Source: Candidatus Methylomirabilis sp. (lineage in GTDB: Bacteria > Muiribacteriota > Ozemobacteria > Ozemobacterales > Ozemobacteraceae). Taken from it: 64,000 nt of DNA. The DNA lies in contig DYKG01000013.1 in the NCBI GenBank assembly GCA_020722725.1, positions 1 through 64,000 of the forward strand, written 5' to 3'. Positions within the stretch are counted from its first letter, which is position 1. Each line of letters opens with the position of its first letter. Position numbers and translations under genes: made by a program. Below are positions 1 through 64,000 of this stretch, one piece after another. Below the pieces are notes generated by a model. That model saw only the letters and a list, made by a program, of their open reading frames with translations. It had not been told where the DNA came from and did not search any database.

Positions 1-467
1 TAATTTTTGGTGTTTTATCACTTATCGGCTTGACCAATTTTCTCGGACCACCACTATTCAGATCTGGTCTGAAAATCAGACCAAGTTCATCACCGGTGTT
101 AAACAGTTTTATCTTTTCAGGAGAAACTACCTTTCCGTCAATTACAAGGCGAAATTCTACAATTTCTGACATCGAATAAATGTTTATTTGAATGTCAGGA
201 AAAATGGTGCCGGCTTCGCCGACAGGGATAACGCCGGTGAGTGGCCTTGAATTTTAATAGTTCAACAACGGCCAGGGCCGTTGGCAGATCTGTTTCTTTG
301 ATTTCTTCGGCGACAGCGGCAAAATCAGTCTCTTTGCCGATCAAAAGATCATTCAGCCCGGTTGGCAGCAATGAGTCTTTCGGTTGAGCCAGAATCAGGC
401 AATGCAGTGAAAAAATCAGAAAAAAAGTGAAAGTGTTAAAAAGAAGCCTGGCTCTCGAAAGTTTCAT
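1..467 (-). pseudogene. secreted protein gene, apparently frameshifted, 3' end beyond the window
   Basis: The reading frame starts at an ATG at 467 with a clear signal peptide (basic N-terminus, hydrophobic core, then LILAQ). It stays protein-like for about 75 codons, then degenerates into an Arg/His-rich tail ending in TGA at 195-197. A second minus-strand frame is open from about 250 to the window edge and reads as a sensible protein (PLTGVIPVGEAGTIFPDIQIN..., then EIVEFRLVIDGKVV). Removing one A from the short A4 run (T4 on the plus strand, 252-255) joins the two frames into one continuous protein. I infer a single-base insertion, either a real mutation or an assembly error. The product is probably an exported protein with a beta-rich C-terminal part. 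No family was recognised. Confidence 0.55.
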
Positions 468-626
468 TTTTTATGCCCTGATTTTTGTTTCAATTAATTT
501 TAAGCGGATGGCAGGGGAAAAACAAGAGAAAATTGGCAGTAACAGCCAGGTGTTTTCAACTTATCCGAGAATTACTTGCCGCAGCCGGGTTAAAAAAACT
601 TGTTAATTGTGATATCATCGGGGCCA

Positions 627-1157
627 ATGAATAGAAGAAGGCGTCTGCAGGTTCTTACCGAGTGTGGCATGCTTCTGGCAACCGCTCTCGCTCTGGCAAA
701 TTTTAAAATTTTTCAGCTTCCCGGTGGCGGGTCCGTTTCTCTCGGAGTTTTGCCGCTTCTGCTGATAGCAGCAAGACATGGCGCGGTGACCGGTTTGATC
801 AGTGGTTTGCTGATGGGGCTGCTGCTGCTGACCATGCGCCCCTATATCGTTCATCCTCTGCAGTTTCTTCTCGACTACCCGCTTGCCTACGCATCGCTTG
901 GTATTGCCGGTTTTTTTGAATGGAACTCCGGCCTAAAAGCAGCAGCGGCAACAACATTGGCAAACTTTATTCGTTTGCACTTGCATGTTATTGCCGGTGC
1001 GGTTTTCTTTGTCGCCGATCAGAACTCGTTAACAAAGATGCTGGCTGCAAGCTATGCCTACAACCTTGGCCACATTTTGCCAGAAACAATAATCTGCGCT
1101 GTGCTGGCCGGGTACCTTGCGATAAATCACCAGGCACTCTGCGCCAGGCAGAGTTGA
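627..1157 (+). CDS. thiT: ThiT-type thiamine transporter (ECF S-component)
   Basis: The 176-residue protein is almost entirely hydrophobic, with about six membrane segments. It has the family arrangement of an early PGGGSVSLGVLPLL stretch, LISGLLMGLL, then HPLQFLLDYPLAYASLG, which is the characteristic ThiT/YuaJ substrate-binding segment. ThiT is the membrane S-component that captures thiamine and works with a shared EcfA/EcfA'/EcfT energising module, none of which is encoded here. I chose the ATG at 627 because the upstream TTG at 600 has no ribosome-binding site, although the SD before 627 is also weak. The next gene, rpmB, is convergent. No TPP riboswitch core was seen upstream. The family call is firm, the start less so. 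Confidence 0.8.
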   Translation: MNRRRRLQVLTECGMLLATALALANFKIFQLPGGGSVSLGVLPLLLIAARHGAVTGLISGLLMGLLLLTMRPYIVHPLQFLLDYPLAYASLGIAGFFEWNSGLKAAAATTLANFIRLHLHVIAGAVFFVADQNSLTKMLAASYAYNLGHILPETIICAVLAGYLAINHQALCARQS

Positions 1158-1166
1158 TCTGACAGA

Positions 1167-1355
1167 TCAGGCCATTCCTACTTTATCACTGCCAAGACAG
1201 CGGGTACATACATAGCCTGTGGTGACTTTGCCGTTTAACATTACCCGTTTCTTCTGGAGGTTTATGCTCCAGCGTCTTTTGGTGCGATGATGAGAATGGC
1301 TGAGCGAGTAGCCGATTTTTGGCCCACGATTACAAACCATACAGAACTTAGACAT
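1167..1355 (-). CDS. rpmB: 50S ribosomal protein L28
   Basis: This 62-residue basic protein matches L28 in layout: MSKFCMVC at the N-terminus, SHSHHRTKRRW, INLQKKRV, then a beta strand and a C-terminal CTRC pair. The two CxxC pairs suggest the zinc-binding variant of L28. L28 is a structural protein of the large ribosomal subunit near the tRNA E site. A strong GGAGG precedes the ATG at 1355 by about 8 nt. A TTG six bases further upstream (1361) is in frame but too close to the SD to be preferred. The gene stands alone, convergent with thiT and divergent from the aminopeptidase gene. Confidence 0.92.
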   Translation of the reverse strand: MSKFCMVCNRGPKIGYSLSHSHHRTKRRWSINLQKKRVMLNGKVTTGYVCTRCLGSDKVGMA

Positions 1356-1578
1356 GATCAAACCTCCAAAATAGAGCCGAAGTGAAATTTCATGATATCA
1401 GAAATAAATAAACGAAGCAAGCCAAAATTTTCTGAAAAGACTTTTGAATTTGCAAAACCCCCACCAAAAAAGCCTGTTTATCACTTGGAAAAAATTCATT
1501 GCTTTAGCTTATAAATGTACACTTTGATGAACCGAGATATATACTGAACTCACATTTTTTTCGCAAGGAAGGATTTTT

Positions 1579-3003
1579 ATGATTCAAAAAATCAGCAAAG
1601 GACCAGTTCCTGCTGAAGGTTTTCTTTTTTTCCCGGTTAAGGGCAAAAAACCTGCCTCATTCCCTGACTGGGTTCCCACCATTGTCTCCGAAAACTGGGA
1701 AGAAGATTTCGTTTCATCGTGGCGTCTCAACAACGAATATCTGTTCAAGGTACCCGCCCTCGAAATGGATCACGCGTTCAGACGCAACTGCAAGAACTGG
1801 CTGGGTAAGGCACTCAACTTTTTTAAACAGCGCGGTGTTAAAAGTTTTAATCTCTGGATGCCCCAGCTTCCCGAAGAAGATTTGAAAATTGCCATTCTCG
1901 ATTTTCTCGAAGTTCCCCTCTACATGGAATACGACATCGGCTATTTCAAAACCGTAAAGCCTGAAATCACCCGAATTGAATTCGTAAACTATGTTTTCAA
2001 TTCCCATACTCACATCGAAAAGTTTGCCAGGCTGGTCAACGACGGCAAAATCATCAATGAATCGGTCAACGAAACCAGACGCCTGGTCGACATGCCCGCC
2101 AATCTGCTCGGCCCCCAGGAACTGTTTAATGAAGCTGCTCAACTTCGCCAATATGGCGCCAGGGTTGAAATGGTTGCCCCCGAAAAGGTCGCAAAAATGG
2201 GCGGTTTGAATGCCGTTGGTGCCGGTAGCGTCAATAAACCGGTTCTATTCGAAATCGAGCTGAACCCCTCTGATGAACCGCCGATTCTGCTCATTGGAAA
2301 AGGCATAACCTTTGACTCGGGCGGCCTGTGTCTCAAACCCCGCGAAAGTCTGCCCGAAGAAAAAACTGACATGGCCGGAGCTGCTGCGGTAATCGGCATC
2401 ATTCGCTCGCTTGCCGAGATGGGTTATAAGAAACGCATCGTTGCCATCATTCCCGCCGCTGAAAATATGCCAAATGGCAATGCTTACCGGCCTGGCGACA
2501 TCATTACCATGTATGACGGCACAACCGTTGAAATTCTCAATACCGATGCCGAAGGCCGTCTGATTCTTTCTGACGCCCTCTGCTATGCCCGTGAATACAA
2601 TCCCAGACTGGTGATCGATCTGGCAACCCTGACCGGAAACATCATGCAGGCGCTCAGCACCAGATATACCGGCCTGTTCTGTAACGACAAAGATCTTGAA
2701 CGCCGCCTGATGAAAGCCGCCGAAGACGGTGGCGAGCAGGTCTGGCCCATGCCGCTGCACCCCGATTTCAGCGATGAAGTCAAAGGTCGGTTCGCTGACC
2801 TGAGAAACGCCGCAATTTCTGGAAAAGAAGCCGGTGCCTGCACTGCCGCAGCTTTTTTGAGCTATTTCGTCCGCTGGCCCTGGGCCCATCTCGATATTGC
2901 CGGGTCAGCCATCGAAAAGAAAGGCCGCTCTTACCGCCCGGTCGGGTACGCCAGCGGCGTCGGCGTAAAACTGGTGGTCAACACCATTCGCGACTTGGAC
3001 TGA
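1579..3003 (+). CDS. pepA: leucyl aminopeptidase, M17 family
   Basis: This 474-residue cytosolic metallopeptidase removes N-terminal residues from peptides using two divalent metals. The C-terminal catalytic domain carries the family signatures: GKGITFDSGG with metal/catalytic Lys241 and Asp246, DMAGAAAV, and NTDAEGRL starting at Asn321, the diagnostic M17 motif with the metal-ligand Asp/Glu and catalytic Arg. The N-terminal 150 residues form the divergent regulatory domain typical of the family. The length is close to the usual 480-500. The SD AAGGA lies 7-8 nt before the ATG. It is monocistronic, with a hairpin-forming intergenic repeat after the stop. M17 members can double as DNA-binding proteins, but nothing here addresses that. 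Confidence 0.93.
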   Translation: MIQKISKGPVPAEGFLFFPVKGKKPASFPDWVPTIVSENWEEDFVSSWRLNNEYLFKVPALEMDHAFRRNCKNWLGKALNFFKQRGVKSFNLWMPQLPEEDLKIAILDFLEVPLYMEYDIGYFKTVKPEITRIEFVNYVFNSHTHIEKFARLVNDGKIINESVNETRRLVDMPANLLGPQELFNEAAQLRQYGARVEMVAPEKVAKMGGLNAVGAGSVNKPVLFEIELNPSDEPPILLIGKGITFDSGGLCLKPRESLPEEKTDMAGAAAVIGIIRSLAEMGYKKRIVAIIPAAENMPNGNAYRPGDIITMYDGTTVEILNTDAEGRLILSDALCYAREYNPRLVIDLATLTGNIMQALSTRYTGLFCNDKDLERRLMKAAEDGGEQVWPMPLHPDFSDEVKGRFADLRNAAISGKEAGACTAAAFLSYFVRWPWAHLDIAGSAIEKKGRSYRPVGYASGVGVKLVVNTIRDLD

Positions 3004-3009
3004 TTTTTA

Positions 3010-3056
3010 TTGGTCGCCAAGCCCCCGCCTGGCGGGTCGAAGCGCCGTGAACCAAC
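3010..3056. repeat. intergenic palindromic repeat, copy 1 (GGTCGC ... GGGTCGAAGCG type)
   Basis: The stretch after the aminopeptidase stop folds as CGCCA/TGGCG and shares the pattern GGTCGC-YR-AGCCCC-GC followed by GGGTCGAAGCG with the spacer at 57329-57364. It resembles widespread intergenic palindromes of the GTCGAAGCGACC kind. It could act as a terminator-like structure, but no U tract follows. Confidence 0.45.
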
Positions 3057-3172
3057 AGAACTCTTCGGTGAGCTATTATAAACCTTTATTTGTTGCCTGA
3101 AGCGCGGAACATTATCGCGTTAAATCAAATTTAATCAACGAATAAAATGTGATTGTATTAGTTAAGAAAATT

Positions 3173-3212
3173 GAAAACACCTCCGATACCAGTTGCGTTC
3201 GGAGGTGTTTTC
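3173..3212 (+). promoter_or_regulatory. perfect 14-bp hairpin sequestering the SD of the downstream lipoprotein gene
   Basis: The left arm GAAAACACCTCCGA (3173-3186) and right arm TCGGAGGTGTTTTC (3199-3212) are exactly complementary around a 12-nt loop. The right arm holds the whole SD sequence GGAGGTG and ends one base before the ATG at 3213. No U tract follows, so it is not an intrinsic terminator. In mRNA this stem would hide the ribosome-binding site, suggesting conditional translation by a protein, small RNA, temperature or coupled transcription. The mechanism is inferred, while the base pairing is read directly. Confidence 0.75.
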
Positions 3213-5000
3213 ATGAAAAACGGCAGGCTTTTCAAAAGTTTTGTTTATACAATGATTCTTGTCTGGGTCGGCATGACGATTGCCGGCTGTACTCAGGCCA
3301 ATTCTCTGAGCAGCAACCCGGCTGCCGCTGATACCAATCCTGAATCGGTTCTGAATACCGTTGATAAGACCACTAAAGGTGAAAACTACGCACCGGTTGT
3401 AAATCTTCTTGCCGAAAAAACTGTGGTCGGACCGGAAAATGAAGTGATTATCAGAGCCGAAACCCTCGACCCCGAAGGCTCGCAGCTCGAAATTCTCTGG
3501 AATGCCGATTCGGGGGATTTGATTAACACCGACAACGATCGGGTGGTCTGGAGAGCCCCAAAAATCGGCACTTCTGCAACCATATCCTGCAAAGCTACTG
3601 ACCCCGAAGGGGCTTTCACCTCAGCTGAAGTGAAAATAGAGGTTCTTGCCGACGGCAGTTATCGCCTGGTGGTAATGGCAGATCGTTCTTCTCTGTTGAC
3701 CAGCCGCTCATATTCAGGATCAAGCGATCTCTATGTTCCCGTCTCCGGTGCCAGAGTCGAATTGCCTGTGCTCGGCCAGATCGGGGTAACCGGTTCTGAC
3801 GGTTCGGTAGAATTCACCATTGATCAGTCGGTGGTCGTAGCTACCAGCGCGGTTGTCATGGTTAAATATCTCGACTGGGAACTCAGTTACAATGCGACTC
3901 TCAAACCCGCCGCCGGATCAGGCGCCGTTCTTGATAGTCTGAGCTTTGCTCCCGGGTTCGATGGCGTATCGGTGGCGATTGGTCGGGGCGACTCATTCAA
4001 TCTGAAACGCGGTGCTATTGAAGTCATGGCCGTCGAAAATTCATACGGAACTACCCGGCCGATTGCCGAAGTAACCGTTGACGCCGGCTTTGCCCAGTCG
4101 ATGTCGGCAGCGGGAACCGGAATTGCCCTGGTTAGCTCTCTTTCCTCGTCAGATGTTAATCTTCGACTCAGCAAAAATGGCTATCAGACCATCGATGGCT
4201 ACAAAATACCCGTTTCTCTCGACGGCCTTACCATCGTGCGTGCCCGACTGGAAAAATCCGGCAGTATTCCCGATACTGAGGCGATTATCTCCTATACCAG
4301 ACCTTTCAATTATCAGAAAGCCTTCCCCGTTTCAGGACCTTTCGAAATTGGCTTTGGACAGGCAATGGAAAAAGAATCTTTTTTCGACGACATCAGCCTG
4401 ATGATTCAAAACAAAGAAACCGGGGCAACCATGGCGATGACCGGGCCGGATATCGGTCGAAACTTCAGAGTCGCCTGGATCGGCAGCACAATTGTTCAGC
4501 TTTACCCGGTTCAACCGCTTAAAGGCCTTACCAGATACAGCCTGTTGATCAGCCGATTGAACGCCAGAGCCGCTGACGGCAGAGTGCTTAAAAACTATAA
4601 CGGCATGTATGGCGAATTTACTACCGATGCCGATGTTTCGCCGAAGATTCTTTCGACTTCGCCGGTTAATGGCGCAGTTTCAGTAGGCCGAACCGGGCCA
4701 TTCGTCATCAGATTCGACCGCAGCATGCAGAAAGATAGTCTTTATGACGATCTTGAAATTGAAATTACCAATTTAAAAAGCAACGCACAGGTTATCGTTG
4801 ATGGTGTCTCGATTAAAAGCTACTTCTCGGTGACCTGGAAAGAAGCCGATACGGTTCTTGAACTCGTGCCATTCCGCATGTTGGCTGCAGAAAATCCATA
4901 TCTGATAAGGCTCAATAGCTGCGGTCTGGTATCGGTCTCAGGAAAAAAAGCCGAAGGCTTCGAAAATCTCTGGGGCCAGTTCACCACCGGAAAACTCTAG
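3213..5000 (+). CDS. lipoprotein with Ig/PKD-like and Big_5-like domains
   Basis: The 595-residue protein starts with a lipoprotein signal peptide (hydrophobic stretch ending in the lipobox IAGC, Cys near residue 26), so it should be lipid-anchored in the envelope. Domains in order are an Ig/PKD-like module beginning APVVNLLAEKTVV (about residues 55-145, with DPEG motifs), a carboxypeptidase-regulatory-like module (PVSGARVELP, about 170-240), a second region of that kind, and two C-terminal Big_5-type modules (about 370-475 and 480-590). Both Big_5-type modules carry a FGQAM or FDRSM motif and end in GxFTT. No catalytic motif was seen, so a surface structural or adhesive role is likely. The ATG at 3213 was chosen for the GGAGGTG just upstream, which lies in a strong hairpin. 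Confidence 0.75.
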   Translation: MKNGRLFKSFVYTMILVWVGMTIAGCTQANSLSSNPAAADTNPESVLNTVDKTTKGENYAPVVNLLAEKTVVGPENEVIIRAETLDPEGSQLEILWNADSGDLINTDNDRVVWRAPKIGTSATISCKATDPEGAFTSAEVKIEVLADGSYRLVVMADRSSLLTSRSYSGSSDLYVPVSGARVELPVLGQIGVTGSDGSVEFTIDQSVVVATSAVVMVKYLDWELSYNATLKPAAGSGAVLDSLSFAPGFDGVSVAIGRGDSFNLKRGAIEVMAVENSYGTTRPIAEVTVDAGFAQSMSAAGTGIALVSSLSSSDVNLRLSKNGYQTIDGYKIPVSLDGLTIVRARLEKSGSIPDTEAIISYTRPFNYQKAFPVSGPFEIGFGQAMEKESFFDDISLMIQNKETGATMAMTGPDIGRNFRVAWIGSTIVQLYPVQPLKGLTRYSLLISRLNARAADGRVLKNYNGMYGEFTTDADVSPKILSTSPVNGAVSVGRTGPFVIRFDRSMQKDSLYDDLEIEITNLKSNAQVIVDGVSIKSYFSVTWKEADTVLELVPFRMLAAENPYLIRLNSCGLVSVSGKKAEGFENLWGQFTTGKL

Positions 5001-5002
5001 AA

Positions 5003-6325
5003 TCAAACGCCGGTTTTCAGAACCGCAGTTGGAATCGTGTCTAAAATTATGATGAAATCCAGCAGCAGTGAGAAATTCTCGATGTAATACAGGTCGTATT
5101 CAATGTGATGATGAATCGGCAGATTCTCTGACCGGGCATAAACCTGCCAAAGGCCGGTAATGCCCGGTTTCGCTTTTAGTCTCTTTTTTTCGAGCTCGTT
5201 GTATTGCTCGACGATAAATGGCATTTCAGGGCGTGGCCCGACTATGCTCATTTCTCCACGTAAAACATTGATCAGTTGAGGCAGCTCATCAAGCCCGGTT
5301 GCGCGAAGAAACCTGCCGATTCTGGTAATGCGCGGGTCGTTGCCATATCTTGGCGTTTCAGCATAAACCGGCGAATCGGCACTCATCGTTCGAAATTTGA
5401 GAATTTCAAACAATTGCCCGTCAAAACCGACTCTCTTCTGTTTGAAAATTATCGGACCTGCTGAATCCATCTTGACCAAAACGGCAAACAATAGAAAAAA
5501 TGGTGAAAGAAAGATCAGCCAGAACAGGCTGAAGAAAAAATCAAAAATACGTTTAAATTTCAGTTGCAGATTTTTATCCTGAAGAGAATCCAGGCTGATC
5601 AAAACTGTTCCATCAAAGAACAGACCCTGCAGGTTTCTCAAATACAGATTCCCGAGAGACGGAACGAGATGAACACGCATTGCTTTTTCTATGGCCGCTT
5701 CGCGCACGTTCCAGATAAAATCGTAACTGAAATCGTTGCCTACCAGAAAAAGCTCGTCCACCCGCTGATTTTTTAAAAAATCCTTTAACTCAAGTTCTGC
5801 TGGCCGATCAACCAGTGTCATTCCACAACCGGGATTGTTTTGAATGCGACCGCGAAGAAACGTCGAGTTTTCATTGCTGCCCTCAATACAGGCCAGTCGT
5901 ATTGCAATGCCTCTCTGATGAAGAGCGCCTTTCAGGCGACATGCAATCTGTCTGAATAGATTGCCCGCCAGTATCAGAAGAAGCCAGCCAAAAAAAAGAA
6001 TCAACCTCGAAAAATCATAGCTCTTGTAAAGAAAAGTGCTGGCCATCAGGATTATAAGAAGAATAATACTGCATTTAAAATGAAACAACAGTTCATCAAT
6101 CTTGAAAATGGCTGGTTTGATTCGGTAGCCGCCAGTCGCGAAGCTGATTAAATGCCATAGAATCAAAGCTGCAACCAGAAGAAGAAAATACTGGTGCGGA
6201 TTTTTAATATACTCAGTTGCCGGAAAAAAGTCAGACGTTCTGATCGAATAAGCCAAAAAACCGGCCAGAATAAGAGCCAGACTGTCTGCAAAAGCGCTTA
6301 TCGCTGCCGGCAGCCAGTTTTTCAT
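5003..6325 (-). CDS. polyprenyl-phosphate sugar-1-phosphate transferase (WcaJ/WbaP-like)
   Basis: The protein has 440 residues. The N-terminal half carries four to five membrane segments and a CoA-binding-like domain (about 140-240). The C-terminal 190 residues are a bacterial sugar transferase domain with KRIFDFFFSLFWL, IFKQKRVGFDG, FEILKFRTM, RATGLDELPQLINVL, GEMSIVGPRPE and KPGITGLWQV, all signatures of the PF02397 family. Such enzymes transfer a sugar-1-phosphate from a UDP-sugar to undecaprenyl phosphate, the first step of exopolysaccharide or glycan repeat-unit assembly at the inner membrane. Its start overlaps the previous gene by 4 nt (ATGA), so it is translationally coupled to the PH-like gene. 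The substrate sugar cannot be read from the sequence. Confidence 0.9.
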   Translation of the reverse strand: MKNWLPAAISAFADSLALILAGFLAYSIRTSDFFPATEYIKNPHQYFLLLVAALILWHLISFATGGYRIKPAIFKIDELLFHFKCSIILLIILMASTFLYKSYDFSRLILFFGWLLLILAGNLFRQIACRLKGALHQRGIAIRLACIEGSNENSTFLRGRIQNNPGCGMTLVDRPAELELKDFLKNQRVDELFLVGNDFSYDFIWNVREAAIEKAMRVHLVPSLGNLYLRNLQGLFFDGTVLISLDSLQDKNLQLKFKRIFDFFFSLFWLIFLSPFFLLFAVLVKMDSAGPIIFKQKRVGFDGQLFEILKFRTMSADSPVYAETPRYGNDPRITRIGRFLRATGLDELPQLINVLRGEMSIVGPRPEMPFIVEQYNELEKKRLKAKPGITGLWQVYARSENLPIHHHIEYDLYYIENFSLLLDFIIILDTIPTAVLKTGV

Positions 6326-7020
6326 TTTTTCTCTCCGCCCGAAATACTTCTGAAAAATTGGTACCAGATAAAAGCAACCAGAATCGAAATTACAGTGGCC
6401 AGAATTATGTAGGGGGCGGGAGCCGGTTCACCTTCAGAGCCCTGATTGGTTCTTGAAATTATTTTTACCTCCGGAGCAATCGAAGGTTTAGCCTTTGCTT
6501 CTGTATTTGCCGGTTTTTCCGCAGGCTTTTCGCTGATTTTTACAGCGGGTTTAACCGGTGCCTGATTGGCCTGGGCAGGTTTTCCGTCGATTTTTTTCGC
6601 AGGGGGCTCGTCGGGCTTCGGGTAAACCTTTACCCCAGATGAAGTTTCCATGCGAAAATTGATCAGGTCTGCAAGGTCTTCGCAGATGTCTTCAATCTCT
6701 GCCTTTTTGCTGATAGGAAATGAAAGCCTGCTGGTATGGTTGGGGCTGCGCAGAGGTATGAAGGTCAGAACAATCTCTGTCTGTTTCTGATAATAGTCAA
6801 TTTCTTTCAGATCGTTTCTGGCAACCATTGCTATGACCGTTTTTTTTGCCGGCTCTCTGGTATGAAAGAAAATTGACTGGCCGGTCAGAATCAGCCAAAC
6901 TTCACCCGCCGAACTTTTTCCCGAAATTGAATTGACCGCTTTCAGAACCCTTTCATCTGGCGCCAGGTAAATCGAAATATCCTGCCGGATATTTTCTGGA
7001 ATTGCGGCAGCATCAACCAT
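6322..7020 (-). CDS. PH-like domain protein with Pro/Ala/Lys linker and C-terminal membrane anchor
   Basis: I recognise no named family. The first 120 residues look like a compact beta-rich domain with pleckstrin-homology/bPH-like character: APDERVLKAVN, then VWLILTGQSIFFHT, DLKEIDYYQ and a closing helix. A low-complexity linker rich in Pro, Ala and Lys follows (about 125-195). A single membrane segment (YIILATVISILVAFIWYQFF) lies near the C-terminus with a short basic tail. The topology suggests a cytosolic domain tethered to the inner membrane. It sits between a YbjN-like gene (3-nt gap) and the sugar transferase (4-nt overlap), which suggests a role in the same glycan pathway, perhaps scaffolding or regulation. 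Confidence 0.6.
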   Translation of the reverse strand: MVDAAAIPENIRQDISIYLAPDERVLKAVNSISGKSSAGEVWLILTGQSIFFHTREPAKKTVIAMVARNDLKEIDYYQKQTEIVLTFIPLRSPNHTSRLSFPISKKAEIEDICEDLADLINFRMETSSGVKVYPKPDEPPAKKIDGKPAQANQAPVKPAVKISEKPAEKPANTEAKAKPSIAPEVKIISRTNQGSEGEPAPAPYIILATVISILVAFIWYQFFRSISGGEKK

Positions 7021-7023
7021 AAA

Positions 7024-7575
7024 TTATTCCTCGTCATCCTCTAAATCTTCATCTAAATTGGCCGCATCACCGTTTTCGTCAAATTCACGCTCCTCTGAGG
7101 CTGTCTGATACTGAAACAGCATGTTGTCAACATGGGTTTTGAAGTCGTTTGGCTCGAATGCATCAGCCGGAATGCGGGTCTGAATGGTAAGAACGAAACT
7201 TTCAGAATCTTCTTCGTCTTCAACAGGATCTTCTTCGTCGAGATTAACTGCTTCTCCTTCCTGATTTTCCGATTTGGCGGGTATTCTAACCACACTAAGT
7301 GACGAATTGAGGAAATTAGCATTCATCTGCAGAAGACCGAACAGATCTTCACGCTCATAGTCGGTAATATCAAGAAGGTAAAGCCCTATTGCAACCGTCT
7401 GTATGCCAATGGTTTCTTCGTTTTCTTCAAGTGCCAGGTAACCATCGATCGAATCCTCGATCTGAAATTTCCAGATTCGCCCGATTTCTTCTTCGTCTTC
7501 GTAAACGCACTCGTAAGCCGAGCATTCTTCTGCCATTACTTCTTCTATTTTTACCGCAAAATCAGCAGCTTCCAT
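7024..7575 (-). CDS. acidic YbjN-like / secretion-chaperone-fold protein
   Basis: This very acidic protein (183 aa) lacks a signal peptide. Residues 1-85 read like the alpha/beta fold shared by YbjN and type III secretion chaperones: an initial helix, WKFQIEDSIDGYLALEEN, IGLYLLDITDYEREDLFGLLQMNANF. A second beta segment (SFVLTIQTRIPADAF) comes after an acidic insertion, and the tail is Asp/Glu-rich. Proteins of this fold bind partner proteins, so a chaperone or adaptor role for the next two gene products is plausible but inferred. The SD is AAAGG, 8 nt before the ATG at 7575. It is the first gene of the three-gene minus-strand unit, divergent from the GT39 gene. Confidence 0.5.
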   Translation of the reverse strand: MEAADFAVKIEEVMAEECSAYECVYEDEEEIGRIWKFQIEDSIDGYLALEENEETIGIQTVAIGLYLLDITDYEREDLFGLLQMNANFLNSSLSVVRIPAKSENQEGEAVNLDEEDPVEDEEDSESFVLTIQTRIPADAFEPNDFKTHVDNMLFQYQTASEEREFDENGDAANLDEDLEDDEE

Positions 7576-7672
7576 TTTTTTTGCCTTTCAAAAATGCTTG
7601 TCATTTTTTTCAGAATGACTATATCATTTCTCAAGCCGATGAAAAAGTCAGAACTGCATATTTGCCAGGATG

Positions 7673-7681
7673 TGCTATAAT
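7673..7681 (+). promoter_or_regulatory. extended -10 promoter for the GT39 gene
   Basis: TGC followed by a perfect TATAAT forms an extended -10 element about 30 nt before the ATG at 7710. No good -35 hexamer is present at the usual distance, as expected for extended -10 promoters. Confidence 0.55.
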
Positions 7682-7709
7682 ACCGCGAAAATTCAGCTCA
7701 GGATGACTC

Positions 7710-9173
7710 ATGGAAAGCGAGAACCGTTACTTTTCAGCAATTCTTCGCCTGGTAGTGGCAATGGGGCTTTTGCATCTTTTCATGGCCCTGTATCTCGATC
7801 TTACCCCCGATGAAGGCTATTATTGGGAATTGTCACGGCGCCTCGACTGGTCTTACTACGATCATCCGCCAATGGTTGCCTGTATTATCGCTTTTTTCCG
7901 GCTTCTGCTTGGTGATACCCACCTCGCAATCCGCCTGCCATCCATTCTCACCAGTGCCATTGGCAGTTTGATACTTTTTCAGATTGGTCGTGAGTTTCTT
8001 GGTAACCCCAGAGTTGGTTTCATTGCCGCTTTTCTTTTCAACCTTACTCCAGCTGGAGTGGCGATTGGTTTTATTACCACGCCCGATACCCCTCTGGCGC
8101 TTTTCTGGCTGACCGGCATGTATTCTTTTCTTAAAGCAATCAACAGCGAATCGGATTTCTGGTGGGCACTCACCGGTATTTCGCTTGGCTTCGGGGCAAT
8201 GAGTAAATATAACATGATTTTTTTCGTGCCTGCCGTGGCATTGACCGTTATTGCTTTTCCCCGCTACCGCCATCTGATGCTTGCCAGAAGATATTGGCTT
8301 ATGGTTGGTCTTGCCGGCCTGGGAACCCTGCCTGTTCTCTACTGGAACCACTCCCACGACTGGATTTCATTCAAATTTCAATTTGACCATGGTTTGAAAC
8401 CAAATGCTCGCGGACTGTTCAGGAATCTCGGAGATTTTCTTGGCGGCCAGCTGGGAACCATTGGTCTAACCCTTTTTCCTGTCTTGTGGTTCGCTGCATT
8501 GAAATATGCCAGGGCTACCCTTTCACGCCTCGATGAAGTCAGGTTTTTTCTCGTCTGGCTCGCGCTGCCGAAAATGTCATTTTTTGTTTATACCGGCATG
8601 AAGTCAAAGGTCGAGGCCAACTGGCCTCAGATTGCCTATCTTTCCGCCATGCTTCTGGTTGCCGAATGGATCTGCGCCGGCGAAGGTGCGCGGCGGCGCA
8701 ACTGGGTCATTGCCCCTTCTGCTTTTCCTGCTTTTCTCGTGGTGATTCAGAGCCTTACTTTCATCATTCCGCTGCCGCCCAACTCAGATATTTCAACGCG
8801 CCTGCACGGCTGGCGCAAAATGGGTGAAGTGGTGCAGCGCTTCGATGCCGATACCGGCTATAAGGCCGTTTTTGTCGGACAGGGAGCGCCTCTGGCCACT
8901 TTAGTCGGGTTTTACGGTAAAATCCCATCTGAGCGACTTGCCGAGATTCATGGCGGCGGCAACTTTCAATTCTGGTGGCAGAACCGCGAACTGCCGGCTG
9001 GCAGCGAAGTGGTATATGTCGATGATGATAAATTTTCTGAAGCCATGAATTTTGCCCGGTTTTTTACCGCTTCTGAATCAGTTAAAATACCGGTAACTTA
9101 TGCCGGCAGGCATATTCGTAATATGAACTTTACCAGGCTTTCCAATCTAAATTCAAATTTAAAATTTAAATAA
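7710..9173 (+). CDS. GT39-family membrane glycosyltransferase (ArnT/PMT-like)
   Basis: A 487-residue integral membrane protein with about ten hydrophobic segments. The first periplasmic loop carries the family signature LTPDEGYYWELSRRLDW and DHPPMVA; its Asp-Glu pair matches the catalytic acidic residues of ArnT/PMT enzymes, which move a sugar from a polyprenyl-phosphate donor to lipid or protein acceptors on the outer face of the membrane. The last 120 residues form a soluble domain. It is followed after 13 nt by a GT9 glycosyltransferase, probably in one operon for envelope glycan assembly. Acceptor and sugar are unknown. An SD-like AGGA lies 7 nt before the ATG, and the extended -10 promoter supports this start. 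Confidence 0.85.
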   Translation: MESENRYFSAILRLVVAMGLLHLFMALYLDLTPDEGYYWELSRRLDWSYYDHPPMVACIIAFFRLLLGDTHLAIRLPSILTSAIGSLILFQIGREFLGNPRVGFIAAFLFNLTPAGVAIGFITTPDTPLALFWLTGMYSFLKAINSESDFWWALTGISLGFGAMSKYNMIFFVPAVALTVIAFPRYRHLMLARRYWLMVGLAGLGTLPVLYWNHSHDWISFKFQFDHGLKPNARGLFRNLGDFLGGQLGTIGLTLFPVLWFAALKYARATLSRLDEVRFFLVWLALPKMSFFVYTGMKSKVEANWPQIAYLSAMLLVAEWICAGEGARRRNWVIAPSAFPAFLVVIQSLTFIIPLPPNSDISTRLHGWRKMGEVVQRFDADTGYKAVFVGQGAPLATLVGFYGKIPSERLAEIHGGGNFQFWWQNRELPAGSEVVYVDDDKFSEAMNFARFFTASESVKIPVTYAGRHIRNMNFTRLSNLNSNLKFK

Positions 9174-9186
9174 ACAGGTATTTAAA

Positions 9187-10422
9187 ATGCATCCTGATGT
9201 CATGCGAAAAATTGACGCCCTGGTCGGGCCGCCGATCTGCTTTGTTCTTTCATTGCGCCGCCGTATTCTCGACCTTATCATGCCACGCTGTCGAGGCCCC
9301 CTGAAGAATGTTAAAAAAATTCTCATGGTTAAGCCCGCCGAAATGGGCAGTACCGTTTTGACGTATTCGATGCTGAAGCGGGCGCAGCAGCTCTGGCCCG
9401 ATGTCGAATTTCATTTTCTGGTTTTTGCCGAAAACACGGCGGTCGTAGAAATGCTTGGGTTGGTTCCTCAAGCCAATATTCACAAGCTTCGCACCGCAGA
9501 TTTCAAAACCTTTGCTTCTGACTGTATTTCTCAGCTGCTAAAATTGCGGAGCTTAAGATTTGATGTGGCGATCGATCTCGAATTTTTTTCGCGGGCCTCG
9601 GCCATTCTCGCCGAACTCAGTGGTGCCCGGTCAACCTGCGGATTTTCACGTTTCACCATGGAAGGCCTCTATAAGGGCAGCTTTTTTACCCACGCGGTTC
9701 AATATAACCCCCACATACATACCGCCCAGACTTTTTACAGCATGATCGAAGCTCTGATTCAACCTGCCGGCCAGATACCTCTGGTGAAAGCTGCGGTTCC
9801 CCGGCTTGAACAGCTTGAGCTGCCGAAATTGCTGACCAACGATTCAGAGCAGCATGAAGTCGTTGATCTGATGACTCAGGTTAACCACCGGGTGCGCCAG
9901 GCTGCCAGACTGATTATTATTAATGCCAATTCAAGTGAACTGGTGCCGCTGCGGCGCTGGCCCATCGAGAATTTCATCGAGCTGGGCAAAATGCTTCTGC
10001 ATAAATATGATTGTTTTATCGTGCTGACCGGAGTAACCGCTGAAAGAGAAGAGTCAGAGCGGGTTGCCGCTGCTCTCGGCGAAGAAAGGGTCGTTAACCT
10101 GGTTGGCAAAACCTCATTGCGCCAGCTGCTGGTTCTTTATTCGGTCTGCGATTTGATGATAACCAATGACAGTGGCCCGTCTCACTTTGCCTCAATCACC
10201 GACCTGGCAGTAATTACCCTTTTTGGGCCCGAGACTCCCGCACTGTATTGTGCTCTTGGCAAAAACCGCGTGTCTTTGACCAGCGAACTTGCCTGTTCTC
10301 CATGTGTCAGCTCGTATAATCACCGCGCCACTGTTTGCAACGATAACCAATGTATGAAGCGGCTCAAGGTTCAGACCGTTTTTGCGGCCTGCGAAAAATT
10401 ACTGGAAATGGATGGTAAATAA
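9187..10422 (+). CDS. glycosyltransferase family 9 (ADP-heptose:LPS heptosyltransferase-like)
   Basis: This 411-residue GT-B fold enzyme has a conserved N-terminal start (KKILMVKPAEMGSTVLTYSMLKRA, about residues 43-65) and the GT9 donor-binding region: ADP-sugar site ANSSELVPLRRWP (about 246-258), then LTGVTAER, and MITNDSGPSHFAS with LFGPETP near residue 330. Heptosyltransferases add L-glycero-D-manno-heptose to the LPS inner core in the cytosol, but GT9 members vary in donor. The first 40 residues extend beyond the usual start. The late cysteines (CSPC, CNDNQC) are a common GT9 feature. It lies between the GT39 gene and the DJ-1 gene, whose ATG is only 1 nt past its stop. Confidence 0.85.
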   Translation: MHPDVMRKIDALVGPPICFVLSLRRRILDLIMPRCRGPLKNVKKILMVKPAEMGSTVLTYSMLKRAQQLWPDVEFHFLVFAENTAVVEMLGLVPQANIHKLRTADFKTFASDCISQLLKLRSLRFDVAIDLEFFSRASAILAELSGARSTCGFSRFTMEGLYKGSFFTHAVQYNPHIHTAQTFYSMIEALIQPAGQIPLVKAAVPRLEQLELPKLLTNDSEQHEVVDLMTQVNHRVRQAARLIIINANSSELVPLRRWPIENFIELGKMLLHKYDCFIVLTGVTAEREESERVAAALGEERVVNLVGKTSLRQLLVLYSVCDLMITNDSGPSHFASITDLAVITLFGPETPALYCALGKNRVSLTSELACSPCVSSYNHRATVCNDNQCMKRLKVQTVFAACEKLLEMDGK

Positions 10423-10423
10423 A

Positions 10424-10981
10424 ATGATCAGAAAAGTTGCTGTTTTTATGGCTCCTGGCTTCGAAGAAATGGAACTCACCATCACCGTCGATATTTTACG
10501 TCGTGCCGAAATTGACGTAAAAACCGTCTCTCTCGCCACTGGCACCGACCCGGTAAAAGGGTCGCGGGGCATTCACATGCTGCCCGATTTGAGCTGCAAA
10601 AATTTTGATGTCAATGATTATGATATGATCGTCTTGCCCGGAGGCCTCGAAGGAACCCGGAATCTTGGCCAGAGCGAAATGGTTATTAAAGCCGTTCAGC
10701 AGGCCCACAAGACGGGAAAATTCGTTGCCGCGATCTGTGCCGCCCCCGCCGTTCTGGTTAAAGCCGGTATTGCCGCCGGGCGCTGTCTGACTTCGCATCC
10801 CGCTGCCCGCGATCACATGTCGGGTGTTAAATACAGCGAAGAGCGGGTCGTTTGCGATGAAAAGATTATTACTTCGCGAGCGGCGGGAACCACCTTCGAA
10901 TTCGCCTTTGCCCTGATGCGCGAACTGCTCGGCGAACAGGCGGTAGAGAAAGTTAACCCCGGCGTTCTGGCAAAAATTTAA
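10424..10981 (+). CDS. DJ-1/PfpI family protein (YajL/ThiJ-like)
   Basis: The 185-residue protein matches DJ-1 family length and motifs. GFEEME carries the conserved Glu (Glu14 or 15), DMIVLPGG precedes the central turn, and the nucleophile elbow AAICAAPAVL holds Cys105, equivalent to the redox-active Cys of DJ-1 and YajL. It ends with TSRAAGTTFEFAFAL, also family-typical. Members act as chaperones, glyoxalases or debated protein/nucleotide deglycases in the cytosol. The ATG at 10424 lies 1 nt beyond the stop of the GT9 gene, so translation is probably coupled. An in-frame start further upstream lies inside the previous gene and was rejected. Confidence 0.9.
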   Translation: MIRKVAVFMAPGFEEMELTITVDILRRAEIDVKTVSLATGTDPVKGSRGIHMLPDLSCKNFDVNDYDMIVLPGGLEGTRNLGQSEMVIKAVQQAHKTGKFVAAICAAPAVLVKAGIAAGRCLTSHPAARDHMSGVKYSEERVVCDEKIITSRAAGTTFEFAFALMRELLGEQAVEKVNPGVLAKI

Positions 10982-10990
10982 ACGATTTTT

Positions 10991-11269
10991 TTAATGCGCC
11001 GGTGGCGCGTCGCCGGGTCTTTCAAATTTATCGTTCAAGACCAGATTGATAAACCTGGCATTCAGTGAATCGCCAAGATATTCGTTCAGAAATTTTCCTG
11101 CCGCGACCAGGTTTTCATGGCCAGGCACCTTGACATCTTTGCCGCAGAGAGAACAAAACAGCTGGCCAGCCTTCTCTTGAACCACGACGTGGCTTGTTTT
11201 AATGACGTTATGGCAGTTTGCGCATTCGATAGTGAAGTAAAAAACCAGTTGATCAATTCTGTCGAGCAT
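10991..11269 (-). CDS. small zinc-ribbon protein, unknown function
   Basis: A 92-residue protein with two CxxC pairs: CANC near residue 16 and CSLC near residue 39, separated by a beta hairpin (VIKTSHVVV...QLFC). This is the arrangement of a treble-clef or zinc-ribbon metal site. The remaining 50 residues are predicted helical, with a Pro/Ala-rich tail. I recognise no family; nucleic-acid or protein binding would be usual for such folds. It has a near-consensus promoter (TTGACA, 18 nt, TATAAA) and an AAGGA ribosome site, so it is likely expressed on its own. It is divergent from yjbQ and convergent with the DJ-1 gene. Confidence 0.65.
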   Translation of the reverse strand: MLDRIDQLVFYFTIECANCHNVIKTSHVVVQEKAGQLFCSLCGKDVKVPGHENLVAAGKFLNEYLGDSLNARFINLVLNDKFERPGDAPPAH

Positions 11270-11307
11270 TTTTGCTGATCCTTATTTTGTGACTTGCTTG
11301 AGCGATA

Positions 11308-11337
11308 TTTATAATCCCTTGTGTTGATCATTGTCAA
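11308..11337 (-). promoter_or_regulatory. sigma-70-type promoter of the zinc-ribbon gene
   Basis: On the minus strand a perfect TTGACA (11332-11337) is followed after 18 nt by TATAAA (11308-11313). The start codon lies about 32 nt beyond the expected transcription start. It is back to back with the yjbQ promoter. Confidence 0.65.
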
Positions 11338-11356
11338 TACAGCTCTGTCAAGAAAA

Positions 11357-11386
11357 TTGTATTTTCCCGGCCAACCGTGTTACAAT
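11357..11386 (+). promoter_or_regulatory. sigma-70-type promoter of the yjbQ gene
   Basis: TTGTAT (11357-11362), an 18-nt spacer, then TACAAT (11381-11386), about 30 nt before the ATG at 11423. Confidence 0.55.
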
Positions 11387-11422
11387 ACGGATTGTTATAT
11401 TCAAATGTAATTAAAATAGGTC

Positions 11423-11854
11423 ATGGAGCAATTGCAAGTGAAAAGTTTTCGGCGTGAGTTGTGGTTTGAATTAGATAATCGGCGCGGGCTGGTGAATATA
11501 ACTTCCCAGGTTCAGCAGGCTCTTGGCGAGAGCGGCATCAAAGAAGGCCTGGTTTTGGTAAATGCCATGCATATCACTTCCAGCGTTTTTATTAATGATG
11601 ATGAAAGTGGTTTGCACAACGATTTTGAGGTCTGGCTCGAAAAGCTGGCCCCTGAAAAACCCTATTCTCAATATCGGCATAACGGCTCTGAAAACAATGC
11701 TGATGCCCATCTTAAAAGAACTATCATGGGCCGCGAAGTTGTTGTTGCGGTAACTGAAGGCAAACTTGATTTTGGCCCCTGGGAACAAATTTTTTACGGA
11801 GAATTTGACGGGAAAAGACGTAAGAGAGTTTTGATTAAAATAATTGGCGAGTAA
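11423..11854 (+). CDS. yjbQ: YjbQ/UPF0047 family protein (secondary thiamine-phosphate synthase-like)
   Basis: This 143-residue protein has the UPF0047 layout: strand-rich N-terminus ([12 protein letters not shown]), [16 protein letters not shown], then [21 protein letters not shown] and the C-terminal [24 protein letters not shown]. The His and Asn residues of the central motif form the conserved putative active site. Family members have weak thiamine-phosphate synthase activity when overexpressed, but their physiological role is unsettled. A thiamine transporter gene lies 10 kb upstream, too far to be an operon link. The gene has its own promoter and is followed after 38 nt by a lipoprotein gene. 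Confidence 0.9.
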
Positions 11855-11892
11855 GCCGAAACAACTGTCAACTTTGCCGGTTGGGAGGAAAA

Positions 11893-12558
11893 ATGCCTGC
11901 TAGAAGTTTTGTTTTAATTTTTGCTCTATTGCTTCTGCCGCTAGTTTTTGGCTGCTCAGGTGGCGGCGGAAGTTCTTCCACGGGCGGTGAAACCCTTGAC
12001 TCAACCCCGGATGCGGCGGTAAAAGAGCTTTTTAACAGCTGGAAAACCAGTAACTCTTTTCGCTATGACAGCCAGGGCAAAATTCTTGCCCAGGAATCAA
12101 CTACAGGCACCGTCGGCTATGTCACCTTCAGAGACTTGCAAGGTACCGAATGGCTTTTCCGGGTTGATAAGGTCGAATACCTTTCTGACAGTTTGGCTAC
12201 CGTATTTACCAGCTATTATTATTCGGGTTCTCCGCAATTCGGCGGTTTGAAAGTTAACTTTTGTATGATTAAAGACCAGGGAACTTGGTTTCTTGAATCG
12301 ATGGAAGTAATTGAAGTTCCGGCGGTTGTCGTTACCGGAACCGGTATCAATGGCGCAATTACTGATAAAGTTACCAATTTGCCGGTATCTGGTGCCCGAG
12401 TCGAGGCATATAACATCTCGAACCAGCTGGCAGGCTACAGCGTAACTGATTCCAGTGGTTATTACGAAATTACAGATTTGATGCCGGGTACATATTATCT
12501 GGTTGTGTCAAGGGCAGGATATGCGCCTTATACGATCAGCGGCGTTGTGGTTCGTTAG
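11893..12558 (+). CDS. small lipoprotein with C-terminal carboxypeptidase-regulatory-like domain
   Basis: A 221-residue predicted lipoprotein: signal peptide with lipobox VFGC, then a Gly/Ser linker (CSGGGGSSS). Residues about 40-145 form an NTF2-like or beta-rich region (DAAVKELFNSW..., YVTFRDLQGTEWLFRVDKVEYL, WFLESMEVIEV). Residues about 150-221 are a CarboxypepD_reg-like module (GAITDKVTNLPVSGARVEAY, SGYYEITDLMPGTYYLVVS). It is probably an outer-membrane or periplasmic structural protein; no catalytic residues were seen. The ATG at 11893 follows GGGAGG by 4-5 nt. The next gene, 26 nt downstream, encodes a very large lipoprotein with the same type of C-terminal module, suggesting a co-expressed pair. 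Confidence 0.7.
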   Translation: MPARSFVLIFALLLLPLVFGCSGGGGSSSTGGETLDSTPDAAVKELFNSWKTSNSFRYDSQGKILAQESTTGTVGYVTFRDLQGTEWLFRVDKVEYLSDSLATVFTSYYYSGSPQFGGLKVNFCMIKDQGTWFLESMEVIEVPAVVVTGTGINGAITDKVTNLPVSGARVEAYNISNQLAGYSVTDSSGYYEITDLMPGTYYLVVSRAGYAPYTISGVVVR

Positions 12559-12584
12559 GATTTAAGGGTTAGAGGAGTAACAAG

Positions 12585-15500
12585 GTGAACAGAAAAATTT
12601 TGGCTTATGTGTTCTTTGTTCTGGTCGTTGGTTTGATCGCGGTTGGTTGTGGCGGCGGCGGCGGTGGAGGCGGCAGTGCCGTTAACCCGGTTGCAGTACC
12701 CGTCAACACCGGCTCAGTAGCCAATTTAACCGGCGTTGTCAGTTTCGAGAACGTTCCGCTGGCCAACGCCAAAGTTTTTCTTTACCCTTCCGCCAGCGCT
12801 TACATGGGCGGCATTGCACAGCTAAGCTCGGTTAAAGCCAATGTGATTGCCCAGACTTTGAATAACGACGGCAGTTATTCTACCTTTACCGATGGGCAGG
12901 GCCGTTACAACTTCACTGCGGTTCCGGTCGGTAACTACACTTTGATCGCCGCCAAAGACCAGAATCATCAGTTTGCCAGAACCAACGTTATTCTTGGCGC
13001 CGTGACCCGGCTTGACGCCCAGCTCACCCCGACCGGATCAGTGACCGGCGTCGTTCAGATCGTTAATAACAGCGTTACCGAAAACGTTTCAGGAGCCATC
13101 GTTTATCTCGACGGCACTTCGTATGTAGCTGTTTCTGCCCTCGACGGCAAATTCACCATTGCCAACGTGCCGGCAAATCAGGATTTTTCTTTGAAAGTCA
13201 TCTCTTCCCGCGGCGTGCCAACCACTTCGCCTTCTGTCACCATAACTCCGGGTTCTACCCAGAATGCCGGAACCATTCTTCTTTCAGCCCCAAACGTAGT
13301 TACCTCCACAGTTAGCGGCCAGGTTTCAATTTCTGGCGTCACTTCGCCCGACACCCGCCTTGCCGGTCACATGATTTTATTGACCGCTGCCAATCAGCCT
13401 CCATTAATCAATATGACCGACGATGCCGGGTCTTTTGCTTTTATCGTTAAAACTGCTGGCAACTATCGCGTAACGCCTATTCCTGAAGAATACGACTCAG
13501 TACCTCTCAACCAGGATGTTAACGTTATTCCTGGCCAGAATGTGGCCCTTTCTCAGGTTTTTGCCCTGCAGGCTGAGCCGGTTCTGACTCTATATATGGT
13601 AGGAGGCAGCCTGCATAAAACCGCCAAAGCCTTTGATGAAGTTGACGAGGGTGGGGTGCCCCTGACCCTAACCGATACCGCCAGCGGAAAAACCTATGCA
13701 GCGGTAACGAACCCTGCCGGAGGCTACAACTTCGAAGTTCCCGCCGGCGAATACGAACTCGCAGTTGGCGGCGGCTATTCTTTCGAAACCCCTCTGACTC
13801 CCAATCCTTTCACCGTATCCGCTTCTCTTTCAATTGCCGCTTTCGGCATTGCCCCTACTGCTGATGTCATTCTGGTGCATGGTTACATCACCAAAGTCGC
13901 TAAAGCTTTCAATGAAGCCAACGATGGCGGCGTGCCTCTGACTCTTACTTCCACCGCCGCATCCGGAATCACCTATCCCGCCGTTTCAGGCCCCGATGGC
14001 TCATTTGCCTTCTATGTCCCGGCCGGCGACTATTATTTCTCTGTCGGCGGCGGTTATCAATTCGTTACTGATCCATTGGCCGGCAGTCCTTTAACGGTAT
14101 CAGGGACTTATGCTTTTGCCAATACCATTGACTTGAGGCCAACCGAGATACCTTATGTGCTGGTTCGGGGCAAGGTTTCCAAATTAGTTTTCGCTCTCAA
14201 TGAAAGTGACCAGGGCGGCGTGAACCTTACGCTTACCGCCACTGACGCATCTGGAAGAATTTATTCGGCAATAACCGACGAAGTTGGATCTTTTGCCTTT
14301 ATGGTTCCTCCAGGGCAATACGACCTCTCGGTTTCCGGGCTTTATCGTCTTCAGAACAACCCATTTCCTGGTAACCCGATTAACATTATCCCGGGCTTTT
14401 CTTTTCCCAACACGATCAATGTGGTTCCAACCAGGGTTGAATGGCATGTAACCGGGGTGGTTTCTAAAGATGCAAAAGCATTTGGCGAAACCGACGAAGC
14501 CGGGGTAAACCTTACTCTTACTTCTCAAGCTACCAATGTATCTTATTCAGCTATTTCAGATAGTCTTGGCCAATTCTCATTTGTCGTGCCGCCGGGCAAC
14601 TATGACTTTGCCGTTGGCGGCGGCTATAAATTCAAAAATGCATTTGTAAACCCCCTTGTAGTGAACAACAATATTTCTTTTGGCACTGCCTTTGTTGTTG
14701 TTCCCTCCAACGGCGTTTTCTTCAACGTTACCGGTACTGTTCAGAAATCGCCCAAACTGCCCGGTGAGACCGATGAATCCGGCGTAGTGGTTCAATTAAA
14801 ATCAAACGATGACAATGCCCCGATTCTTGAAACCCTGACCAGTGCCAATGGATCTTTCCGCTTCCAGGTGCCCGCTCAGACCTATAACCTAAGAGTGACT
14901 GGTTCGTATCGGCTTTCGACCACGGTGGCCCCTGGAACTGTTACGACCGACTTCGACTTTGGAACCCTGGTCGTAAACCCATCATCCATGCCGGATGCCA
15001 GAATTTTCGGTTCGATTAGCCCGGCAAATCAGGCCGAATCTTATGAAATTCGCCTATGGGATGATCATAATGCCAGATACGTCAGAACCATTAATACCGT
15101 GTCTGGTGCCGATGAATATTCGTTTAACGATGTCCCTCCGGGAGATTACCGGGTATTTGTAATACCGGTCAATCATGGATTCTTCGCCGAATCGCCCGTA
15201 ATCAACCTGTTGGCAGGTGATTCTTTGGCGCAAAATTTAACCGTTTCAAATGTGGCTCCGATTATTACAGCCCACTCATTCAGCGGTATCAATCTGCTTG
15301 ACCTGACTGGAAATCGATTTCAGGCCACTTCGGCAGACCCTGCTGACACTCAGGTCTTCGTCGATGGCAATCAGATGGATCGCCCTTCAGGAACAAATCC
15401 TTCTCCTGATACCCAGGATCGTGCCGACCTGAGCAACGTCACCCCCGGCAAGCACACGGCCGTTTTAAAGAAAAAATGGACCATGGCTGCAACCGGGCAT

Positions 15501-16916
15501 GATTTTATCCTTTCCAGCAACGAAATCAGTGTTGACAAACCCATTGGCCAGCCAACCAACCTTGTCTGGCGCGAGGTCAAAGATACCAAAATCAACGTGA
15601 CCTGGGAAAACGCCCCGTTTACCCAGGTCACCGAAGTCGAGATCTGGGATGTTTTGTCTGCCACCCGGGTTGCAACCGACACCGTTACCGATAAATTTTA
15701 CGAATTCACCGGCCTGAATCCATCAACCAGCTATGAAGTAAGACTGCGCAACCGCGCCGGAACCGTGGTTTCTCAGCCCCTTACCGGCACCAACAGCACA
15801 AAATCAACAGCAGCATATCAGGTTCAGACCATTTCACTGGTTGATTCGGATAATCTGCTCAATCAGGGAATAGCTCTGGATTTCGTGGCAGCAGAAGGCA
15901 AATTCTTCGTGGCTCACACCCAATCAACTGACCTCTATATCACTGGCTACTCTGCCGATGGAACTGCCTCCCAGAGTCAGTCGGTTTCTGTCTCTACTTC
16001 GGCCCCGTTTTTTACCGATGTAAGTATGGTTTATGGCGGTGGTCTGCTGTTTATTTGCTACAGAAATTCAACTCAAATTGTTGAAATTCGATCGTTCAAT
16101 ACCAACCTTATGCCACAAAATTCAGTAGCCATGCCTGGTACTAGTTCTGAAACACAGATGATCTATGCAGGTTCAAAATTGTTTATCGTCTGCTCAGCTT
16201 ATTCTAACGACACCAACAGCCAGCATAATCTCTACGAAATAACTGCACCGGCAACTCTTTCCGGGGTGCAGTCCATTGGAAGTATTAATACCTCTCTAAG
16301 CGATAGTCTGGGCTATTTGGCAATGGTTGCCGCCGATGAATCAACCAACAGTCTCTTTTTTGTTTCTCCATATACTTATGTTTCGCAGAACGATTCTTTT
16401 CTTATTAAAAGATATGATTTGGATAACCCTCTTTCAACATTTTCTGATTTGAGCGTTGTTCCCAGCAATAATGTCGGTTATGGTGTCGCGGTTCACCAAT
16501 TTAAAGCCGGTGGTGGAAGAATAATGCTGCGTTGTGGTAGTGACCAAAGTGACACTTGGTTAAACAGGCTTTATTTTATAGATCAGAGAACCGGTTCGGC
16601 ATTTTTGAAAACTGCCGATGGTGATGTTTCTCCATTCAATGGCAGAGGTGAATATGTCGTTGATTCAAAGTCAAGAATATGGATGGGCGAAATCAATCCT
16701 GCCGGACGGTATTTTATTCAGACAGCTGTGGATGGTTTGGTAAGTCAATCAAACAAAATCCCCGGTGCCTTTGTTGAAACCTATTCCTTCGGGAATTACC
16801 CTTTCCCCGATCCTGCAAACTATATTGAGCTTGATCCGGTAACCAACTCGATGAACTTCCTGTATCGTGATTCTGGCGGAGGTTTGTCTGTCTTCCAGTT
16901 CTCATCGGATTATTGA
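12585..16916 (+). CDS. giant lipoprotein (1443 aa) with five tandem repeats, FN3 and propeller-like region
   Basis: The GTG start at 12585 follows AGAGGAG. The signal peptide ends in lipobox AVGC, followed by a run of eight glycines. Residues 45-330 hold carboxypeptidase-regulatory-like modules (LTGVVSFENVPLANAKVFL; TGVVQIVNNSVTENVSGAIVYL). Residues 336-803 contain five tandem repeats of 92-96 aa, each with VxGxVxK, KAFxExDxGGVxLTLT, GxFxFxVPxGxYxFxVGGGYxF. Then comes an IPT/TIG-like module, a fibronectin-III domain (about 985-1065, NLVWREVKDTKINVTWEN) and a 370-residue beta-propeller-like C-terminus. It looks like an anchored surface adhesin or scaffold. Cargo, ligand and export route are unknown. 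Confidence 0.8.
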   Translation: MNRKILAYVFFVLVVGLIAVGCGGGGGGGGSAVNPVAVPVNTGSVANLTGVVSFENVPLANAKVFLYPSASAYMGGIAQLSSVKANVIAQTLNNDGSYSTFTDGQGRYNFTAVPVGNYTLIAAKDQNHQFARTNVILGAVTRLDAQLTPTGSVTGVVQIVNNSVTENVSGAIVYLDGTSYVAVSALDGKFTIANVPANQDFSLKVISSRGVPTTSPSVTITPGSTQNAGTILLSAPNVVTSTVSGQVSISGVTSPDTRLAGHMILLTAANQPPLINMTDDAGSFAFIVKTAGNYRVTPIPEEYDSVPLNQDVNVIPGQNVALSQVFALQAEPVLTLYMVGGSLHKTAKAFDEVDEGGVPLTLTDTASGKTYAAVTNPAGGYNFEVPAGEYELAVGGGYSFETPLTPNPFTVSASLSIAAFGIAPTADVILVHGYITKVAKAFNEANDGGVPLTLTSTAASGITYPAVSGPDGSFAFYVPAGDYYFSVGGGYQFVTDPLAGSPLTVSGTYAFANTIDLRPTEIPYVLVRGKVSKLVFALNESDQGGVNLTLTATDASGRIYSAITDEVGSFAFMVPPGQYDLSVSGLYRLQNNPFPGNPINIIPGFSFPNTINVVPTRVEWHVTGVVSKDAKAFGETDEAGVNLTLTSQATNVSYSAISDSLGQFSFVVPPGNYDFAVGGGYKFKNAFVNPLVVNNNISFGTAFVVVPSNGVFFNVTGTVQKSPKLPGETDESGVVVQLKSNDDNAPILETLTSANGSFRFQVPAQTYNLRVTGSYRLSTTVAPGTVTTDFDFGTLVVNPSSMPDARIFGSISPANQAESYEIRLWDDHNARYVRTINTVSGADEYSFNDVPPGDYRVFVIPVNHGFFAESPVINLLAGDSLAQNLTVSNVAPIITAHSFSGINLLDLTGNRFQATSADPADTQVFVDGNQMDRPSGTNPSPDTQDRADLSNVTPGKHTAVLKKKWTMAATGHDFILSSNEISVDKPIGQPTNLVWREVKDTKINVTWENAPFTQVTEVEIWDVLSATRVATDTVTDKFYEFTGLNPSTSYEVRLRNRAGTVVSQPLTGTNSTKSTAAYQVQTISLVDSDNLLNQGIALDFVAAEGKFFVAHTQSTDLYITGYSADGTASQSQSVSVSTSAPFFTDVSMVYGGGLLFICYRNSTQIVEIRSFNTNLMPQNSVAMPGTSSETQMIYAGSKLFIVCSAYSNDTNSQHNLYEITAPATLSGVQSIGSINTSLSDSLGYLAMVAADESTNSLFFVSPYTYVSQNDSFLIKRYDLDNPLSTFSDLSVVPSNNVGYGVAVHQFKAGGGRIMLRCGSDQSDTWLNRLYFIDQRTGSAFLKTADGDVSPFNGRGEYVVDSKSRIWMGEINPAGRYFIQTAVDGLVSQSNKIPGAFVETYSFGNYPFPDPANYIELDPVTNSMNFLYRDSGGGLSVFQFSSDY
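13590..14996 (+). repeat. five in-frame tandem repeats of about 280 bp
   Basis: Five consecutive coding units of roughly 276-288 bp encode the module with KAFxExDxGGVxLTLT and VPxGxYxFxVGGGY. Units 1-4 are the most alike; unit 5 is more divergent (KLPGETDESGVVVQL). Such in-frame units can change copy number by recombination. Confidence 0.75.
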
Positions 16917-16942
16917 TCTCTGCGTTTGACAAACAGCCAGCC

Positions 16943-16966
16943 TCCCTGCATCGCAGGGGGGGGGGG
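16943..16966 (+). repeat. GC hairpin fused to an 11-G homopolymer
   Basis: CCCTGC (16944-16949) pairs with GCAGGG (16953-16958) around a 3-nt loop, and the right arm runs into a G11 tract (16956-16966). It follows the stop of the giant lipoprotein gene and lies 18 nt upstream of a possible -35 box for the next gene. G11 tracts are length-unstable. Confidence 0.6.
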
Positions 16967-16984
16967 TCCTGAATGATTTTAAAA

Positions 16985-17013
16985 TTGCTTTTTATGCAAA
17001 TCTGGCATAGATT
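16985..17013 (+). promoter_or_regulatory. candidate promoter placing the start codon at the transcript 5' end
   Basis: TTGCTT (16985-16990), a 17-nt spacer, then TAGATT (17008-17013). Transcription would begin around 17019-17021, directly at the ATG at 17022, which also lacks an SD. A leaderless mRNA is possible. Confidence 0.4.
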
Positions 17014-17021
17014 ATTGCATT

Positions 17022-17387
17022 ATGATCAGATTGAAAGCCATTGGTAATCAACTTATCGCGCTGGCGGTCATTGTACTGGTGGCCGGCATCGTCATCAGCG
17101 CCTCGGCCTTGAGCAAGGATTACCTGCTCGAACTGACCATCACCACCGACAAGCAGGAAGAATACGTCTTTCTCGCCGAACTCGACGATCGTCAGTATCG
17201 CAATATGCGCAATGATTCCAATAATGAAATCAAGAACTATCTCGTCGATGCCCGGCGCAAATATGCCGACGAAATCGGTTACCGCAAAGAAATCTATGGC
17301 GATGAGAACTACAAAATGGTGGTAATCGTCAGATACGACTTCATCATTAAAGAGAAATCCAGCGGACGAATTCTGCTGAAAAAATAA
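17022..17387 (+). CDS. small membrane-anchored protein, unknown function
   Basis: A 121-residue protein with an N-terminal hydrophobic segment (LIALAVIVLVAGIVISASAL, residues about 11-30) that could be an uncleaved anchor or signal peptide. A charged extracytoplasmic domain follows, rich in Asp, Glu, Lys and Tyr (EEYVFLAELDDRQYRNMRND, YKMVVIVRYDFIIKEKSSGRILL). I recognise no family. It is followed after 36 nt by the M16-like gene with its own SD, so the two may share a transcript and a periplasmic function. No SD precedes the ATG, and a promoter-like sequence ends 8 nt before it. Confidence 0.55.
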   Translation: MIRLKAIGNQLIALAVIVLVAGIVISASALSKDYLLELTITTDKQEEYVFLAELDDRQYRNMRNDSNNEIKNYLVDARRKYADEIGYRKEIYGDENYKMVVIVRYDFIIKEKSSGRILLKK

Positions 17388-17423
17388 CATGAACATACTG
17401 CATGACCAGATTTGGAGGAGGCC

Positions 17424-20027
17424 ATGAACCTTATAAAACGTTTTGGTGTTTTGACTCTTGTCTGTCTTTTTCTTTATTCGAGCCAACTGCTGGCGCTGAT
17501 TAAATCGCCGCCAGAAAAGGCGATTCTGCCCAACGGCCTTAGAGTGATCGTTGTTGAAGACAAGAGCTTACCTCTGGCCGCTGCCGGCTTGGTTTTTGAT
17601 GTGCAGAATATTGGTCATGCTGACTGCAACAGCGGTTTTTCGAAAATTTACGGGTCGCTTCTTCAGAACTCTGGATTCAACGAAAAAACTCGCTACGATT
17701 TTAACGCCGAACTTGAACAGGTCGGCATTATCAGCGAATTTGCCAGCAGTCAGGAAGGCTTTTTCATGGCCTGCCAGGGCAATGCCGACCAGATCGGTAA
17801 AATCTTCGAAGCCCTCAACCGCCTTGGTTTTCAGCTGAAACCCGCGGCTGACGATTTCGGCCAGGCCAAAGGTGAAGCTCTGCGCTTTTTGAAAACCTCG
17901 CGCAAATTTCCGCTCAGTACTGGCCTGATGGGCCGACAGATCTACCAGGATCTTTTCCCTCATCTGGCACCCGAATGCCACGGCCCGATAGATGAAGAAC
18001 GACTGAACCGCGTTGATTTCAGCGGTCTCGAAGGCTATATTAATAAGGTTTTTGTTCCAAACAACGCAGTTCTTGTTGTTGTCGGCGATGTGAATGCTTC
18101 CGATATCTTCAAGCTCAGCATGGAAACCTTTGGACAATATCAGGCAGCAATCGTTGAAACCCCAACCCCGGCAGAACCTGTAACTTCTGAAAGCCGCAAA
18201 AATGAAGTGGTTGAATTTCTCGAAGTTGATGATACTCAGGTAATGATTGGATTTGAAGCACCCAGCTATTCTTCGCCCGATATGCCGGCAACCCTTCTTT
18301 GGAAAACCGCTCTCGACGGAATTAACAGCTCATGGCTCGAATCAGTTGTGGCAAAAGATTTTCCTGAACTGAAAGATCTTCATGCCACTTATGAGCCGGG
18401 AAAAAAATCCGGCCTGTTTACTATCAGCTTCATCAGTCGCGAAGCCGATGTCAACCGCCCGGTGAACTTCATTCTTTCCTCCCTGGCAAACATGTTCAGC
18501 GATCCGCCGAAGGGTGAAACTCTTCGTCGCATTATAGAAATGCAACAGCTGAAGGATCTTGAAAAACGCGAAACCAGACTTGAGCGCGTTTATGATTTGG
18601 CAGTCGCTGAAATTATGAGTTCTTTTAGAATTTCTGATGGCCTTGTTTCAGCTTTTAATCGAGTTACTCCCGAAGATATGAAGCGGGTTGCCCGAAAAAT
18701 GTTCTCAACCAGCCGTTATTCAGTAAGAATTGTTTACCCGCTGAAAATGCAGAAAGCCCAAGACTGCCCGGTTCAGATGAAAACTCTCGATAACGGCGCC
18801 CGGCTTATGGTTCATAATTTTGCCGGCAGCGAAGTCGTTGGCCTTTCAATTCTTTTTGGCATTGATACGTGCTCAACCGACGAAAAAGAAAAGCGCATGG
18901 CCAGAGTCGTGGCTGAAATGATTTCAAGCTTTATCAACGACCGTGAAAACCGGCGCTTCAGCAACCAGCTCGACAATATCGGGGCCAGCGTAAGTTCTGC
19001 TTTTACCGGCGATGCTCTGGTTTTGAGTGCCAGAACTCAGAAACAGAACCTGAAAGAACTTGCTTCACTGCTGCGAGAAATGATCCTTTTCCCCGAATAC
19101 TCCGATCGCTTCTTCAAAAAGTCTAAAGAAAGAATTCTCAACCGTCTTGATGATGAAAAACAGTCGATCGTGGCTCTTCACAATCAGAAAATTATGCAGG
19201 AACTTTTTCCTGGCATCTCTTCATCAATGAATTCACTGGATCGTGAAGACATCGAAAAGCTTTCGTTCAAGGAAATCCAGAGCTTTTACCGAAACTGGGC
19301 AGTTGGTGCCAACATGTGCGTAACCGTGGTCGGCAACTTTGACCCGGGAAAAGTTACCGAGATCCTTAAAGAGGCTTTTCGCGATATTCCCCCGGGCAAT
19401 GCAACCAGTAAATCCCAGTGCCCTGAATGGGTGGCCAGGCCTCTCGAAAAAACCAGGGTTGAAAAAATTGCGATTCCCGCTTCAAGCGAGAATGCAAGCA
19501 TTTCAGTGTCCTTCAGAATGAGGCCATTCTTGATGATCAACAACCCCGAAGAATTGCGAACCAACTTCGGGGCAAACCTGGTTATCAGCCATGTTCTGTT
19601 CTCGAGCAGCAACGCTATTCTTGCTCAGGAGCTGAAAAAGATCGAAGCTTATCGCGGCCTTGTCGGAAACTACCTCACCAATCAGAATTATGCCATCTTC
19701 GTTTTTACCGCCGAAGTACCAAAAGAAAAGGTCGAGGACGCCCGGGCGGTTATCGAAAAAGTGGTCGCCAGTATTCCGCAGCTCAATTTCTCGAAAGAAA
19801 ATATTACCGCTGCCGGCCTGAATCTTCGGTCGATCTTCAATCGAATGCTTGAAAAGTCTGACGTTCAAGCCTCGGTTCTGGCTTCATTCCTCTATAATGG
19901 CCTGAAAGAAAACTTCCTCAACGAAATTCTCGGCATTTACAGCTCAGTCACCATCGAAGATGTAAAAAAAGCCGCCGCTGAAAATTTCAATACCTACCTG
20001 ATGCTGATCGGTGAACCCGCAAAATAA
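17424..20027 (+). CDS. M16-family (insulinase-like) double-domain protein lacking catalytic HxxEH motifs
   Basis: An 867-residue protein with a signal peptide (ending near LLALIKSPPE) and two tandem M16 modules. The first begins KAILPNGLRVIVVEDKSLPLAA, the second VQMKTLDNGARLMVHNFAG, the usual module starts. Internal M16_C features are present (YINKVFVPNNAVLVVVGDV; FYRNWAVGANMCVTVVGNF). At the places where the inverted zinc motif HxxEH should lie, the sequence reads NSGFSKIYGSLL (module 1) and KRMARVVAEMI (module 2). Neither has the His or Glu ligands, so the protein is predicted to be proteolytically inactive, perhaps a chaperone-like partner. The ATG at 17424 follows GGAGGAG; an earlier TTG in the same frame overlaps the SD. 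Confidence 0.85.
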   Translation: MNLIKRFGVLTLVCLFLYSSQLLALIKSPPEKAILPNGLRVIVVEDKSLPLAAAGLVFDVQNIGHADCNSGFSKIYGSLLQNSGFNEKTRYDFNAELEQVGIISEFASSQEGFFMACQGNADQIGKIFEALNRLGFQLKPAADDFGQAKGEALRFLKTSRKFPLSTGLMGRQIYQDLFPHLAPECHGPIDEERLNRVDFSGLEGYINKVFVPNNAVLVVVGDVNASDIFKLSMETFGQYQAAIVETPTPAEPVTSESRKNEVVEFLEVDDTQVMIGFEAPSYSSPDMPATLLWKTALDGINSSWLESVVAKDFPELKDLHATYEPGKKSGLFTISFISREADVNRPVNFILSSLANMFSDPPKGETLRRIIEMQQLKDLEKRETRLERVYDLAVAEIMSSFRISDGLVSAFNRVTPEDMKRVARKMFSTSRYSVRIVYPLKMQKAQDCPVQMKTLDNGARLMVHNFAGSEVVGLSILFGIDTCSTDEKEKRMARVVAEMISSFINDRENRRFSNQLDNIGASVSSAFTGDALVLSARTQKQNLKELASLLREMILFPEYSDRFFKKSKERILNRLDDEKQSIVALHNQKIMQELFPGISSSMNSLDREDIEKLSFKEIQSFYRNWAVGANMCVTVVGNFDPGKVTEILKEAFRDIPPGNATSKSQCPEWVARPLEKTRVEKIAIPASSENASISVSFRMRPFLMINNPEELRTNFGANLVISHVLFSSSNAILAQELKKIEAYRGLVGNYLTNQNYAIFVFTAEVPKEKVEDARAVIEKVVASIPQLNFSKENITAAGLNLRSIFNRMLEKSDVQASVLASFLYNGLKENFLNEILGIYSSVTIEDVKKAAAENFNTYLMLIGEPAK

Positions 20028-20074
20028 CGTCTCACGAAGTCTAAAATACTGTTCACAGCAGAAATAGTCGTGGG

Positions 20075-20094
20075 GGCCGACCTCTGTGTCGGCC
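20075..20094. repeat. GC-rich intergenic palindrome (GGCCGAC/GTCGGCC)
   Basis: GGCCGAC (20075-20081) and GTCGGCC (20088-20094) flank a 6-nt loop, in the convergent spacer between the M16-like gene and the sigma factor gene. Similar elements occur at 40962-40983 and 63866-63887. Confidence 0.6.
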
Positions 20095-20141
20095 TGCTTA
20101 ATTGAGCGGGATAATTAAAAAATCGCATTTTTCGTACAAGC

Positions 20142-20170
20142 CAAATTCGAGGGGTTAATCCTCGAATTTG
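20142..20170. terminator. 11-bp hairpin between convergent genes
   Basis: CAAATTCGAGG (20142-20152) pairs perfectly with CCTCGAATTTG (20160-20170) around 7 nt. It lies just after the stop of the minus-strand sigma gene and after the plus-strand M16-like gene. No direct U tract follows on either strand, so terminator function is probable rather than certain. Confidence 0.5.
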
Positions 20171-20188
20171 AAAATTAACGGAAAAGGC

Positions 20189-21052
20189 TTACGAAATCAG
20201 GTAGTTGGCCAGATTATCAGAGCGTCGCGGATTCCTCAGCTTGGCAAGAGCCTGTGATTCGATCTGCCGAACTCTTTCACGGGTCACACCAAGAAGTTTG
20301 CCAATTTCTTCAAGGGTGTGCGATTTGCTGTCGTGAAGACCAAAGCGATGCATCAGAACAATCCGCTCCCTTTCTGAAAGTGACGACATCACTCTTTCAA
20401 GCTCGCTTTCCAGTGAACGCTTTTCTGCTTCGGCCAGTGGGTCTGATTCATAGTCGGTTATTACATCACGCAGATACAGATCTTCTTCAGGGTCAACCGG
20501 AGTGGTATCCATAGACACGACAGTAGGTATGTCCCGCAGAAATTTTCGCAGGTCTTTTGGCTTCATAAATGCCGCTTCAGCCAATTCATCAAGGGTGGGC
20601 TTACGGTTAAGCCTTTTTTGCAGCGCCTCTTCAAGTTTCTTGATCTTCAGCCCGGTATGAACCCGGTTCAACGGCAGTCTTATCGGGTTGCCGTGGCTTG
20701 AAACCACCTGAATCATCGCCTGGCGTATCCACCATACGGCGTAAGAGATGAACCGGACGTTCTTGTCGCAGTCAAATCGCTGGGCAGCCCTCATCAGGCC
20801 AAGGTTTCCCACCGCGATCAGATCTTCGAAGGGTACGTCGTTGATATGCTTGTAGCGCCTTGCCACCGCCACCACAAACCTTAGATTGGTTAGAATAAGC
20901 CGGGCTTTTGCCCGCGGATCTCCCGCCTGAACCTTCTTCAAAAGCTCGTGCTCTTCGTCTTTGCTCAAGGGCGGGTACTTCTTCAGATCCTGGAAGTAGT
21001 TTTTAAGAAGCAGGTTTTCATTATCGAAATCATGTCTTTGCATACTGGCCAT
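20189..21052 (-). CDS. RNA polymerase sigma-70 family factor (RpoD/SigA-like, no region 1.1)
   Basis: This 287-residue sigma factor has all conserved regions. Region 1.2 is DNENLLLKNYFQDLKKYPPLS; region 2 includes LILTNLRFVVAVARRYKH, PFEDLIAVGNLGLMRAAQRFD and FISYAVWWIRQAMIQ; region 3 includes NPIRLPLNRVHTGLKI; region 4 includes LSERERIVLMHRFGL, TLEEIGKLLGVTRERVRQIESQALAKLR. It resembles primary sigma factors but is short and lacks region 1.1, so it could be the housekeeping factor of this lineage or a group-2 paralogue. I prefer the ATG at 21052 (GGAG 8 nt upstream). ATGs at 21082 and 21043 are alternatives. A 21-codon ORF with a better SD overlaps this start. Confidence 0.88.
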   Translation of the reverse strand: MASMQRHDFDNENLLLKNYFQDLKKYPPLSKDEEHELLKKVQAGDPRAKARLILTNLRFVVAVARRYKHINDVPFEDLIAVGNLGLMRAAQRFDCDKNVRFISYAVWWIRQAMIQVVSSHGNPIRLPLNRVHTGLKIKKLEEALQKRLNRKPTLDELAEAAFMKPKDLRKFLRDIPTVVSMDTTPVDPEEDLYLRDVITDYESDPLAEAEKRSLESELERVMSSLSERERIVLMHRFGLHDSKSHTLEEIGKLLGVTRERVRQIESQALAKLRNPRRSDNLANYLIS

Positions 21053-21095
21053 TTTGAATCTCCGTTTCTTCCGGCCGCCCATGTGTTATGTACAT
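21030..21095 (-). CDS. overlapping leader mini-ORF upstream of the sigma factor
   Basis: ATG at 21095 follows a strong GGAGG by 9 nt and opens a 21-codon frame (MYITHGRPEETEIQNGQYAK plus Thr). It stops at TGA (21030-21032), out of frame with and just inside the sigma factor coding region. The sigma ATGs have weaker or badly spaced SD sites, so ribosomes may load here first and reach the sigma start by coupling or reinitiation. The peptide resembles nothing I know; a cis-regulatory role is inferred. Confidence 0.4.
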   Translation of the reverse strand: MYITHGRPEETEIQNGQYAKT

Positions 21096-21098
21096 AAC
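21085..21098. promoter_or_regulatory. 14-bp perfect palindrome at the leader start codon
   Basis: GTTATGTACATAAC is a perfect 14-bp palindrome that covers the ATG of the leader mini-ORF of the sigma gene. It could be an operator half-site pair or an RNA duplex site. No regulator is identified. Confidence 0.4.
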
Positions 21099-21417
21099 CT
21101 TATTCCTCCTGAACGCGGATGTGTACGGCAACCTGGAATCCCGATCGGCATATATTTTGTTTTTCTTAACAAATTATCAATAATTGAATGATAATTTCTT
21201 AAAAGATTGGTTTGCTGGCGCAAGAACCTCTCTACATCAAGCTTCTCGGCTTGTCGTGCTACAATACTTTTCTCTCTCTGAATTCATTGTAGCACCGTTT
21301 GAACTTTTACACAAGAAAAAAGATACAAAAAAAGTATCAGTAAATTTAACTTTTTTTGCATTTTTGTAAACTAGATTTAAAGCGGCTCGAAAAGGAAATT
21401 CCCAGATTAAGTTGGGC
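21096..21417 (-). other. spacer between the DUF2325 stop and the sigma gene: hairpins, possible terminator
   Basis: This 320-nt AT-rich stretch has no credible gene. On the minus strand GATAC-T7-GTATC followed by T6 (about 21313-21335) could be a weak terminator for the mutS-DUF2325 unit. Further on, GTGCTACAAT (21286-21295 plus-strand complement) pairs with ATTGTAGCAC (21256-21265) across 20 nt, a perfect 10-bp inverted repeat. Nearer the sigma gene, TTGATA occurs without a convincing -10. Confidence 0.45.
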
Positions 21418-23142
21418 TCAGAGCTTGAACCAGGTTTTGAATTCCTGTAAAAGACCTGACACACCACGTTTCTTGCAGTAAAGCACCGGGGTTTGAAATT
21501 TCTTTGCGGTTTTGACCATTTCTCGTAAAGTCGTATGCGATACCTGTCGCAGAACGATCGCAATCAGATCGAAGCTCTGGGTGCCGCTGCGAAATTGACC
21601 AACACCGGTAAAACCACTAATATTAGTTACTTTAAGATTGTGTTGCTCTAAAATTCTCTGATAATCATTAGCAGCGTAGTCACCACCCACCAGAAGAACT
21701 TTACGACCGCCAAAGTCAAATTTTTCTTCAGGCTCGGCAATCTTACCGGCATCTCTATAATTGTTCCTTTTATTAGTCGTTTGCGTGCTCAGCTTTGATT
21801 CGCCTGGTAAATTGACCGGGAAAAGTTCGTAAATGCCGGCGGGTCGGTCATTGAATTCGTTGAGAAAAATGCCCCGGCATGGTCGAGTGGTATCTTTCAG
21901 TCGCAGATCAACCTGAATTTGGTATTCAACTTCACCATCACAGAGATAGCTTTCTTCACCTTCAGTTTTAATGAAACCCACTTTATGCTGTTTTTCTGCC
22001 TCCAGGCTTTCAAGATTAACAATTTTCTGGTTGGCATCAAGGTAAGCACAGCAGAACTCAAATTGGCAGGCGCCGGCTTCTCTGACTTTTTCAGCTGGTA
22101 ATGACAGCAGTTCGCCGCCAAAGCTCGATAAATACCAGTTGTTGTGTTCTTCAGCCAGGCGTAGAAGTTGTCCTGCACACTTTTTTTCAGCTTTTCGTTT
22201 TTCACCGGCAATTATCAGCTGTTTGAGGGTTTCCATTTTTTTATTGTTATTGCTTTGATCGTTGATCGCTTCTTTTAAACAACGGTTTTCATCATTAACC
22301 AGAGACAATGCCGATTCTTTGCCGGCAAGTCTTTTGCCGAGTTCTTTTTTTTCATTTTCTACTGTCTCAAGCTGCTGAGAAAGCTTTAAAACAGTCATGC
22401 CAAGTTCATTCTCGCGTTGCTTTGCCAGCTGCAGGCTGACCACCTGGTCTGCCGAAGAAGTGTGGGCTGCCGATTGAAATTTTTGCAGCAATTCTTCAAG
22501 CTGGGCTTTTTGGCGCAAAAGCTCTTCAATCCTGCGATCTCTTTCGCCTAAAGCATTCTGAAGGCCGGATATTTCAGATGCTCTACGATTATAAAGCAGC
22601 TGCATGTCTTTCAATTCATGCCTCAAGCCGTTGACCAGCTTCGATAAATCTGCGCAAGCGTCTTCTTTTTCGTCACGAGCCGCTTCGACCAAATCCTTCA
22701 CTTTCTTTTCCGCTTCTTTAGACAACTCATCAAGAATCTCCCGATATTTTTCGTGCAGACCCGGTCTAGGCTCAATTTCGGCAAGAATTCTGACTTTTGC
22801 AAGAGTGCCGAACTCGCCGGCTGCCAGTTTCTTAAAGGTTTCAGCTTCTGCTCTTACCGAAAAAAAACTCATCGGCTGCTTGTTCTTTTCAACCCAGTTG
22901 AAAAAAATCAGCTTTCGCAGAGCCTGATCTTTTTCTGCAAATTTCAGCAACTCAGCAACCAGCCCTTTGCGGTTGCCGATTTTCCTGCGCTGCATATAGC
23001 GGGCACAGCGGCCCCGGAGCACCGGGTTGGGTTTTATCCAGCCGAGCAGTTCAGAATCAGGAGTGTCTTCGCAGATCAGTTCGAGAAGCTCGATTTTCTC
23101 GTGTAGTTTAGCGAAAATCGGATCCCAGAAATCTTCACTCAT
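21418..23142 (-). CDS. coiled-coil protein with C-terminal DUF2325 domain
   Basis: The 574-residue protein has no signal peptide. Residues 1-150 are helical with Cys residues. Residues about 155-315 form a long coiled coil with heptad-like Leu/Glu/Lys patterns. A middle beta-rich domain follows (about 320-460). The last 95 residues match DUF2325: GGRKVLLVGGDYAANDYQRILEQ, then FDLIAIVLRQVSHTTLREMVKTAKKFQTPVLYCKK, a Rossmann-like fold often attached to DNA- or RNA-associated proteins. Its ATG overlaps the mutS stop by 8 nt, so it is translated together with mutS. A link to mismatch repair or nucleic-acid stress is suggested by position only. Confidence 0.7.
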   Translation of the reverse strand: MSEDFWDPIFAKLHEKIELLELICEDTPDSELLGWIKPNPVLRGRCARYMQRRKIGNRKGLVAELLKFAEKDQALRKLIFFNWVEKNKQPMSFFSVRAEAETFKKLAAGEFGTLAKVRILAEIEPRPGLHEKYREILDELSKEAEKKVKDLVEAARDEKEDACADLSKLVNGLRHELKDMQLLYNRRASEISGLQNALGERDRRIEELLRQKAQLEELLQKFQSAAHTSSADQVVSLQLAKQRENELGMTVLKLSQQLETVENEKKELGKRLAGKESALSLVNDENRCLKEAINDQSNNNKKMETLKQLIIAGEKRKAEKKCAGQLLRLAEEHNNWYLSSFGGELLSLPAEKVREAGACQFEFCCAYLDANQKIVNLESLEAEKQHKVGFIKTEGEESYLCDGEVEYQIQVDLRLKDTTRPCRGIFLNEFNDRPAGIYELFPVNLPGESKLSTQTTNKRNNYRDAGKIAEPEEKFDFGGRKVLLVGGDYAANDYQRILEQHNLKVTNISGFTGVGQFRSGTQSFDLIAIVLRQVSHTTLREMVKTAKKFQTPVLYCKKRGVSGLLQEFKTWFKL

Positions 23143-25723
23143 CAGCCATTTCCTTCAACCGACTCAGAAGGTTCAGGGCTTCGAGCGGAGTGGTATTGCC
23201 AATGTTGATCTGGCGCAGAGTATCAACAACTTCGTTGTTTGGCGAAAACAGACTGAGCTGGTGGGGCAGAGCTGAATGTCTTAACGACCTGGTAACCCGC
23301 CCCAATTCTTCCTGTTCTGATTTTTCAAGCTCGAAGAGAATTTCTTTGGCACGATCGATGACATGCCCAGGCAGGCCGGCCAGACGCGCCACTTCAATTC
23401 CGTATGATTTGCTCGAAGGGCCCTCGTGAATTTTATGTAGAAACACCATTTCGCCGGTTTTTTCATTGGCACTGACCCCGACATTGAGATTGAAAACCCC
23501 GGGATAAACCGAATCAAGATCGGTAAGTTCGTGATAATGGGTCGCAAAAAGCGTTCGCGCCTTAATATCACGGTTGATATATTCAAGAATAGACCATGCC
23601 AGGGAAAGGCCATCGAAAGTTGAGGTGCCTCGCCCAATCTCGTCAAGTATAAGCAGGCTGCGCGGGCCAGCGTTTTTTAATATTGCCGATGCTTCCATCA
23701 TTTCGACCATGAAGGTTGACTGGCCGCGAATCAGGTTGTCTGATGCGCCGACCCTGGTGAATACACGGTCAACGATGCCTATTTCCGCTGAATCAGCTGG
23801 AACAAATGATCCGGTTTGTGCCAGCAGAACGATCAAAGCAGCCTGACGCAGGTAAGTCGATTTACCCGCCATATTGGGGCCGGTGATTATTGCCTGGCAG
23901 CGATGTGAATCAAGCAGCAGATCATTGGGAGTGAAATCGCCCCTTTCAAGAAAGGCTTCTACCACCGGGTGCCTGCCATTGATGATTTTTATTGCCTGAC
24001 CATTGTTTACTTCAGGCATTACATACTGCTGATCATGCGCCAGTTGTGCCAGAGCCGAAAGCACATCAATATTGGCCATAATCTCGGCATTTGTCTGAAT
24101 CTCGGTTACCATGGCGGTTACCTGACCGACCAGCTCTTCGAAAAGCTCCTTTTCAATAGCCAGAGCTCTGTCATTTGCCGAGAAGACCCTGCTTTCATAA
24201 TCTTTCAGCTCAGCGGTAATGTAGCGCTCACCGGTGGTCAGGGTCTGCTTGCGTATGTAATGCTCAGGAGCCTGTTCGGTAAGGCTTTTTGAAATCTCGA
24301 TGAAATAGCCGAAAACACTGTTCTTCTTAACTTTCAGGGTTTTTATGCCGGTTCTGGCCTTTTCCTGCTCTTCAAAACGCTTCAGCCACGCATCGCCGTC
24401 GCGCATCAGGTTTCGCAGTTCATCCAGCTCGGCGTTTACTCCGTCATTGATGAAACCGCCATCTGCAACTGCCGCAGGAAGGTCTTCTTTCAGCTTTTCA
24501 CCAATTGATTTCACCAGCGGCGAGAGGTCGATGAACCGATTTTTCAGGCTTTCAAGGCCCGGGTCGTCAATAATTGACTGCAAAGCCGGAATTTTTTCAA
24601 GGCCTCGGGCAATTGCCTGAACATCACGAGGATTGCGGCTGCCCAGAACGATTTTGCTCAAAATTCTTTCGAGATCAGGAGTATTCTTGAGCGTCTCGCG
24701 AACTTCGGCAAGCATCAGCTGATTATGGTAAAAGCTCGAAACCAGCTTTTGCCGGGCTTTTACCGACTCAAGCTGAATAAGCGGCTTAAGCAGCCATTTT
24801 TTCAGCAACCTGGCCCCCATGCTGGTTTTGCTGCGATTAATCACTTCAAAGAGAGTGCCGCCAAGATTCTGGGCGCGACCATCGGGTAAAAGCTCGAGGT
24901 TTCTCAGAGTTGATTCGTCAAGAACCATGCCGTCGCCAAGCTTATATTCAAATGGATATTTGAGATGGCATAGAGAGCAGCGCTGGGTGTCGAGCAGGTG
25001 CTCACACAAAATACCCATGGTTTTCAGTGATAAAGAAGGCAGGGCGAGAAACCTGGCGCGATGCTCTCCCGGAAACAACCGTGAAAGCGAATCGATTGCC
25101 TCCTTATCGCTGATTTTTGCGGCTCTAACTTCGGTCTTTATCAATTTCCACGGCTTTTCTTCAATTTCCTGGTTGTCTGACAAAACCAGAATTTCGCGTG
25201 GGCGCAATCGGGTAAATTCTTCGGTAAGCATTCCTGCTTCAACACTGTCACCGCTGGTAAAAATAAATTCACCGGTGCTCAATTCTACCGATGCCAGGCA
25301 GAAACGATCACTGCGCCAGGCAAATGCCGAAAGATAATTGTTGCTGTTTTCTTCGAGCATCTGGGGGTCGGTAACCGTTCCGGGGGTGATAATACGAACT
25401 ATTTCTCGCTTAACCAGCCCCTTGGCCTTTTTGGGGTCTTCGACCTGTTCACAGATTGCCACTGTATAACCCTTATGTACCAGCCTGGCAATGTAACCAT
25501 CAATGCTGTGATAGGGAACTCCGGCCAGTGGAACCGGGTTGCCGCTGTGCTTGCCGCGGGCAGTAAGGGTTATCTGAAGCTCCTGGGAAACCAGAACTGC
25601 GTCTTCAAAAAAAGTTTCATAAAAGTCGCCGCACCTGAAAAGCAATACAGCTGTGGGATTGCTTGCCTTGATGTCTTTGTATTGCTGTAATAGTGGGGTC
25701 AAACCTTGATCTGGAGTATTCAT
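23135..25723 (-). CDS. mutS: DNA mismatch repair protein MutS
   Basis: The 862-residue protein has full MutS architecture. The N-terminal mismatch-binding domain carries the Phe-x-Glu motif (CGDFYETFFEDA), followed by the connector, lever/clamp and ATPase domains. Walker A TGPNMAGKST is at about residue 614, SSRG-like loop GRGTSTFDGLSLAWS and Walker B LLILDEIGRG follow, then ATHYHEL. It binds base mismatches and short loops as a dimer and normally recruits MutL, which is not encoded in the window. It starts 5 nt after the ruvB stop and overlaps the DUF2325 gene, forming a ruvA-ruvB-mutS-DUF2325 unit. Confidence 0.97.
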   Translation of the reverse strand: MNTPDQGLTPLLQQYKDIKASNPTAVLLFRCGDFYETFFEDAVLVSQELQITLTARGKHSGNPVPLAGVPYHSIDGYIARLVHKGYTVAICEQVEDPKKAKGLVKREIVRIITPGTVTDPQMLEENSNNYLSAFAWRSDRFCLASVELSTGEFIFTSGDSVEAGMLTEEFTRLRPREILVLSDNQEIEEKPWKLIKTEVRAAKISDKEAIDSLSRLFPGEHRARFLALPSLSLKTMGILCEHLLDTQRCSLCHLKYPFEYKLGDGMVLDESTLRNLELLPDGRAQNLGGTLFEVINRSKTSMGARLLKKWLLKPLIQLESVKARQKLVSSFYHNQLMLAEVRETLKNTPDLERILSKIVLGSRNPRDVQAIARGLEKIPALQSIIDDPGLESLKNRFIDLSPLVKSIGEKLKEDLPAAVADGGFINDGVNAELDELRNLMRDGDAWLKRFEEQEKARTGIKTLKVKKNSVFGYFIEISKSLTEQAPEHYIRKQTLTTGERYITAELKDYESRVFSANDRALAIEKELFEELVGQVTAMVTEIQTNAEIMANIDVLSALAQLAHDQQYVMPEVNNGQAIKIINGRHPVVEAFLERGDFTPNDLLLDSHRCQAIITGPNMAGKSTYLRQAALIVLLAQTGSFVPADSAEIGIVDRVFTRVGASDNLIRGQSTFMVEMMEASAILKNAGPRSLLILDEIGRGTSTFDGLSLAWSILEYINRDIKARTLFATHYHELTDLDSVYPGVFNLNVGVSANEKTGEMVFLHKIHEGPSSKSYGIEVARLAGLPGHVIDRAKEILFELEKSEQEELGRVTRSLRHSALPHQLSLFSPNNEVVDTLRQINIGNTTPLEALNLLSRLKEMADE

Positions 25724-25728
25724 GTCGG

Positions 25729-26820
25729 TTAATCGAAAAGTTTCAGCTGCTCTTCAGCACGGTTCAAAACTTCCGGGGGTTTCAGACCCATATACTCGTA
25801 GGCAGACCTCGTCGCGATGCGCCCTCTGCCAGTTCTTGCAAGAAATCCGATTTGAATCAGAAAACTTTCGTAAACATCGTAAATGGTATCGGCTTCTTCA
25901 CCAACCGAAACGGCAAGAGTATCGAGGCTGACGGGGCCGCCATCGAAGCGCTTGAGCAATACTTCAAGAATTTTCCGGTCAATATAATCTAAACCCATGC
26001 GATCAACCTGCAGCATGTTCATGCCGGTTTCAACCGTATTGCGGTTTACGATTGGCTGGCGGTTTACCTGGGCAACATCACGCATGCGCTTGAAAAGCCG
26101 AATTGCTACTCTCGGAGTGCCTCTGGATCGGCGCGCAATTTCTTCTGCCGCATGTTCGTCAACCGGGTATTGAAGACGGTTCGCGACTGTTTTAATCAAG
26201 ATGGTCAGTTCATCGACCGTATAATAATCGATGCGTGAAACCACTCCAAATCTGGTTCGCAATGGCGCAGTGACATCGCCCTCGCGGGTAGTGGCACCAA
26301 TCAGAGTAAAGGGCTGCACTTTCATGCGAATACTGCGGGCGGTCGGGCCTTTTCCAATCAAAACGTCAAAATGGTAGTCTTCCATGGCCGGGTAAAGCAC
26401 TTCTTCAACCGTTTTGCTCAGGCGGTGAATTTCATCGATAAAAAGAACATCACCGCACTTAAGACCGGTTAGAAGAGCAGCCACGTCGCCGGCGCGGTTA
26501 AGAACCGGGCCGGAGGTAATTTTAATCTGCACTCCCAGTTCGCTGGCAATGACATTGGCCAGGGTGGTTTTGCCCAGGCCCGGTGGCCCGAGAAGCAGAG
26601 TATGGTCGAGCGGTTCACCCCGCTCAAGAGTGGCGGCAATGAACACCCGCAGTTTTTCAACAATGTTTTTCTGACCGACAAATTCGTCGAACTTTCGCGG
26701 GCGCAGACTGGGTGGCAACAGCTCCTCTTCGCCAGGCAGCGGGGTTCTGGCAAGAATGTTTTCTTCTTCCTGGTTGAGAATGTCTTCGGCTGGCTTGGTT
26801 TCTGTCTGCTTTTTTTTCAT
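25729..26820 (-). CDS. ruvB: Holliday junction branch migration ATPase RuvB
   Basis: This 363-residue AAA+ motor has Walker A LLGPPGLGKTT (residues 76-86), Walker B LFIDEIHRL, sensor 1 LIGATTREG, the arginine finger region LRTRFG and the C-terminal winged helix (DYIDRKILEVLLKRFDGGPVSLDTLA...RTGRGRIAT). RuvB hexamers drive branch migration of Holliday junctions with RuvA. The N-terminus carries about 30 extra charged residues before the typical PPSLRPRKFDEFVGQ start. It begins 6 nt after the ruvA stop with a poor SD, consistent with translational coupling. Confidence 0.97.
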   Translation of the reverse strand: MKKKQTETKPAEDILNQEEENILARTPLPGEEELLPPSLRPRKFDEFVGQKNIVEKLRVFIAATLERGEPLDHTLLLGPPGLGKTTLANVIASELGVQIKITSGPVLNRAGDVAALLTGLKCGDVLFIDEIHRLSKTVEEVLYPAMEDYHFDVLIGKGPTARSIRMKVQPFTLIGATTREGDVTAPLRTRFGVVSRIDYYTVDELTILIKTVANRLQYPVDEHAAEEIARRSRGTPRVAIRLFKRMRDVAQVNRQPIVNRNTVETGMNMLQVDRMGLDYIDRKILEVLLKRFDGGPVSLDTLAVSVGEEADTIYDVYESFLIQIGFLARTGRGRIATRSAYEYMGLKPPEVLNRAEEQLKLFD

Positions 26821-26826
26821 CTAAAT

Positions 26827-27441
26827 TCAGCTGGTAAATGAGCGCAGAACCGCTTCAATTATCTCTTCTATCGTTGGGTCTGAGCCGATGGTCTTGCTGA
26901 TTCTTTTCAGGCTTTGAGAAATTTCTTTGCTCGTGTATCCGAGATTTTCAAGAGCATCGCGAACTTCTGCTTCAAACGGCAGCATTGAGCTGTGGGCAGA
27001 CGCTTCATGCTTTCCCTCGTCGCTGAAGGCAATACCCAGCCTGGCGACCTGTTCCTTGAGCTCGACCACGAGTCGCGAAGCCAGTTTTGGCCCAACACCC
27101 TTGAGAGAAGTCAGACCGGGAATGTTTTCACCCACGATCATGCTGATCAGACTGCCTGGACTCGATGCTGACATTATATTGATCGCGAGTTTTGGGCCGA
27201 CCTTGTTAACTTTCGTTAGAACGCGAAAAAGCGAGCGTTCTTCTTCGGTTGCGAATCCGTAGAGCTGAGGGCCGTCTTCGCGCCAGTGCAGATGGCAGAG
27301 AACTTTTACTTCATCACCAATTGGCGATAGCTGTTTGCTGGTCGAAAAAGGCACCTGAATGTCGAAGGCGATGCCGAAGCGCTCGATAACCACGCGGTGA
27401 GGAAGTTTGCTGATCAGTTTTCCGGTTATTGATTCAATCAT
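26827..27441 (-). CDS. ruvA: Holliday junction DNA helicase subunit RuvA
   Basis: The 204-residue protein has the three RuvA domains. The N-terminal OB fold (MIESITGKLISKLPHRVVIE) is followed by two helix-hairpin-helix motifs (LTKVNKVGPKLAINIM; LTSLKGVGPKLASRLVVELKEQV) and the C-terminal RuvB-interacting helices (VRDALENLGYTSKEISQSL). Tetramers bind four-way junctions and load RuvB. The ATG has no SD and lies only 12 nt after the U tract of the hairpin that ends yebC, leaving little room for a leader. Expression may depend on terminator read-through or SD-less initiation. RuvC, which usually precedes ruvA, is missing here. Confidence 0.95.
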   Translation of the reverse strand: MIESITGKLISKLPHRVVIERFGIAFDIQVPFSTSKQLSPIGDEVKVLCHLHWREDGPQLYGFATEEERSLFRVLTKVNKVGPKLAINIMSASSPGSLISMIVGENIPGLTSLKGVGPKLASRLVVELKEQVARLGIAFSDEGKHEASAHSSMLPFEAEVRDALENLGYTSKEISQSLKRISKTIGSDPTIEEIIEAVLRSFTS

Positions 27442-27452
27442 ATGTTTAAATT

Positions 27453-27501
27453 AAAAAAAGCTGCAGACTTGCAAGGCTTTTAACCAGCCAAAGTCTGCAG
27501 C
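27453..27501 (-). terminator. intrinsic terminator between yebC and ruvA
   Basis: On the minus strand GCTGCAGACTT (from 27501) pairs with AAGTCTGCAGC (to 27460), an 11-bp stem with a 20-nt loop, followed by T7 (27459-27453). It comes directly after yebC and ends 11 nt before the ruvA start codon. Confidence 0.75.
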
Positions 27502-27510
27502 CTTGTTTAA

Positions 27511-28272
27511 TTACTCTGCCAGTGCAGCTTCCATCTCTTCATCAGAGATTTCGTGATTTGCATAGACATCCTGAACATCATCGTGTTCTTCAAGATTATC
27601 GATCAGTTTCAACAGCTTGCCCACATCGGCACCGGTAACTTTTACCGTGGTCTTCGGAAGATTGGTGACCTTTGCTTCTTCAACCTTGATGCCTTTGCCT
27701 TCAATTGCCTGTCTGACGTCAGTGAATGAAGATGGTTCGGTAGTGATTTCAAAGCCGTCTTCAATGGTTTTGATGTCGTCTGCGCCGGCATCGAGAGCTA
27801 TTTCCATCAGGTTGTCTTCGGTAATAGAAGGGTTGCTTTCTCTGGGCACGAACATGTAGCCCTTGGTTTCAAACATGAATGAAACGCAGCCAGGAACGCC
27901 CATGTTGCCGCCGCTCTTGCTGAGAATCTTGTTGATTTCAGAAACGGTGCGGTTGGTGTTGTCGGTCAGGCAGCGAACCATCAACGCAACTCCACCGGGG
28001 GCATAACCTTCATAGCATACGTCTTCATAATTGACACCTTCGAGTTCGCCGGTGCCCTTTTTGACCGCACGCTCTATGTTGTCTTTAGGCATGTTACATT
28101 CTTTTGCAGCCAGAAGAGCAGTTCTCAATCTCGGGTTAGAATCGGCATCACCGCCGCCTTCACGAGCAGCAATGGTAATTTCTTTGATTACCTTGGTAAA
28201 TTGGCGACCTTTGATCGCATCCATTTTGGCCTTAACGTGTTTAACTTTGGCCCACTTATTATGCCCTGACAT
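27511..28272 (-). CDS. yebC: YebC/PmpR family protein
   Basis: The 253-residue protein has the family start MSGHNKWAKVKHVKAKMDAIKGRQFTK within its first helices, then AREGGGDADSNPRLRTAL, NMPKDNIERAVKKGTGE and YEGYAPGGVALMVRCLTDN, the diagnostic block. The acidic C-terminus ends EISDEEMEAALAE. YebC proteins were first described as transcription regulators, and recent work places some as translation factors that relieve ribosome stalling at proline stretches. A strong GGAGG lies before the ATG. A promoter (TTGGAT-17-TATACT) upstream and a terminator downstream make it a self-contained unit next to ruvAB, a conserved neighbourhood. Confidence 0.96.
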   Translation of the reverse strand: MSGHNKWAKVKHVKAKMDAIKGRQFTKVIKEITIAAREGGGDADSNPRLRTALLAAKECNMPKDNIERAVKKGTGELEGVNYEDVCYEGYAPGGVALMVRCLTDNTNRTVSEINKILSKSGGNMGVPGCVSFMFETKGYMFVPRESNPSITEDNLMEIALDAGADDIKTIEDGFEITTEPSSFTDVRQAIEGKGIKVEEAKVTNLPKTTVKVTGADVGKLLKLIDNLEEHDDVQDVYANHEISDEEMEAALAE

Positions 28273-28303
28273 AATACCTCCTGTGTTGGAAAGTGGTCGA
28301 AAA

Positions 28304-28332
28304 AGTATATCACTTAATCAACGCTAATCCAA
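28304..28332 (-). promoter_or_regulatory. sigma-70-type promoter of yebC
   Basis: On the minus strand TTGGAT (28327-28332), a 17-nt spacer, then TATACT (28304-28309). The expected leader is about 25 nt and contains the GGAGG site. Confidence 0.6.
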
Positions 28333-28427
28333 GAAGCATTTTTATCTTTCAGCACTTCCCGGCCAGGACATGAATTCTACTTTCGATTTTATATCACCTA
28401 TTGAAAATTTTTGAGATTTTTCGCTCC

Positions 28428-29336
28428 TCAGGCTCCGCCGCGCTCTGTCGGGTCCTGGGCGAAAACATTTTCAAAGCCGAGTTTTTCAACCAGATCCAGC
28501 ACCGCCAGATACTCTTCTGTTGTAACTTTTCGCCGCATGATTTCATGCTGATGTGCCTGATAAGCTGGAAAATACTGGCTCATCAGGCTGATATTCACTT
28601 TGACTCCCAGAGTTTCTTTTAGCCAGACGAAGGATTCTTCACTGCCGGCAAGGTTTTCAGGAAGAACCAGGTGCCGGATGATCAGGCCGCGAGTTCCCAT
28701 TCCTTCATTATCGAGCTGTAGACCTCCCGCCTGCTGATACATGATTTCAAGAGTTTTTCTGTTGTTTTCTACATAATTGCCACATTTGCTGAGCTCAGCC
28801 GCAACCTGGTTGTTCGAATATTTTATGTCGGGAATGAAAATATCGACGATATTTTCGAGCAGCTCGACAACTTCTGCAGACTCATAGCCCGAGCAGTTGT
28901 AAACGATAGGCAGCTTTTGCGCTTCTGGTGAGGCCAACAGCCAGGCTTCCAGCAGCATGGGAACGACGTGGGTGGGAGTAACGAAATTGAGATTGTGCAC
29001 TTTTTTTGCTGCCAGCTTGTCAAATACCTGTGAAAGTTCTTTTGCCGACATGAACCTGCCGTTGCCAAGCTGACTGAACGGAAAATTCTGGCAGAAAAAG
29101 CAGCCTAGCGTGCAGTTCGAAGAAAAAATGGTGCCTGAGCCATTAATGCCTGAAATAGGAGGCTCTTCGCCACGATGCTGAGCCCAGGCAGCAACTTTTA
29201 TCGTGTCAGTTGTTTTGCAGAAGCCTGTTTCACCCTCTGCTCTTTTGGCCATGCATTCTCTCGGGCAAAGTCGACACGGGCTCATGAGGCTTTTCAGTCT
29301 GTGAAGCCTTTCATTGACCAGTTTAGCCTTGTTCAT
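28428..29336 (-). CDS. radical SAM protein, PflX-like (COG1313 type)
   Basis: This roughly 300-residue protein has an N-terminal Cys-rich segment (PCRLCPRECMAKRAEGETGFC) and then the radical SAM cluster motif CTLGCFFCQN (CxxxCxxC). It continues with NFVTPTHVVPMLLEA and IPDIKYS, the partial TIM-barrel of the pyruvate-formate-lyase-activase-like group. Such enzymes reductively cleave S-adenosylmethionine with a 4Fe-4S cluster, usually to activate a partner enzyme; the target here is unknown. I use the ATG at 29336 (GGTGG 8 nt upstream); a GTG at 29348 is an alternative. It follows the flavoprotein gene by 16 nt, suggesting a redox pair. Confidence 0.85.
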   Translation of the reverse strand: MNKAKLVNERLHRLKSLMSPCRLCPRECMAKRAEGETGFCKTTDTIKVAAWAQHRGEEPPISGINGSGTIFSSNCTLGCFFCQNFPFSQLGNGRFMSAKELSQVFDKLAAKKVHNLNFVTPTHVVPMLLEAWLLASPEAQKLPIVYNCSGYESAEVVELLENIVDIFIPDIKYSNNQVAAELSKCGNYVENNRKTLEIMYQQAGGLQLDNEGMGTRGLIIRHLVLPENLAGSEESFVWLKETLGVKVNISLMSQYFPAYQAHQHEIMRRKVTTEEYLAVLDLVEKLGFENVFAQDPTERGGA

Positions 29337-29352
29337 CCAGCTTGCCACCAGC

Positions 29353-30033
29353 TTAGTCGGTTAGAAAAATGACACCACGTTTTTCGGCTTCTTCGCGGGC
29401 CAGGTCTGTAATGATTGCGCCCGCCGGCACCCTGAATGGCTCAAGAGATTCTGCGGCGATGATAACATCTTCTCTGGTTACGATCTGACGCTCTCCGGTT
29501 TTGACCGCGACTGCTGTTCGATTCCTTAAAATCTTTACGCTTATCTGTTCGAGGTTTTCCAGATTGAAGCCGCTGATGGTGCCTGAGATCAGTCCTTCCC
29601 AGTGTTTACGGTAAATTCGCACCAGGTGGGGGTTCATCTGGTCATTTAAGGCGGGAAGGAAATGGTCGTTGAGCAAAACCGGTTTGCCCAGGCGGGTTGC
29701 TTCAAAAAAAAGCCTTGAGGGCAGCGAATCTTGAATTCCCAGCGCAAACTTTGCCAGACTGTTCAAGCTGAGCGGGTGAACAAGAATAAGATCATAGGTA
29801 TTCATCCGCAGCAGAAGGTTGCTTTCATCGCTGGCGGTGAACAATTTGAAATTTGCTGCCAGATTTCTTGCCCAGCCCTTACTCTGGGCGGAAAAAGAAA
29901 CTGCAATGTCGGGGATCTCGAAAAATGACGGAAAATCGCCGGACTCTATTGGCAAAAATAGCCCCGATTCAGGGCAACAATAGATAATCAGCGGCTTTAG
30001 GCCAACCCTTGCTGGTGTTGCTGAACTGTTCAT
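29353..30033 (-). CDS. flavoprotein (HFCD-like) with C-terminal ITREDV/ARExA domain
   Basis: The 226-residue protein resembles flavoproteins of the homo-oligomeric Cys-decarboxylase (HFCD) superfamily, with an N-terminal Rossmann-like core (KPLIIYCCPESG; YDLILVHPLSLNSLAKFALGI; RLGKPVLLNDHF). The C-terminal 45 residues read IVTREDVIIAAES, VPAGAIITDLAREEAEKRG, a segment I associate with flavoproteins found in microcompartment-type loci, though no shell genes are present. It may bind FMN; the substrate is unknown. A promoter-like TTGACT-17-TATTTT ends 11 nt before the ATG and no SD is visible, so the mRNA may be leaderless. It precedes the radical SAM gene. Confidence 0.6.
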   Translation of the reverse strand: MNSSATPARVGLKPLIIYCCPESGLFLPIESGDFPSFFEIPDIAVSFSAQSKGWARNLAANFKLFTASDESNLLLRMNTYDLILVHPLSLNSLAKFALGIQDSLPSRLFFEATRLGKPVLLNDHFLPALNDQMNPHLVRIYRKHWEGLISGTISGFNLENLEQISVKILRNRTAVAVKTGERQIVTREDVIIAAESLEPFRVPAGAIITDLAREEAEKRGVIFLTD

Positions 30034-30043
30034 GATTTTCTTT

Positions 30044-30072
30044 AAAATACTTCGTCATTAAGCCAAAGTCAA
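30044..30072 (-). promoter_or_regulatory. candidate promoter of the flavoprotein gene, near-leaderless
   Basis: On the minus strand TTGACT (30067-30072), 17 nt, TATTTT (30044-30049). The predicted start site (about 30037) is only a few bases from the ATG at 30033. Confidence 0.5.
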
Positions 30073-30294
30073 TTAATCCTGATTTTCAGCAATTCTCAGT
30101 CAAATCACCAATTCCACATTCAAAGTTTAATCTTTGATTTTAAATGGCAGCGCCTTTGTCGATAACATTCCACAAAGTCTCAAAGCAACCAGGAAACTAT
30201 TTTATACTTTTTCTGCAAATTTCTTTTTTCGGTTTTCAAGTAAAAAACTAAAAGACTTGGGAGAAATTATGGCCTCTATATGTTATATTGTCAG

Positions 30295-30311
30295 CTAATT
30301 AGAATAATTAG
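30295..30311 (+). promoter_or_regulatory. 7-bp inverted repeat before the dapA ribosome site
   Basis: CTAATTA-gaa-TAATTAG lies between a TATATGTTATATT promoter-like stretch and the dapA SD (AGAAGGA). It could be an operator or a small 5'-UTR hairpin. The rest of the 290-nt spacer (30034-30323) holds no gene. Confidence 0.4.
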
Positions 30312-30323
30312 AGAAGGAAAAAC

Positions 30324-31205
30324 ATGAAAACCGATTTCTTAAAAGGCTCCTGGGTTGCTCTGGTTACCCCATTCAAAGAGAACCTGGAAATTGATTTTGC
30401 TGCAGTTGAAAAACTGGTTGACCTTCATTTACGAGCAGGCACCGATGGATTGGTGATTTGTGGCACCACTGGCGAAGCAGCAACCCTTTCTTTTGCCGAA
30501 AAGACTGAATTGATGAAGCAGGTGCGCCGCTTCTCCAGGGGAAAAGTCCCGTTGATGTTTGGCTCAGGGAACAATGATACCAGTTCAGCTGCAGACCTTA
30601 CGGCTAAAGCTCAAGATCTTGGTGCCGATGCTGTTCTGGTTGTGACCCCTTATTACAACAAACCGCCACAGGCTGGGTTGGTCGCCCATTTTAATAAAGT
30701 GGCAGCCGCTACTGCTTTACCGGTGGTTCTTTACAACGTTCCCGGTCGAACCGGCTGCAATATGCTGCCTGAAACTGTGCTTACCCTGGCTGAAATTCCC
30801 AATATTGTTGCGGTTAAAGAAGCTTCGGGCAACCTGGATCAGACCATGGAAATCGTTCGCCGCGCTCCCGGCGGATTTGCTCTTTTTTCCGGAGAAGACG
30901 GATTGAACCTGCCTATCATGGGATGCGGCGGGGTGGGAGCCATTTCGGTTACCGCCAATGTTGCCCCGGTCATGATGAAACAGTTCTGTGACGCTGCCCT
31001 TTCGGGCAACTGGAGCAAGGCCCGCGAATTGCATTATCGACTTCTTGACCTGCATCGCAACCTTTTCTGTGAAACCAACCCCCTTCCCGCAAAAGCCGCT
31101 CTGAAGCGCCTCGGTCTTATCGATGATCAGGTCAGGTTGCCGCTTTGCCGACCTTCGGCGCGGGCATACGAAATTATTTCCCGGACTTTACCCGGCCTGG
31201 AGTAA
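30324..31205 (+). CDS. dapA: 4-hydroxy-tetrahydrodipicolinate synthase
   Basis: This 293-residue TIM-barrel aldolase condenses pyruvate with aspartate semialdehyde, the first committed step to diaminopimelate and lysine. Key residues are visible: GTTGE (catalytic Thr), VLYNVPGRT (catalytic Tyr) and VAVKEASGN with the Schiff-base Lys165. The start VALVTPFKENLEIDF and the FSGEDGLNLPIMGCGGVGAISV segment are family-typical. The SD AGAAGGA lies 7 nt before the ATG. It heads a plus-strand run; cdaA begins 3 nt after its stop. DapA homologues such as NanA and KDG aldolase exist, but the motifs here fit DapA well. Confidence 0.94.
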   Translation: MKTDFLKGSWVALVTPFKENLEIDFAAVEKLVDLHLRAGTDGLVICGTTGEAATLSFAEKTELMKQVRRFSRGKVPLMFGSGNNDTSSAADLTAKAQDLGADAVLVVTPYYNKPPQAGLVAHFNKVAAATALPVVLYNVPGRTGCNMLPETVLTLAEIPNIVAVKEASGNLDQTMEIVRRAPGGFALFSGEDGLNLPIMGCGGVGAISVTANVAPVMMKQFCDAALSGNWSKARELHYRLLDLHRNLFCETNPLPAKAALKRLGLIDDQVRLPLCRPSARAYEIISRTLPGLE

Positions 31206-31208
31206 GCA

Positions 31209-32024
31209 TTGCAGACAGTTCTCAACCTATTTCTGGCGGTTATCAGAGACATATCGTTCATCGACGTTCTCGATATGATTCTGGTGAGCTATGGTATTTA
31301 CCGAGCTCTTCTGTTTATTGAAGGTACCCGGGCCTACAACCTTCTAAAAGGCCTTGGAATAATACTTCTGCTGCTGGTTATTACCAAAGATCTCGATTTT
31401 AATACGGTCAGCTGGTTTCTTGCCAATGCTCTGCCAACCGGTTTTCTTGCCCTGGTAGTAATTTTTCAGCCGGAATTGCGAAGAGTTCTTGAAGATATCG
31501 GCAAAGGCAGTTTCCTTGCCGAACATCTGGTGGCCGAAGACTCGGTTGCCGAAATCGTCGATGAAATATGCAAAACCGTTGAAAATTGCTCGAAAAAGCG
31601 CATTGGCTCGCTGATCGTGTTTGAACAGGAAATTGGCCTTAAAGATTTCATCGACAATGGAATTCCGATGCATAGTCGCATTACTTCTGAACTTCTCAAT
31701 ACTATTTTTATGCCTTTCACCCCCTTGCATGATGGAGCTGTTATTATCAAAGGCCAGTATATTGAGGCAGCAAGCTGTTTTTTGCCTACTACAGGGCATC
31801 ACAGTGATGTTGCCAATGAATTGGGTTCAAGACATCGCGCAGCTATCGGCATTACTGAGATTACCGATGCTCTGGTCATCGTGGTAAGCGAAGAAACAGG
31901 AACGATTTCCAGGGCCAGCAGCGGAAAACTGACGCAAAACCTGAACATGGAGAGGGTAAAAAAGCTCATTTCCGCCTCCTTTAATCGGGTTAATCGGCGC
32001 CGAAGGATTTTTTCAGGAAAATGA
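31209..32024 (+). CDS. cdaA: diadenylate cyclase CdaA (c-di-AMP synthase)
   Basis: The 271-residue protein has three N-terminal membrane helices (about residues 1-85) and a cytosolic DAC domain. Catalytic motifs are present: LHDGAVII with Asp175, and GSRHRAAIG with Arg-His-Arg 208-210. The enzyme joins two ATP into cyclic di-AMP, which controls potassium/osmolyte transport and cell-wall homeostasis. It starts at TTG (31209) with GGAG 6-7 nt upstream and overlaps the YbbR gene by 4 nt, the conserved cdaA-cdaR pair. In many bacteria glmM follows; here a HEAT-repeat gene does. Confidence 0.95.
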   Translation: MQTVLNLFLAVIRDISFIDVLDMILVSYGIYRALLFIEGTRAYNLLKGLGIILLLLVITKDLDFNTVSWFLANALPTGFLALVVIFQPELRRVLEDIGKGSFLAEHLVAEDSVAEIVDEICKTVENCSKKRIGSLIVFEQEIGLKDFIDNGIPMHSRITSELLNTIFMPFTPLHDGAVIIKGQYIEAASCFLPTTGHHSDVANELGSRHRAAIGITEITDALVIVVSEETGTISRASSGKLTQNLNMERVKKLISASFNRVNRRRRIFSGK

Positions 32025-33289
32025 ACAATAGAATTGGTTTAAAAGTAATATCTATTTTACTGGGCATATTTGCCTGGACTTACGTCAACCTGATTAGTCC
32101 ACCAACCATACGGCGAAACATTTCCAGCGCAATTGAATATCGCAATATGCCTGATCTTATGAGAATTGACCCGGCAAACCCCGTGGTTGAAATTGAAGTG
32201 GAAGGAAGCCGCCGAGACTTCATTATTTCAGGAAATGCCAAAGTTCAGGCTTCTGTCGATCTTTACAATCTTCGCCCCGGTCGAGCCATTTTGCCCGTCA
32301 AGGTCATTGCTGCATCCGGACTGAATGTTAAATCGGTTAACCCGCCCCAGATTCAGGTCGATGCCGTGGCTCTCATAAAAAGAGAATTTCCGGTTGCCGC
32401 CCAAATTATTGGCATGCCCGCCGAAGGCTACTTGTCAGAAGAGCCCAGAATATTCCCTGACCGCATCGTGGTTCAAGGGCCTGAGTTGCTGGTTAAAAGA
32501 ATAAAGTCGTGCCAGGTTGATGTTTCGCTTGATCAGGTCAAAAATTCGATCAGCGAAAGTCACCCGGTAAAAGTTATCTTCGAAGTTGGACTTAACCAGA
32601 ATGAGCTCAAGCTTTCGCCGGAAAAGGTTACCGTGGATGTAACAGTTAAGCAGGGATTTCCCAGGCGAATTGTCAGTCTTGCCAAACCTGTTTTTATCAA
32701 CAAGCCTCCTGAGGGGAAAAAACTGGAAGATTTTAAAATTGTTCCTGAAAAACTTATGATTACCGGGCCGGGCCGGTTGATTGATCAGCTTGAAGAGCTT
32801 GGCTTCAGGCCGATTGACCTGTCTAAATTTTCTGAAACATCCTCGATGGCTTTGAAACTGGAGTTTCCCGGTGAAAAGGTTCAGGTAGTGGGGTCGACCG
32901 TGGCCTTTATCGAAATCATGCTTTCCGACACAAAATTGACCAGAATTGAAACTGGCCTGGCTTTTGAGCTGAAGAAAACCGATTTGCAGCACACCAGCGT
33001 TTCCGTATCCTCTTATTCCCTGGAAGTGGAAGGATACCTGAATGACCTCGATAAAATAAGGGCTGGTCAGCTGCAGCTGGTTCTCGATATCTCAAAAATG
33101 AACCCCGGAAGCTATGATGTTCCTTTAACGGTTCCTTCCGGCCTTCCTGGCAATGTTAAGGTTGTTCGAATCATTCCTGAAACTGTCAAAATTGAAATCG
33201 CTGAAATGAAAAATCGGCCTGAGCCTGAAAATGTTGTTGCGTCTTCTTCTGAACATCCGGCTTCCGGCACTGAGGCAACCGAACCTTAA
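32021..33289 (+). CDS. cdaR: YbbR-domain protein (CdaR-like regulator of CdaA)
   Basis: This 422-residue protein has one N-terminal membrane anchor (LKVISILLGIFAWTYVNL) and about four extracytoplasmic YbbR repeats. The repeats share the motif FP-x-RIVSLAKPVFI or FPVAAQIIGMPAEGYLSEEPRIFPDRIVVQGP. The C-terminus is Pro/Glu/Ser-rich and disordered. YbbR/CdaR proteins bind CdaA through the membrane and modulate c-di-AMP synthesis. Translation is coupled to cdaA by the ATGA overlap. The HEAT-repeat gene starts 18 nt later with its own AAGGA site. Confidence 0.9.
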   Translation: MNNRIGLKVISILLGIFAWTYVNLISPPTIRRNISSAIEYRNMPDLMRIDPANPVVEIEVEGSRRDFIISGNAKVQASVDLYNLRPGRAILPVKVIAASGLNVKSVNPPQIQVDAVALIKREFPVAAQIIGMPAEGYLSEEPRIFPDRIVVQGPELLVKRIKSCQVDVSLDQVKNSISESHPVKVIFEVGLNQNELKLSPEKVTVDVTVKQGFPRRIVSLAKPVFINKPPEGKKLEDFKIVPEKLMITGPGRLIDQLEELGFRPIDLSKFSETSSMALKLEFPGEKVQVVGSTVAFIEIMLSDTKLTRIETGLAFELKKTDLQHTSVSVSSYSLEVEGYLNDLDKIRAGQLQLVLDISKMNPGSYDVPLTVPSGLPGNVKVVRIIPETVKIEIAEMKNRPEPENVVASSSEHPASGTEATEP

Positions 33290-33306
33290 ACTTCTCCAAG
33301 GAAAAT

Positions 33307-35628
33307 ATGGAACAAAATATTGATTATTTAATTGAGATTTTTGGAAACTCAGGCAAAGAAAAGAAGCTTGAGATTCTTTCACGCCTGGCTGATGATAAAA
33401 GCGAAAAAACTTTGCAGTTCCTTACCAATTGTCTTGCCGATGAAAGCTGGAATGTTCGAAAATCTGCGGCAGACCTTCTTCGTGGATTTGGTGAACTGGC
33501 GGTTCCGGCTCTGTCTACGGCTTTGAATTCATACAGTTCTGATATTCAGCATTGGGCGCTGCAGATTCTCGGCGGGTGCGGGCCCAAAGGCATGCCTGCA
33601 ATTCTTCGGGCAATGAAGAGCAACAATGAGGAAATGCGTTTCTTTGCCTGTTCTGCTCTCGGCAGCACGCCAATGGCGCAGGGGGTTACTGCATTGCTGA
33701 GGGCTCTGGGTGATGAAAAGTGGCGTGTGAGAAAATCTGCTTCTGATGCTCTGGTTCGTTATGGTGAAGCGGTTATTGCTCCTCTGCAACAGGTTTTAAA
33801 GACTACTGAAGATGAAGATATAAGATTCTGGACCATCAAAACTCTTGGCAAGCTTGGGCCCAAAGCCCAGAAATTTCTACTGGAAGCTCTGCGCAACGGT
33901 GATAAAAAAACAAGATATGTCATCGCCGCTGCTCTTGGTGAATCTGGTGACAAAAGGGTCATTAAAGTTCTGATTGAATCTTTGGCCGACCCCGACTGGA
34001 CCATCAGGAAAAGCGCTACCATGGCGCTGGCAGAGATTGGCGACAATGCCGTAGATATGATGCTTGAATATTTGCGCGGCCCGAATGAAGATATCCGTGA
34101 TGGATGTCTTCGGGCTCTGGTTCGAACCGGAGATCGAGGACTTAAACGTTTATTTGACGAAATTATCCAGATGGATGATAACCAGCGTTATCTGATTCGA
34201 AAATCTATTGTTAAGATCGGTTCGCGTGTCGTTGAGCCGCTTATGCGTCTTTTTAAGTTAAGCTGCCCGGAAATCATTTCCTTTGCTGCTTCGGCTCTTG
34301 GGGAAATCGGTAACCCGCGCTCGGTACCAGTTCTGATCACCGGACTTTCAAACAATGATTGGAATGTTCGCCGAAGCTGTGCCTACGCTCTTACTGAAAT
34401 CGGTGAACGTGGCGTAGATAAAATTGCTGAAGCTCTGAAAAGCGCAAATGACGATGTTCGTTACTGGGTTACCAGAATTCTTGAAAGCATTGGAGAGCCA
34501 GGTGTTCCATATCTGGTAAAAGCCCTCCAGGACCCAAGCCGGGAAATTAGATTCTTTTCAGCCCGCGCTCTTGGGGCTTCTTTTGATCCTGGAGTTGCCA
34601 GGCACCTTATTAATTCTCTTTCAGATGAAGTCTGGAGCGTGAGAAAAGCGGCCGCCGAAAGTATATGTCGCATTGAAGGTCTGAATATCGATGACCTGCT
34701 TCGCCATATCTCAACTGATAATGCCGATATTCGATACTGGGTCGGGCAAATTCTTACCGACATTGGAAAAAAACATCTGCCGAGAATTATTGAAGCTATG
34801 CGCAAAGGCGATGCCGAATTGCGCCTTTATGCCGTTCAGGCTGCCGGATTGATCAACTCCTCTGAATTGATTGATCCATTGATCGTTTCTCTGCGTGACG
34901 ACAGCGAATGGGTAAGAACCTATGCTGCCATTTCTCTGGGGCAGACTGGCGACCCGCGAGCCATTATCCCGCTGATCCGCTGCTTTTCAGATCGTAATGC
35001 CGATGTTCATCGCAATGTCGTGCTCGCTTTCAATCGTCTCGGCGAGCAGGTTTATGGCGAACTGGTGAAATGCATTGAAGGCAATGATATTGAATTGAAA
35101 AAAAATGCCGCAATTGCATTTGCTGAAATGAAAGACGAACGCGGAGTCGATTCGGTCGTCATGATGATGGAAGACTCTGATGAAACGGTTCGGGCGGCAG
35201 CAGCAGAAGCTCTGGGGCATTTTCCCTGCCTGAAATCAAAAACAATTTTGACTGAAGGTCTCGAAGATAAATCAATTAAAGTGCGGTTAAGCGTTATCAG
35301 ATCGCTGGGGCAAATGAACAGTGAACCTGAAATTCTCGTGCTCATGGCTCATCTTAATAAGTCTCGCGATGAAAGAGAGTCGAGAACCGTAAAAAGAACT
35401 CTGGCTGAGCTTGCCGCCGAAAACCCCGATCTTTTCATAAATCTTTTTAACCATGAACAAAGTGCGGTTAAAAGCTCAGCATTCGACGCTCTCGTAACTG
35501 CCGGCATGGATGTTATGGCGAGGTTGACTCAGGTTGCGGCAGAAAGCAAGAACGAAACCATGGTTTTCTGGTGCAAAAAAGCAATTAAAACCATCAAAGA
35601 ACCCGGGGAGAACATTTTCTATGGCTGA
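33307..35628 (+). CDS. 773-residue HEAT/PBS-lyase-like repeat protein
   Basis: Nearly the whole protein is built of HEAT-type helical repeats of about 31-32 residues, roughly two dozen, with recurring patterns such as DESWNVRKSAADLLRGFG, DEKWRVRKSASDALVRYG and DPDWTIRKSATMALAEIG. The Asp-x-x-Trp-x-x-Arg-Lys-Ser-Ala pattern is the E-Z/PBS-lyase subfamily form, but no chromophore-lyase context exists. Such solenoids are protein-interaction scaffolds. There is no signal peptide, so it should be cytosolic. It lies between cdaR (18-nt gap) and dprA (8-nt overlap), so it is very probably co-translated with dprA. Its partner is unknown. Confidence 0.85.
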   Translation: MEQNIDYLIEIFGNSGKEKKLEILSRLADDKSEKTLQFLTNCLADESWNVRKSAADLLRGFGELAVPALSTALNSYSSDIQHWALQILGGCGPKGMPAILRAMKSNNEEMRFFACSALGSTPMAQGVTALLRALGDEKWRVRKSASDALVRYGEAVIAPLQQVLKTTEDEDIRFWTIKTLGKLGPKAQKFLLEALRNGDKKTRYVIAAALGESGDKRVIKVLIESLADPDWTIRKSATMALAEIGDNAVDMMLEYLRGPNEDIRDGCLRALVRTGDRGLKRLFDEIIQMDDNQRYLIRKSIVKIGSRVVEPLMRLFKLSCPEIISFAASALGEIGNPRSVPVLITGLSNNDWNVRRSCAYALTEIGERGVDKIAEALKSANDDVRYWVTRILESIGEPGVPYLVKALQDPSREIRFFSARALGASFDPGVARHLINSLSDEVWSVRKAAAESICRIEGLNIDDLLRHISTDNADIRYWVGQILTDIGKKHLPRIIEAMRKGDAELRLYAVQAAGLINSSELIDPLIVSLRDDSEWVRTYAAISLGQTGDPRAIIPLIRCFSDRNADVHRNVVLAFNRLGEQVYGELVKCIEGNDIELKKNAAIAFAEMKDERGVDSVVMMMEDSDETVRAAAAEALGHFPCLKSKTILTEGLEDKSIKVRLSVIRSLGQMNSEPEILVLMAHLNKSRDERESRTVKRTLAELAAENPDLFINLFNHEQSAVKSSAFDALVTAGMDVMARLTQVAAESKNETMVFWCKKAIKTIKEPGENIFYG

Positions 35629-36742
35629 AGCCAGATCTCTGGCTGAAATTCGGTCATGGCTACAGTTCGCTGGAATGCCATGGCTGGGTGCAACCATTAA
35701 GGCCGGCTTGATCAAAAGGTTTGGCAGTCCTGCCAGGGTTTTTTCGGCCGGCAGGGGCGAATTGCTGCAGGTCAAGGGATGGGATAACAATCGCCTGGAG
35801 CGGTTTCTCGCCGATGGCTCTCATGAAGAGCCGGTTTGTCCTCCTGAGTTGCTTGAGCAGAAGCAGGTTCGCCTGGTCTGCTTTTCCGATCCCGATTACC
35901 CACCTCTTTTACGTGAAATCCCAGACTCCCCAGTGGTGCTGTTCTGCATCGGCAAAATAGATTTTCAATCGGCCCCGTCCATAGCCATTGTCGGTGCGAG
36001 AAATGGCACTCAACTGGGTTATGACATTGCCCGAGAATTCTCCTGCGCCTTGGCTCGGGCCGGTTTTGTCGTGGTTTCTGGCCTCGCCCTGGGTATTGAT
36101 ACCTATGCTCATCGAGGGGCCATAGAGGCCAAATCGCAAACCATTGCAGTTCTCGGAAATGGCCCGGATATCGTCTATCCCAGGGCAAATCAGCGAATTC
36201 GCGAAAGAATTCTTCAGAATGGCGGCGCTCTGGTATCTGAATACCACCCCGGAGTCATTGCGCGACCCTGGCATTTTCCGGTGCGCAATCGCATCATTTC
36301 TGGAATGTGCCTCGCAACCCTCGTGGTTGAAGCCAGTTCACGCAGTGGTTCGCTGATTACAGCCCGATTGGCGGCCGAGCAGAATCGCGAAGTTTTTGCC
36401 ATTCCCGGCAACATCCGATCATCGGTAGCCGAAGGAACTCTTGCTCTTATTCAGGAAGGAGCCAATCTGGTGACTGATCCTGCTGAAATTATTGATTATT
36501 TCGCTGATTTGCTGCCGCAAAAGAAAAAACTTGAAAATAATTCTGATATGGATGATCTTTCTGATGAAGAAAAAAAACTTCTAAGAGATTTATCCATGCA
36601 ACCCAGAACAATTGACAGTCTGCTGGAAACCGGTTCGTACAAGCGTGACCGATTGTTTTCTTTACTTTTAACCCTTGAGATGAGAGATTATTTAATTAAG
36701 CTTCCTGGTAATTCCTATCTGGCCAGAAAAAATGTCGCATGA
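35621..36742 (+). CDS. dprA: DNA processing protein DprA
   Basis: The 373-residue protein has an N-terminal SAM-like helical domain (about 1-75), the central Rossmann-type DprA fold with IAIVGARNGTQLGYD, VVVSGLALGIDTYAHRGAIE, IAVLGNGPDIVYPRAN, NGGALVSEYHPG and VVEASSRSGSLITARLAAEQNREVFAIPGNI, and a C-terminal winged-helix-like domain. DprA binds incoming single-stranded DNA and loads RecA during natural transformation. The ATG at 35621 overlaps the HEAT gene by 8 nt, with GGGGAG upstream. Together with the pilus-like cluster at 59-64 kb it hints at competence, though comEA/comEC are not in view. Confidence 0.95.
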   Translation: MAEARSLAEIRSWLQFAGMPWLGATIKAGLIKRFGSPARVFSAGRGELLQVKGWDNNRLERFLADGSHEEPVCPPELLEQKQVRLVCFSDPDYPPLLREIPDSPVVLFCIGKIDFQSAPSIAIVGARNGTQLGYDIAREFSCALARAGFVVVSGLALGIDTYAHRGAIEAKSQTIAVLGNGPDIVYPRANQRIRERILQNGGALVSEYHPGVIARPWHFPVRNRIISGMCLATLVVEASSRSGSLITARLAAEQNREVFAIPGNIRSSVAEGTLALIQEGANLVTDPAEIIDYFADLLPQKKKLENNSDMDDLSDEEKKLLRDLSMQPRTIDSLLETGSYKRDRLFSLLLTLEMRDYLIKLPGNSYLARKNVA

Positions 36743-36751
36743 AGGTATGTT

Positions 36752-37258
36752 ATGAACAGGATTAAGAGCCCATTTACCAATATCATGGAAATAATGGATA
36801 TCGTTATAAAGCGAATTGAAACCAAAGGACTGGATGAATCAGGCCGAGACCCGATGGTGAGCAAGCTTCTTGAAAAGGGTTTCAGTCTGAATGACATTGA
36901 AATCGCCATGAACCTTGTTTCAATGATGACCTCACGGGTAAATCCCCTGCTTAGCGTTGGTAATCGGGATTTTCATGGCGATGGCACTCCTTGTGGTGTC
37001 AGGCACCTGCATGCATCTGAAGCCATCAGACTTTCGCCCGATGCTCAGCAAATGCTGCTTAAACTGGTCGAAGAGGGAGTTATTTCTCAGCTGCATTTTG
37101 AAAAAGCAATCGAGTATATCTGGGCAAGTGACTTGCGCAATGTCTCCCTTTCCCGCCTCGAACTTATTGTTCTTCTCACCAGGCCTGAATCAGAAATCAA
37201 CGAAGAAAAGGAATTGACTGCTGATTACTTGTTGGCCCAATCATTGTCGCTACATTGA
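36752..37258 (+). CDS. smg: Smg/DUF494-like protein
   Basis: The 168-residue protein resembles Smg (DUF494) in order and motif: an N-terminal helix pair (MEIMDIVIKRI; KLLEKGFSLNDIEIAMNLV), a loop, then RHLHASEAIRLSPDAQQMLLKLVEEGVISQLHFEKAIEYIW and VSLSRLELIVLLTRPES. In enterobacteria smg lies just after dprA and near a topoisomerase-type gene, and here it sits exactly between dprA and topA. The function of Smg is not established. The start has a weak SD 9 nt after the dprA stop, consistent with operon expression. Confidence 0.75.
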   Translation: MNRIKSPFTNIMEIMDIVIKRIETKGLDESGRDPMVSKLLEKGFSLNDIEIAMNLVSMMTSRVNPLLSVGNRDFHGDGTPCGVRHLHASEAIRLSPDAQQMLLKLVEEGVISQLHFEKAIEYIWASDLRNVSLSRLELIVLLTRPESEINEEKELTADYLLAQSLSLH

Positions 37259-37292
37259 TATCTAAATCGCAGAAATTTTCACAGGAGGCTGA

Positions 37293-39626
37293 ATGGCAAA
37301 AAACCTAATTATTGTCGAGTCACCAGGCAAAATCAAGACTTTGTCGAAATTTCTTGGTAAGGATTTTGTTGTCGAAGCCTCAAAAGGTCATGTCATCGAC
37401 CTGCCACCCTCAAGATTTGGGGTCAATACCGAAGATGGCTTTGTGCCTGATTTTCGTGTCGTTAAAGACCGCAAAGATGTTATTCTCAGGTTGCAAAAGC
37501 TTGCTAAAACCGCTGAACGTATTTATCTTGCCCCTGACCCTGACCGCGAAGGCGAAGCTATCAGCTGGCATCTGGCCAATATTTTGAATATTGACCCATT
37601 GTCAGACTGCCGTATTACTTTTAACTCGATTACCCGCGATGATGTTCTCAAGTCTCTCGAACAACCGCGAGGAATTAATTTCAGTCTGGTTAATGCCCAA
37701 CAGTCCAGAAGAATTCTCGATCGCCTTGTCGGTTACCGCCTTTCGCCGCTTCTGTGGCAGAAAATTTGCCTTGGCTTATCTGCCGGAAGAGTCCAGTCGG
37801 TTGCTGTTTCTCTCATCTGCAACCGCGAAAAAGAAATTCTGGCCTTCAATCCCGAAGAATACTGGACCATAGCTGCAGATGTAAAAAACAGCAAAAATAA
37901 AAAGTTTCAGATTAAACTGGTTAAAATCGACGGAAAAAAAGCAGTAGTTCCCAACGGTGAACAAGCCGAAAAGATTGTGGCGGCATTGAAAAAGGCTGAC
38001 CTGAAAATTGACCAGGTTGCTTCAAGAGACCGTCGCCAGGCCCCGCCGCCGCCTTTTATCACCAGTACCCTGCAAGCCGAAGCCGCACAGAAATTCAGTT
38101 TTACACCGCGTCGCACCATGTCAGTTGCCCAGAAGCTATATGAAGGGATTGAGCTTGGTAAGGACGGACAGGTAGGTCTGATTACCTACATGCGAACTGA
38201 TTCAGTCAGAATCGCTCCTGAAGGGCTTAGAGAACTTGAGGATTATCTCAAAGAACAGTTTTCAGCAGATTACCGGCTCAAACAGCTGCGTAGTTTTAAG
38301 ATGAAAAAAGGCGCTCAGGATGCCCATGAAGCGATCAGGCCAACCTCGGTTTGGCGAACTCCTGACCAGGTTGCTCATTATTTAAAACCTGAGCAGTTGA
38401 AACTATATACCTTGATCTGGCGCCGCTTTGTTGCCTCCCAAATGGCAGATGCCACGTATAAAGTCGTGACCGCTGACATCGAAATAAACGAATATCTCTT
38501 TCAGGCAACCGGCACTACAATGGTTTTCGATGGCTTTACCTCTCTCTATGCGGTTGGCCGCGATGAAGACAGTCAGGAACCTGATGAAGAAGGTAAGCAG
38601 AAATTGCCTCTTCTCGAAGAGAATGAAAAAATTCAACTCCTTGAAGTTGAAGCCAATCAGAATTTTACAGCCCCCCCCCCAAGATACAGCGAATCTTCAT
38701 TGATCAAAACGCTTGAAAAAGAAGGAATCGGCAGGCCCAGTACCTACGCCACTATCGTCGATACAATTCAGCAGCGTAAATATGTTAAAAAAGTTGAGGG
38801 CCGGTTCCATCCAACTGATGTGGCTTTTGTGGTGAATGAAATTCTTGAGCGTTGCTTCTCAGACATTATCAACCCTGGCTTTACTGCACAGATGGAAGGA
38901 AAGCTTGATAGGGTTGAAGACGGCGAGATAGACTGGGTTGATGTTTTAAATGAATTTTACAGTCCCTTCATGAATGACCTTAAAAGGGCCGAGGAAGCCA
39001 TTGATAAGGTGCAGATCGGATCAGACATGGTATGCGAAAAATGCGGCAAAAAAATGATGGTTCGACTCGGTCGAACCGGAAAATTTCTTGCCTGTTCCGG
39101 CTATCCTGAATGCCGCTCGACGGTTAATATTCCCGAAGAGGTTTTGTTGTTCGCCAGCGGTCTGCCAAAGCCACCAATGCAGGTTTCACAGTTGCTGAGT
39201 CGGCTTAAAGAGCGCTCTGCCAGAGAATTTGAAGCAGTCGAAGAGAAGTGTGAAAAATGTGGTGCTGACATGTATATTCGCGAAGGACGCTTTGGGCGGT
39301 TTGTCGCCTGCTCAAATTATCCTGAATGCAAAAACACCCGCCAGCTCGTAAAAGAAACCGGTGTCAATTGCCCCGTTGAAGGCTGTAATGGAAAAATTCT
39401 TGAAAAGAAATCAAAACGTGGTCGATTATTCTATGGGTGCTCAAATTATCCACAGTGTGAATTGACCACCTGGGCGTTGCCAACCGGTGAACTTTGCCCC
39501 GAATGCAATTCACCATTGGTCTGGCACAACACCCGCAAGAGCGGTAAATACATCAAATGTTCGGGCAAGGGCTGTAAGTTCAAAAAGTTTCCGGAAGAGG
39601 AAGACAATGCCGACCAGAAAGAATAA
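37293..39626 (+). CDS. topA: DNA topoisomerase I
   Basis: This 777-residue type IA topoisomerase relaxes negative supercoils by transient single-strand breaks. The TOPRIM domain holds IVESPGKIKTL and APDPDREGEAISWHL (DxD-type metal site). The catalytic tyrosine is Tyr299 in GLITYMRTDSVRI. EGIGRPSTYATIV follows. The C-terminal 200 residues hold four zinc-ribbon units (CEKCGKKM...CSGYPECRS, CEKCGADM...CSNYPECKN, CPVEGCNG...CSNYPQCEL, CPECNSPL...CSGKGCKF). A C10 run at 38671-38680 encodes the Pro repeat. AGGAGG precedes the ATG. Its 3' end overlaps trmFO by 20 nt, a conserved topA-trmFO pairing. Confidence 0.97.
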   Translation: MAKNLIIVESPGKIKTLSKFLGKDFVVEASKGHVIDLPPSRFGVNTEDGFVPDFRVVKDRKDVILRLQKLAKTAERIYLAPDPDREGEAISWHLANILNIDPLSDCRITFNSITRDDVLKSLEQPRGINFSLVNAQQSRRILDRLVGYRLSPLLWQKICLGLSAGRVQSVAVSLICNREKEILAFNPEEYWTIAADVKNSKNKKFQIKLVKIDGKKAVVPNGEQAEKIVAALKKADLKIDQVASRDRRQAPPPPFITSTLQAEAAQKFSFTPRRTMSVAQKLYEGIELGKDGQVGLITYMRTDSVRIAPEGLRELEDYLKEQFSADYRLKQLRSFKMKKGAQDAHEAIRPTSVWRTPDQVAHYLKPEQLKLYTLIWRRFVASQMADATYKVVTADIEINEYLFQATGTTMVFDGFTSLYAVGRDEDSQEPDEEGKQKLPLLEENEKIQLLEVEANQNFTAPPPRYSESSLIKTLEKEGIGRPSTYATIVDTIQQRKYVKKVEGRFHPTDVAFVVNEILERCFSDIINPGFTAQMEGKLDRVEDGEIDWVDVLNEFYSPFMNDLKRAEEAIDKVQIGSDMVCEKCGKKMMVRLGRTGKFLACSGYPECRSTVNIPEEVLLFASGLPKPPMQVSQLLSRLKERSAREFEAVEEKCEKCGADMYIREGRFGRFVACSNYPECKNTRQLVKETGVNCPVEGCNGKILEKKSKRGRLFYGCSNYPQCELTTWALPTGELCPECNSPLVWHNTRKSGKYIKCSGKGCKFKKFPEEEDNADQKE
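38671..38680 (+). repeat. C10 homopolymer inside topA
   Basis: Ten consecutive C bases encode part of Ala-Pro-Pro-Pro ahead of RYSESSLIKTL. The frame is intact, but a one-base slip would truncate an essential enzyme. It is the longest C run I noticed in a coding region of the window. Confidence 0.7.
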
Positions 39627-40938
39627 GAAGATTGAAGTAACTGTTATCGGTGCAGGTCTGGCCGGAACAGAGGCTGTATATCAGCTGATCAGACGCCAGA
39701 TTACAGTGCGGTTTTGCGAAATGCGACCCAAAAAATCAACTGGTGCCCATACCGGCGCTCTTTTTGCCGAGCTCGTCTGCAGCAACTCGGTTGGCAGCAA
39801 TCTTCCTGATCGCGCTTCCGGGCTGCTTAAGGAAGAAATGCGCCTGCTGGGCAGCTATTTCATGGATGTTGCCTACAAATACCGGGTTCCTGCCGGAAAC
39901 GCTCTGGCTGTCGATCGCGGTGCCTTTGCCCGCGAAATTACCCGCTATTTGAAAGGTCACATGCTTATTGATTTTGTTAACGAAGAAATAACCGAAATTC
40001 CCGAAGAAGGTCTGGTTATCGTGGCGTCTGGCCCTTTGACATCGCCGTCCCTGTTGAAATCTCTCGAAAAGCTGGTTGGCGCAAAACACCTGGAATTTTT
40101 TGATGCAATTGCTCCCCTGGTAGCTGCTGAATCGGTCGACATGAGCATCGCTTTCAAAGGCGACCGCTATGGTGAAGCCGGTAAGGGTGACTATATCAAC
40201 TGCCCGATGGATCGCGAAGAATACCTGGCTTTTGTCGATGCTCTACTCAAAGCTGAACGAATCGAGCTTTCTGAACTCGAAAAATCTGAACGCAAAAAAT
40301 TCTTCTCTGCCTGTCAGCCGGTTGAAATTATTGCTGAATCCGGCGTCGATTCTCTGCGCTTCGGGCCCATGAAACCGGTGGGATTCGCCGACCCGAGAAC
40401 CGGCAAGCGACCATACGCCCTTGTTCAGCTGCGTCAGGATAACCTGCTCGGCAGTCTTTATAACCTTGTCGGTTTTCAGACCAACCTTAAACATGCCGAG
40501 CAGCAGCGAGTATTCAGAATGATTCCCGGCATGAAAAATGCCGAATTCGTCAGACTTGGCCAGATGCATCGAAATTCATACATCAATTCCCCCGAAGTTT
40601 TGACCCCGACCCTGCAGCTGAAAAAAGAACCAAGAATCTTTTTTGCCGGCCAGATCTCAGGAGTCGAAGGCTATACCGAATCGGCAGCCACCGGATTAAT
40701 TGCCGGCTTGAACGCTTCCCGCCTGATCCAGGGAAAAGAACCGGTGGTAATGCCACCCCAGACCATGATTGGCGGTCTGATAAATTACATTACCTTCTCG
40801 GGCCACAAGGATTTCCACCCGATGAACGCCAACTTCGGTATTTTCGAATCCGAAGACGGCGCCAAGGGTGACCTGCGCAAAGAACTCATCATCCGCGCCG
40901 CCCGCCGTAAACTGAGAGAGTTTTACGACCAGATTTAA
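39607..40938 (+). CDS. trmFO: tRNA (uracil-54-C5)-methyltransferase TrmFO (folate-dependent)
   Basis: The 443-residue flavoenzyme methylates U54 of the tRNA T-loop using methylene-tetrahydrofolate and FAD. Visible motifs are the FAD Rossmann loop VIGAGLAGTEA (about residues 13-23), RFCEMRPKKSTGAHTG, AELVCSNSVGSN with the first conserved Cys, FSACQPVEII with the second, FGPMKPVGF and ISGVEGYTESAATGLIAG. The ATG at 39607 is preceded by GGAAGAGG; longer in-frame starts lie within topA and were rejected. It ends the plus-strand run from dapA. A strong bidirectional terminator follows. Confidence 0.96.
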   Translation: MPTRKNKKIEVTVIGAGLAGTEAVYQLIRRQITVRFCEMRPKKSTGAHTGALFAELVCSNSVGSNLPDRASGLLKEEMRLLGSYFMDVAYKYRVPAGNALAVDRGAFAREITRYLKGHMLIDFVNEEITEIPEEGLVIVASGPLTSPSLLKSLEKLVGAKHLEFFDAIAPLVAAESVDMSIAFKGDRYGEAGKGDYINCPMDREEYLAFVDALLKAERIELSELEKSERKKFFSACQPVEIIAESGVDSLRFGPMKPVGFADPRTGKRPYALVQLRQDNLLGSLYNLVGFQTNLKHAEQQRVFRMIPGMKNAEFVRLGQMHRNSYINSPEVLTPTLQLKKEPRIFFAGQISGVEGYTESAATGLIAGLNASRLIQGKEPVVMPPQTMIGGLINYITFSGHKDFHPMNANFGIFESEDGAKGDLRKELIIRAARRKLREFYDQI

Positions 40939-40961
40939 ACAATTATTTAAATTTTTCGTAT

Positions 40962-40983
40962 GGGCTGGCCTCCGCGCCAGCCC
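40962..40983. repeat. GC-rich intergenic palindrome (GGGCTGGC/GCCAGCCC)
   Basis: GGGCTGGC (40962-40969) and GCCAGCCC (40976-40983) with loop CTCCGC lie between the trmFO stop and the terminator. Sequence and layout resemble the elements at 20075-20094 and 63866-63887. Confidence 0.6.
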
Positions 40984-41000
40984 GCCTCATATCTAAACCA

Positions 41001-41030
41001 AAAAACGGGCCCTGTAACAGGCCCGTTTTT
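41001..41030. terminator. bidirectional intrinsic terminator between trmFO and the giant lipoprotein gene
   Basis: AAAAACGGGCC (41001-41011) and GGCCCGTTTTT (41020-41030) form an 11-bp stem with an 8-nt loop. The A/T arms give U tracts on both strands, suiting the convergent genes on either side. Confidence 0.85.
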
Positions 41031-41047
41031 ATTTTGAGTGGAACCTC

Positions 41048-44000
41048 TTAATTGCTCTTAAGCCAGTTCGACAAGCCGCTTCTGATAACCTGAATTCTGC
41101 TGTTTTCAGCAATGAACAGATCGTAACCTGAGCTGTAAATGCTTGCCGGCGATTCAAACTGCCCGTTTCCGGTTCCGCTTGCACCAAATTTCATCAACTG
41201 TTGATTGGTTGATGGATCGATCAGTGTAATCTCGCTGGTTGTACCGTCTAGAGTAAATATGTATGTTTTTGCAAAAGCAATGTCAATCGGGTTAGGAGCT
41301 GTGATAGATGTGGGATTTGCCATCCCGCTATTCATCATAACCACACGATTATTGTTTCGGTCAGCCAGAAAAAGCTTGCCAAGCGTGTCGGGAAGAACAT
41401 CGGTGAATCTGACTCTTAGCGAAGTTCCAAAAGCTATGCTGTTTGCTTCAGTTAATGCATTGGCATTATTACCCGTGTCCGAATCAAAAGAGAGAAGTTG
41501 CCCATTACTGTTGGCGGCATACGCAAGTTTCAATGCTGCAACATCATTGTTGAAAGCAATTGATGTTGCATTGCTGAATTGATTAAACCCGCCTGCGTTT
41601 GCTGCAAAAAGCGCGGACCATGAATCCGCTTCTTCAAAGCTCACCATTGCCTGCGAGGCAACGTTCAAGCCAAGAACTGTAACTTGTCCATCGAATACTG
41701 TGCCAGATATTGGCTGGAAGGTATATGAGGCCTGAGCGGAATAATCGGTGAAGTCGGTGCTGAAATCCGCGTTGAATTTGGTTCCCTGGAATTGCAGTTC
41801 TCTTACCCACGGGGTTGTGGTCGTGTTGTGAGTCGTGTAGATGGTGGGTGTTTGACCTACGCCGCTGCCTTCAATGAAAAGTGCTCTTGCTGTCGGAATC
41901 GGGCCTACACCATAGCTGAAGCTGAGGCTTTGCCATAAGTGCAGCCTTTTATAAACGACCACGCTTGTTTGGGTAGCCGGGTAGGATCCATAGAAGGAAT
42001 CACGCAGTTCCGCCATTACTGTTGCGCTTCCAATAGGTATGGAGTGAACCAGAGTTTTTCCGGTTCCATTGAAAACGTAGCCTCCACCGATGTTGGTATA
42101 CCAGCGAATATTATCGGGATTGAAATTTTCGATCGGGCCACCAATTTCAAAGTCGTTTGAGTTCATGGTGAAAGTAAGTTCCAGGTTTGGCTGAGTGGAA
42201 AGAAAAACCGGAATGTCGCCGGGAGCGGTCGCATATTGTGTGCTGCTGATAGTTATAATGCCGGTTGGCAGTGTGTTTACGAAAACCCCGACAGAGGCAA
42301 TACTGGTTACGTTGTAAAGATCGGTTGCATGGCAGAAAATGGTGTGATTGCCCGATGCCAGCGAACTGGTCGAATAGTTCTGCCCGGTACCAATCTGAGC
42401 CGCATCGTCATACCACCGGTAAGTCAGCACATCAGTTGGGTCAATGTCGCTGCCGGTTGAAGAGAAACTTATGGTTTCGCCGGTGTCATAGCGCGTTCCA
42501 GAAGCCGGGGCGGTTATTGTTACCGTTGGAGTGGCATTGACATAAAGAACATGCTGGCTGAAACTGCTTACGCCATAGACATCGGAACCAGTCAGAGTAA
42601 TAACATGCTTTCCCAGCTTGGCTGAATCGGTGAAGGTGTAGGCAAAGCTCGATTCGCCGGTTTTTATTGTTGAAGTGGCATTGTTAAAGTTGTCTTCCCA
42701 TTTCATTGTTCCTGAAGAAATGCTTGAACTGTCCAAACCTGATATGCCAGATCCGGTAAAGTTGAACTGTTCGTTCAATGCAACCACTGCATTGTTGGCT
42801 GGAGCATTAATCGTCATGGTAGGCCGCTGGTTAACGATTACCCGGGTGCTCGAAGATACGCTGCCGCCCTGAGAGTCACTTACAATTAGAGTTATGTCAT
42901 GAATTCCCGCCGTTAGCGTACTGACAACGACCGGGTTGCCCATCGCTATTGTGGTCAGGCCTCTCCGCCACAGATAATGCCCACCATTGAGGCTTTGATT
43001 CGGGTCGTTTGCATTGGCTGAAAATGTTATTGGATCTCCTGAAAGATATACAGTTCCACTTGTTGGGCTGATCGAAGAAATCGTGGGTGAAGTGTTGATA
43101 AACACTTCAATGGTTGCTGCTGACGATTCGGCACCAATCTTGTCTTTTGATTTTAGCGTAACCGTCTGTGTTCCGGCTGGAAGGTCGGTGCGCGAGAAAC
43201 TTGTTCCGGTAAGGGTTGTTCCTCCAGGAAGAGTCCATGTCAGGCTGGCCGCAGGGATGGTAATATCTTCAACATCGGTGCCGATACCGGTAAAATTTAC
43301 GCTTGCTCCAAGCTGGAAAATACTTTTGTTTGCCGGTGCAGTAATCCGGGCAAATGGGTTGGAATTGATTCGGAATTTTACTGAAGCCTGACCGGTTGCA
43401 CCAAGTGAGTCATTTGCCTGAACAGTCACAACGTATGTCGCGGGTTCGGTAACCTGCAGGCTTAATGAAGATCTCTGGTGGCCTATCATGACTGCTGTTT
43501 CGCCTTCTTTTGACTGATACCAGGTAAATGCTGACGGGGCCAAATTGCCTTCTTCTGCATCAGTTGCCGTGGCTGAATAGAAAATAGTAGCCGGCGCACT
43601 GAGCGAATTGTTCGTCGGTGCGGTAATATTCACAACAGGATTTTGATTTGGTGGCGGATTGGGATCGCTGCTTACTGTGAAAGTTGCGACCTTGAGAGCG
43701 GTTCCACCCTTGCCATCGCTGACCAGAACCCTTATTTGAGGGTATGTCGTTCCAGTAACATTTGGGGTTGTCCAGGTGGTGGTAACTTCGTTGGTCGGAT
43801 TGAGTGTGCCCGCGGTTGCAGACCAGGTGTAAGTAAGAGCATCTCCATTGGCATCTGAAGCGTTTGCAGTTAAAACATGCTGGGTGTTAGCTAGAAATGT
43901 TGTCGCATCGCTGTTGATACTCAGAACTACCGGAGCATAGTTGGTTCCACCGCCGTTGCCGCTTCCAATTTTTATTTGAATTTTTGCTGCGGCAGAAAGA

Positions 44001-44908
44001 CCTGATTGATCAGTAACTTTGATGGTAATTGTTGCTGTTGTCTGAACATCTGGTGCGGTAAAAACTGCTGCCAGATTTGAACCCTGAGTGGCAACGGTTC
44101 CGGATGTTGCTGACCAGGTATAGATCAGATTATCACCATCGGGGTCGCTTGCAGTTCCGGTAAGCACAACCTGCTGTCTGGGGGACAGTTCGTAGGTTGT
44201 TGCTTTGAGAGTAGCCACTGGCGGGCGATTTGTCGAAGCTGACGGGGCAAGAGTCTGCTCGATGTAAAGCGGGTTGCGGTCATCGAAGGTTACTGTAACC
44301 ACGGTGTTTTGATAACCGGTTCCGTTGATATTAACGTCTGCCTGAATCCCGGCAGGCATATATGCCATGAAGGTTCCATCGATTCCAGCAATGGTTTCTT
44401 CACCCCAGATTGTAACTTTTGCGCTGGGAATTGGATTACCATTGCTATCTTTTATAATGCCGGAAATTTTGCTGGTTGCTTGAGAAAGAACCATGCTTGA
44501 TGTGAGTTCAACCGTGGGGTTAGCGGCAGATACGGTTACTGCCGGAGATCGTGACTTGTAAATGTTTCCAGAGGCAGATTTAATAAGGGCAACCAAATTG
44601 TGGGTTCCTTGCGGAACCGGCAGAACGAAATTTCCCTGGTCATCTGTTCTAGTGGAATAAGATCGGCGATTCGATTCAAGATATACCTCAATGTTTGCCA
44701 TGCTAGTCGCCGCACGCAAATCAGATTCAGCAAAAAGACTGGCAAGCACTGCATTTGAAGTTACCTTTCCGGTTATCTGGAACGTGCTTCCACTGCCGGT
44801 GGGCAACGGGTCTGATGAAGAACCTCCGCCACAGCCATAAAAAATAATCGTGCCAACCAGGGCACAAATAAGCAACAATAAACTGGTATTGCGGCGATTT
44901 TCTGCCAT
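41048..44908 (-). CDS. giant lipoprotein (1286 aa) with about eight Ig/PKD-like modules
   Basis: The signal peptide has lipobox IIFYGC and a short GGGSSS linker. Residues 40-225 hold two carboxypeptidase-regulatory-like modules (ITGKVTSNAVL...; ISGIIKDSNGNPIPSAKVTIWG). From about 227 to 986 come eight Ig/PKD-like modules, each opening with an Asn-x-x-Pro signature (NRPPVATLK, NYAPVVLSI, NQNPVVNIT, NSNPFARIT, NTSPTISSI, NQRPTMTIN, NATPTVTIT, NTLPTGIIT) and many carrying DxDGD-like turns. The last 300 residues look like an NHL/beta-propeller region (ANSIAFGTSLRV, KLFLADRNNNRVVMMNSG). A near-consensus promoter precedes it. A surface scaffold or adhesin is likely, of the same style as the 12585 gene. 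Confidence 0.8.
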   Translation of the reverse strand: MAENRRNTSLLLLICALVGTIIFYGCGGGSSSDPLPTGSGSTFQITGKVTSNAVLASLFAESDLRAATSMANIEVYLESNRRSYSTRTDDQGNFVLPVPQGTHNLVALIKSASGNIYKSRSPAVTVSAANPTVELTSSMVLSQATSKISGIIKDSNGNPIPSAKVTIWGEETIAGIDGTFMAYMPAGIQADVNINGTGYQNTVVTVTFDDRNPLYIEQTLAPSASTNRPPVATLKATTYELSPRQQVVLTGTASDPDGDNLIYTWSATSGTVATQGSNLAAVFTAPDVQTTATITIKVTDQSGLSAAAKIQIKIGSGNGGGTNYAPVVLSINSDATTFLANTQHVLTANASDANGDALTYTWSATAGTLNPTNEVTTTWTTPNVTGTTYPQIRVLVSDGKGGTALKVATFTVSSDPNPPPNQNPVVNITAPTNNSLSAPATIFYSATATDAEEGNLAPSAFTWYQSKEGETAVMIGHQRSSLSLQVTEPATYVVTVQANDSLGATGQASVKFRINSNPFARITAPANKSIFQLGASVNFTGIGTDVEDITIPAASLTWTLPGGTTLTGTSFSRTDLPAGTQTVTLKSKDKIGAESSAATIEVFINTSPTISSISPTSGTVYLSGDPITFSANANDPNQSLNGGHYLWRRGLTTIAMGNPVVVSTLTAGIHDITLIVSDSQGGSVSSSTRVIVNQRPTMTINAPANNAVVALNEQFNFTGSGISGLDSSSISSGTMKWEDNFNNATSTIKTGESSFAYTFTDSAKLGKHVITLTGSDVYGVSSFSQHVLYVNATPTVTITAPASGTRYDTGETISFSSTGSDIDPTDVLTYRWYDDAAQIGTGQNYSTSSLASGNHTIFCHATDLYNVTSIASVGVFVNTLPTGIITISSTQYATAPGDIPVFLSTQPNLELTFTMNSNDFEIGGPIENFNPDNIRWYTNIGGGYVFNGTGKTLVHSIPIGSATVMAELRDSFYGSYPATQTSVVVYKRLHLWQSLSFSYGVGPIPTARALFIEGSGVGQTPTIYTTHNTTTTPWVRELQFQGTKFNADFSTDFTDYSAQASYTFQPISGTVFDGQVTVLGLNVASQAMVSFEEADSWSALFAANAGGFNQFSNATSIAFNNDVAALKLAYAANSNGQLLSFDSDTGNNANALTEANSIAFGTSLRVRFTDVLPDTLGKLFLADRNNNRVVMMNSGMANPTSITAPNPIDIAFAKTYIFTLDGTTSEITLIDPSTNQQLMKFGASGTGNGQFESPASIYSSGYDLFIAENSRIQVIRSGLSNWLKSN

Positions 44909-44948
44909 ACTGCTGAATCCCCCATCGGTTATTTACTTGAACGCAGGT

Positions 44949-44978
44949 ATTATCCAATGAATCAGAAGTGTATGTCAA
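44949..44978 (-). promoter_or_regulatory. sigma-70-type promoter of the Ig-module lipoprotein gene
   Basis: On the minus strand a perfect TTGACA (44973-44978), 18-nt spacer, GATAAT (44949-44954). The leader is about 34 nt and includes the GGGGGA ribosome site. Confidence 0.65.
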
Positions 44979-45084
44979 CACCTGAACACAAAAAAGCTTT
45001 CGAGGAATTTAATTATAACCAGTTTGAAACAGATATTTTACCAGCGAAAAAATGCACCTGATTTTTGACTTTGTTGCCGAGCTT

Positions 45085-45840
45085 TCAGCTGTAGATAGAA
45101 AAAACTGTAGACTCGTAATTGAAAAGCTCTTCGAAAATGACCCTGAACAGGTTTTGCGAAGTAAAACGCTGCAGGTTTTCAGATTTAGGCGAAAATTTTT
45201 CTTTAACCATCTGAACTGCTTTTTGCACCAGGTGCACTTCAGAAAGATTGTCTCCTTCGGCCTTTTTCAGGGCAGATGCGTAAAGGGGAATCAGCGACCC
45301 GGCCACGATTGTGCAGTAAACCCCGCTTCTGATATTGGCGAACCCCGCTAGATTTTCAGGCGTCAGAGTCTGGTCGAAAAAATCTGCCTGGGCTTTTATT
45401 GTTTCTTCTGGCGATACTTTAAATGAATTTAAGTCTGACAAAGTCAGCTTGCCAGCAATCTCAGTCATTTCAAAACTGCCAATTCCGAAACCCGCCGCGC
45501 CTATTCCGGAGATAATACTGAAAAAACCCGGAAGACCATGCTTGTATTCGATGAAGGTAAGAAAAAGACCTTTCACGATCCTGGCCTTGGTATTATCAAT
45601 CGACGGGGCTTCTTTCGCATGATGAAAAACCTGCTTTTCACTAATGACGATGTTGTCGAACTTGAAGTCAATGGCCTGTTTGACCATTTTTACCAGACTC
45701 AACGCTTTTAAACCTGCCGAATAATGTTCGTTGATTTTCAGTTCTGCAAACCTTGAACACAAAACCCCAAGCTCGGCTTGGGTCAGCTCAAATTTGAGAG
45801 CAAGTTTTACCCCCTTTTCTGAAGAGGTGATTTCGTTCAT
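45085..45840 (-). CDS. conserved-looking cytosolic protein, unknown function
   Basis: I do not recognise this 251-residue protein. It has no signal peptide. It starts with a strand-helix region (VKLALKFELTQAELGVLCSRFAEL), has a hydrophobic Gly-rich centre (GFFSIISGIGAAGFGIGSFE) and a mainly helical second half (FDQTLTPENLAGFANIRSGVYCTIVAGSLIPLYASALKKAEGD). The hydrophobic centre may be a buried core or a single membrane-associated segment. AGAGGA precedes the ATG. It is separated from the EF-G-like gene by a terminator and from the next gene by a promoter, so it is probably transcribed alone, possibly from TTGCAG-17-TATTTT. Confidence 0.5.
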   Translation of the reverse strand: MNEITSSEKGVKLALKFELTQAELGVLCSRFAELKINEHYSAGLKALSLVKMVKQAIDFKFDNIVISEKQVFHHAKEAPSIDNTKARIVKGLFLTFIEYKHGLPGFFSIISGIGAAGFGIGSFEMTEIAGKLTLSDLNSFKVSPEETIKAQADFFDQTLTPENLAGFANIRSGVYCTIVAGSLIPLYASALKKAEGDNLSEVHLVQKAVQMVKEKFSPKSENLQRFTSQNLFRVIFEELFNYESTVFSIYS

Positions 45841-45922
45841 TCAGAGTCCTCTGTTACTAAATTTGCAAACAACAAAATATTTCATTCTGCCTGATTCTGC
45901 AACAACTTTCTTGAAAAAACAC

Positions 45923-45953
45923 AAAAAAACCGGAATACCCTGTGATATTCCGG
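45923..45953 (-). terminator. intrinsic terminator of the EF-G-like gene
   Basis: On the minus strand CCGGAATA pairs with TATTCCGG (arms 45946-45953 and 45930-45937) around 8 nt, followed by T7 (45929-45923). It lies about 33 nt after the stop codon. Confidence 0.8.
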
Positions 45954-45985
45954 CCTCTTGTTTTAATTGTCTATTTGAAACCTTT

Positions 45986-48067
45986 TCAGACTTCGGCTTC
46001 TTCTTCAACTTTGTATTCTTTGATTACGCTGTCGGTAACGTTTGCCGGAACTTCTTCATAAGTGCTGAAAGTCATGGTGAAGTCAGCTCTTGATTGAGTC
46101 ATTGATTTGAGGTCAGTGGCGTATTTATACATTTCTGCGAGTGGAACCAGAGCTTTTACCACCTGGGTGGTTCCCTGGGGTTCCATGCCGAGAATGCGGC
46201 CACGGCGTGAGTTCAGATCGCCGATGATAGCGCCCATGTATTCATCTGGAACAATGACCGAAACTTCATAAATCGGTTCAAGAAGAACCGGTCTGGCTTC
46301 AACAATGCCTTTTTTGAAAGCAAGGCTGGCAGCTACTTTAAATGCCATTTCTGAAGAGTCTACATCATGGTATGAACCAAAGTCGATGGTTGCCTTGAAA
46401 TTAATAGTGGGGAAACCGGCCAGAACGCCTTTTCTTCTTGCTTCCTGCAGGCCTTTTTCAACTGCCGGAATGAAATTTTTCGGCACGACGCCGCCGACGA
46501 TTTCGTCGACAAACTCGAATTCAGCGGCAGGATTTGGTTCGAAGCGAACCCAGACATCGCCATACTGACCGCGGCCACCCGATTGTTTCTTGTGTTTGCC
46601 CTGAACTCTTGATTTGCCCTTGATCGTTTCGCGATAGGGAATTTTCGGTTTGGTGATATCAACTTCAACGTTCCAGCGGCTTTTCAGTTTGCTGACCGCA
46701 ACGTCAATATGAGTGTCGCCCAGACCGGAAAGCAGTCCCTGTCCCAGTTCCGGGTCGAATTTGTAAGAAAGAACTCCGTCGTCGGCACAGAGTGTGTTAA
46801 GGCCAGTACCCATCTTTTCCTGGTCTTGCTTGGTTTTTGGGTTTACTGCATAAGTAAGCCTTGGTTCTGGCAATGCCGGTACTTTAATTGAAATGGGGTT
46901 GGCTTTTTCACAGAGCGTGTGGCCGTGGGTAGAGCATTTGGGCTTGACCAGAACTACAATATCACCAGCTATAATCTTTTCAACTTCAATTTTGGTTTTT
47001 CCGCGCAGAGTAGAGAATGAGCTGAATCGTTCAAAGTTTTCAGAGGTCGGGTTGTAATATTCAACGCCGGGGTTGAAAGTACCGCTCACAGCACGCAGAA
47101 ATATCATGTCGCCGGCCTGTTCGTTAACTTTTTTGAAGACAAAACCAGCCACCGGGCCATCAGCCTTGGGGGCAAGCTCGATTGCATCGTTGGTGCCGTG
47201 TTTGAACGCAGGCAATACTCTTGATTCAGCTGGAGAGGGGCAGCATTCAATGATGAAGTCAAGAATCTGTTCAGTGCCCATATTCTTCAAGGTCATGCCG
47301 CTGATCAGTGGTGTAATTTCGTTCTTTGTAATGCCCTTTCTCAGAGCCGAGCGAAGTTCTGCTGCCGAAATCTCTTCGCCTTCGAAGAATTTGTTCATCA
47401 GTTCTTCATCGCACTCAACGATTGATTCAACCATTGGTTCGCGCAGAGAAGCAACAAAATCCCTCTGGTCGGCAGGAATATCTATGGCCTGGAAGGTTTT
47501 ACCCTTGTCGTCAGTATAGGCATAAGCTTTGTTATCTATAAGGTTGATGATGCCTTTGAGGTTTTCATGGGTTCCCCAGGGCACGATCACGGGAACGATC
47601 TTGTTATCATAGGCTTTGAGCTGATCGAATATCTTCCGGATGTTGATGTTTTCTTTGTCAAGTTTGCTGAGAAAAACAACTCTTGAAACATTATTCTTTT
47701 CAAGAATCTGCCAGTTCTTCTCTGTTCCTACTTCGAGGCCTGATGCGGCATTTACAAAAACCACCGCAATATCAACTGCACCAACTATCTTGTGAACTTC
47801 TCCGAGAAAATCATCAAAACCGGGAGCATCAAGAAGATTGATTTTATGATCTTTATATTCAAGGGCGGCAAGAGAAGTGCCTATGGTTGCTTTTCTCCTG
47901 GTTTCTTCGGGGTCATAATTCATCACCGATGAGTCATCATCGACTCTGCCAATTCGCGTATTAGCTCCTGTGTGAAACAGAGCCGCTTCTGCGAAAGAAG
48001 TCTTGCCTGAGCCGCCATGGCCGAACAGGCCAATGTTACGAATTTTTTCGGTGGAATACAGTTTCAT
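45986..48067 (-). CDS. elongation factor G-like translational GTPase (EF-G2 type)
   Basis: The 693-residue protein has EF-G domain order. The G domain carries GLFGHGGSGKTSF (residues 13-25), a switch region RRKATIGTSLAAL, DAPGFDDF, and SKLDKEN in place of the canonical NKMD. Then come domains II, III, IV (GGRGQYGDVWVRFEP) and V (EPIYEVSVIVPDEYMGAIIGDLNSRRGRILGME). These variants, notably GHGGSGKT and the SKLD G4 motif, are typical of the EF-G-like paralogue group rather than housekeeping FusA, whose str operon context is also absent. It probably acts on ribosomes, but its exact role is uncertain. Two overlapping promoter candidates precede it and a good terminator follows. Confidence 0.85.
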   Translation of the reverse strand: MKLYSTEKIRNIGLFGHGGSGKTSFAEAALFHTGANTRIGRVDDDSSVMNYDPEETRRKATIGTSLAALEYKDHKINLLDAPGFDDFLGEVHKIVGAVDIAVVFVNAASGLEVGTEKNWQILEKNNVSRVVFLSKLDKENINIRKIFDQLKAYDNKIVPVIVPWGTHENLKGIINLIDNKAYAYTDDKGKTFQAIDIPADQRDFVASLREPMVESIVECDEELMNKFFEGEEISAAELRSALRKGITKNEITPLISGMTLKNMGTEQILDFIIECCPSPAESRVLPAFKHGTNDAIELAPKADGPVAGFVFKKVNEQAGDMIFLRAVSGTFNPGVEYYNPTSENFERFSSFSTLRGKTKIEVEKIIAGDIVVLVKPKCSTHGHTLCEKANPISIKVPALPEPRLTYAVNPKTKQDQEKMGTGLNTLCADDGVLSYKFDPELGQGLLSGLGDTHIDVAVSKLKSRWNVEVDITKPKIPYRETIKGKSRVQGKHKKQSGGRGQYGDVWVRFEPNPAAEFEFVDEIVGGVVPKNFIPAVEKGLQEARRKGVLAGFPTINFKATIDFGSYHDVDSSEMAFKVAASLAFKKGIVEARPVLLEPIYEVSVIVPDEYMGAIIGDLNSRRGRILGMEPQGTTQVVKALVPLAEMYKYATDLKSMTQSRADFTMTFSTYEEVPANVTDSVIKEYKVEEEAEV

Positions 48068-48109
48068 ATTACTCTCCTAAAATACATGCTGAAAAGGGGT
48101 GAACGACAA

Positions 48110-48149
48110 ATTATCCAATACTTATACAGTAAAATCAATTATTTTGCAA
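48110..48149 (-). promoter_or_regulatory. two overlapping sigma-70-type promoters for the EF-G-like gene
   Basis: On the minus strand: TTGCAA (48144-48149)-17-TATAAG (48121-48126), and TTGATT (48133-48138)-17-GATAAT (48110-48115). Either gives a 40-50 nt leader. Confidence 0.5.
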
Positions 48150-48232
48150 TCATAGTGTCCAGGTTCCAGGAAATTGATGCCAGGGCTTGCATTTAACCCT
48201 GTTTGCTGATAAAAAGAGGCTGAGGTGAAAAA

Positions 48233-50266
48233 ATGAAAATTCCGCGGTTTATTTTTTGCGTTTCGATTTTTCTGGCCTTTTTATTTGACAGTTGTTTCGC
48301 TGTATCGTTTGATTTAATGCTCAAACAGGTTGGAGCGCTGCGGAAAACCAAAAAATATTCTGATTTGGCTGCACTGCTGAAAAAAAGTTCAGCATCACCC
48401 GAACTCGAAGACCTGCGGTTGTTTCTGCTGGCTGAAAGCCAGAAATCTACAGGAAACAACGAAGAGGCAAGAAAAAATTACCAGCAGCTGCTGGAAAAAT
48501 TTCCTGAAACGGAAACTGCTTATCAGGCAAGATTGCCCCATTTTCTGCTGCTTCTGGAAATTGCGGACAAAAACTCTGTTTCAAAACTTGAAGTTTTGGC
48601 CAGGGTTCTGCCAACTCAATGGCAACGGGCAACTGCTTTCGAAAAGCTTGCTGCTCTGCCTTTTTTGAATTCGGCAGAAATGTCAGGCTACCTTTATAAT
48701 GCCGTTAAAGAGCATCATTCTGAAAAGCCATTCTACAAAACTATACCCGGTTCACATGATTTGCTGCGCAAACTTCTGAAAAATCCTGAAAATTATTCGC
48801 TGACCGGTGAACAGTGGCTTGAGCTTCTGATCCTGGCCGGCGAAGAAGGGTTGTTGAAAGACCTGCTAAGTCGCAATCCAGACCGGTTTTCCCGAATATT
48901 GTCAGGTTGGCCGGGCATTCTTGAAGTTTTTAAAGCCATCGCAATAGGTCAGAAGAATGGTCAGACTGATGCGATCACTGCTCTTTCCGGACTATTAAAC
49001 AAGCCCGGAATCCATGGGTCGGTCAAAAATTTTGTTTTTCAGCAACGGGCAAATCTTTATTATCAGTCACAGAATTTTGCCGCAGCCATGACAGATTTTA
49101 AAATGGCTCTGCAAAAACCCGATTTTCCGGTTAATCGTCGTGCCTGTCAATACAGATTGATGCGCAGCGCCTTTTCTGCTGGTCGTGATGCCGAAGCTCT
49201 CGAAGTTCTCGGCCATTTAATCAAAGAAGGCGAGCCAGAGCCTCTTTTGCCGATTCAGCTTTACGAGATGGGCCTTGAAAGATACGATGCCGGCAAAAAA
49301 CAGATTGCAACGCTCTATTTCATGGCCCTTGCCAGAAGTTTTCCGGGTCACTATCGCGCCGATGATGCTCTGGGATACGGTATTTTTTCTCTGGGAACCC
49401 GGAGCAATGATGGTAAAACTCTGCTGAAACTGCTTCAGGCAAAATATTCCAACTCATTCTTTCTAACCTGGGTAGCTCCTGAACTTAAAGTTAAACCTGT
49501 TATTTCAGGTAAGGCAAAAGCTCAGGCGCTTTCAGATAAAACCAGACAGCGGGTGGCCGCCTGGAAAAAGCTGTGGAATACGGATTTTGCAAGCTTTTCC
49601 CGCGAAGAAGCCCGAAAGTTGACCGATAAATACCCGGCTCATCTGAGTCTCTATGAGCAAATCATCAAGATTTGCAGGGAAGCAGAAGATTACAATCAAC
49701 TCATCGCCTATGGTGAAAGGCTTGCCCGGCAGTTGCTTGAAACTGGAAAATCCATGTCCGATATGCCGCTGTGGGGTTGGCAGGCTCTTTATCCTGAGGC
49801 ATACTTTAATCTGGTGAAAAACGAGGCTAAGAAAAACTCGATTGATCCTTATTGGGTTCTTTCGATTATGCGCGAAGAAAGTCATTTTAATCCTGAGACC
49901 CTTTCTCGAAGCAACGCTCATGGTCTGATGCAGATTCTGCCCTCTACCGGAAAATGGATAGCCGGAAAATTGGGCATTAAGGGCTTTACTAAAAATCAGC
50001 TCTGGAAGCCGGAAATCAACATCAGGTTCGGCTGCTGGTATTTAAAGTATCTTTATGACCTTTTCAATGCCGAATTGCATCTTGCCTCTGCAGCTTATAA
50101 TGGCGGCCAGGGAAATATTCAGCGAAAAGTTGAAGCTGGCCCTTTCAAAGACCTTGCTGTATTAGAAAGACTCGATCGGGTTCCCTTGCCCGAAACCCGC
50201 GACTATTACAAAAAAGTCATGGGAAGCTACTGGAATTACACCAGGCTGTATTCAGGGCAAAAATAA
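48233..50266 (+). CDS. soluble-type lytic transglycosylase
   Basis: This 677-residue protein has a signal peptide (FIFCVSIFLAFLFDSCFA) and a long superhelical region of TPR/helical repeats (about 30-510), as in Slt70. The C-terminal SLT domain follows: DPYWVLSIMREESHFNPETLSRSNAHGLMQILPSTG with catalytic Glu548 or Glu549, then AAYNGGQGNIQRKV and YYKKVMGSYWNYTRLY. It cleaves peptidoglycan glycan strands to 1,6-anhydro products in the periplasm, for turnover or for inserting envelope machines. GAGGTG lies 7 nt before the ATG. A perfect 17-bp hairpin begins at the stop codon. Cysteine residues near the signal cleavage site do not form a clear lipobox. Confidence 0.9.
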   Translation: MKIPRFIFCVSIFLAFLFDSCFAVSFDLMLKQVGALRKTKKYSDLAALLKKSSASPELEDLRLFLLAESQKSTGNNEEARKNYQQLLEKFPETETAYQARLPHFLLLLEIADKNSVSKLEVLARVLPTQWQRATAFEKLAALPFLNSAEMSGYLYNAVKEHHSEKPFYKTIPGSHDLLRKLLKNPENYSLTGEQWLELLILAGEEGLLKDLLSRNPDRFSRILSGWPGILEVFKAIAIGQKNGQTDAITALSGLLNKPGIHGSVKNFVFQQRANLYYQSQNFAAAMTDFKMALQKPDFPVNRRACQYRLMRSAFSAGRDAEALEVLGHLIKEGEPEPLLPIQLYEMGLERYDAGKKQIATLYFMALARSFPGHYRADDALGYGIFSLGTRSNDGKTLLKLLQAKYSNSFFLTWVAPELKVKPVISGKAKAQALSDKTRQRVAAWKKLWNTDFASFSREEARKLTDKYPAHLSLYEQIIKICREAEDYNQLIAYGERLARQLLETGKSMSDMPLWGWQALYPEAYFNLVKNEAKKNSIDPYWVLSIMREESHFNPETLSRSNAHGLMQILPSTGKWIAGKLGIKGFTKNQLWKPEINIRFGCWYLKYLYDLFNAELHLASAAYNGGQGNIQRKVEAGPFKDLAVLERLDRVPLPETRDYYKKVMGSYWNYTRLYSGQK

Positions 50267-50303
50267 ATCAGAAGCCGGGACAGCCTCTGTCCCGGCTTCT
50301 GAT
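50267..50303 (+). terminator. perfect 17-bp hairpin after the lytic transglycosylase gene
   Basis: ATCAGAAGCCGGGACAG (50267-50283) pairs completely with CTGTCCCGGCTTCTGAT (50287-50303) around a 3-nt loop. No U tract follows, so it may terminate poorly, protect the 3' end, or belong to the intergenic palindrome group. Confidence 0.6.
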
Positions 50304-50336
50304 TCGTATCACAGAAAGCCTGGTTCAAAATTTTAT

Positions 50337-50486
50337 TTAAGGTTTGTATCTTCTGCTTTTCCCCTTTTCCAACCATTCGTCATTCTGCCAGATTTTTACC
50401 AGCGAAAAAACCGTTCTGCTGAACAGAAAGCCTGAGCCCAGCGAAAAACTCAACAGGTAAAAAATTTCTTTTGCCGTTTCACTCAT
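50337..50486 (-). CDS. 49-aa predicted small membrane protein
   Basis: ATG at 50486 begins 2 nt after the stop of the HTH gene and encodes 49 residues: a hydrophobic segment (IFYLLSFSLGSGFLFSRTVF) followed by an aromatic and strongly basic tail (WLEKGKSRRYKP). The position immediately after the HTH gene suggests co-expression. Start, tight spacing and membrane segment support reality; no homology was checked. Confidence 0.45.
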   Translation of the reverse strand: MSETAKEIFYLLSFSLGSGFLFSRTVFSLVKIWQNDEWLEKGKSRRYKP

Positions 50487-50488
50487 TA

Positions 50489-50710
50489 TTACAGCAGATG
50501 GGTGTTGTCTGACAGGTACCCTTTAACTTCAGCACTGGCGCATTCTTCCAGGTCGCTGAGCCATTTTACGACACTGTCAGCCCGAAACCTGACGGAACGT
50601 CCTATCTTTACGGTGGGCAAGCCCATCTTTCGCAGGGTGTAGATGGTATTTCGTTTAACTTTCAGGAAATCCATCAATTCTGGTATGGTCATGAGGCTTT
50701 CTTTTTTCAT
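50489..50710 (-). CDS. excisionase-family (HTH_17) DNA-binding protein
   Basis: This 73-residue protein has the winged-helix excisionase/MerR-like domain: SLMTIPELMDFLKVKRNTIYTLRKMGLPTVKIGRSVRFRADSVVKWLSD. It binds DNA directly. In phages and integrative elements such proteins direct excision, but many stand-alone copies are regulators. No integrase, attachment site or phage gene lies nearby, so I favour a small regulator. AGGTAAACTGC upstream supplies an AGG ribosome site. It is followed by the 49-aa membrane peptide and is divergent from the STAS operon. Confidence 0.75.
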   Translation of the reverse strand: MKKESLMTIPELMDFLKVKRNTIYTLRKMGLPTVKIGRSVRFRADSVVKWLSDLEECASAEVKGYLSDNTHLL

Positions 50711-50820
50711 GCAGTTTACCTCCGCTGTTATGCTCGATTATGTGGTAATTTTCCTATCGTCATTACCCTGCCTTGCCTTAAGCACAAAAAAAATAAAAAA
50801 GATTAAAAAAAAGCTAAAGT

Positions 50821-50957
50821 CTTCAACAAATAGCTCCGATTAATATGTTGAAGTTCATGTAAGGTTTCACTTTAAGTTCAAGTGAGCCTTAGGTGAATGG
50901 ACAACCAAATCCCTAACTCCCTTTCAATGTGTCGCTAAAAACGGCACATTTTTTATT
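50821..50957 (+). ncRNA. candidate structured small RNA or leader ending in an intrinsic terminator
   Basis: Three consecutive stems are seen: CTTCAACA/TGTTGAAG (50821-50828, 50846-50853), AAGG..TCACTT/AAGTGA..CTT (50861-50890), and AATGTGTCG/CGGCACATT (50926-50934, 50942-50950) followed by T6. The terminator is on the plus strand, yet the nearest plus-strand gene upstream ends 650 nt earlier behind its own hairpin, and the STAS gene has a separate promoter downstream. A short transcript ending here is the simplest explanation. No clear promoter was found at its 5' side. Confidence 0.35.
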
Positions 50958-50962
50958 TTAAA

Positions 50963-50992
50963 TTGATTCTCGGCCTTCACTTCAGGTAGTAT
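50963..50992 (+). promoter_or_regulatory. sigma-70-type promoter of the STAS-TPR-glmS-mutS2 run
   Basis: TTGATT (50963-50968), 18-nt spacer, TAGTAT (50987-50992), about 25 nt before the ATG, directly after the orphan terminator. Confidence 0.5.
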
Positions 50993-51017
50993 TGAGACGA
51001 TTGAATCTGGAGGTTTT

Positions 51018-51374
51018 ATGTATCAACCGTTTGCATTTACTGCAGAAACTCGCGGCAAAATAGAGTTTTTGCATTTAAAAGGATATCTCGAAGATACCGG
51101 AGGTAGCTCTCTCAAGGCACATGTAGATAAAACCCTGGCCCAGGGCAGATGCGACTTCGCCTTTGATTTTACAAGAATAGAGCTTATCAGTAGTCCGGGC
51201 GTGGCGGCCCTTCTTGATGTCAGCACGGTTATCGTTGATGATTATGCCGGTCAGGTAGCCTGCTGGGGGCTTGATAATCACCATTCCACCGTGCTCGAAA
51301 TGTCCGGCTTTTTCTTCCTGGCCACTCAGGTGGCCGACGAAAATGAAGCTCGGGCAATGCTCAACGGAGACTAA
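51018..51374 (+). CDS. STAS-domain protein (anti-sigma factor antagonist-like)
   Basis: This 118-residue protein is essentially one STAS domain: IEFLHLKGYLEDTGGSSLKAHVDK, FAFDFTRIELISSPGVAALLDV and then VACWGLDNHHSTVLEMSGFFFL. The SSPG loop offers the serine that partner kinases phosphorylate in SpoIIAA/RsbV-like switches. No kinase (SpoIIAB/RsbW), phosphatase or alternative sigma-70 factor lies next to it, so its partner must be encoded elsewhere. GGAGG precedes the ATG. A TPR protein gene follows after 12 nt, probably in the same operon. Confidence 0.85.
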   Translation: MYQPFAFTAETRGKIEFLHLKGYLEDTGGSSLKAHVDKTLAQGRCDFAFDFTRIELISSPGVAALLDVSTVIVDDYAGQVACWGLDNHHSTVLEMSGFFFLATQVADENEARAMLNGD

Positions 51375-51386
51375 TCAGGAGCTGAT

Positions 51387-52982
51387 ATGAGAATGATCAA
51401 AACCATTACGATCTTTTTGATTTTCTTTCTGGCAGGTTCTTCTTTACCCGCCCAAAACCTTATTCCTGAACTGGTAAATCAGGGCTTGAAGCTTTACACT
51501 GCAAAAGATTACAGTGGCGCTGCCGATTATCTTGGTCAGGTAATAGATATGGACCCCAACCAGGATCAGGCTCGTTATTATCTGGTTTTCAGCCTTTCGA
51601 TGTCGGGGCAGCTTGAAAAATCTCTGTTGCATGCCCGAAAACTTGCAGAAAAATTTCCCCGGCAGAAGCAGTATACCGATTTGGTTGTTCAGCTGGAAAA
51701 GGCAATTGCCGGCGATCAAAAGAAAAAAGAGCAACAGCGCACCTCTCAGGCCATACCCAAAGAAGTCATTCTGGGCGGCTATGAGACAAAAGATGTGATG
51801 CGTGAAGCAAAAATGTCTGAAACACCGCGTGAAATCGCCCAGCCAAAAGAATTGACCAGACTTGACAAGGCAATTTTGCTCATCGATGAAGAGCTTTATG
51901 CTTCTGCTTCAGCAGAGCTCGATGAAATTCTCAAGGCAGAACCAAAAAATGCAAAGGCTGTCCACTATAAGGGTGTGATGAAGTTTAATTCAGGGCTTTT
52001 TAATGAAGCAAAACCCTGGTTTGAGAAAGCGATAAATATTGATCCGAAAAGTTTTCAATCCTTCTTTCTTCTTGGTGACTGTTATCGCGCTGAAGATAAT
52101 TATGAAAAAGCCGCCGAGCAGTTTAAAAAAGCGATTGAAATCAAGAACGATGTATTCGCTCAGATCAATCTCGCCGACTGCTACATCAAACAGAACAAGC
52201 TCAAAGAGTCCGAGAAAATTCTAACAGAAGTTTTTAGCAAGGACCCGAATATCGCCGATGCTGCCCTGGGATTGGCTCAGATTAAATTGTTCGGTGGTTT
52301 TACCAACGATGCTGTGGAAATCGTGAACAAAGTGCTCGCCAGAGAACCGGAAAACGCAGAGGCGCATTTTGTTAAAGCCCAGATTCTGCTCGATGGTGAA
52401 TTGTTTGAAGATGCCGCTGATGAAGCCCGACGAGCCCTTGAAAGCTTTCCCAACAATCTGAAATACAAAGCCCTTTACGCACTTACTCTGGTAAGGGCAT
52501 ACAAGGTTCCTCAGGGGCTCGAAGAAGCTGGTAAAATTATCGGGCAGTTCCCGGATAACATTGATGCCAGACTGACTCTGGCCGAAGGCCTGATTCTCAG
52601 CGGAGCTTATTCAGATGCCGAAGAACATATGCAGGTCGTTCAAAAGGCCGGTCCTCACCCGGGTATTGCCAGACTTCGCGCGTTGAAAGCCACAAGAAAT
52701 GGCGAAAATGATAAAGCCGGGGAGCATTTTAAATCTTTTATGGAACTCAGCGCTGGCAGACCGAAGCCATATATGGAATATGCCGCCTGGCTTGAATCGG
52801 TTAACAACAATTCTGATGCACTGGTGGCATACCAGGAAATAGCCGAATTGTTCAAGGAAACTGCTTATGCCGAAATTGCAAAGACAAGAATTGAGCAGCT
52901 GGAACAGAAAATCGCCGACGAAAAAGGCGTGAAGAAAGACGGCAACAGCCAGAATTATCGTAAAGGTAAAGTAAAATTTTAA
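51387..52982 (+). CDS. secreted TPR-repeat protein
   Basis: The 531-residue protein has a signal peptide (ITIFLIFFLAGSSLPAQ). It has two blocks of tetratricopeptide repeats: residues about 25-110 (GLKLYTAKDYSGAADYLGQVIDMDPNQDQARYYL) and about 150-500 (LDEILKAEPKNAKAVHYKGVMKFNSGLFNEAKPWFEKAINIDP and successive copies), joined by a charged linker. The C-terminus is Lys-rich. TPR arrays scaffold protein complexes; here the location would be periplasmic. An AGGAG site precedes the ATG, 12 nt after the STAS stop. glmS follows after 27 nt. Confidence 0.8.
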   Translation: MRMIKTITIFLIFFLAGSSLPAQNLIPELVNQGLKLYTAKDYSGAADYLGQVIDMDPNQDQARYYLVFSLSMSGQLEKSLLHARKLAEKFPRQKQYTDLVVQLEKAIAGDQKKKEQQRTSQAIPKEVILGGYETKDVMREAKMSETPREIAQPKELTRLDKAILLIDEELYASASAELDEILKAEPKNAKAVHYKGVMKFNSGLFNEAKPWFEKAINIDPKSFQSFFLLGDCYRAEDNYEKAAEQFKKAIEIKNDVFAQINLADCYIKQNKLKESEKILTEVFSKDPNIADAALGLAQIKLFGGFTNDAVEIVNKVLAREPENAEAHFVKAQILLDGELFEDAADEARRALESFPNNLKYKALYALTLVRAYKVPQGLEEAGKIIGQFPDNIDARLTLAEGLILSGAYSDAEEHMQVVQKAGPHPGIARLRALKATRNGENDKAGEHFKSFMELSAGRPKPYMEYAAWLESVNNNSDALVAYQEIAELFKETAYAEIAKTRIEQLEQKIADEKGVKKDGNSQNYRKGKVKF

Positions 52983-53009
52983 AATTTTGTTTGAAAAGGA
53001 AACTTCTGT

Positions 53010-54842
53010 ATGTGCGGAATCATCGGATACATTGGCAATAAACCCGCTAACGATGTAATTTTTGATGGATTGACCAGGCTTGAATACCGGGGCTATGACT
53101 CAGCCGGAATTGCAGTAATTGACGAAGGCGCAATCCACGTTCGCAAAGATATTGGAAAGCTGCGGAATATAAGAAGATTGCTGGTTGATGATTTTGCTTC
53201 TTCCTCTTCAATCGGCATCGGGCATACCCGTTGGGCGACCCATGGTCGTCCGTCAGCTTTTAATGCTCACCCTCATGGCGATTGCATTTCATCGATCATG
53301 GTGGCCCATAATGGCATTATCGAAAATTTCATGAAGCTTAAAAAGCGCCTTTCCGATGAGGGCCATGAATTCAAATCAGAAACCGACTCCGAAGTGCTGG
53401 CTCATCTCATTGAGTCCAACTATCGCGGAGATTTTCGCCAGGCGGTTCTCGATGCCCTGAAACACGTTGAGGGGGCTTACGCGATCGCTGTTATTCATCA
53501 AAAACATCCTGATGAAATTGTGTGTATTCGCAAAGAGAGTCCATTGATTGTGGGTCTTGGTATCGAAGAAAACTTTGTTGCCAGCGACGTCACTGCAATT
53601 CTTCAATATACCCGTCAGGTTGTCTATCTCGACAATTTCGAGGGAGCGGTAGTCAGGCGCGATGGAATAAGTTTCTTCAATATAACTGGTGCTTCGGTGG
53701 AAAAGAAAGCGGTGCAGGTAGACTGGAACCCGGTAGCTGCTGAAAAAGGCGGCTTTTCTCATTTCATGCTCAAAGAAATTTTTGAACAGCCCCAGGTCAT
53801 TAGAAATACCATTGGTGGTAGAACTTCTGAAGAAGAAGGCAAAATTTACCTCGAAGAGCTCAAACTTACCGGCCCGGATATTTATCGAACTCAGAGAATT
53901 GTTATCGTCGCCTGTGGAACAGCCTATTACGCAGGATGCGTTGGCAAATATCTCATTGAAAAACTGGTTCAGATTCCTGTTGAATGTGATCTTGCCAGTG
54001 AATTTCGCTATCGGTCGCCGCTGGTCGACGCCAACACCCTGGTTATTGCGATCAGTCAGTCCGGTGAAACGGCCGACACTCTTGCCGCCGTAAAAGAGGC
54101 CAAAAGCCGTAAAGCAAAAGTTCTGGGTATCGTTAATGCAAAAGAATCATCGCTTACCCGTGAAGTCGATGGCCTGGTTTACATTCATGCCGGACCCGAA
54201 ATCGGGGTTGCGTCAACCAAGGCATACATTGCCATGTTGACTGCCCTGACTCTCCTGGCTCTGATGCTTGGTAAAATCCGTTCCGTTCTTAACTCAGAAT
54301 TTGTTAAGGAAAAGATCAAAGAACTCAAGATACTGCCCCAACAGATCGAAAGGGTTCTTGAAAAACATGACCAGATTCGCGAGCTGGCATCTATTTACAA
54401 GCATGCCAGAAGTTTTCTTTATCTTGGCAGAGGCTTCAATTATCCTACCGCCCTTGAAGGTGCCCTTAAGCTCAAGGAAATCAGCTATATTCACGCTGAA
54501 GCCTATGCTGCCGGCGAGATGAAACATGGTCCGATCGCTCTTATTGATGATCAAATGCCGGTCATGGCTATTGTTACCCAATCTGACGTCTATGACAAAA
54601 CTCTTTCGAATCTGAAAGAAGTTCAGGCAAGGTCTGGGTGTCTGATCGCCATTGTCACAGAAGGCGACAGTGAAATCAGGCACATGACCGATCATGTGAT
54701 CGAATTGCCCGCCGTTTCAGATATTCTTTCGCCGATTATCAATGTCATTCCACTTCAGCTTTTTGCCTATTTCGTCGCCGATTTGCGTGGTCTCGACGTA
54801 GATCAGCCACGAAATCTGGCAAAATCAGTAACCGTAGAATGA
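53010..54842 (+). CDS. glmS: glutamine-fructose-6-phosphate aminotransferase (isomerizing)
   Basis: This 610-residue enzyme makes glucosamine-6-phosphate, the entry to peptidoglycan and LPS amino sugars. The N-terminal glutaminase domain starts MCGIIGYIG with nucleophile Cys2, and contains RLEYRGYDSAGIAV, GHTRWATHG and HNGIIEN. Two SIS isomerase domains follow (RIVIVACGTAYYAG, SQSGETADTL, AGPEIGVASTKAY, FLYLGRGFNYPTALEGALKLKEISYIHAEAYAAGEMKHGPIALI). The end DQPRNLAKSVTVE is universal. Length is normal. There is no glmS ribozyme-like leader in the short upstream gap. mutS2 starts 4 nt after its stop. Confidence 0.97.
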   Translation: MCGIIGYIGNKPANDVIFDGLTRLEYRGYDSAGIAVIDEGAIHVRKDIGKLRNIRRLLVDDFASSSSIGIGHTRWATHGRPSAFNAHPHGDCISSIMVAHNGIIENFMKLKKRLSDEGHEFKSETDSEVLAHLIESNYRGDFRQAVLDALKHVEGAYAIAVIHQKHPDEIVCIRKESPLIVGLGIEENFVASDVTAILQYTRQVVYLDNFEGAVVRRDGISFFNITGASVEKKAVQVDWNPVAAEKGGFSHFMLKEIFEQPQVIRNTIGGRTSEEEGKIYLEELKLTGPDIYRTQRIVIVACGTAYYAGCVGKYLIEKLVQIPVECDLASEFRYRSPLVDANTLVIAISQSGETADTLAAVKEAKSRKAKVLGIVNAKESSLTREVDGLVYIHAGPEIGVASTKAYIAMLTALTLLALMLGKIRSVLNSEFVKEKIKELKILPQQIERVLEKHDQIRELASIYKHARSFLYLGRGFNYPTALEGALKLKEISYIHAEAYAAGEMKHGPIALIDDQMPVMAIVTQSDVYDKTLSNLKEVQARSGCLIAIVTEGDSEIRHMTDHVIELPAVSDILSPIINVIPLQLFAYFVADLRGLDVDQPRNLAKSVTVE

Positions 54843-54846
54843 CCAG

Positions 54847-57327
54847 ATGGAACAAAAATCACTACTAAATCTTGAATTTGATAAAATTCTTAAAATCATT
54901 GCCGGATACGCAGGATCTGTTGCAGCCAAAGAGACTATTCTCGCTTTGCACCCAACCACCGATCGCCGGAAAATTATGGCTGATCTTGCTGAAGTCGATG
55001 AATTTCTCGATTATTCCCAGGCCGGGGTTAAGATTAACCTGGGCGGAGTCCGTGACCTTCGCGAAATTTTCGACCTGCTTGATACTGGCAGCTGTATTCT
55101 GGGTTCGGATGATTTTCTTAAAGTTAAAGCTGATATTGAAGTTGCAGTTAATCTTAAAAAGGTTTTTGAATCTTCCGATTCTGCTTATGAGGTCAAGGGC
55201 GGCAACCGCATCTCCGAAAGAATCAGGCGAATACCGTCGCTAAAGCATGTCTGGCAGAGAATCGATGATTGCCTCGACGATCGTGGAACTTTAAGAAATG
55301 ATGCTTCTCCAGCTCTGGCTTCGATTCGCCGCGATTATTCCCAGACGGTAAGCAATATCGAAAAACAGCTTAATGCATTCATTCAACAGCATATCGATGA
55401 TGTGCAGGATAAATTTTTCACTATGCGTAATGACCGATATGTGGTTCCAGTGCAGGCTTCGGCACAAAACCGCATTCAGGGCATAGTTCACGACCAGTCA
55501 TCTACCGGCCAGACCGTTTTTATCGAGCCATTGAGCTTTCTGCCCATGAATAACCGGCTGGCACAGCTGCGCCTTTCCGAAAAGGAAGAAATAAAAAGAA
55601 TTTTTCAGGCCCTTACCAGTCTTATGTATCAGTCTCTAGGCCCGATCCGCGAAACTTTCGCCGTTCTGACCTGGCTCGATACGGTGCGGGCCCGTTCTGA
55701 ATTTGCGGTTCATTATCAGGCAAGTCGCCCCGAACTTGTTGATAAATCAGAACTTAAGCTGGTATCTGCCCGTCACCCCCTGATTCACCCCGGTTGTGTT
55801 CCTCTCGATATAAGTCTGAGCAAAGATCAGGGCTGTGTAATCATCACCGGACCAAATGGCGGTGGAAAAACAGTTGCATTGAAAACTGTCGGAATCAGCG
55901 CTCTGTTGATGCAGACCGGCAATTTCGTTCTCGCTTCACCAGGCGCAACTTTGCCGGTTTTCGATGAAATTTTTGCCGATATTGGTGAAAACCAGAGCAT
56001 TGAAGACCATTTATCCACCTTTACGTCTCATTTGAAGCGACTCAAAGAAATTCTCGACGCCGATGCGGGCCGCTGGCTGGTGCTGATCGATGAAATCTGC
56101 GTTGGAACCGATCCGGCAGAGGGTGGGGCGCTTGCCTCGGGTTTTCTCAAAGAACTGAACCACCGCGGCGCTTTCTCCATCGTTACTTCACATTATGATT
56201 CATTGAAGCATTTTGCCTTTGTAACTCCTGGTTTCATCAACGCGGCAATGGAATTCGACTACGAAACATTCAGACCCACTTTCCGTTTTCAGATGGGGCT
56301 CCCCGGGCGCAGCAACGCTCTGGCCATGGCTCGCGCTTTTTCAATGCCTGAAACGGTTTTACAGGATCTGGTGCGGTTGAACGATGGTGAAAAAAAAGAA
56401 GAAAAAGGGCTTATCGAGGCGATCGAGCGCGAAAGATTCCGTGCCGAAGCACTGCGACGAACCTATGTAAAAAAAATCAATGAGCTGCGCTCCCGCGAAA
56501 CTGAAGTTGAAGAATCGCTTAAACAACTGCGAGAATTCAGAAAAACAAAACGTGACAAGCTTACCGAAGAATTTACTGTCGAATACCGTCAGAAGCTTAG
56601 AGAGCTGGAAAAATTGATCTGTCAGCTCAAGGGAAATGTGGTGAAAAATGAAGAAAGCGCATTGAATGCGGCTCGTTCAGCCCTTTCCGATGTGAAAAAG
56701 TCAATTGAAAATTTGAATGCCGGTCAAATTCAGGCACTGGATTTCGAAGATGAAGATTCAGGCGAATTCAACGTTAACGATCAGGTGGTCTGGAAGAGAA
56801 ACATGTCGATCGGTAGAGTCGTTCGATTGAAAGCCGGCAGGGGCTTGATCGAAGTTGATTTTGAGGGGAAACTTCTGGTTGTTCCCCAACGGGAGCTTGG
56901 CAGTAAGCTGAAAAATATCAAGCCTGAACCTGCCGATCTATCGCCTGGTGGCAGTGTCTATGCTACTGGAAAGCCGGTAAACAGCAGTGTCGATCTTCGC
57001 GGTATGCGGGTTGAAGAAGCTCTCGAAGCCGTTGAGTCATATCTGAAAACTGTTTGCGATTCAGGCTTGCCAAAGGTTTACCTGATTCACGGCAAAGGCA
57101 CCGGAGTTTTGCATAAAGCTGTTCTCGAATATCTCAGGGCAAGCCCCTATCGAAAGAAATTTCGACCGGGAAAATATGGCGAAGGTGATCTGGGCGTGAC
57201 TGTCGTAGTATTCAACGAACAGGCCGACGAACAGGAACAAAGAGAAAAACTCGAATCCGAACGCAACCCCCGCCATCGACCAAAAACTCCCCCTCCCCGC
57301 AAATCCGGAAAACACCTCAAACTCTAA
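54847..57327 (+). CDS. mutS2: MutS2 endonuclease/ribosome-rescue ATPase
   Basis: The 826-residue protein lacks the MutS mismatch-binding N-terminus and begins with the lever/core region (LNLEFDKILKIIAGYAGS). The ATPase has Walker A ITGPNGGGKTVALKT (about 333-347), IEDHLSTFTSHLKRL, LIDEICVGTDPAEGGAL, VTSHYDSLKHFA. A long coiled coil (about 515-630), a KOW-like segment (VNDQVVWKRNMSIGRVVRLK) and a C-terminal Smr domain (VDLRGMRVEEALEAVESYL, LIHGKGTGVLHKAV, about 715-790) follow. MutS2 suppresses recombination in some species and splits collided ribosomes in Bacillus. The tail is Pro/Lys/Arg-rich. It is coupled to glmS. Confidence 0.96.
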   Translation: MEQKSLLNLEFDKILKIIAGYAGSVAAKETILALHPTTDRRKIMADLAEVDEFLDYSQAGVKINLGGVRDLREIFDLLDTGSCILGSDDFLKVKADIEVAVNLKKVFESSDSAYEVKGGNRISERIRRIPSLKHVWQRIDDCLDDRGTLRNDASPALASIRRDYSQTVSNIEKQLNAFIQQHIDDVQDKFFTMRNDRYVVPVQASAQNRIQGIVHDQSSTGQTVFIEPLSFLPMNNRLAQLRLSEKEEIKRIFQALTSLMYQSLGPIRETFAVLTWLDTVRARSEFAVHYQASRPELVDKSELKLVSARHPLIHPGCVPLDISLSKDQGCVIITGPNGGGKTVALKTVGISALLMQTGNFVLASPGATLPVFDEIFADIGENQSIEDHLSTFTSHLKRLKEILDADAGRWLVLIDEICVGTDPAEGGALASGFLKELNHRGAFSIVTSHYDSLKHFAFVTPGFINAAMEFDYETFRPTFRFQMGLPGRSNALAMARAFSMPETVLQDLVRLNDGEKKEEKGLIEAIERERFRAEALRRTYVKKINELRSRETEVEESLKQLREFRKTKRDKLTEEFTVEYRQKLRELEKLICQLKGNVVKNEESALNAARSALSDVKKSIENLNAGQIQALDFEDEDSGEFNVNDQVVWKRNMSIGRVVRLKAGRGLIEVDFEGKLLVVPQRELGSKLKNIKPEPADLSPGGSVYATGKPVNSSVDLRGMRVEEALEAVESYLKTVCDSGLPKVYLIHGKGTGVLHKAVLEYLRASPYRKKFRPGKYGEGDLGVTVVVFNEQADEQEQREKLESERNPRHRPKTPPPRKSGKHLKL

Positions 57328-57328
57328 C

Positions 57329-57364
57329 GGTCGCTGAGCCCCGCTAAACTGGGTCGAAGCGACC
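57329..57364. repeat. intergenic palindromic repeat, copy 2 (GGTCGCT...AGCGACC)
   Basis: GGTCGCT (57329-57335) pairs with AGCGACC (57358-57364). The core AGCCCCGC...GGGTCGAAGCG matches the element at 3010-3056. It follows the mutS2 stop directly. Confidence 0.55.
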
Positions 57365-57414
57365 AATAAGACGCAGCTAAAACGCTCAACTATTTTCCTA
57401 TATGCCTCACAGGT

Positions 57415-57443
57415 TTGACTAATCCCTCTACTAGGGGTATAGT
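57415..57443 (+). promoter_or_regulatory. near-consensus sigma-70 promoter of rpoN
   Basis: TTGACT (57415-57420), exactly 17 nt, TATAGT (57438-57443). It gives a leader of about 45 nt before the rpoN ATG. Confidence 0.75.
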
Positions 57444-57493
57444 ATACAAAAAGATATAAGGCAATTTATTCTGACAATCAGATAGGGTTAATT

Positions 57494-58951
57494 ATGGACA
57501 ACTCAATCAGACTCGGGCTCTCGCAGAAGCTGACGCAGACCCTGAAAATGACTCCGGAAATGCAGCTGGCGATCAAAATTCTCCAGCTCAACAGCCTTGA
57601 ACTGAAAAACCAGATTATTGAAGTTCTTGAAACCAATCCGGTAGTGGAACTTGATGAAACCAAGGTAAAAGAAAACGAAGTTCCTCTTGAAAAATTTGCT
57701 GAGGGTGCTGGTTCCGAACAGATGCTGGTTTCGAAAGAATTTAAAGAGCCCAGCCGCGATGATTACGGGGTTGACTGGCAAAAGTATATCGAAGACAGCG
57801 AGAGCACTGAATTCAAGGTTTCTTCTGGCAGCTACAATGCCGAAGAAGAAACTTCTTTTGAAAATTTTGTTTCGAAAAAAACGAATCTGCGCGAATACCT
57901 GACCACCCAGTTGCACGAGGTCAACCTTTCGACCACCCAGAAAAAGATCGGCGAATATCTTATAGGCCTTCTAGACCGAAACGGTTATCTGCGCCATTCT
58001 GCCGAGCAGATCGCCGACCTGTTGAAAATCGATGTGCCGGTGGTAAAGCAGTTGATCGAAATCATTCAGCGCATGGACCCCCCTGGTGTCGGCGCTTTCG
58101 ACCTGAAGGAATGCCTTTTGATTCAGGCTCATGAAGAAGGTTATGAAGATGATTCAGTCACCGCTATCATCAAAAACCACCTTGAAGAGCTAGGTCAGAA
58201 CAAGATAGTCAATATCTCCAAAGCAACTGGTTACGACATTGAAGAAATACAGGCTGCGGCAGAAGTCATTCGCGGCTTTAACCCGCGCCCGGGGGCAAGT
58301 TTCCCGTCAACTGGCGATGAAATTTACGTTTCTCCCGATGTCTTTGTTGAGAAAGTTGGCGATGAGTATGTCGTGGCAATGAACGAACGCGATTTGCCCA
58401 GATTGCGTATCAATACTCTTTATCGCGACGCCATGATGCACAAAGATAAGACCGAAAAAGAGACTTATGAATTTATCAGAGGCAAGCTTGAAGCGGCGAG
58501 GTCGTTTCTCAAATATGTTGATAAACGCAAAGAAACGATTATGAACGTTACCAAAGCAATCTGTGAAGTTCAGAAAGATTTTCTCGACTTTGGCATACTG
58601 CACCTCAAGCCTCTGACTTTACAGGATGTGGCCAACATGGCCGGGGTGCACGAATCAACCGTCAGTCGTGCGACCAGCGGAAAATATGCACAGACACCGC
58701 GGGGGCTTTTTGAGCTGAAATTCTTCTTTTCTGGTGCTGCGCGCACTCAGAGCGGTGAAGATGTTTCGACCATGGCGGTTAAAAAGCGCATTGACGACCT
58801 GGTCAGGCGGGAAAACCATAGAAAACCCTTATCAGATAGCGATATAGTCGATACTCTCAAAAAAGAAGGGATTGTTATTGCCCGCCGAACTGTGGCAAAA
58901 TACAGAACTGAACTGAATATTCCCAGCTCTTCGGCACGCCGGCAACATTAA
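57494..58951 (+). CDS. rpoN: RNA polymerase sigma-54 factor RpoN
   Basis: The 485-residue protein has all three RpoN regions. Region I is Gln/Leu-rich and interacts with activators (LGLSQKLTQTLKMTPEMQLAIKILQLNSLEL). Region II is acidic (about 55-125). Region III includes the core-binding domain (LREYLTTQLHEV...GYLRHSAEQIADLLKID), the HTH segment (LTLQDVANMAGVHESTVSRATSGKYAQTPRGLFELKFFFS) and the RpoN box IARRTVAKYR near residue 465. It directs polymerase to -24/-12 promoters and needs AAA+ activators. A strong sigma-70 promoter suggests constitutive expression. In other bacteria pilin genes are often sigma-54-dependent, and a pilus-like cluster follows here. Confidence 0.97.
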   Translation: MDNSIRLGLSQKLTQTLKMTPEMQLAIKILQLNSLELKNQIIEVLETNPVVELDETKVKENEVPLEKFAEGAGSEQMLVSKEFKEPSRDDYGVDWQKYIEDSESTEFKVSSGSYNAEEETSFENFVSKKTNLREYLTTQLHEVNLSTTQKKIGEYLIGLLDRNGYLRHSAEQIADLLKIDVPVVKQLIEIIQRMDPPGVGAFDLKECLLIQAHEEGYEDDSVTAIIKNHLEELGQNKIVNISKATGYDIEEIQAAAEVIRGFNPRPGASFPSTGDEIYVSPDVFVEKVGDEYVVAMNERDLPRLRINTLYRDAMMHKDKTEKETYEFIRGKLEAARSFLKYVDKRKETIMNVTKAICEVQKDFLDFGILHLKPLTLQDVANMAGVHESTVSRATSGKYAQTPRGLFELKFFFSGAARTQSGEDVSTMAVKKRIDDLVRRENHRKPLSDSDIVDTLKKEGIVIARRTVAKYRTELNIPSSSARRQH

Positions 58952-59023
58952 ATAAAAAAAACTTAATGAATTGTTAGTATGAGCCGATAGATAATGCAGC
59001 CTAAACTAACTTCATGGGATTAT

Positions 59024-59872
59024 ATGAAAAGAAAACAGTGGTATTTGATTTTTTTAATCAGCCTGTTCACGGCTTCGATGCTGAACGCGGCGCCGGAAGT
59101 GATTAACAGCGGCGACATAATCAGTGTCTGGGTCAAAGGAGAGCCGGAACTGACTGTTGAAAGACAGGTCGGCACCGATGGCAGCATAGATTATCCCCTT
59201 ATCGGGAATATCGGTCTTAACAACCTCAAGACCAGCGACGCAGCCAGGTTGATTGCCGAGCTTCTCGAAGATGGTTACCTGAGAGAACCACTGGTTCAGG
59301 TTTCCATTAAATCGGGCAAAGGCCGCTCTAAGGCCCAAAAAGGCGTTGCCGCTCCCCTTAACGAAGAGAAGTTTAAGGCAGAATCTGCAGACCCGGTAAA
59401 ACCCGTTTTGATTGAAGTGATTGATAGCTCAAGCCGAAAAGGAATTGGCGGAGTTGCGATGATGCTGGGAAACCGCATCTATCAGTCGAATAAGCTCGGT
59501 CAGATTCTTATCGAAGGCCAGGAAGGCCGAATTGTGGTTATCGCAGACGGTTATGAGCTTCTGAATGGTGATATTTCTCAGCATCTCAAGCCGGGAAATC
59601 CGCAGAAAATCATACTCGAAAAAGTTCGACTGCCTCAGGAAATCGTTTTTCATGTTCTCGATGCTTTCACCCGCCAGCCAATTGCAGGCGTTGATGTGGT
59701 GCTCGATAGCATGAAAATCAGCACCAGCAAAAATGGTACTTTTAAAATCAGGAAACTGCAGAAAGAATTCGGCGAGGTTTCCCTGAACAAGAGGGGTTAC
59801 AAACAGCATCGAATGGTGGTAGACTTCAAAGGTCCGCAGGAACAACTTATCTTGATGGTGAGAAATGAATAA
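59024..59872 (+). CDS. polysaccharide-export (Poly_export) domain fused to carboxypeptidase-regulatory-like domains
   Basis: A 282-residue secreted protein whose signal peptide (MKRKQWYLIFLISLFTASML) ends at an Ala-rich site. Residues about 25-100 match the Poly_export/SLBB-type start: VINSGDIISVWVKGEPELTVERQVGTDGSIDYPLIGNIGLNNLKTSDAARLIAELLEDGYLREPLVQVSIK. Two CarboxypepD_reg-like modules follow (about 125-190 and 205-275), each with a KGIGGVAMML or QPIAGVDVVLDSM start. The downstream channel-forming part of Wza-like proteins is absent, so it is not a full export channel. ATG 59024 is chosen for the signal peptide; ATG 58994 is an alternative. It overlaps the prepilin gene by 8 nt. Confidence 0.7.
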   Translation: MKRKQWYLIFLISLFTASMLNAAPEVINSGDIISVWVKGEPELTVERQVGTDGSIDYPLIGNIGLNNLKTSDAARLIAELLEDGYLREPLVQVSIKSGKGRSKAQKGVAAPLNEEKFKAESADPVKPVLIEVIDSSSRKGIGGVAMMLGNRIYQSNKLGQILIEGQEGRIVVIADGYELLNGDISQHLKPGNPQKIILEKVRLPQEIVFHVLDAFTRQPIAGVDVVLDSMKISTSKNGTFKIRKLQKEFGEVSLNKRGYKQHRMVVDFKGPQEQLILMVRNE

Positions 59873-60293
59873 ACCAGGATCGGGTTACACCCTGATCGAA
59901 ATGCTTATCGTTGTCGCAATAATAGCCGTCCTTGCCGGGGTCGGCTTTAGTTATTACAGCGACTCTATCGAAGAAGCCAGAATCAATACCGTCAAAATGA
60001 ATATGAGAACGGTTAAAGATGCGGTTGCCCGCTATTTTAAAGATCGAATGGCTTACCCGACCAGTCTCGATGAATTACGTGGGCCATATTTGCAGCAGTC
60101 GGTTCAGGAACTGATTCTTAACCCGATTTTGCCCGGTGACGGCAATGCGCAGATTGAATTGAAAATTTCCAATGTTGCCGAAAATAATGTTTACCATGTT
60201 GCTGAGGAAGATACAACTTGGACCAGCAACCTTTCGAGCGGCAAGCAGTTTAAAGATATCAGAGTGAAGTATCAGGGTGCATACCTTTACTGA
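59865..60293 (+). CDS. type IV prepilin / GspG-like pseudopilin
   Basis: The 142-residue protein has a class III signal: a short basic leader MNKPGSG, then the prepilin peptidase site before YTLIEMLIVVAIIAVLAGVGFSYYSDSI. The +5 Glu in TLIE and the hydrophobic helix are invariant. The globular part (AVARYFKDRMAYPTSLDELRGPYL) resembles major pseudopilins such as GspG/PulG, including the early Pro and Tyr. It would be cleaved by PilD and polymerised. It overlaps the Poly_export-like gene by 8 nt and is followed after 15 nt by the platform gene, forming an operon. Confidence 0.85.
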   Translation: MNKPGSGYTLIEMLIVVAIIAVLAGVGFSYYSDSIEEARINTVKMNMRTVKDAVARYFKDRMAYPTSLDELRGPYLQQSVQELILNPILPGDGNAQIELKISNVAENNVYHVAEEDTTWTSNLSSGKQFKDIRVKYQGAYLY

Positions 60294-60308
60294 CCCGAGG
60301 GAGTAAAT

Positions 60309-61496
60309 ATGGCAGAAGATAAGCAAAAAAAAGATGCGGCAAAAAAAGAAGGCGGTCATTCATTAGAAGGCCCGGGCGATGAAAATCGTTCGATTGCTTC
60401 ATATTTAAATCCATTCCATGGCCATATTGGTCTTGGCGAGCGACTTCTTTTCACCAAATATTTTTCTACTCTGACCAAAGCCGGTATTTCGGTGCTGCGC
60501 TCTCTTGGCACTCTTTCGCGCCAGATGAAAACCTGGCGTTTTAAAAAAATGATCTGGGATATGAAAGATGATGTCGAGGGTGGGATGCCTTTAAACGTTT
60601 GTTTTAAACGAAACGAAGATACCTTCGGCATGCTTTACGCCAACCTGATCAAGGTAGGCGAAGAATCTGGCCGCCTGTATATGGTTCTCGAACGCCTCAG
60701 TTCTTTGCTTGGAAGACAGATCGTTCTTCGCCGCCGGGTGCTTTCAGCGCTCGCTTATCCGGCTATCATTTCACTGGTTGCCGGCGGTGTTGTATTGTTT
60801 CTCATGTTGTTTGTAATTCCGCAGTTTGCCAACCTGTTCCAGCAGTTCAACCAGGAACTTCCCTGGCTGACGCAGACGGTAATTGATATTTCCAATTTCC
60901 TTGGTAGAAATGTTTTGAATCTGCTTGCTGCTGCTGTTGCTTTTTCCATTATCATTTATCAGATTAACCAAACGATGTCGGGGCGCAGGTTTTTTGACTG
61001 GTTCAAACTGAAAATACCAGTTTTTGGCGGTCTGCTGCAAAAATATCTGATCGCCATGTATGCGCGCAATCTTTCAACTCTTTTTGAATCAGGTATCAAC
61101 GTTATTTCTGCGATGAAAATCAGTAATGAAGCCGTAGAAAATGTCATTATTCAAGAAGCTCTTAACAGCGTAGTCAACGAGGTCGAAGGTGGTATTCCGA
61201 TTGCCAGGGCATTAGCTAAAATCGAATTAATGCCCGAGTTGTCCACCCAGATGATCGAAGTCGGTGAAGAATCCGGTAACCTTGATGAAATGCTGGAAAA
61301 AGTAGCCGAATTCTACGAAGACGAAATCAACTTCCTGATCGACCAGATCACCGCCCTTGTCGAACCCGTGTTTATTGTTATCATCGGAACAATTGTCGGC
61401 TTCATCGTTCTTGCCATGTATCTGCCAATCTTCCGTATGGCCAAAGTCGTAACCGGCGGCGGCAGTGGCGGCCCCGGAGCCCCCGGCGGCCTATAA
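60309..61496 (+). CDS. pilC: inner-membrane platform protein PilC/GspF
   Basis: This 395-residue protein has two T2SSF domains. The first (about 40-170) includes FTKYFSTLTKAGISVLRSLGTLSRQ and VGEESGRLYMVLERLSSLLG. The second (about 245-365) includes YARNLSTLFESGINVISAMKIS and MIEVGEESGNLDEMLEKVAEFYEDEI. Three membrane segments are seen (SLVAGGVVLFLMLFVIPQF, LLAAAVAFSIIIYQI, VFIVIIGTIVGFIVLAMYLP). It anchors the motor ATPase and pseudopilus base. The C-terminus is Gly/Pro-rich. AGGGAG precedes the ATG. The spacer that follows holds two palindromes. Confidence 0.93.
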   Translation: MAEDKQKKDAAKKEGGHSLEGPGDENRSIASYLNPFHGHIGLGERLLFTKYFSTLTKAGISVLRSLGTLSRQMKTWRFKKMIWDMKDDVEGGMPLNVCFKRNEDTFGMLYANLIKVGEESGRLYMVLERLSSLLGRQIVLRRRVLSALAYPAIISLVAGGVVLFLMLFVIPQFANLFQQFNQELPWLTQTVIDISNFLGRNVLNLLAAAVAFSIIIYQINQTMSGRRFFDWFKLKIPVFGGLLQKYLIAMYARNLSTLFESGINVISAMKISNEAVENVIIQEALNSVVNEVEGGIPIARALAKIELMPELSTQMIEVGEESGNLDEMLEKVAEFYEDEINFLIDQITALVEPVFIVIIGTIVGFIVLAMYLPIFRMAKVVTGGGSGGPGAPGGL

Positions 61497-61531
61497 GAAG
61501 ATTCCAAACCACCAGACGACGAACGCATATT

Positions 61532-61559
61532 GTAGAGACGCCATATACGGCGTCTCTAC
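61532..61559. repeat. intergenic palindrome GTAGAGACGCC...GGCGTCTCTAC, copy 1
   Basis: An 11-bp inverted repeat (61532-61542 with 61549-61559) with a 6-nt centre, resembling the GTAGAGACGC-type palindromes widespread in bacterial intergenic DNA. A related copy lies at 61615-61634. Confidence 0.7.
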
Positions 61560-61567
61560 GTATGCCT

Positions 61568-61607
61568 GTTGCACACCTATTTTTGTAGGTTCCCGTTGCA
61601 CACCTAT
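61568..61607. repeat. 13-bp direct repeat GTTGCACACCTAT, two copies
   Basis: GTTGCACACCTAT occurs at 61568-61580 and 61595-61607, between the two palindromes. The direct and inverted repeats together suggest remnants of a small non-autonomous mobile element. Confidence 0.65.
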
Positions 61608-61614
61608 ATTGTAA

Positions 61615-61634
61615 AGACGCCATATATGGCGTCT
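61615..61634. repeat. 20-bp perfect palindrome, copy 2 of the GAGACGCC family
   Basis: AGACGCCATATATGGCGTCT is a perfect 20-bp palindrome. Its arms share AGACGCC/GGCGTCT with copy 1. An A8 run follows. Confidence 0.7.
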
Positions 61635-61723
61635 CAAAAAAAACACCTAAATTATTCTTTAACAATGCCGATGAATAAATAGGGCTATTTGTCCTTAACA
61701 GTTAGTCGTATAAGGAGCGGTTT

Positions 61724-63646
61724 ATGAAAATCCTCAAGGCTCACAGGGCAGAGAGATATTGCAGAATACTGGCTGCAGTCTTTTTCTCTCTATTACTGGT
61801 CTGCCCGACCTTTGCAGAAAATCTCACCGACACCTCGCTGGGAACTTATGGAATGAACGGAATCGTCCTGTTCCCCAACCATGAAGCGGGTGAATTCAAG
61901 GTTAGCACGGATGCACCAGATATTGTCAGCGCCGAGTTCTTCAGCTGGTCTTTTGCCGGTGCAGCAACTCTTATTCCTGCTCCTCATGCCCTTGTTAAGT
62001 TCATGCGCATCAGCCAGGTCAACAAAGATCCTGATGTTGTCAGGGTTATCCTTGTTCTTAACGAACCGGTGAAGCTTATACCCAGAAGAATCGGCAAGAA
62101 TCTTGTTCTTGAAACCGCCAGCCCGGTAAACAAGAATTCTTCAAACCAGTATGCCAGAGGTATGAATGCTCCTGTTGATTACGATTTTGCTTCAAATTTC
62201 AGAAATTCTCCAACTGTTCTCGATCAGAAGGTCAGCCTGAACTTCGAACAGGAAGATCTGATGACCATCCTCAACGCCCTGGCGGTAAAATTCAACCTCA
62301 GAGTTTTTGCCGATTCCGGTGTTAAGGGAAAATACAGTGTTAACGCCCAGGATGTCGCCTTGCGTGATATCCTGAAAAATCTTCTTTTGCAGAAAAATTT
62401 CCAATATACTCTCAAAGGTCGTGATCTAACGGTTATCTCGCTTGGAAATGAATCGGGCAGAATGGCCCGCGAATTGCTTTTCCGCGATCTAAGCCTAAAA
62501 GATGCATTGCAGACCCTTTCCAAAATGATGAATGTGAATTTGATCATTCATGAAAGTGTCGAAGATAAAACGGTAAATTTTTATGTCGAAAACCTCAATC
62601 TTGATGAACTGCTTGATTTGCTGATTGAGACCAACGGATTGGTCAAGAAACCGCACAATGACAACACTTTTGTCATTCTCGCCAGGGATCGCGCCGCAGA
62701 TTTCGGGCAAAAGGAATATCGAACCTACAAGCTCATCAATGCCAAGCCTCAGGAAGTGGTCGATCTGGTTACGAAGAGCAAAGGCCTTGCCGAGAAGATC
62801 AATACCGAAAATTTCGCTATCAACGAAAGAATCAACACCCTGTCTGCTTATGACACGGTTGAAAACCTGAATCTGCTGAGTAAAATCATCGAAAGCATCG
62901 ATGAAAAAGTCAAGCAGGCGGTTATTGAAGTAAAGCTGGTCGAAATCAATCGCCAGAGCCTGAAAAATCTGGGAATCAGCCTTGACAGCTACAAGATCAA
63001 CGTTGCCGATATCGGCAGATTGCCGACCAATTATGCGTTGCCGGCTACCCTTGATTTTCTTGAACAGGAAGAAAAGGCAAAAGTTCTTGCCAGCCCGAAA
63101 ATCCGTGCGCTGCATGGCAAGAAAGCTTCGATTAATATAGGCGAAGTTATTCCGGTGCCTTATTATCGTTATGAAAATGCCAGCAACAGTATTCTTGGCT
63201 ACACCCCACAGGTTTACAAAGAATACCGTGACGTTCAGGTTGGTATCAGGCTTGAAGTAACTCCCGAAATTACCCGTGACAACGAAATCAGCATGCAGCT
63301 GAACACCACGGTTGATTCTGTGCTGAGCATCAATGCCGATGGCCAGATTCATCGGGCTGAAAGAAAAACTGATACCTATGTTCGAATCAAGAATGGCGAA
63401 ACTGTTGTGCTGGGTGGTCTGATCAATCATCAGAACTCCGACCAGGTTAAATCGCCTTCGATTATTAACAAAGTTCCGCTGTTGAAGGGGCTCTTGTCCA
63501 ATACCCACTATTCACAGAGCAACTCAGAAATGATTATGCTGGTCACGCCGCGCCTGGTAAATCTTGACTATTACGAAGATCAGCCCGAACAGGCACAACC
63601 CGGCCTGACAATTGCGAAAGAAGATTTCAACCACAGCTCGATGTGA
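61724..63646 (+). CDS. pilQ: type IV pilus/type II secretin (PilQ-like)
   Basis: The 640-residue outer-membrane channel subunit starts with a signal peptide, then an AMIN-like domain (about 30-130), an STN-type domain with VSLNFEQEDLMTILNALAVKFNLRVFADSGVKGKYSV (about 170-235) and a secretin-N domain (YKLINAKPQEVVDLV..., about 335-385). The C-terminal secretin domain holds AVIEVKLVEINRQSLKNLGI, KAKVLASPKIRALHGKKASINIGE, GIRLEVTPEIT and VVLGGLINHQNSDQVKSPSIINKVPLLKGLLS. This is PilQ-style, and competence or T2SS use is possible. AAGGAG lies 6 nt before the ATG. The spacer from pilC is 227 nt and holds repeats, so it may have its own promoter. Confidence 0.92.
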   Translation: MKILKAHRAERYCRILAAVFFSLLLVCPTFAENLTDTSLGTYGMNGIVLFPNHEAGEFKVSTDAPDIVSAEFFSWSFAGAATLIPAPHALVKFMRISQVNKDPDVVRVILVLNEPVKLIPRRIGKNLVLETASPVNKNSSNQYARGMNAPVDYDFASNFRNSPTVLDQKVSLNFEQEDLMTILNALAVKFNLRVFADSGVKGKYSVNAQDVALRDILKNLLLQKNFQYTLKGRDLTVISLGNESGRMARELLFRDLSLKDALQTLSKMMNVNLIIHESVEDKTVNFYVENLNLDELLDLLIETNGLVKKPHNDNTFVILARDRAADFGQKEYRTYKLINAKPQEVVDLVTKSKGLAEKINTENFAINERINTLSAYDTVENLNLLSKIIESIDEKVKQAVIEVKLVEINRQSLKNLGISLDSYKINVADIGRLPTNYALPATLDFLEQEEKAKVLASPKIRALHGKKASINIGEVIPVPYYRYENASNSILGYTPQVYKEYRDVQVGIRLEVTPEITRDNEISMQLNTTVDSVLSINADGQIHRAERKTDTYVRIKNGETVVLGGLINHQNSDQVKSPSIINKVPLLKGLLSNTHYSQSNSEMIMLVTPRLVNLDYYEDQPEQAQPGLTIAKEDFNHSSM

Positions 63647-63955
63647 TTCTCTCTAACAAAAAGAATGCCTCAGTGGCTGGAAAAAACGGTCTTTGAGTCC
63701 ATGGAATGTCGAAATGACCGATTTGAAACCGCTCTTGAATGATTCTCCGAACAGTTTGTGGCTCGCAAAACTTGGCAAAATAACCCCTTGCCAAAGCATA
63801 AAATATTGATAACTTATTTTAACTGTGTTTTTTCAAAACATATTTCACAGAAAATATATTTGTTGGGGTCGGCCCCCGCGCCGACCCGGCCCAAATTTGA
63901 AAATTTTGAATGTGTCGAATAAAATAGATGCTAAATTGCCCGATAAAGGAAAAAA
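63647..63955. other. 309-nt spacer between secretin and prepilin genes
   Basis: No gene is seen. It contains a 7-bp hairpin (TTGGCAA...TTGCCAA, about 63773-63795), an AT-rich stretch and the GC palindrome at 63866-63887. No clear promoter, neither -35/-10 nor -24/-12, was found for the downstream prepilin gene. Confidence 0.5.
63866..63887. repeat. GC-rich intergenic palindrome (GGGTCGGC/GCCGACCC)
   Basis: GGGTCGGC (63866-63873) and GCCGACCC (63880-63887) with loop CCCCGC; same layout as 20075-20094 and 40962-40983. Confidence 0.6.
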
Positions 63956-64000
63956 ATGACCGGTAGAATTAACAGAAAAGGCTTTTCGCTAATAGAACTC
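63956..64000 (+). CDS. type IV prepilin-like protein, 5' end only
   Basis: The window ends after 15 codons (MTGRINRKGFSLIEL). The basic leader followed by G|FSLIEL is the prepilin peptidase site with the +5 Glu. AAAGGA precedes the ATG by 6 nt. It belongs with the cluster starting at 59 kb. Pilin class and length cannot be read. Confidence 0.7.
   Translation, partial: MTGRINRKGFSLIEL

Follow-up and report, generated by a model that had tools for sequence, protein, structure and literature searches.

The inverted repeat at positions 3172–3213 of the window (the whole 64,000-nucleotide stretch of DNA analyzed here) appears to be an anti-read-through, or insulator, leader for a lipoprotein gene, with a sigma-28 (FliA) promoter embedded in it. 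We assign this reading, which is drawn from sequence evidence, a probability of about 0.6. Under this model, whether an RNA yields lipoprotein would be decided by the promoter that it came from.

Gene Context of the Repeat

The lipoprotein gene (3213–5000, + strand) encodes a protein of 595 amino acids with the lipobox IAGC and a Big_5 Ig-like domain (Pfam PF13205, E = 3.5e-10), and orthologues are present in the family. Its upstream neighbor on the same strand (1579–3003, +) encodes a pepA-like leucyl aminopeptidase (Peptidase_M17; Pfam PF00883, E = 7e-105). A consensus scan placed a sigma-70-like promoter, TGTACA-18-TATACT (9/12 matches), before pepA at 1516–1545 (+), and this candidate promoter is the likely source of read-through RNA. 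Neither an intrinsic terminator between pepA and the hairpin nor a sigma-70-like promoter on the + strand of that interval was found by scanning. The genomic context permits a longer upstream RNA that crosses the hairpin.

Elsewhere in the window, a segment on the − strand (43967–44284), which is part of a 1294-amino-acid open frame, exhibits 31% identity to residues 39–144 of the lipoprotein. The likeness suggests a shared domain that Pfam does not name in the lipoprotein.

Hairpin over the Ribosome-Binding Site

The two 14-bp arms described in an earlier note on this DNA, GAAAACACCTCCGA (3173–3186) and TCGGAGGTGTTTTC (3199–3212), are exact complements. The repeat extends one position further on each side, which gives a left arm TGAAAACACCTCCGA (3172–3186, +) and a right arm TCGGAGGTGTTTTCA (3199–3213, +) with 15 of 15 pairs complementary around a 12-nt loop. 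The right arm therefore takes in the A of the AUG (3213–3215) along with the Shine–Dalgarno (SD) sequence GGAGGTG (3201–3207, +), which lies five bases 5' of the ATG. The fold energy calculation proposed in the earlier note, run here on 3140–3260, gave −33 kcal/mol (z = −4.0), and none of 200 shuffled sequences was equally stable. The SD was predicted to be fully paired in RNA with both arms (unpaired probability, 0.000), so that its burial in the hairpin is borne out for any such RNA; the predicted unpaired probability was about 0.5 in RNA started at 3190–3200.

The earlier note also held that no other gene in the window shows such a structure. This claim was upheld in a larger sample of 524 kb, made up of the 64-kb window and 23 further stretches of 20 kb each from this genome. 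Of its 268 SD-bearing ORF starts, none but that of the lipoprotein had its SD covered by a perfect hairpin of 8 bp or longer. The duplex energy of its left and right arms, −25.5 kcal/mol, ranked first of the 268 (mean, −6.9; sd, 3.3), 5.6 sd below the mean. Perfect hairpins with arms of at least 12 bp numbered 22 in the 524-kb sample, this one included; many were terminator-like, and none of the others lay on a ribosome site. A separate hairpin (50266–50304), with 18 perfect base pairs and a loop of 3 nt, is located at the stop of the ORF 48233–50266; it has no T run directly after it and is a candidate 3'-end structure.

Probable Sigma-28 Promoter in the Left Arm

The left arm is overlapped by an element, TTAA-N16-TCCGATA, that is very probably a sigma-28 promoter, as judged from its sequence and conservation. 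Its −35 element TTAA lies at 3162–3165 (+), and its −10 octamer TCCGATAC, which overlaps the left arm, lies at 3182–3189 (+). The sigma-28 (FliA) consensus is TAAAGTTT-n11-GCCGATAA (PMC2859248), and the −35 and −10 cores of the element match TAAAGTTT and GCCGATAA. The spacing is one base longer than in the E. coli consensus; the promoters of this gene and its orthologues also differ in that the −10 octamer may begin with T and in lying only 7–50 nt from the ATG. In E. coli aer, the mapped transcription start is 6 bp past the octamer (PMC2859248). By analogy, transcription is predicted to start at 3195 (+), 6 nt past the octamer and within the loop.

A whole-genome search yielded 20 orthologues: 19 genomes of the family have a match that spans most of the protein, and one more match is truncated at the end of a contig. 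All of them, representing ten genera, have (G/T)CCGATA at 7–50 nt 5' of the ATG. At a fixed spacing from it, every one of the 20 also has the −35 letters T (−20) and A (−18), although these letters played no part in finding the sites. The shared motif is thus T-n-A-n-N16-(G/T)CCGATA, close to the ATG. In two orthologues of genus g6 (L017 and L018), the octamer is only 7 nt from the ATG, so the start there must adjoin the ATG, which is consistent with a start about 6 nt past the octamer; almost leaderless lipoprotein mRNAs are predicted for these two species.

The genome encodes FliA (FliA_WhiG, 288.6 bits, above the curated cut-off) beside genes that resemble cheC and cheD on reading of their translations. 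FlgM is also present, and the same sigma-28 motif occurs 5' of flgM and flgK. Across the genome, TAAA-N14..17-KCCGATA followed by GGAG was found 11 times versus 0 for the reversed control, and the TTAA-N16 version 8 times versus 0, with the window site among the 8. Six flagellin loci of this genome were examined and showed no clear copy of the motif; a flagellin of a relative has one. Several large flagellin-like genes are clustered on one contig of the genome (G000 contig C64, 1949–18673), where one flagellin match is broken by three stops. The window contains a second sigma-28-like promoter, TTAA-N16-GCCGATAG (58963–58990, +), just 5' of an ORF of 282 or 292 amino acids whose product resembles a secreted polysaccharide-export-type protein.

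Model of an Insulator Leader

RNA started by sigma-28 near 3195 would lack the left arm and leave the SD available, and the lipoprotein would be made when FliA is active. RNA entering from pepA and the pepA promoter would carry both arms and form the 15-bp hairpin; with the SD and the first base of the AUG thus paired, it would not be translated. We infer where transcription starts, that read-through takes place and that translation is blocked. A promoter in the left arm and non-random arms can be reconciled if the hairpin acts on RNA that enters from upstream.

An upstream same-strand gene ends 12–23 nt before the promoter in g2, in two species of g5 and in the sister species. A link between stronger complementarity and a same-strand gene close upstream is suggestive only (P = 0.06), and in some g3 and g4 species the complementarity is present though the neighboring gene, rpmB, is divergent; these two points are the weakest of the insulator model. 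One g11 orthologue without an SD hairpin has, by eye, a long terminator-like hairpin just 5' of the promoter. A broader generalization, which we regard as speculative and rather unlikely, is that, within this Riflebacteria family, hairpins that hide an SD and have a sigma-28 promoter in their 5' strand recur with re-evolved letters and registers. The starting sigma factor would then license translation of the surface lipoprotein, and other FliA targets might be controlled in the same way.

Complementarity of the Arms in Related Genomes

In a spacer-shuffle test, only the 20-nt promoter spacer was shuffled, with the −10 element and the SD kept, and pairing with the SD region was scored. The p value was 0.0005 in this genome and 0.002 in the sister species. 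Genus g5 gave values of 0.002, 0.0025 and 0.078, and g3 gave 0.032; of the two g7 species one had 0.030, and of the four g4 species one had 0.011. With this genome and the two near-leaderless g6 species left out, the combined P was 2.7e-8, and at the genus level P was about 4e-4 with g1 (this genus) and g6 left out. The orthologues' own arms also paired better than arms swapped between genera (P = 5e-5, a value inflated by GC content). The arms of g5, GGCGAC-TT-CCTCCG / CGGAGG-T-GTCGCC, have other letters and another register, and those of g3, CGACTTCCGAT / ATCGGAGGTCG, likewise differ from those of this genome in both respects. Taken together, these comparisons of sequence indicate that the complementarity is non-random in several genera and that the arms are not a product of chance.

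The orthologues gave a divided answer to the earlier expectation that the complementary arm would be kept: the sister species retains 12 bp of the arms, whereas among the other genera several have a left arm that is complementary but different, and several have none. Some orthologues, the sister species among them, are predicted to have a paired SD even in the RNA started by sigma-28.

SD pairing was also considered as a general trait of sigma-28 genes and was set aside; 26 other sigma-28-like promoters showed a weak excess (Fisher P = 0.005) that came mainly from four in this genome. Another sigma-28-like gene of the same genome, which encodes an SLH-domain protein (L031; G000 contig C2, 22683 on), is a possible second case: its −10 region and the bases at and after its SD match perfectly over 8 bp, AATCTGCC / GGCAGATT (spacer-shuffle p = 0.015).

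Alternative Explanations

The complementarity might be a by-product of two signals that match anyway, the −10 element (CCGA) and the SD context (TCGG), with the remainder due to chance or recent duplication. Core CCG:CGG pairs are indeed fixed by the promoter and SD constraints, a covariation count over fixed columns of a MAFFT alignment showed no excess over shuffles, and a convincing long hairpin is missing in about half of the orthologues. Because the fixed-register count was not significant and RNAalifold keeps only three pairs, we make no claim of classical covariation. Nevertheless, the stem at this locus runs 8–10 bp past the core, and the shuffles that hold the −10 element and the SD fixed give the low P values reported above for the other orthologues and at the genus level, so we consider a by-product unlikely. 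A somewhat less probable explanation is that the hairpin serves mainly as an intrinsic, possibly two-way, terminator of pepA and that its overlap with the promoter and SD reflects compactness. Its flanks are rich in A and in T, as are those of other long hairpins in the genome, no other terminator was found between pepA and the lipoprotein gene, and pepA of the sister species ends 18 nt 5' of the −35 element. The terminator scan, whose loop limit of 8 excludes a 12-nt loop, did not call it. However, the stem is followed by only four T and then CATG, which is not a strong U-tract, and the T runs of other terminators in this genome are longer. An additional terminator role is possible in this genus, given the flanks, but it does not explain the hairpins of g5, g3 and g7 because no T run follows the stem there.

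The earlier note had proposed that the hairpin switches translation in response to temperature, a protein, a trans-acting RNA or the movement of an upstream ribosome, which implies that a long leader of the gene's own carries it. The SD would be wholly hidden in any RNA with both arms, and this part of the proposal stands. The part that treats the hairpin as belonging to the gene's own mRNA is not supported, since with the predicted start in the loop (around 3195) the sigma-28 mRNA would lack the left arm; the earlier note had itself named a start inside or after the left arm as evidence against its view. An on/off switch does not follow from the hairpin because the left arm very probably holds part of a promoter, one that is conserved across the orthologues, and the proposed modes of switching are left unsupported. 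The hairpin was predicted to stay closed even at 70 °C (SD unpaired probability, 0.002), which disfavors an RNA thermometer, and no Rfam family was found in the window, which disfavors a known type of leader. A protein operator is unlikely because the letters of the repeat differ between genera while the complementarity recurs. An in-frame TTG at 3171 was rejected as an upstream start: it has no SD before it and is not conserved in the sister species, where an in-frame stop is met before any upstream start. Given also that no sigma-70-like promoter on the + strand was found between pepA and the hairpin, a regulated leader of the gene's own is highly improbable.

Comparison with Known Systems

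If the insulator reading is true, a surface lipoprotein of an uncultured phylum joins the flagellar (FliA) regulon. The locus also illustrates that a hairpin covering the SD need not be a riboregulator when a promoter hides in its 5' arm.

The arrangement has precedents. In T4, the leaders of gene e (lysozyme) and I-TevI form a hairpin that hides the SD, and its 5' strand contains a late promoter (PMC3014915, PMC2988022). As in those leaders, the hairpin here would hide the SD in the longer RNA started upstream, and the 5' strand holds an alternative-sigma promoter that would give an RNA without the left arm, which in T4 is translated. The T4 cases differ in that they are from a phage, use a late promoter (gp55) and were proven experimentally, whereas the present locus has a bacterial sigma-28 promoter predicted from sequence. 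In B. subtilis, the sigG leader has a large hairpin of 20 or more pairs that is proposed to keep read-through RNA from spoIIG from being translated; RNA started at the sigG promoter is unable to form it (PMC5942855). That leader resembles the present one in belonging to a cellular gene with an alternative-sigma promoter; it differs in depending on sporulation sigma factors (sigma-F/G) instead of FliA, and its product and sequence are unrelated. A limited search of openly licensed papers found no sigma-28 example of a promoter-in-hairpin block.

At the locus described here, the hairpin covers the SD and the first base of the start codon in a long RNA, and the promoter overlaps the 5' strand in such a way that its own RNA should be incapable of forming the hairpin, as judged from sequence and consensus. 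By this anatomy, the locus belongs to the same kind as T4 gene e and sigG. The insulator reading, if true, would add a cellular sigma-28 case to the small set of promoter-in-hairpin insulators, which are best documented in T4 and in sporulation.
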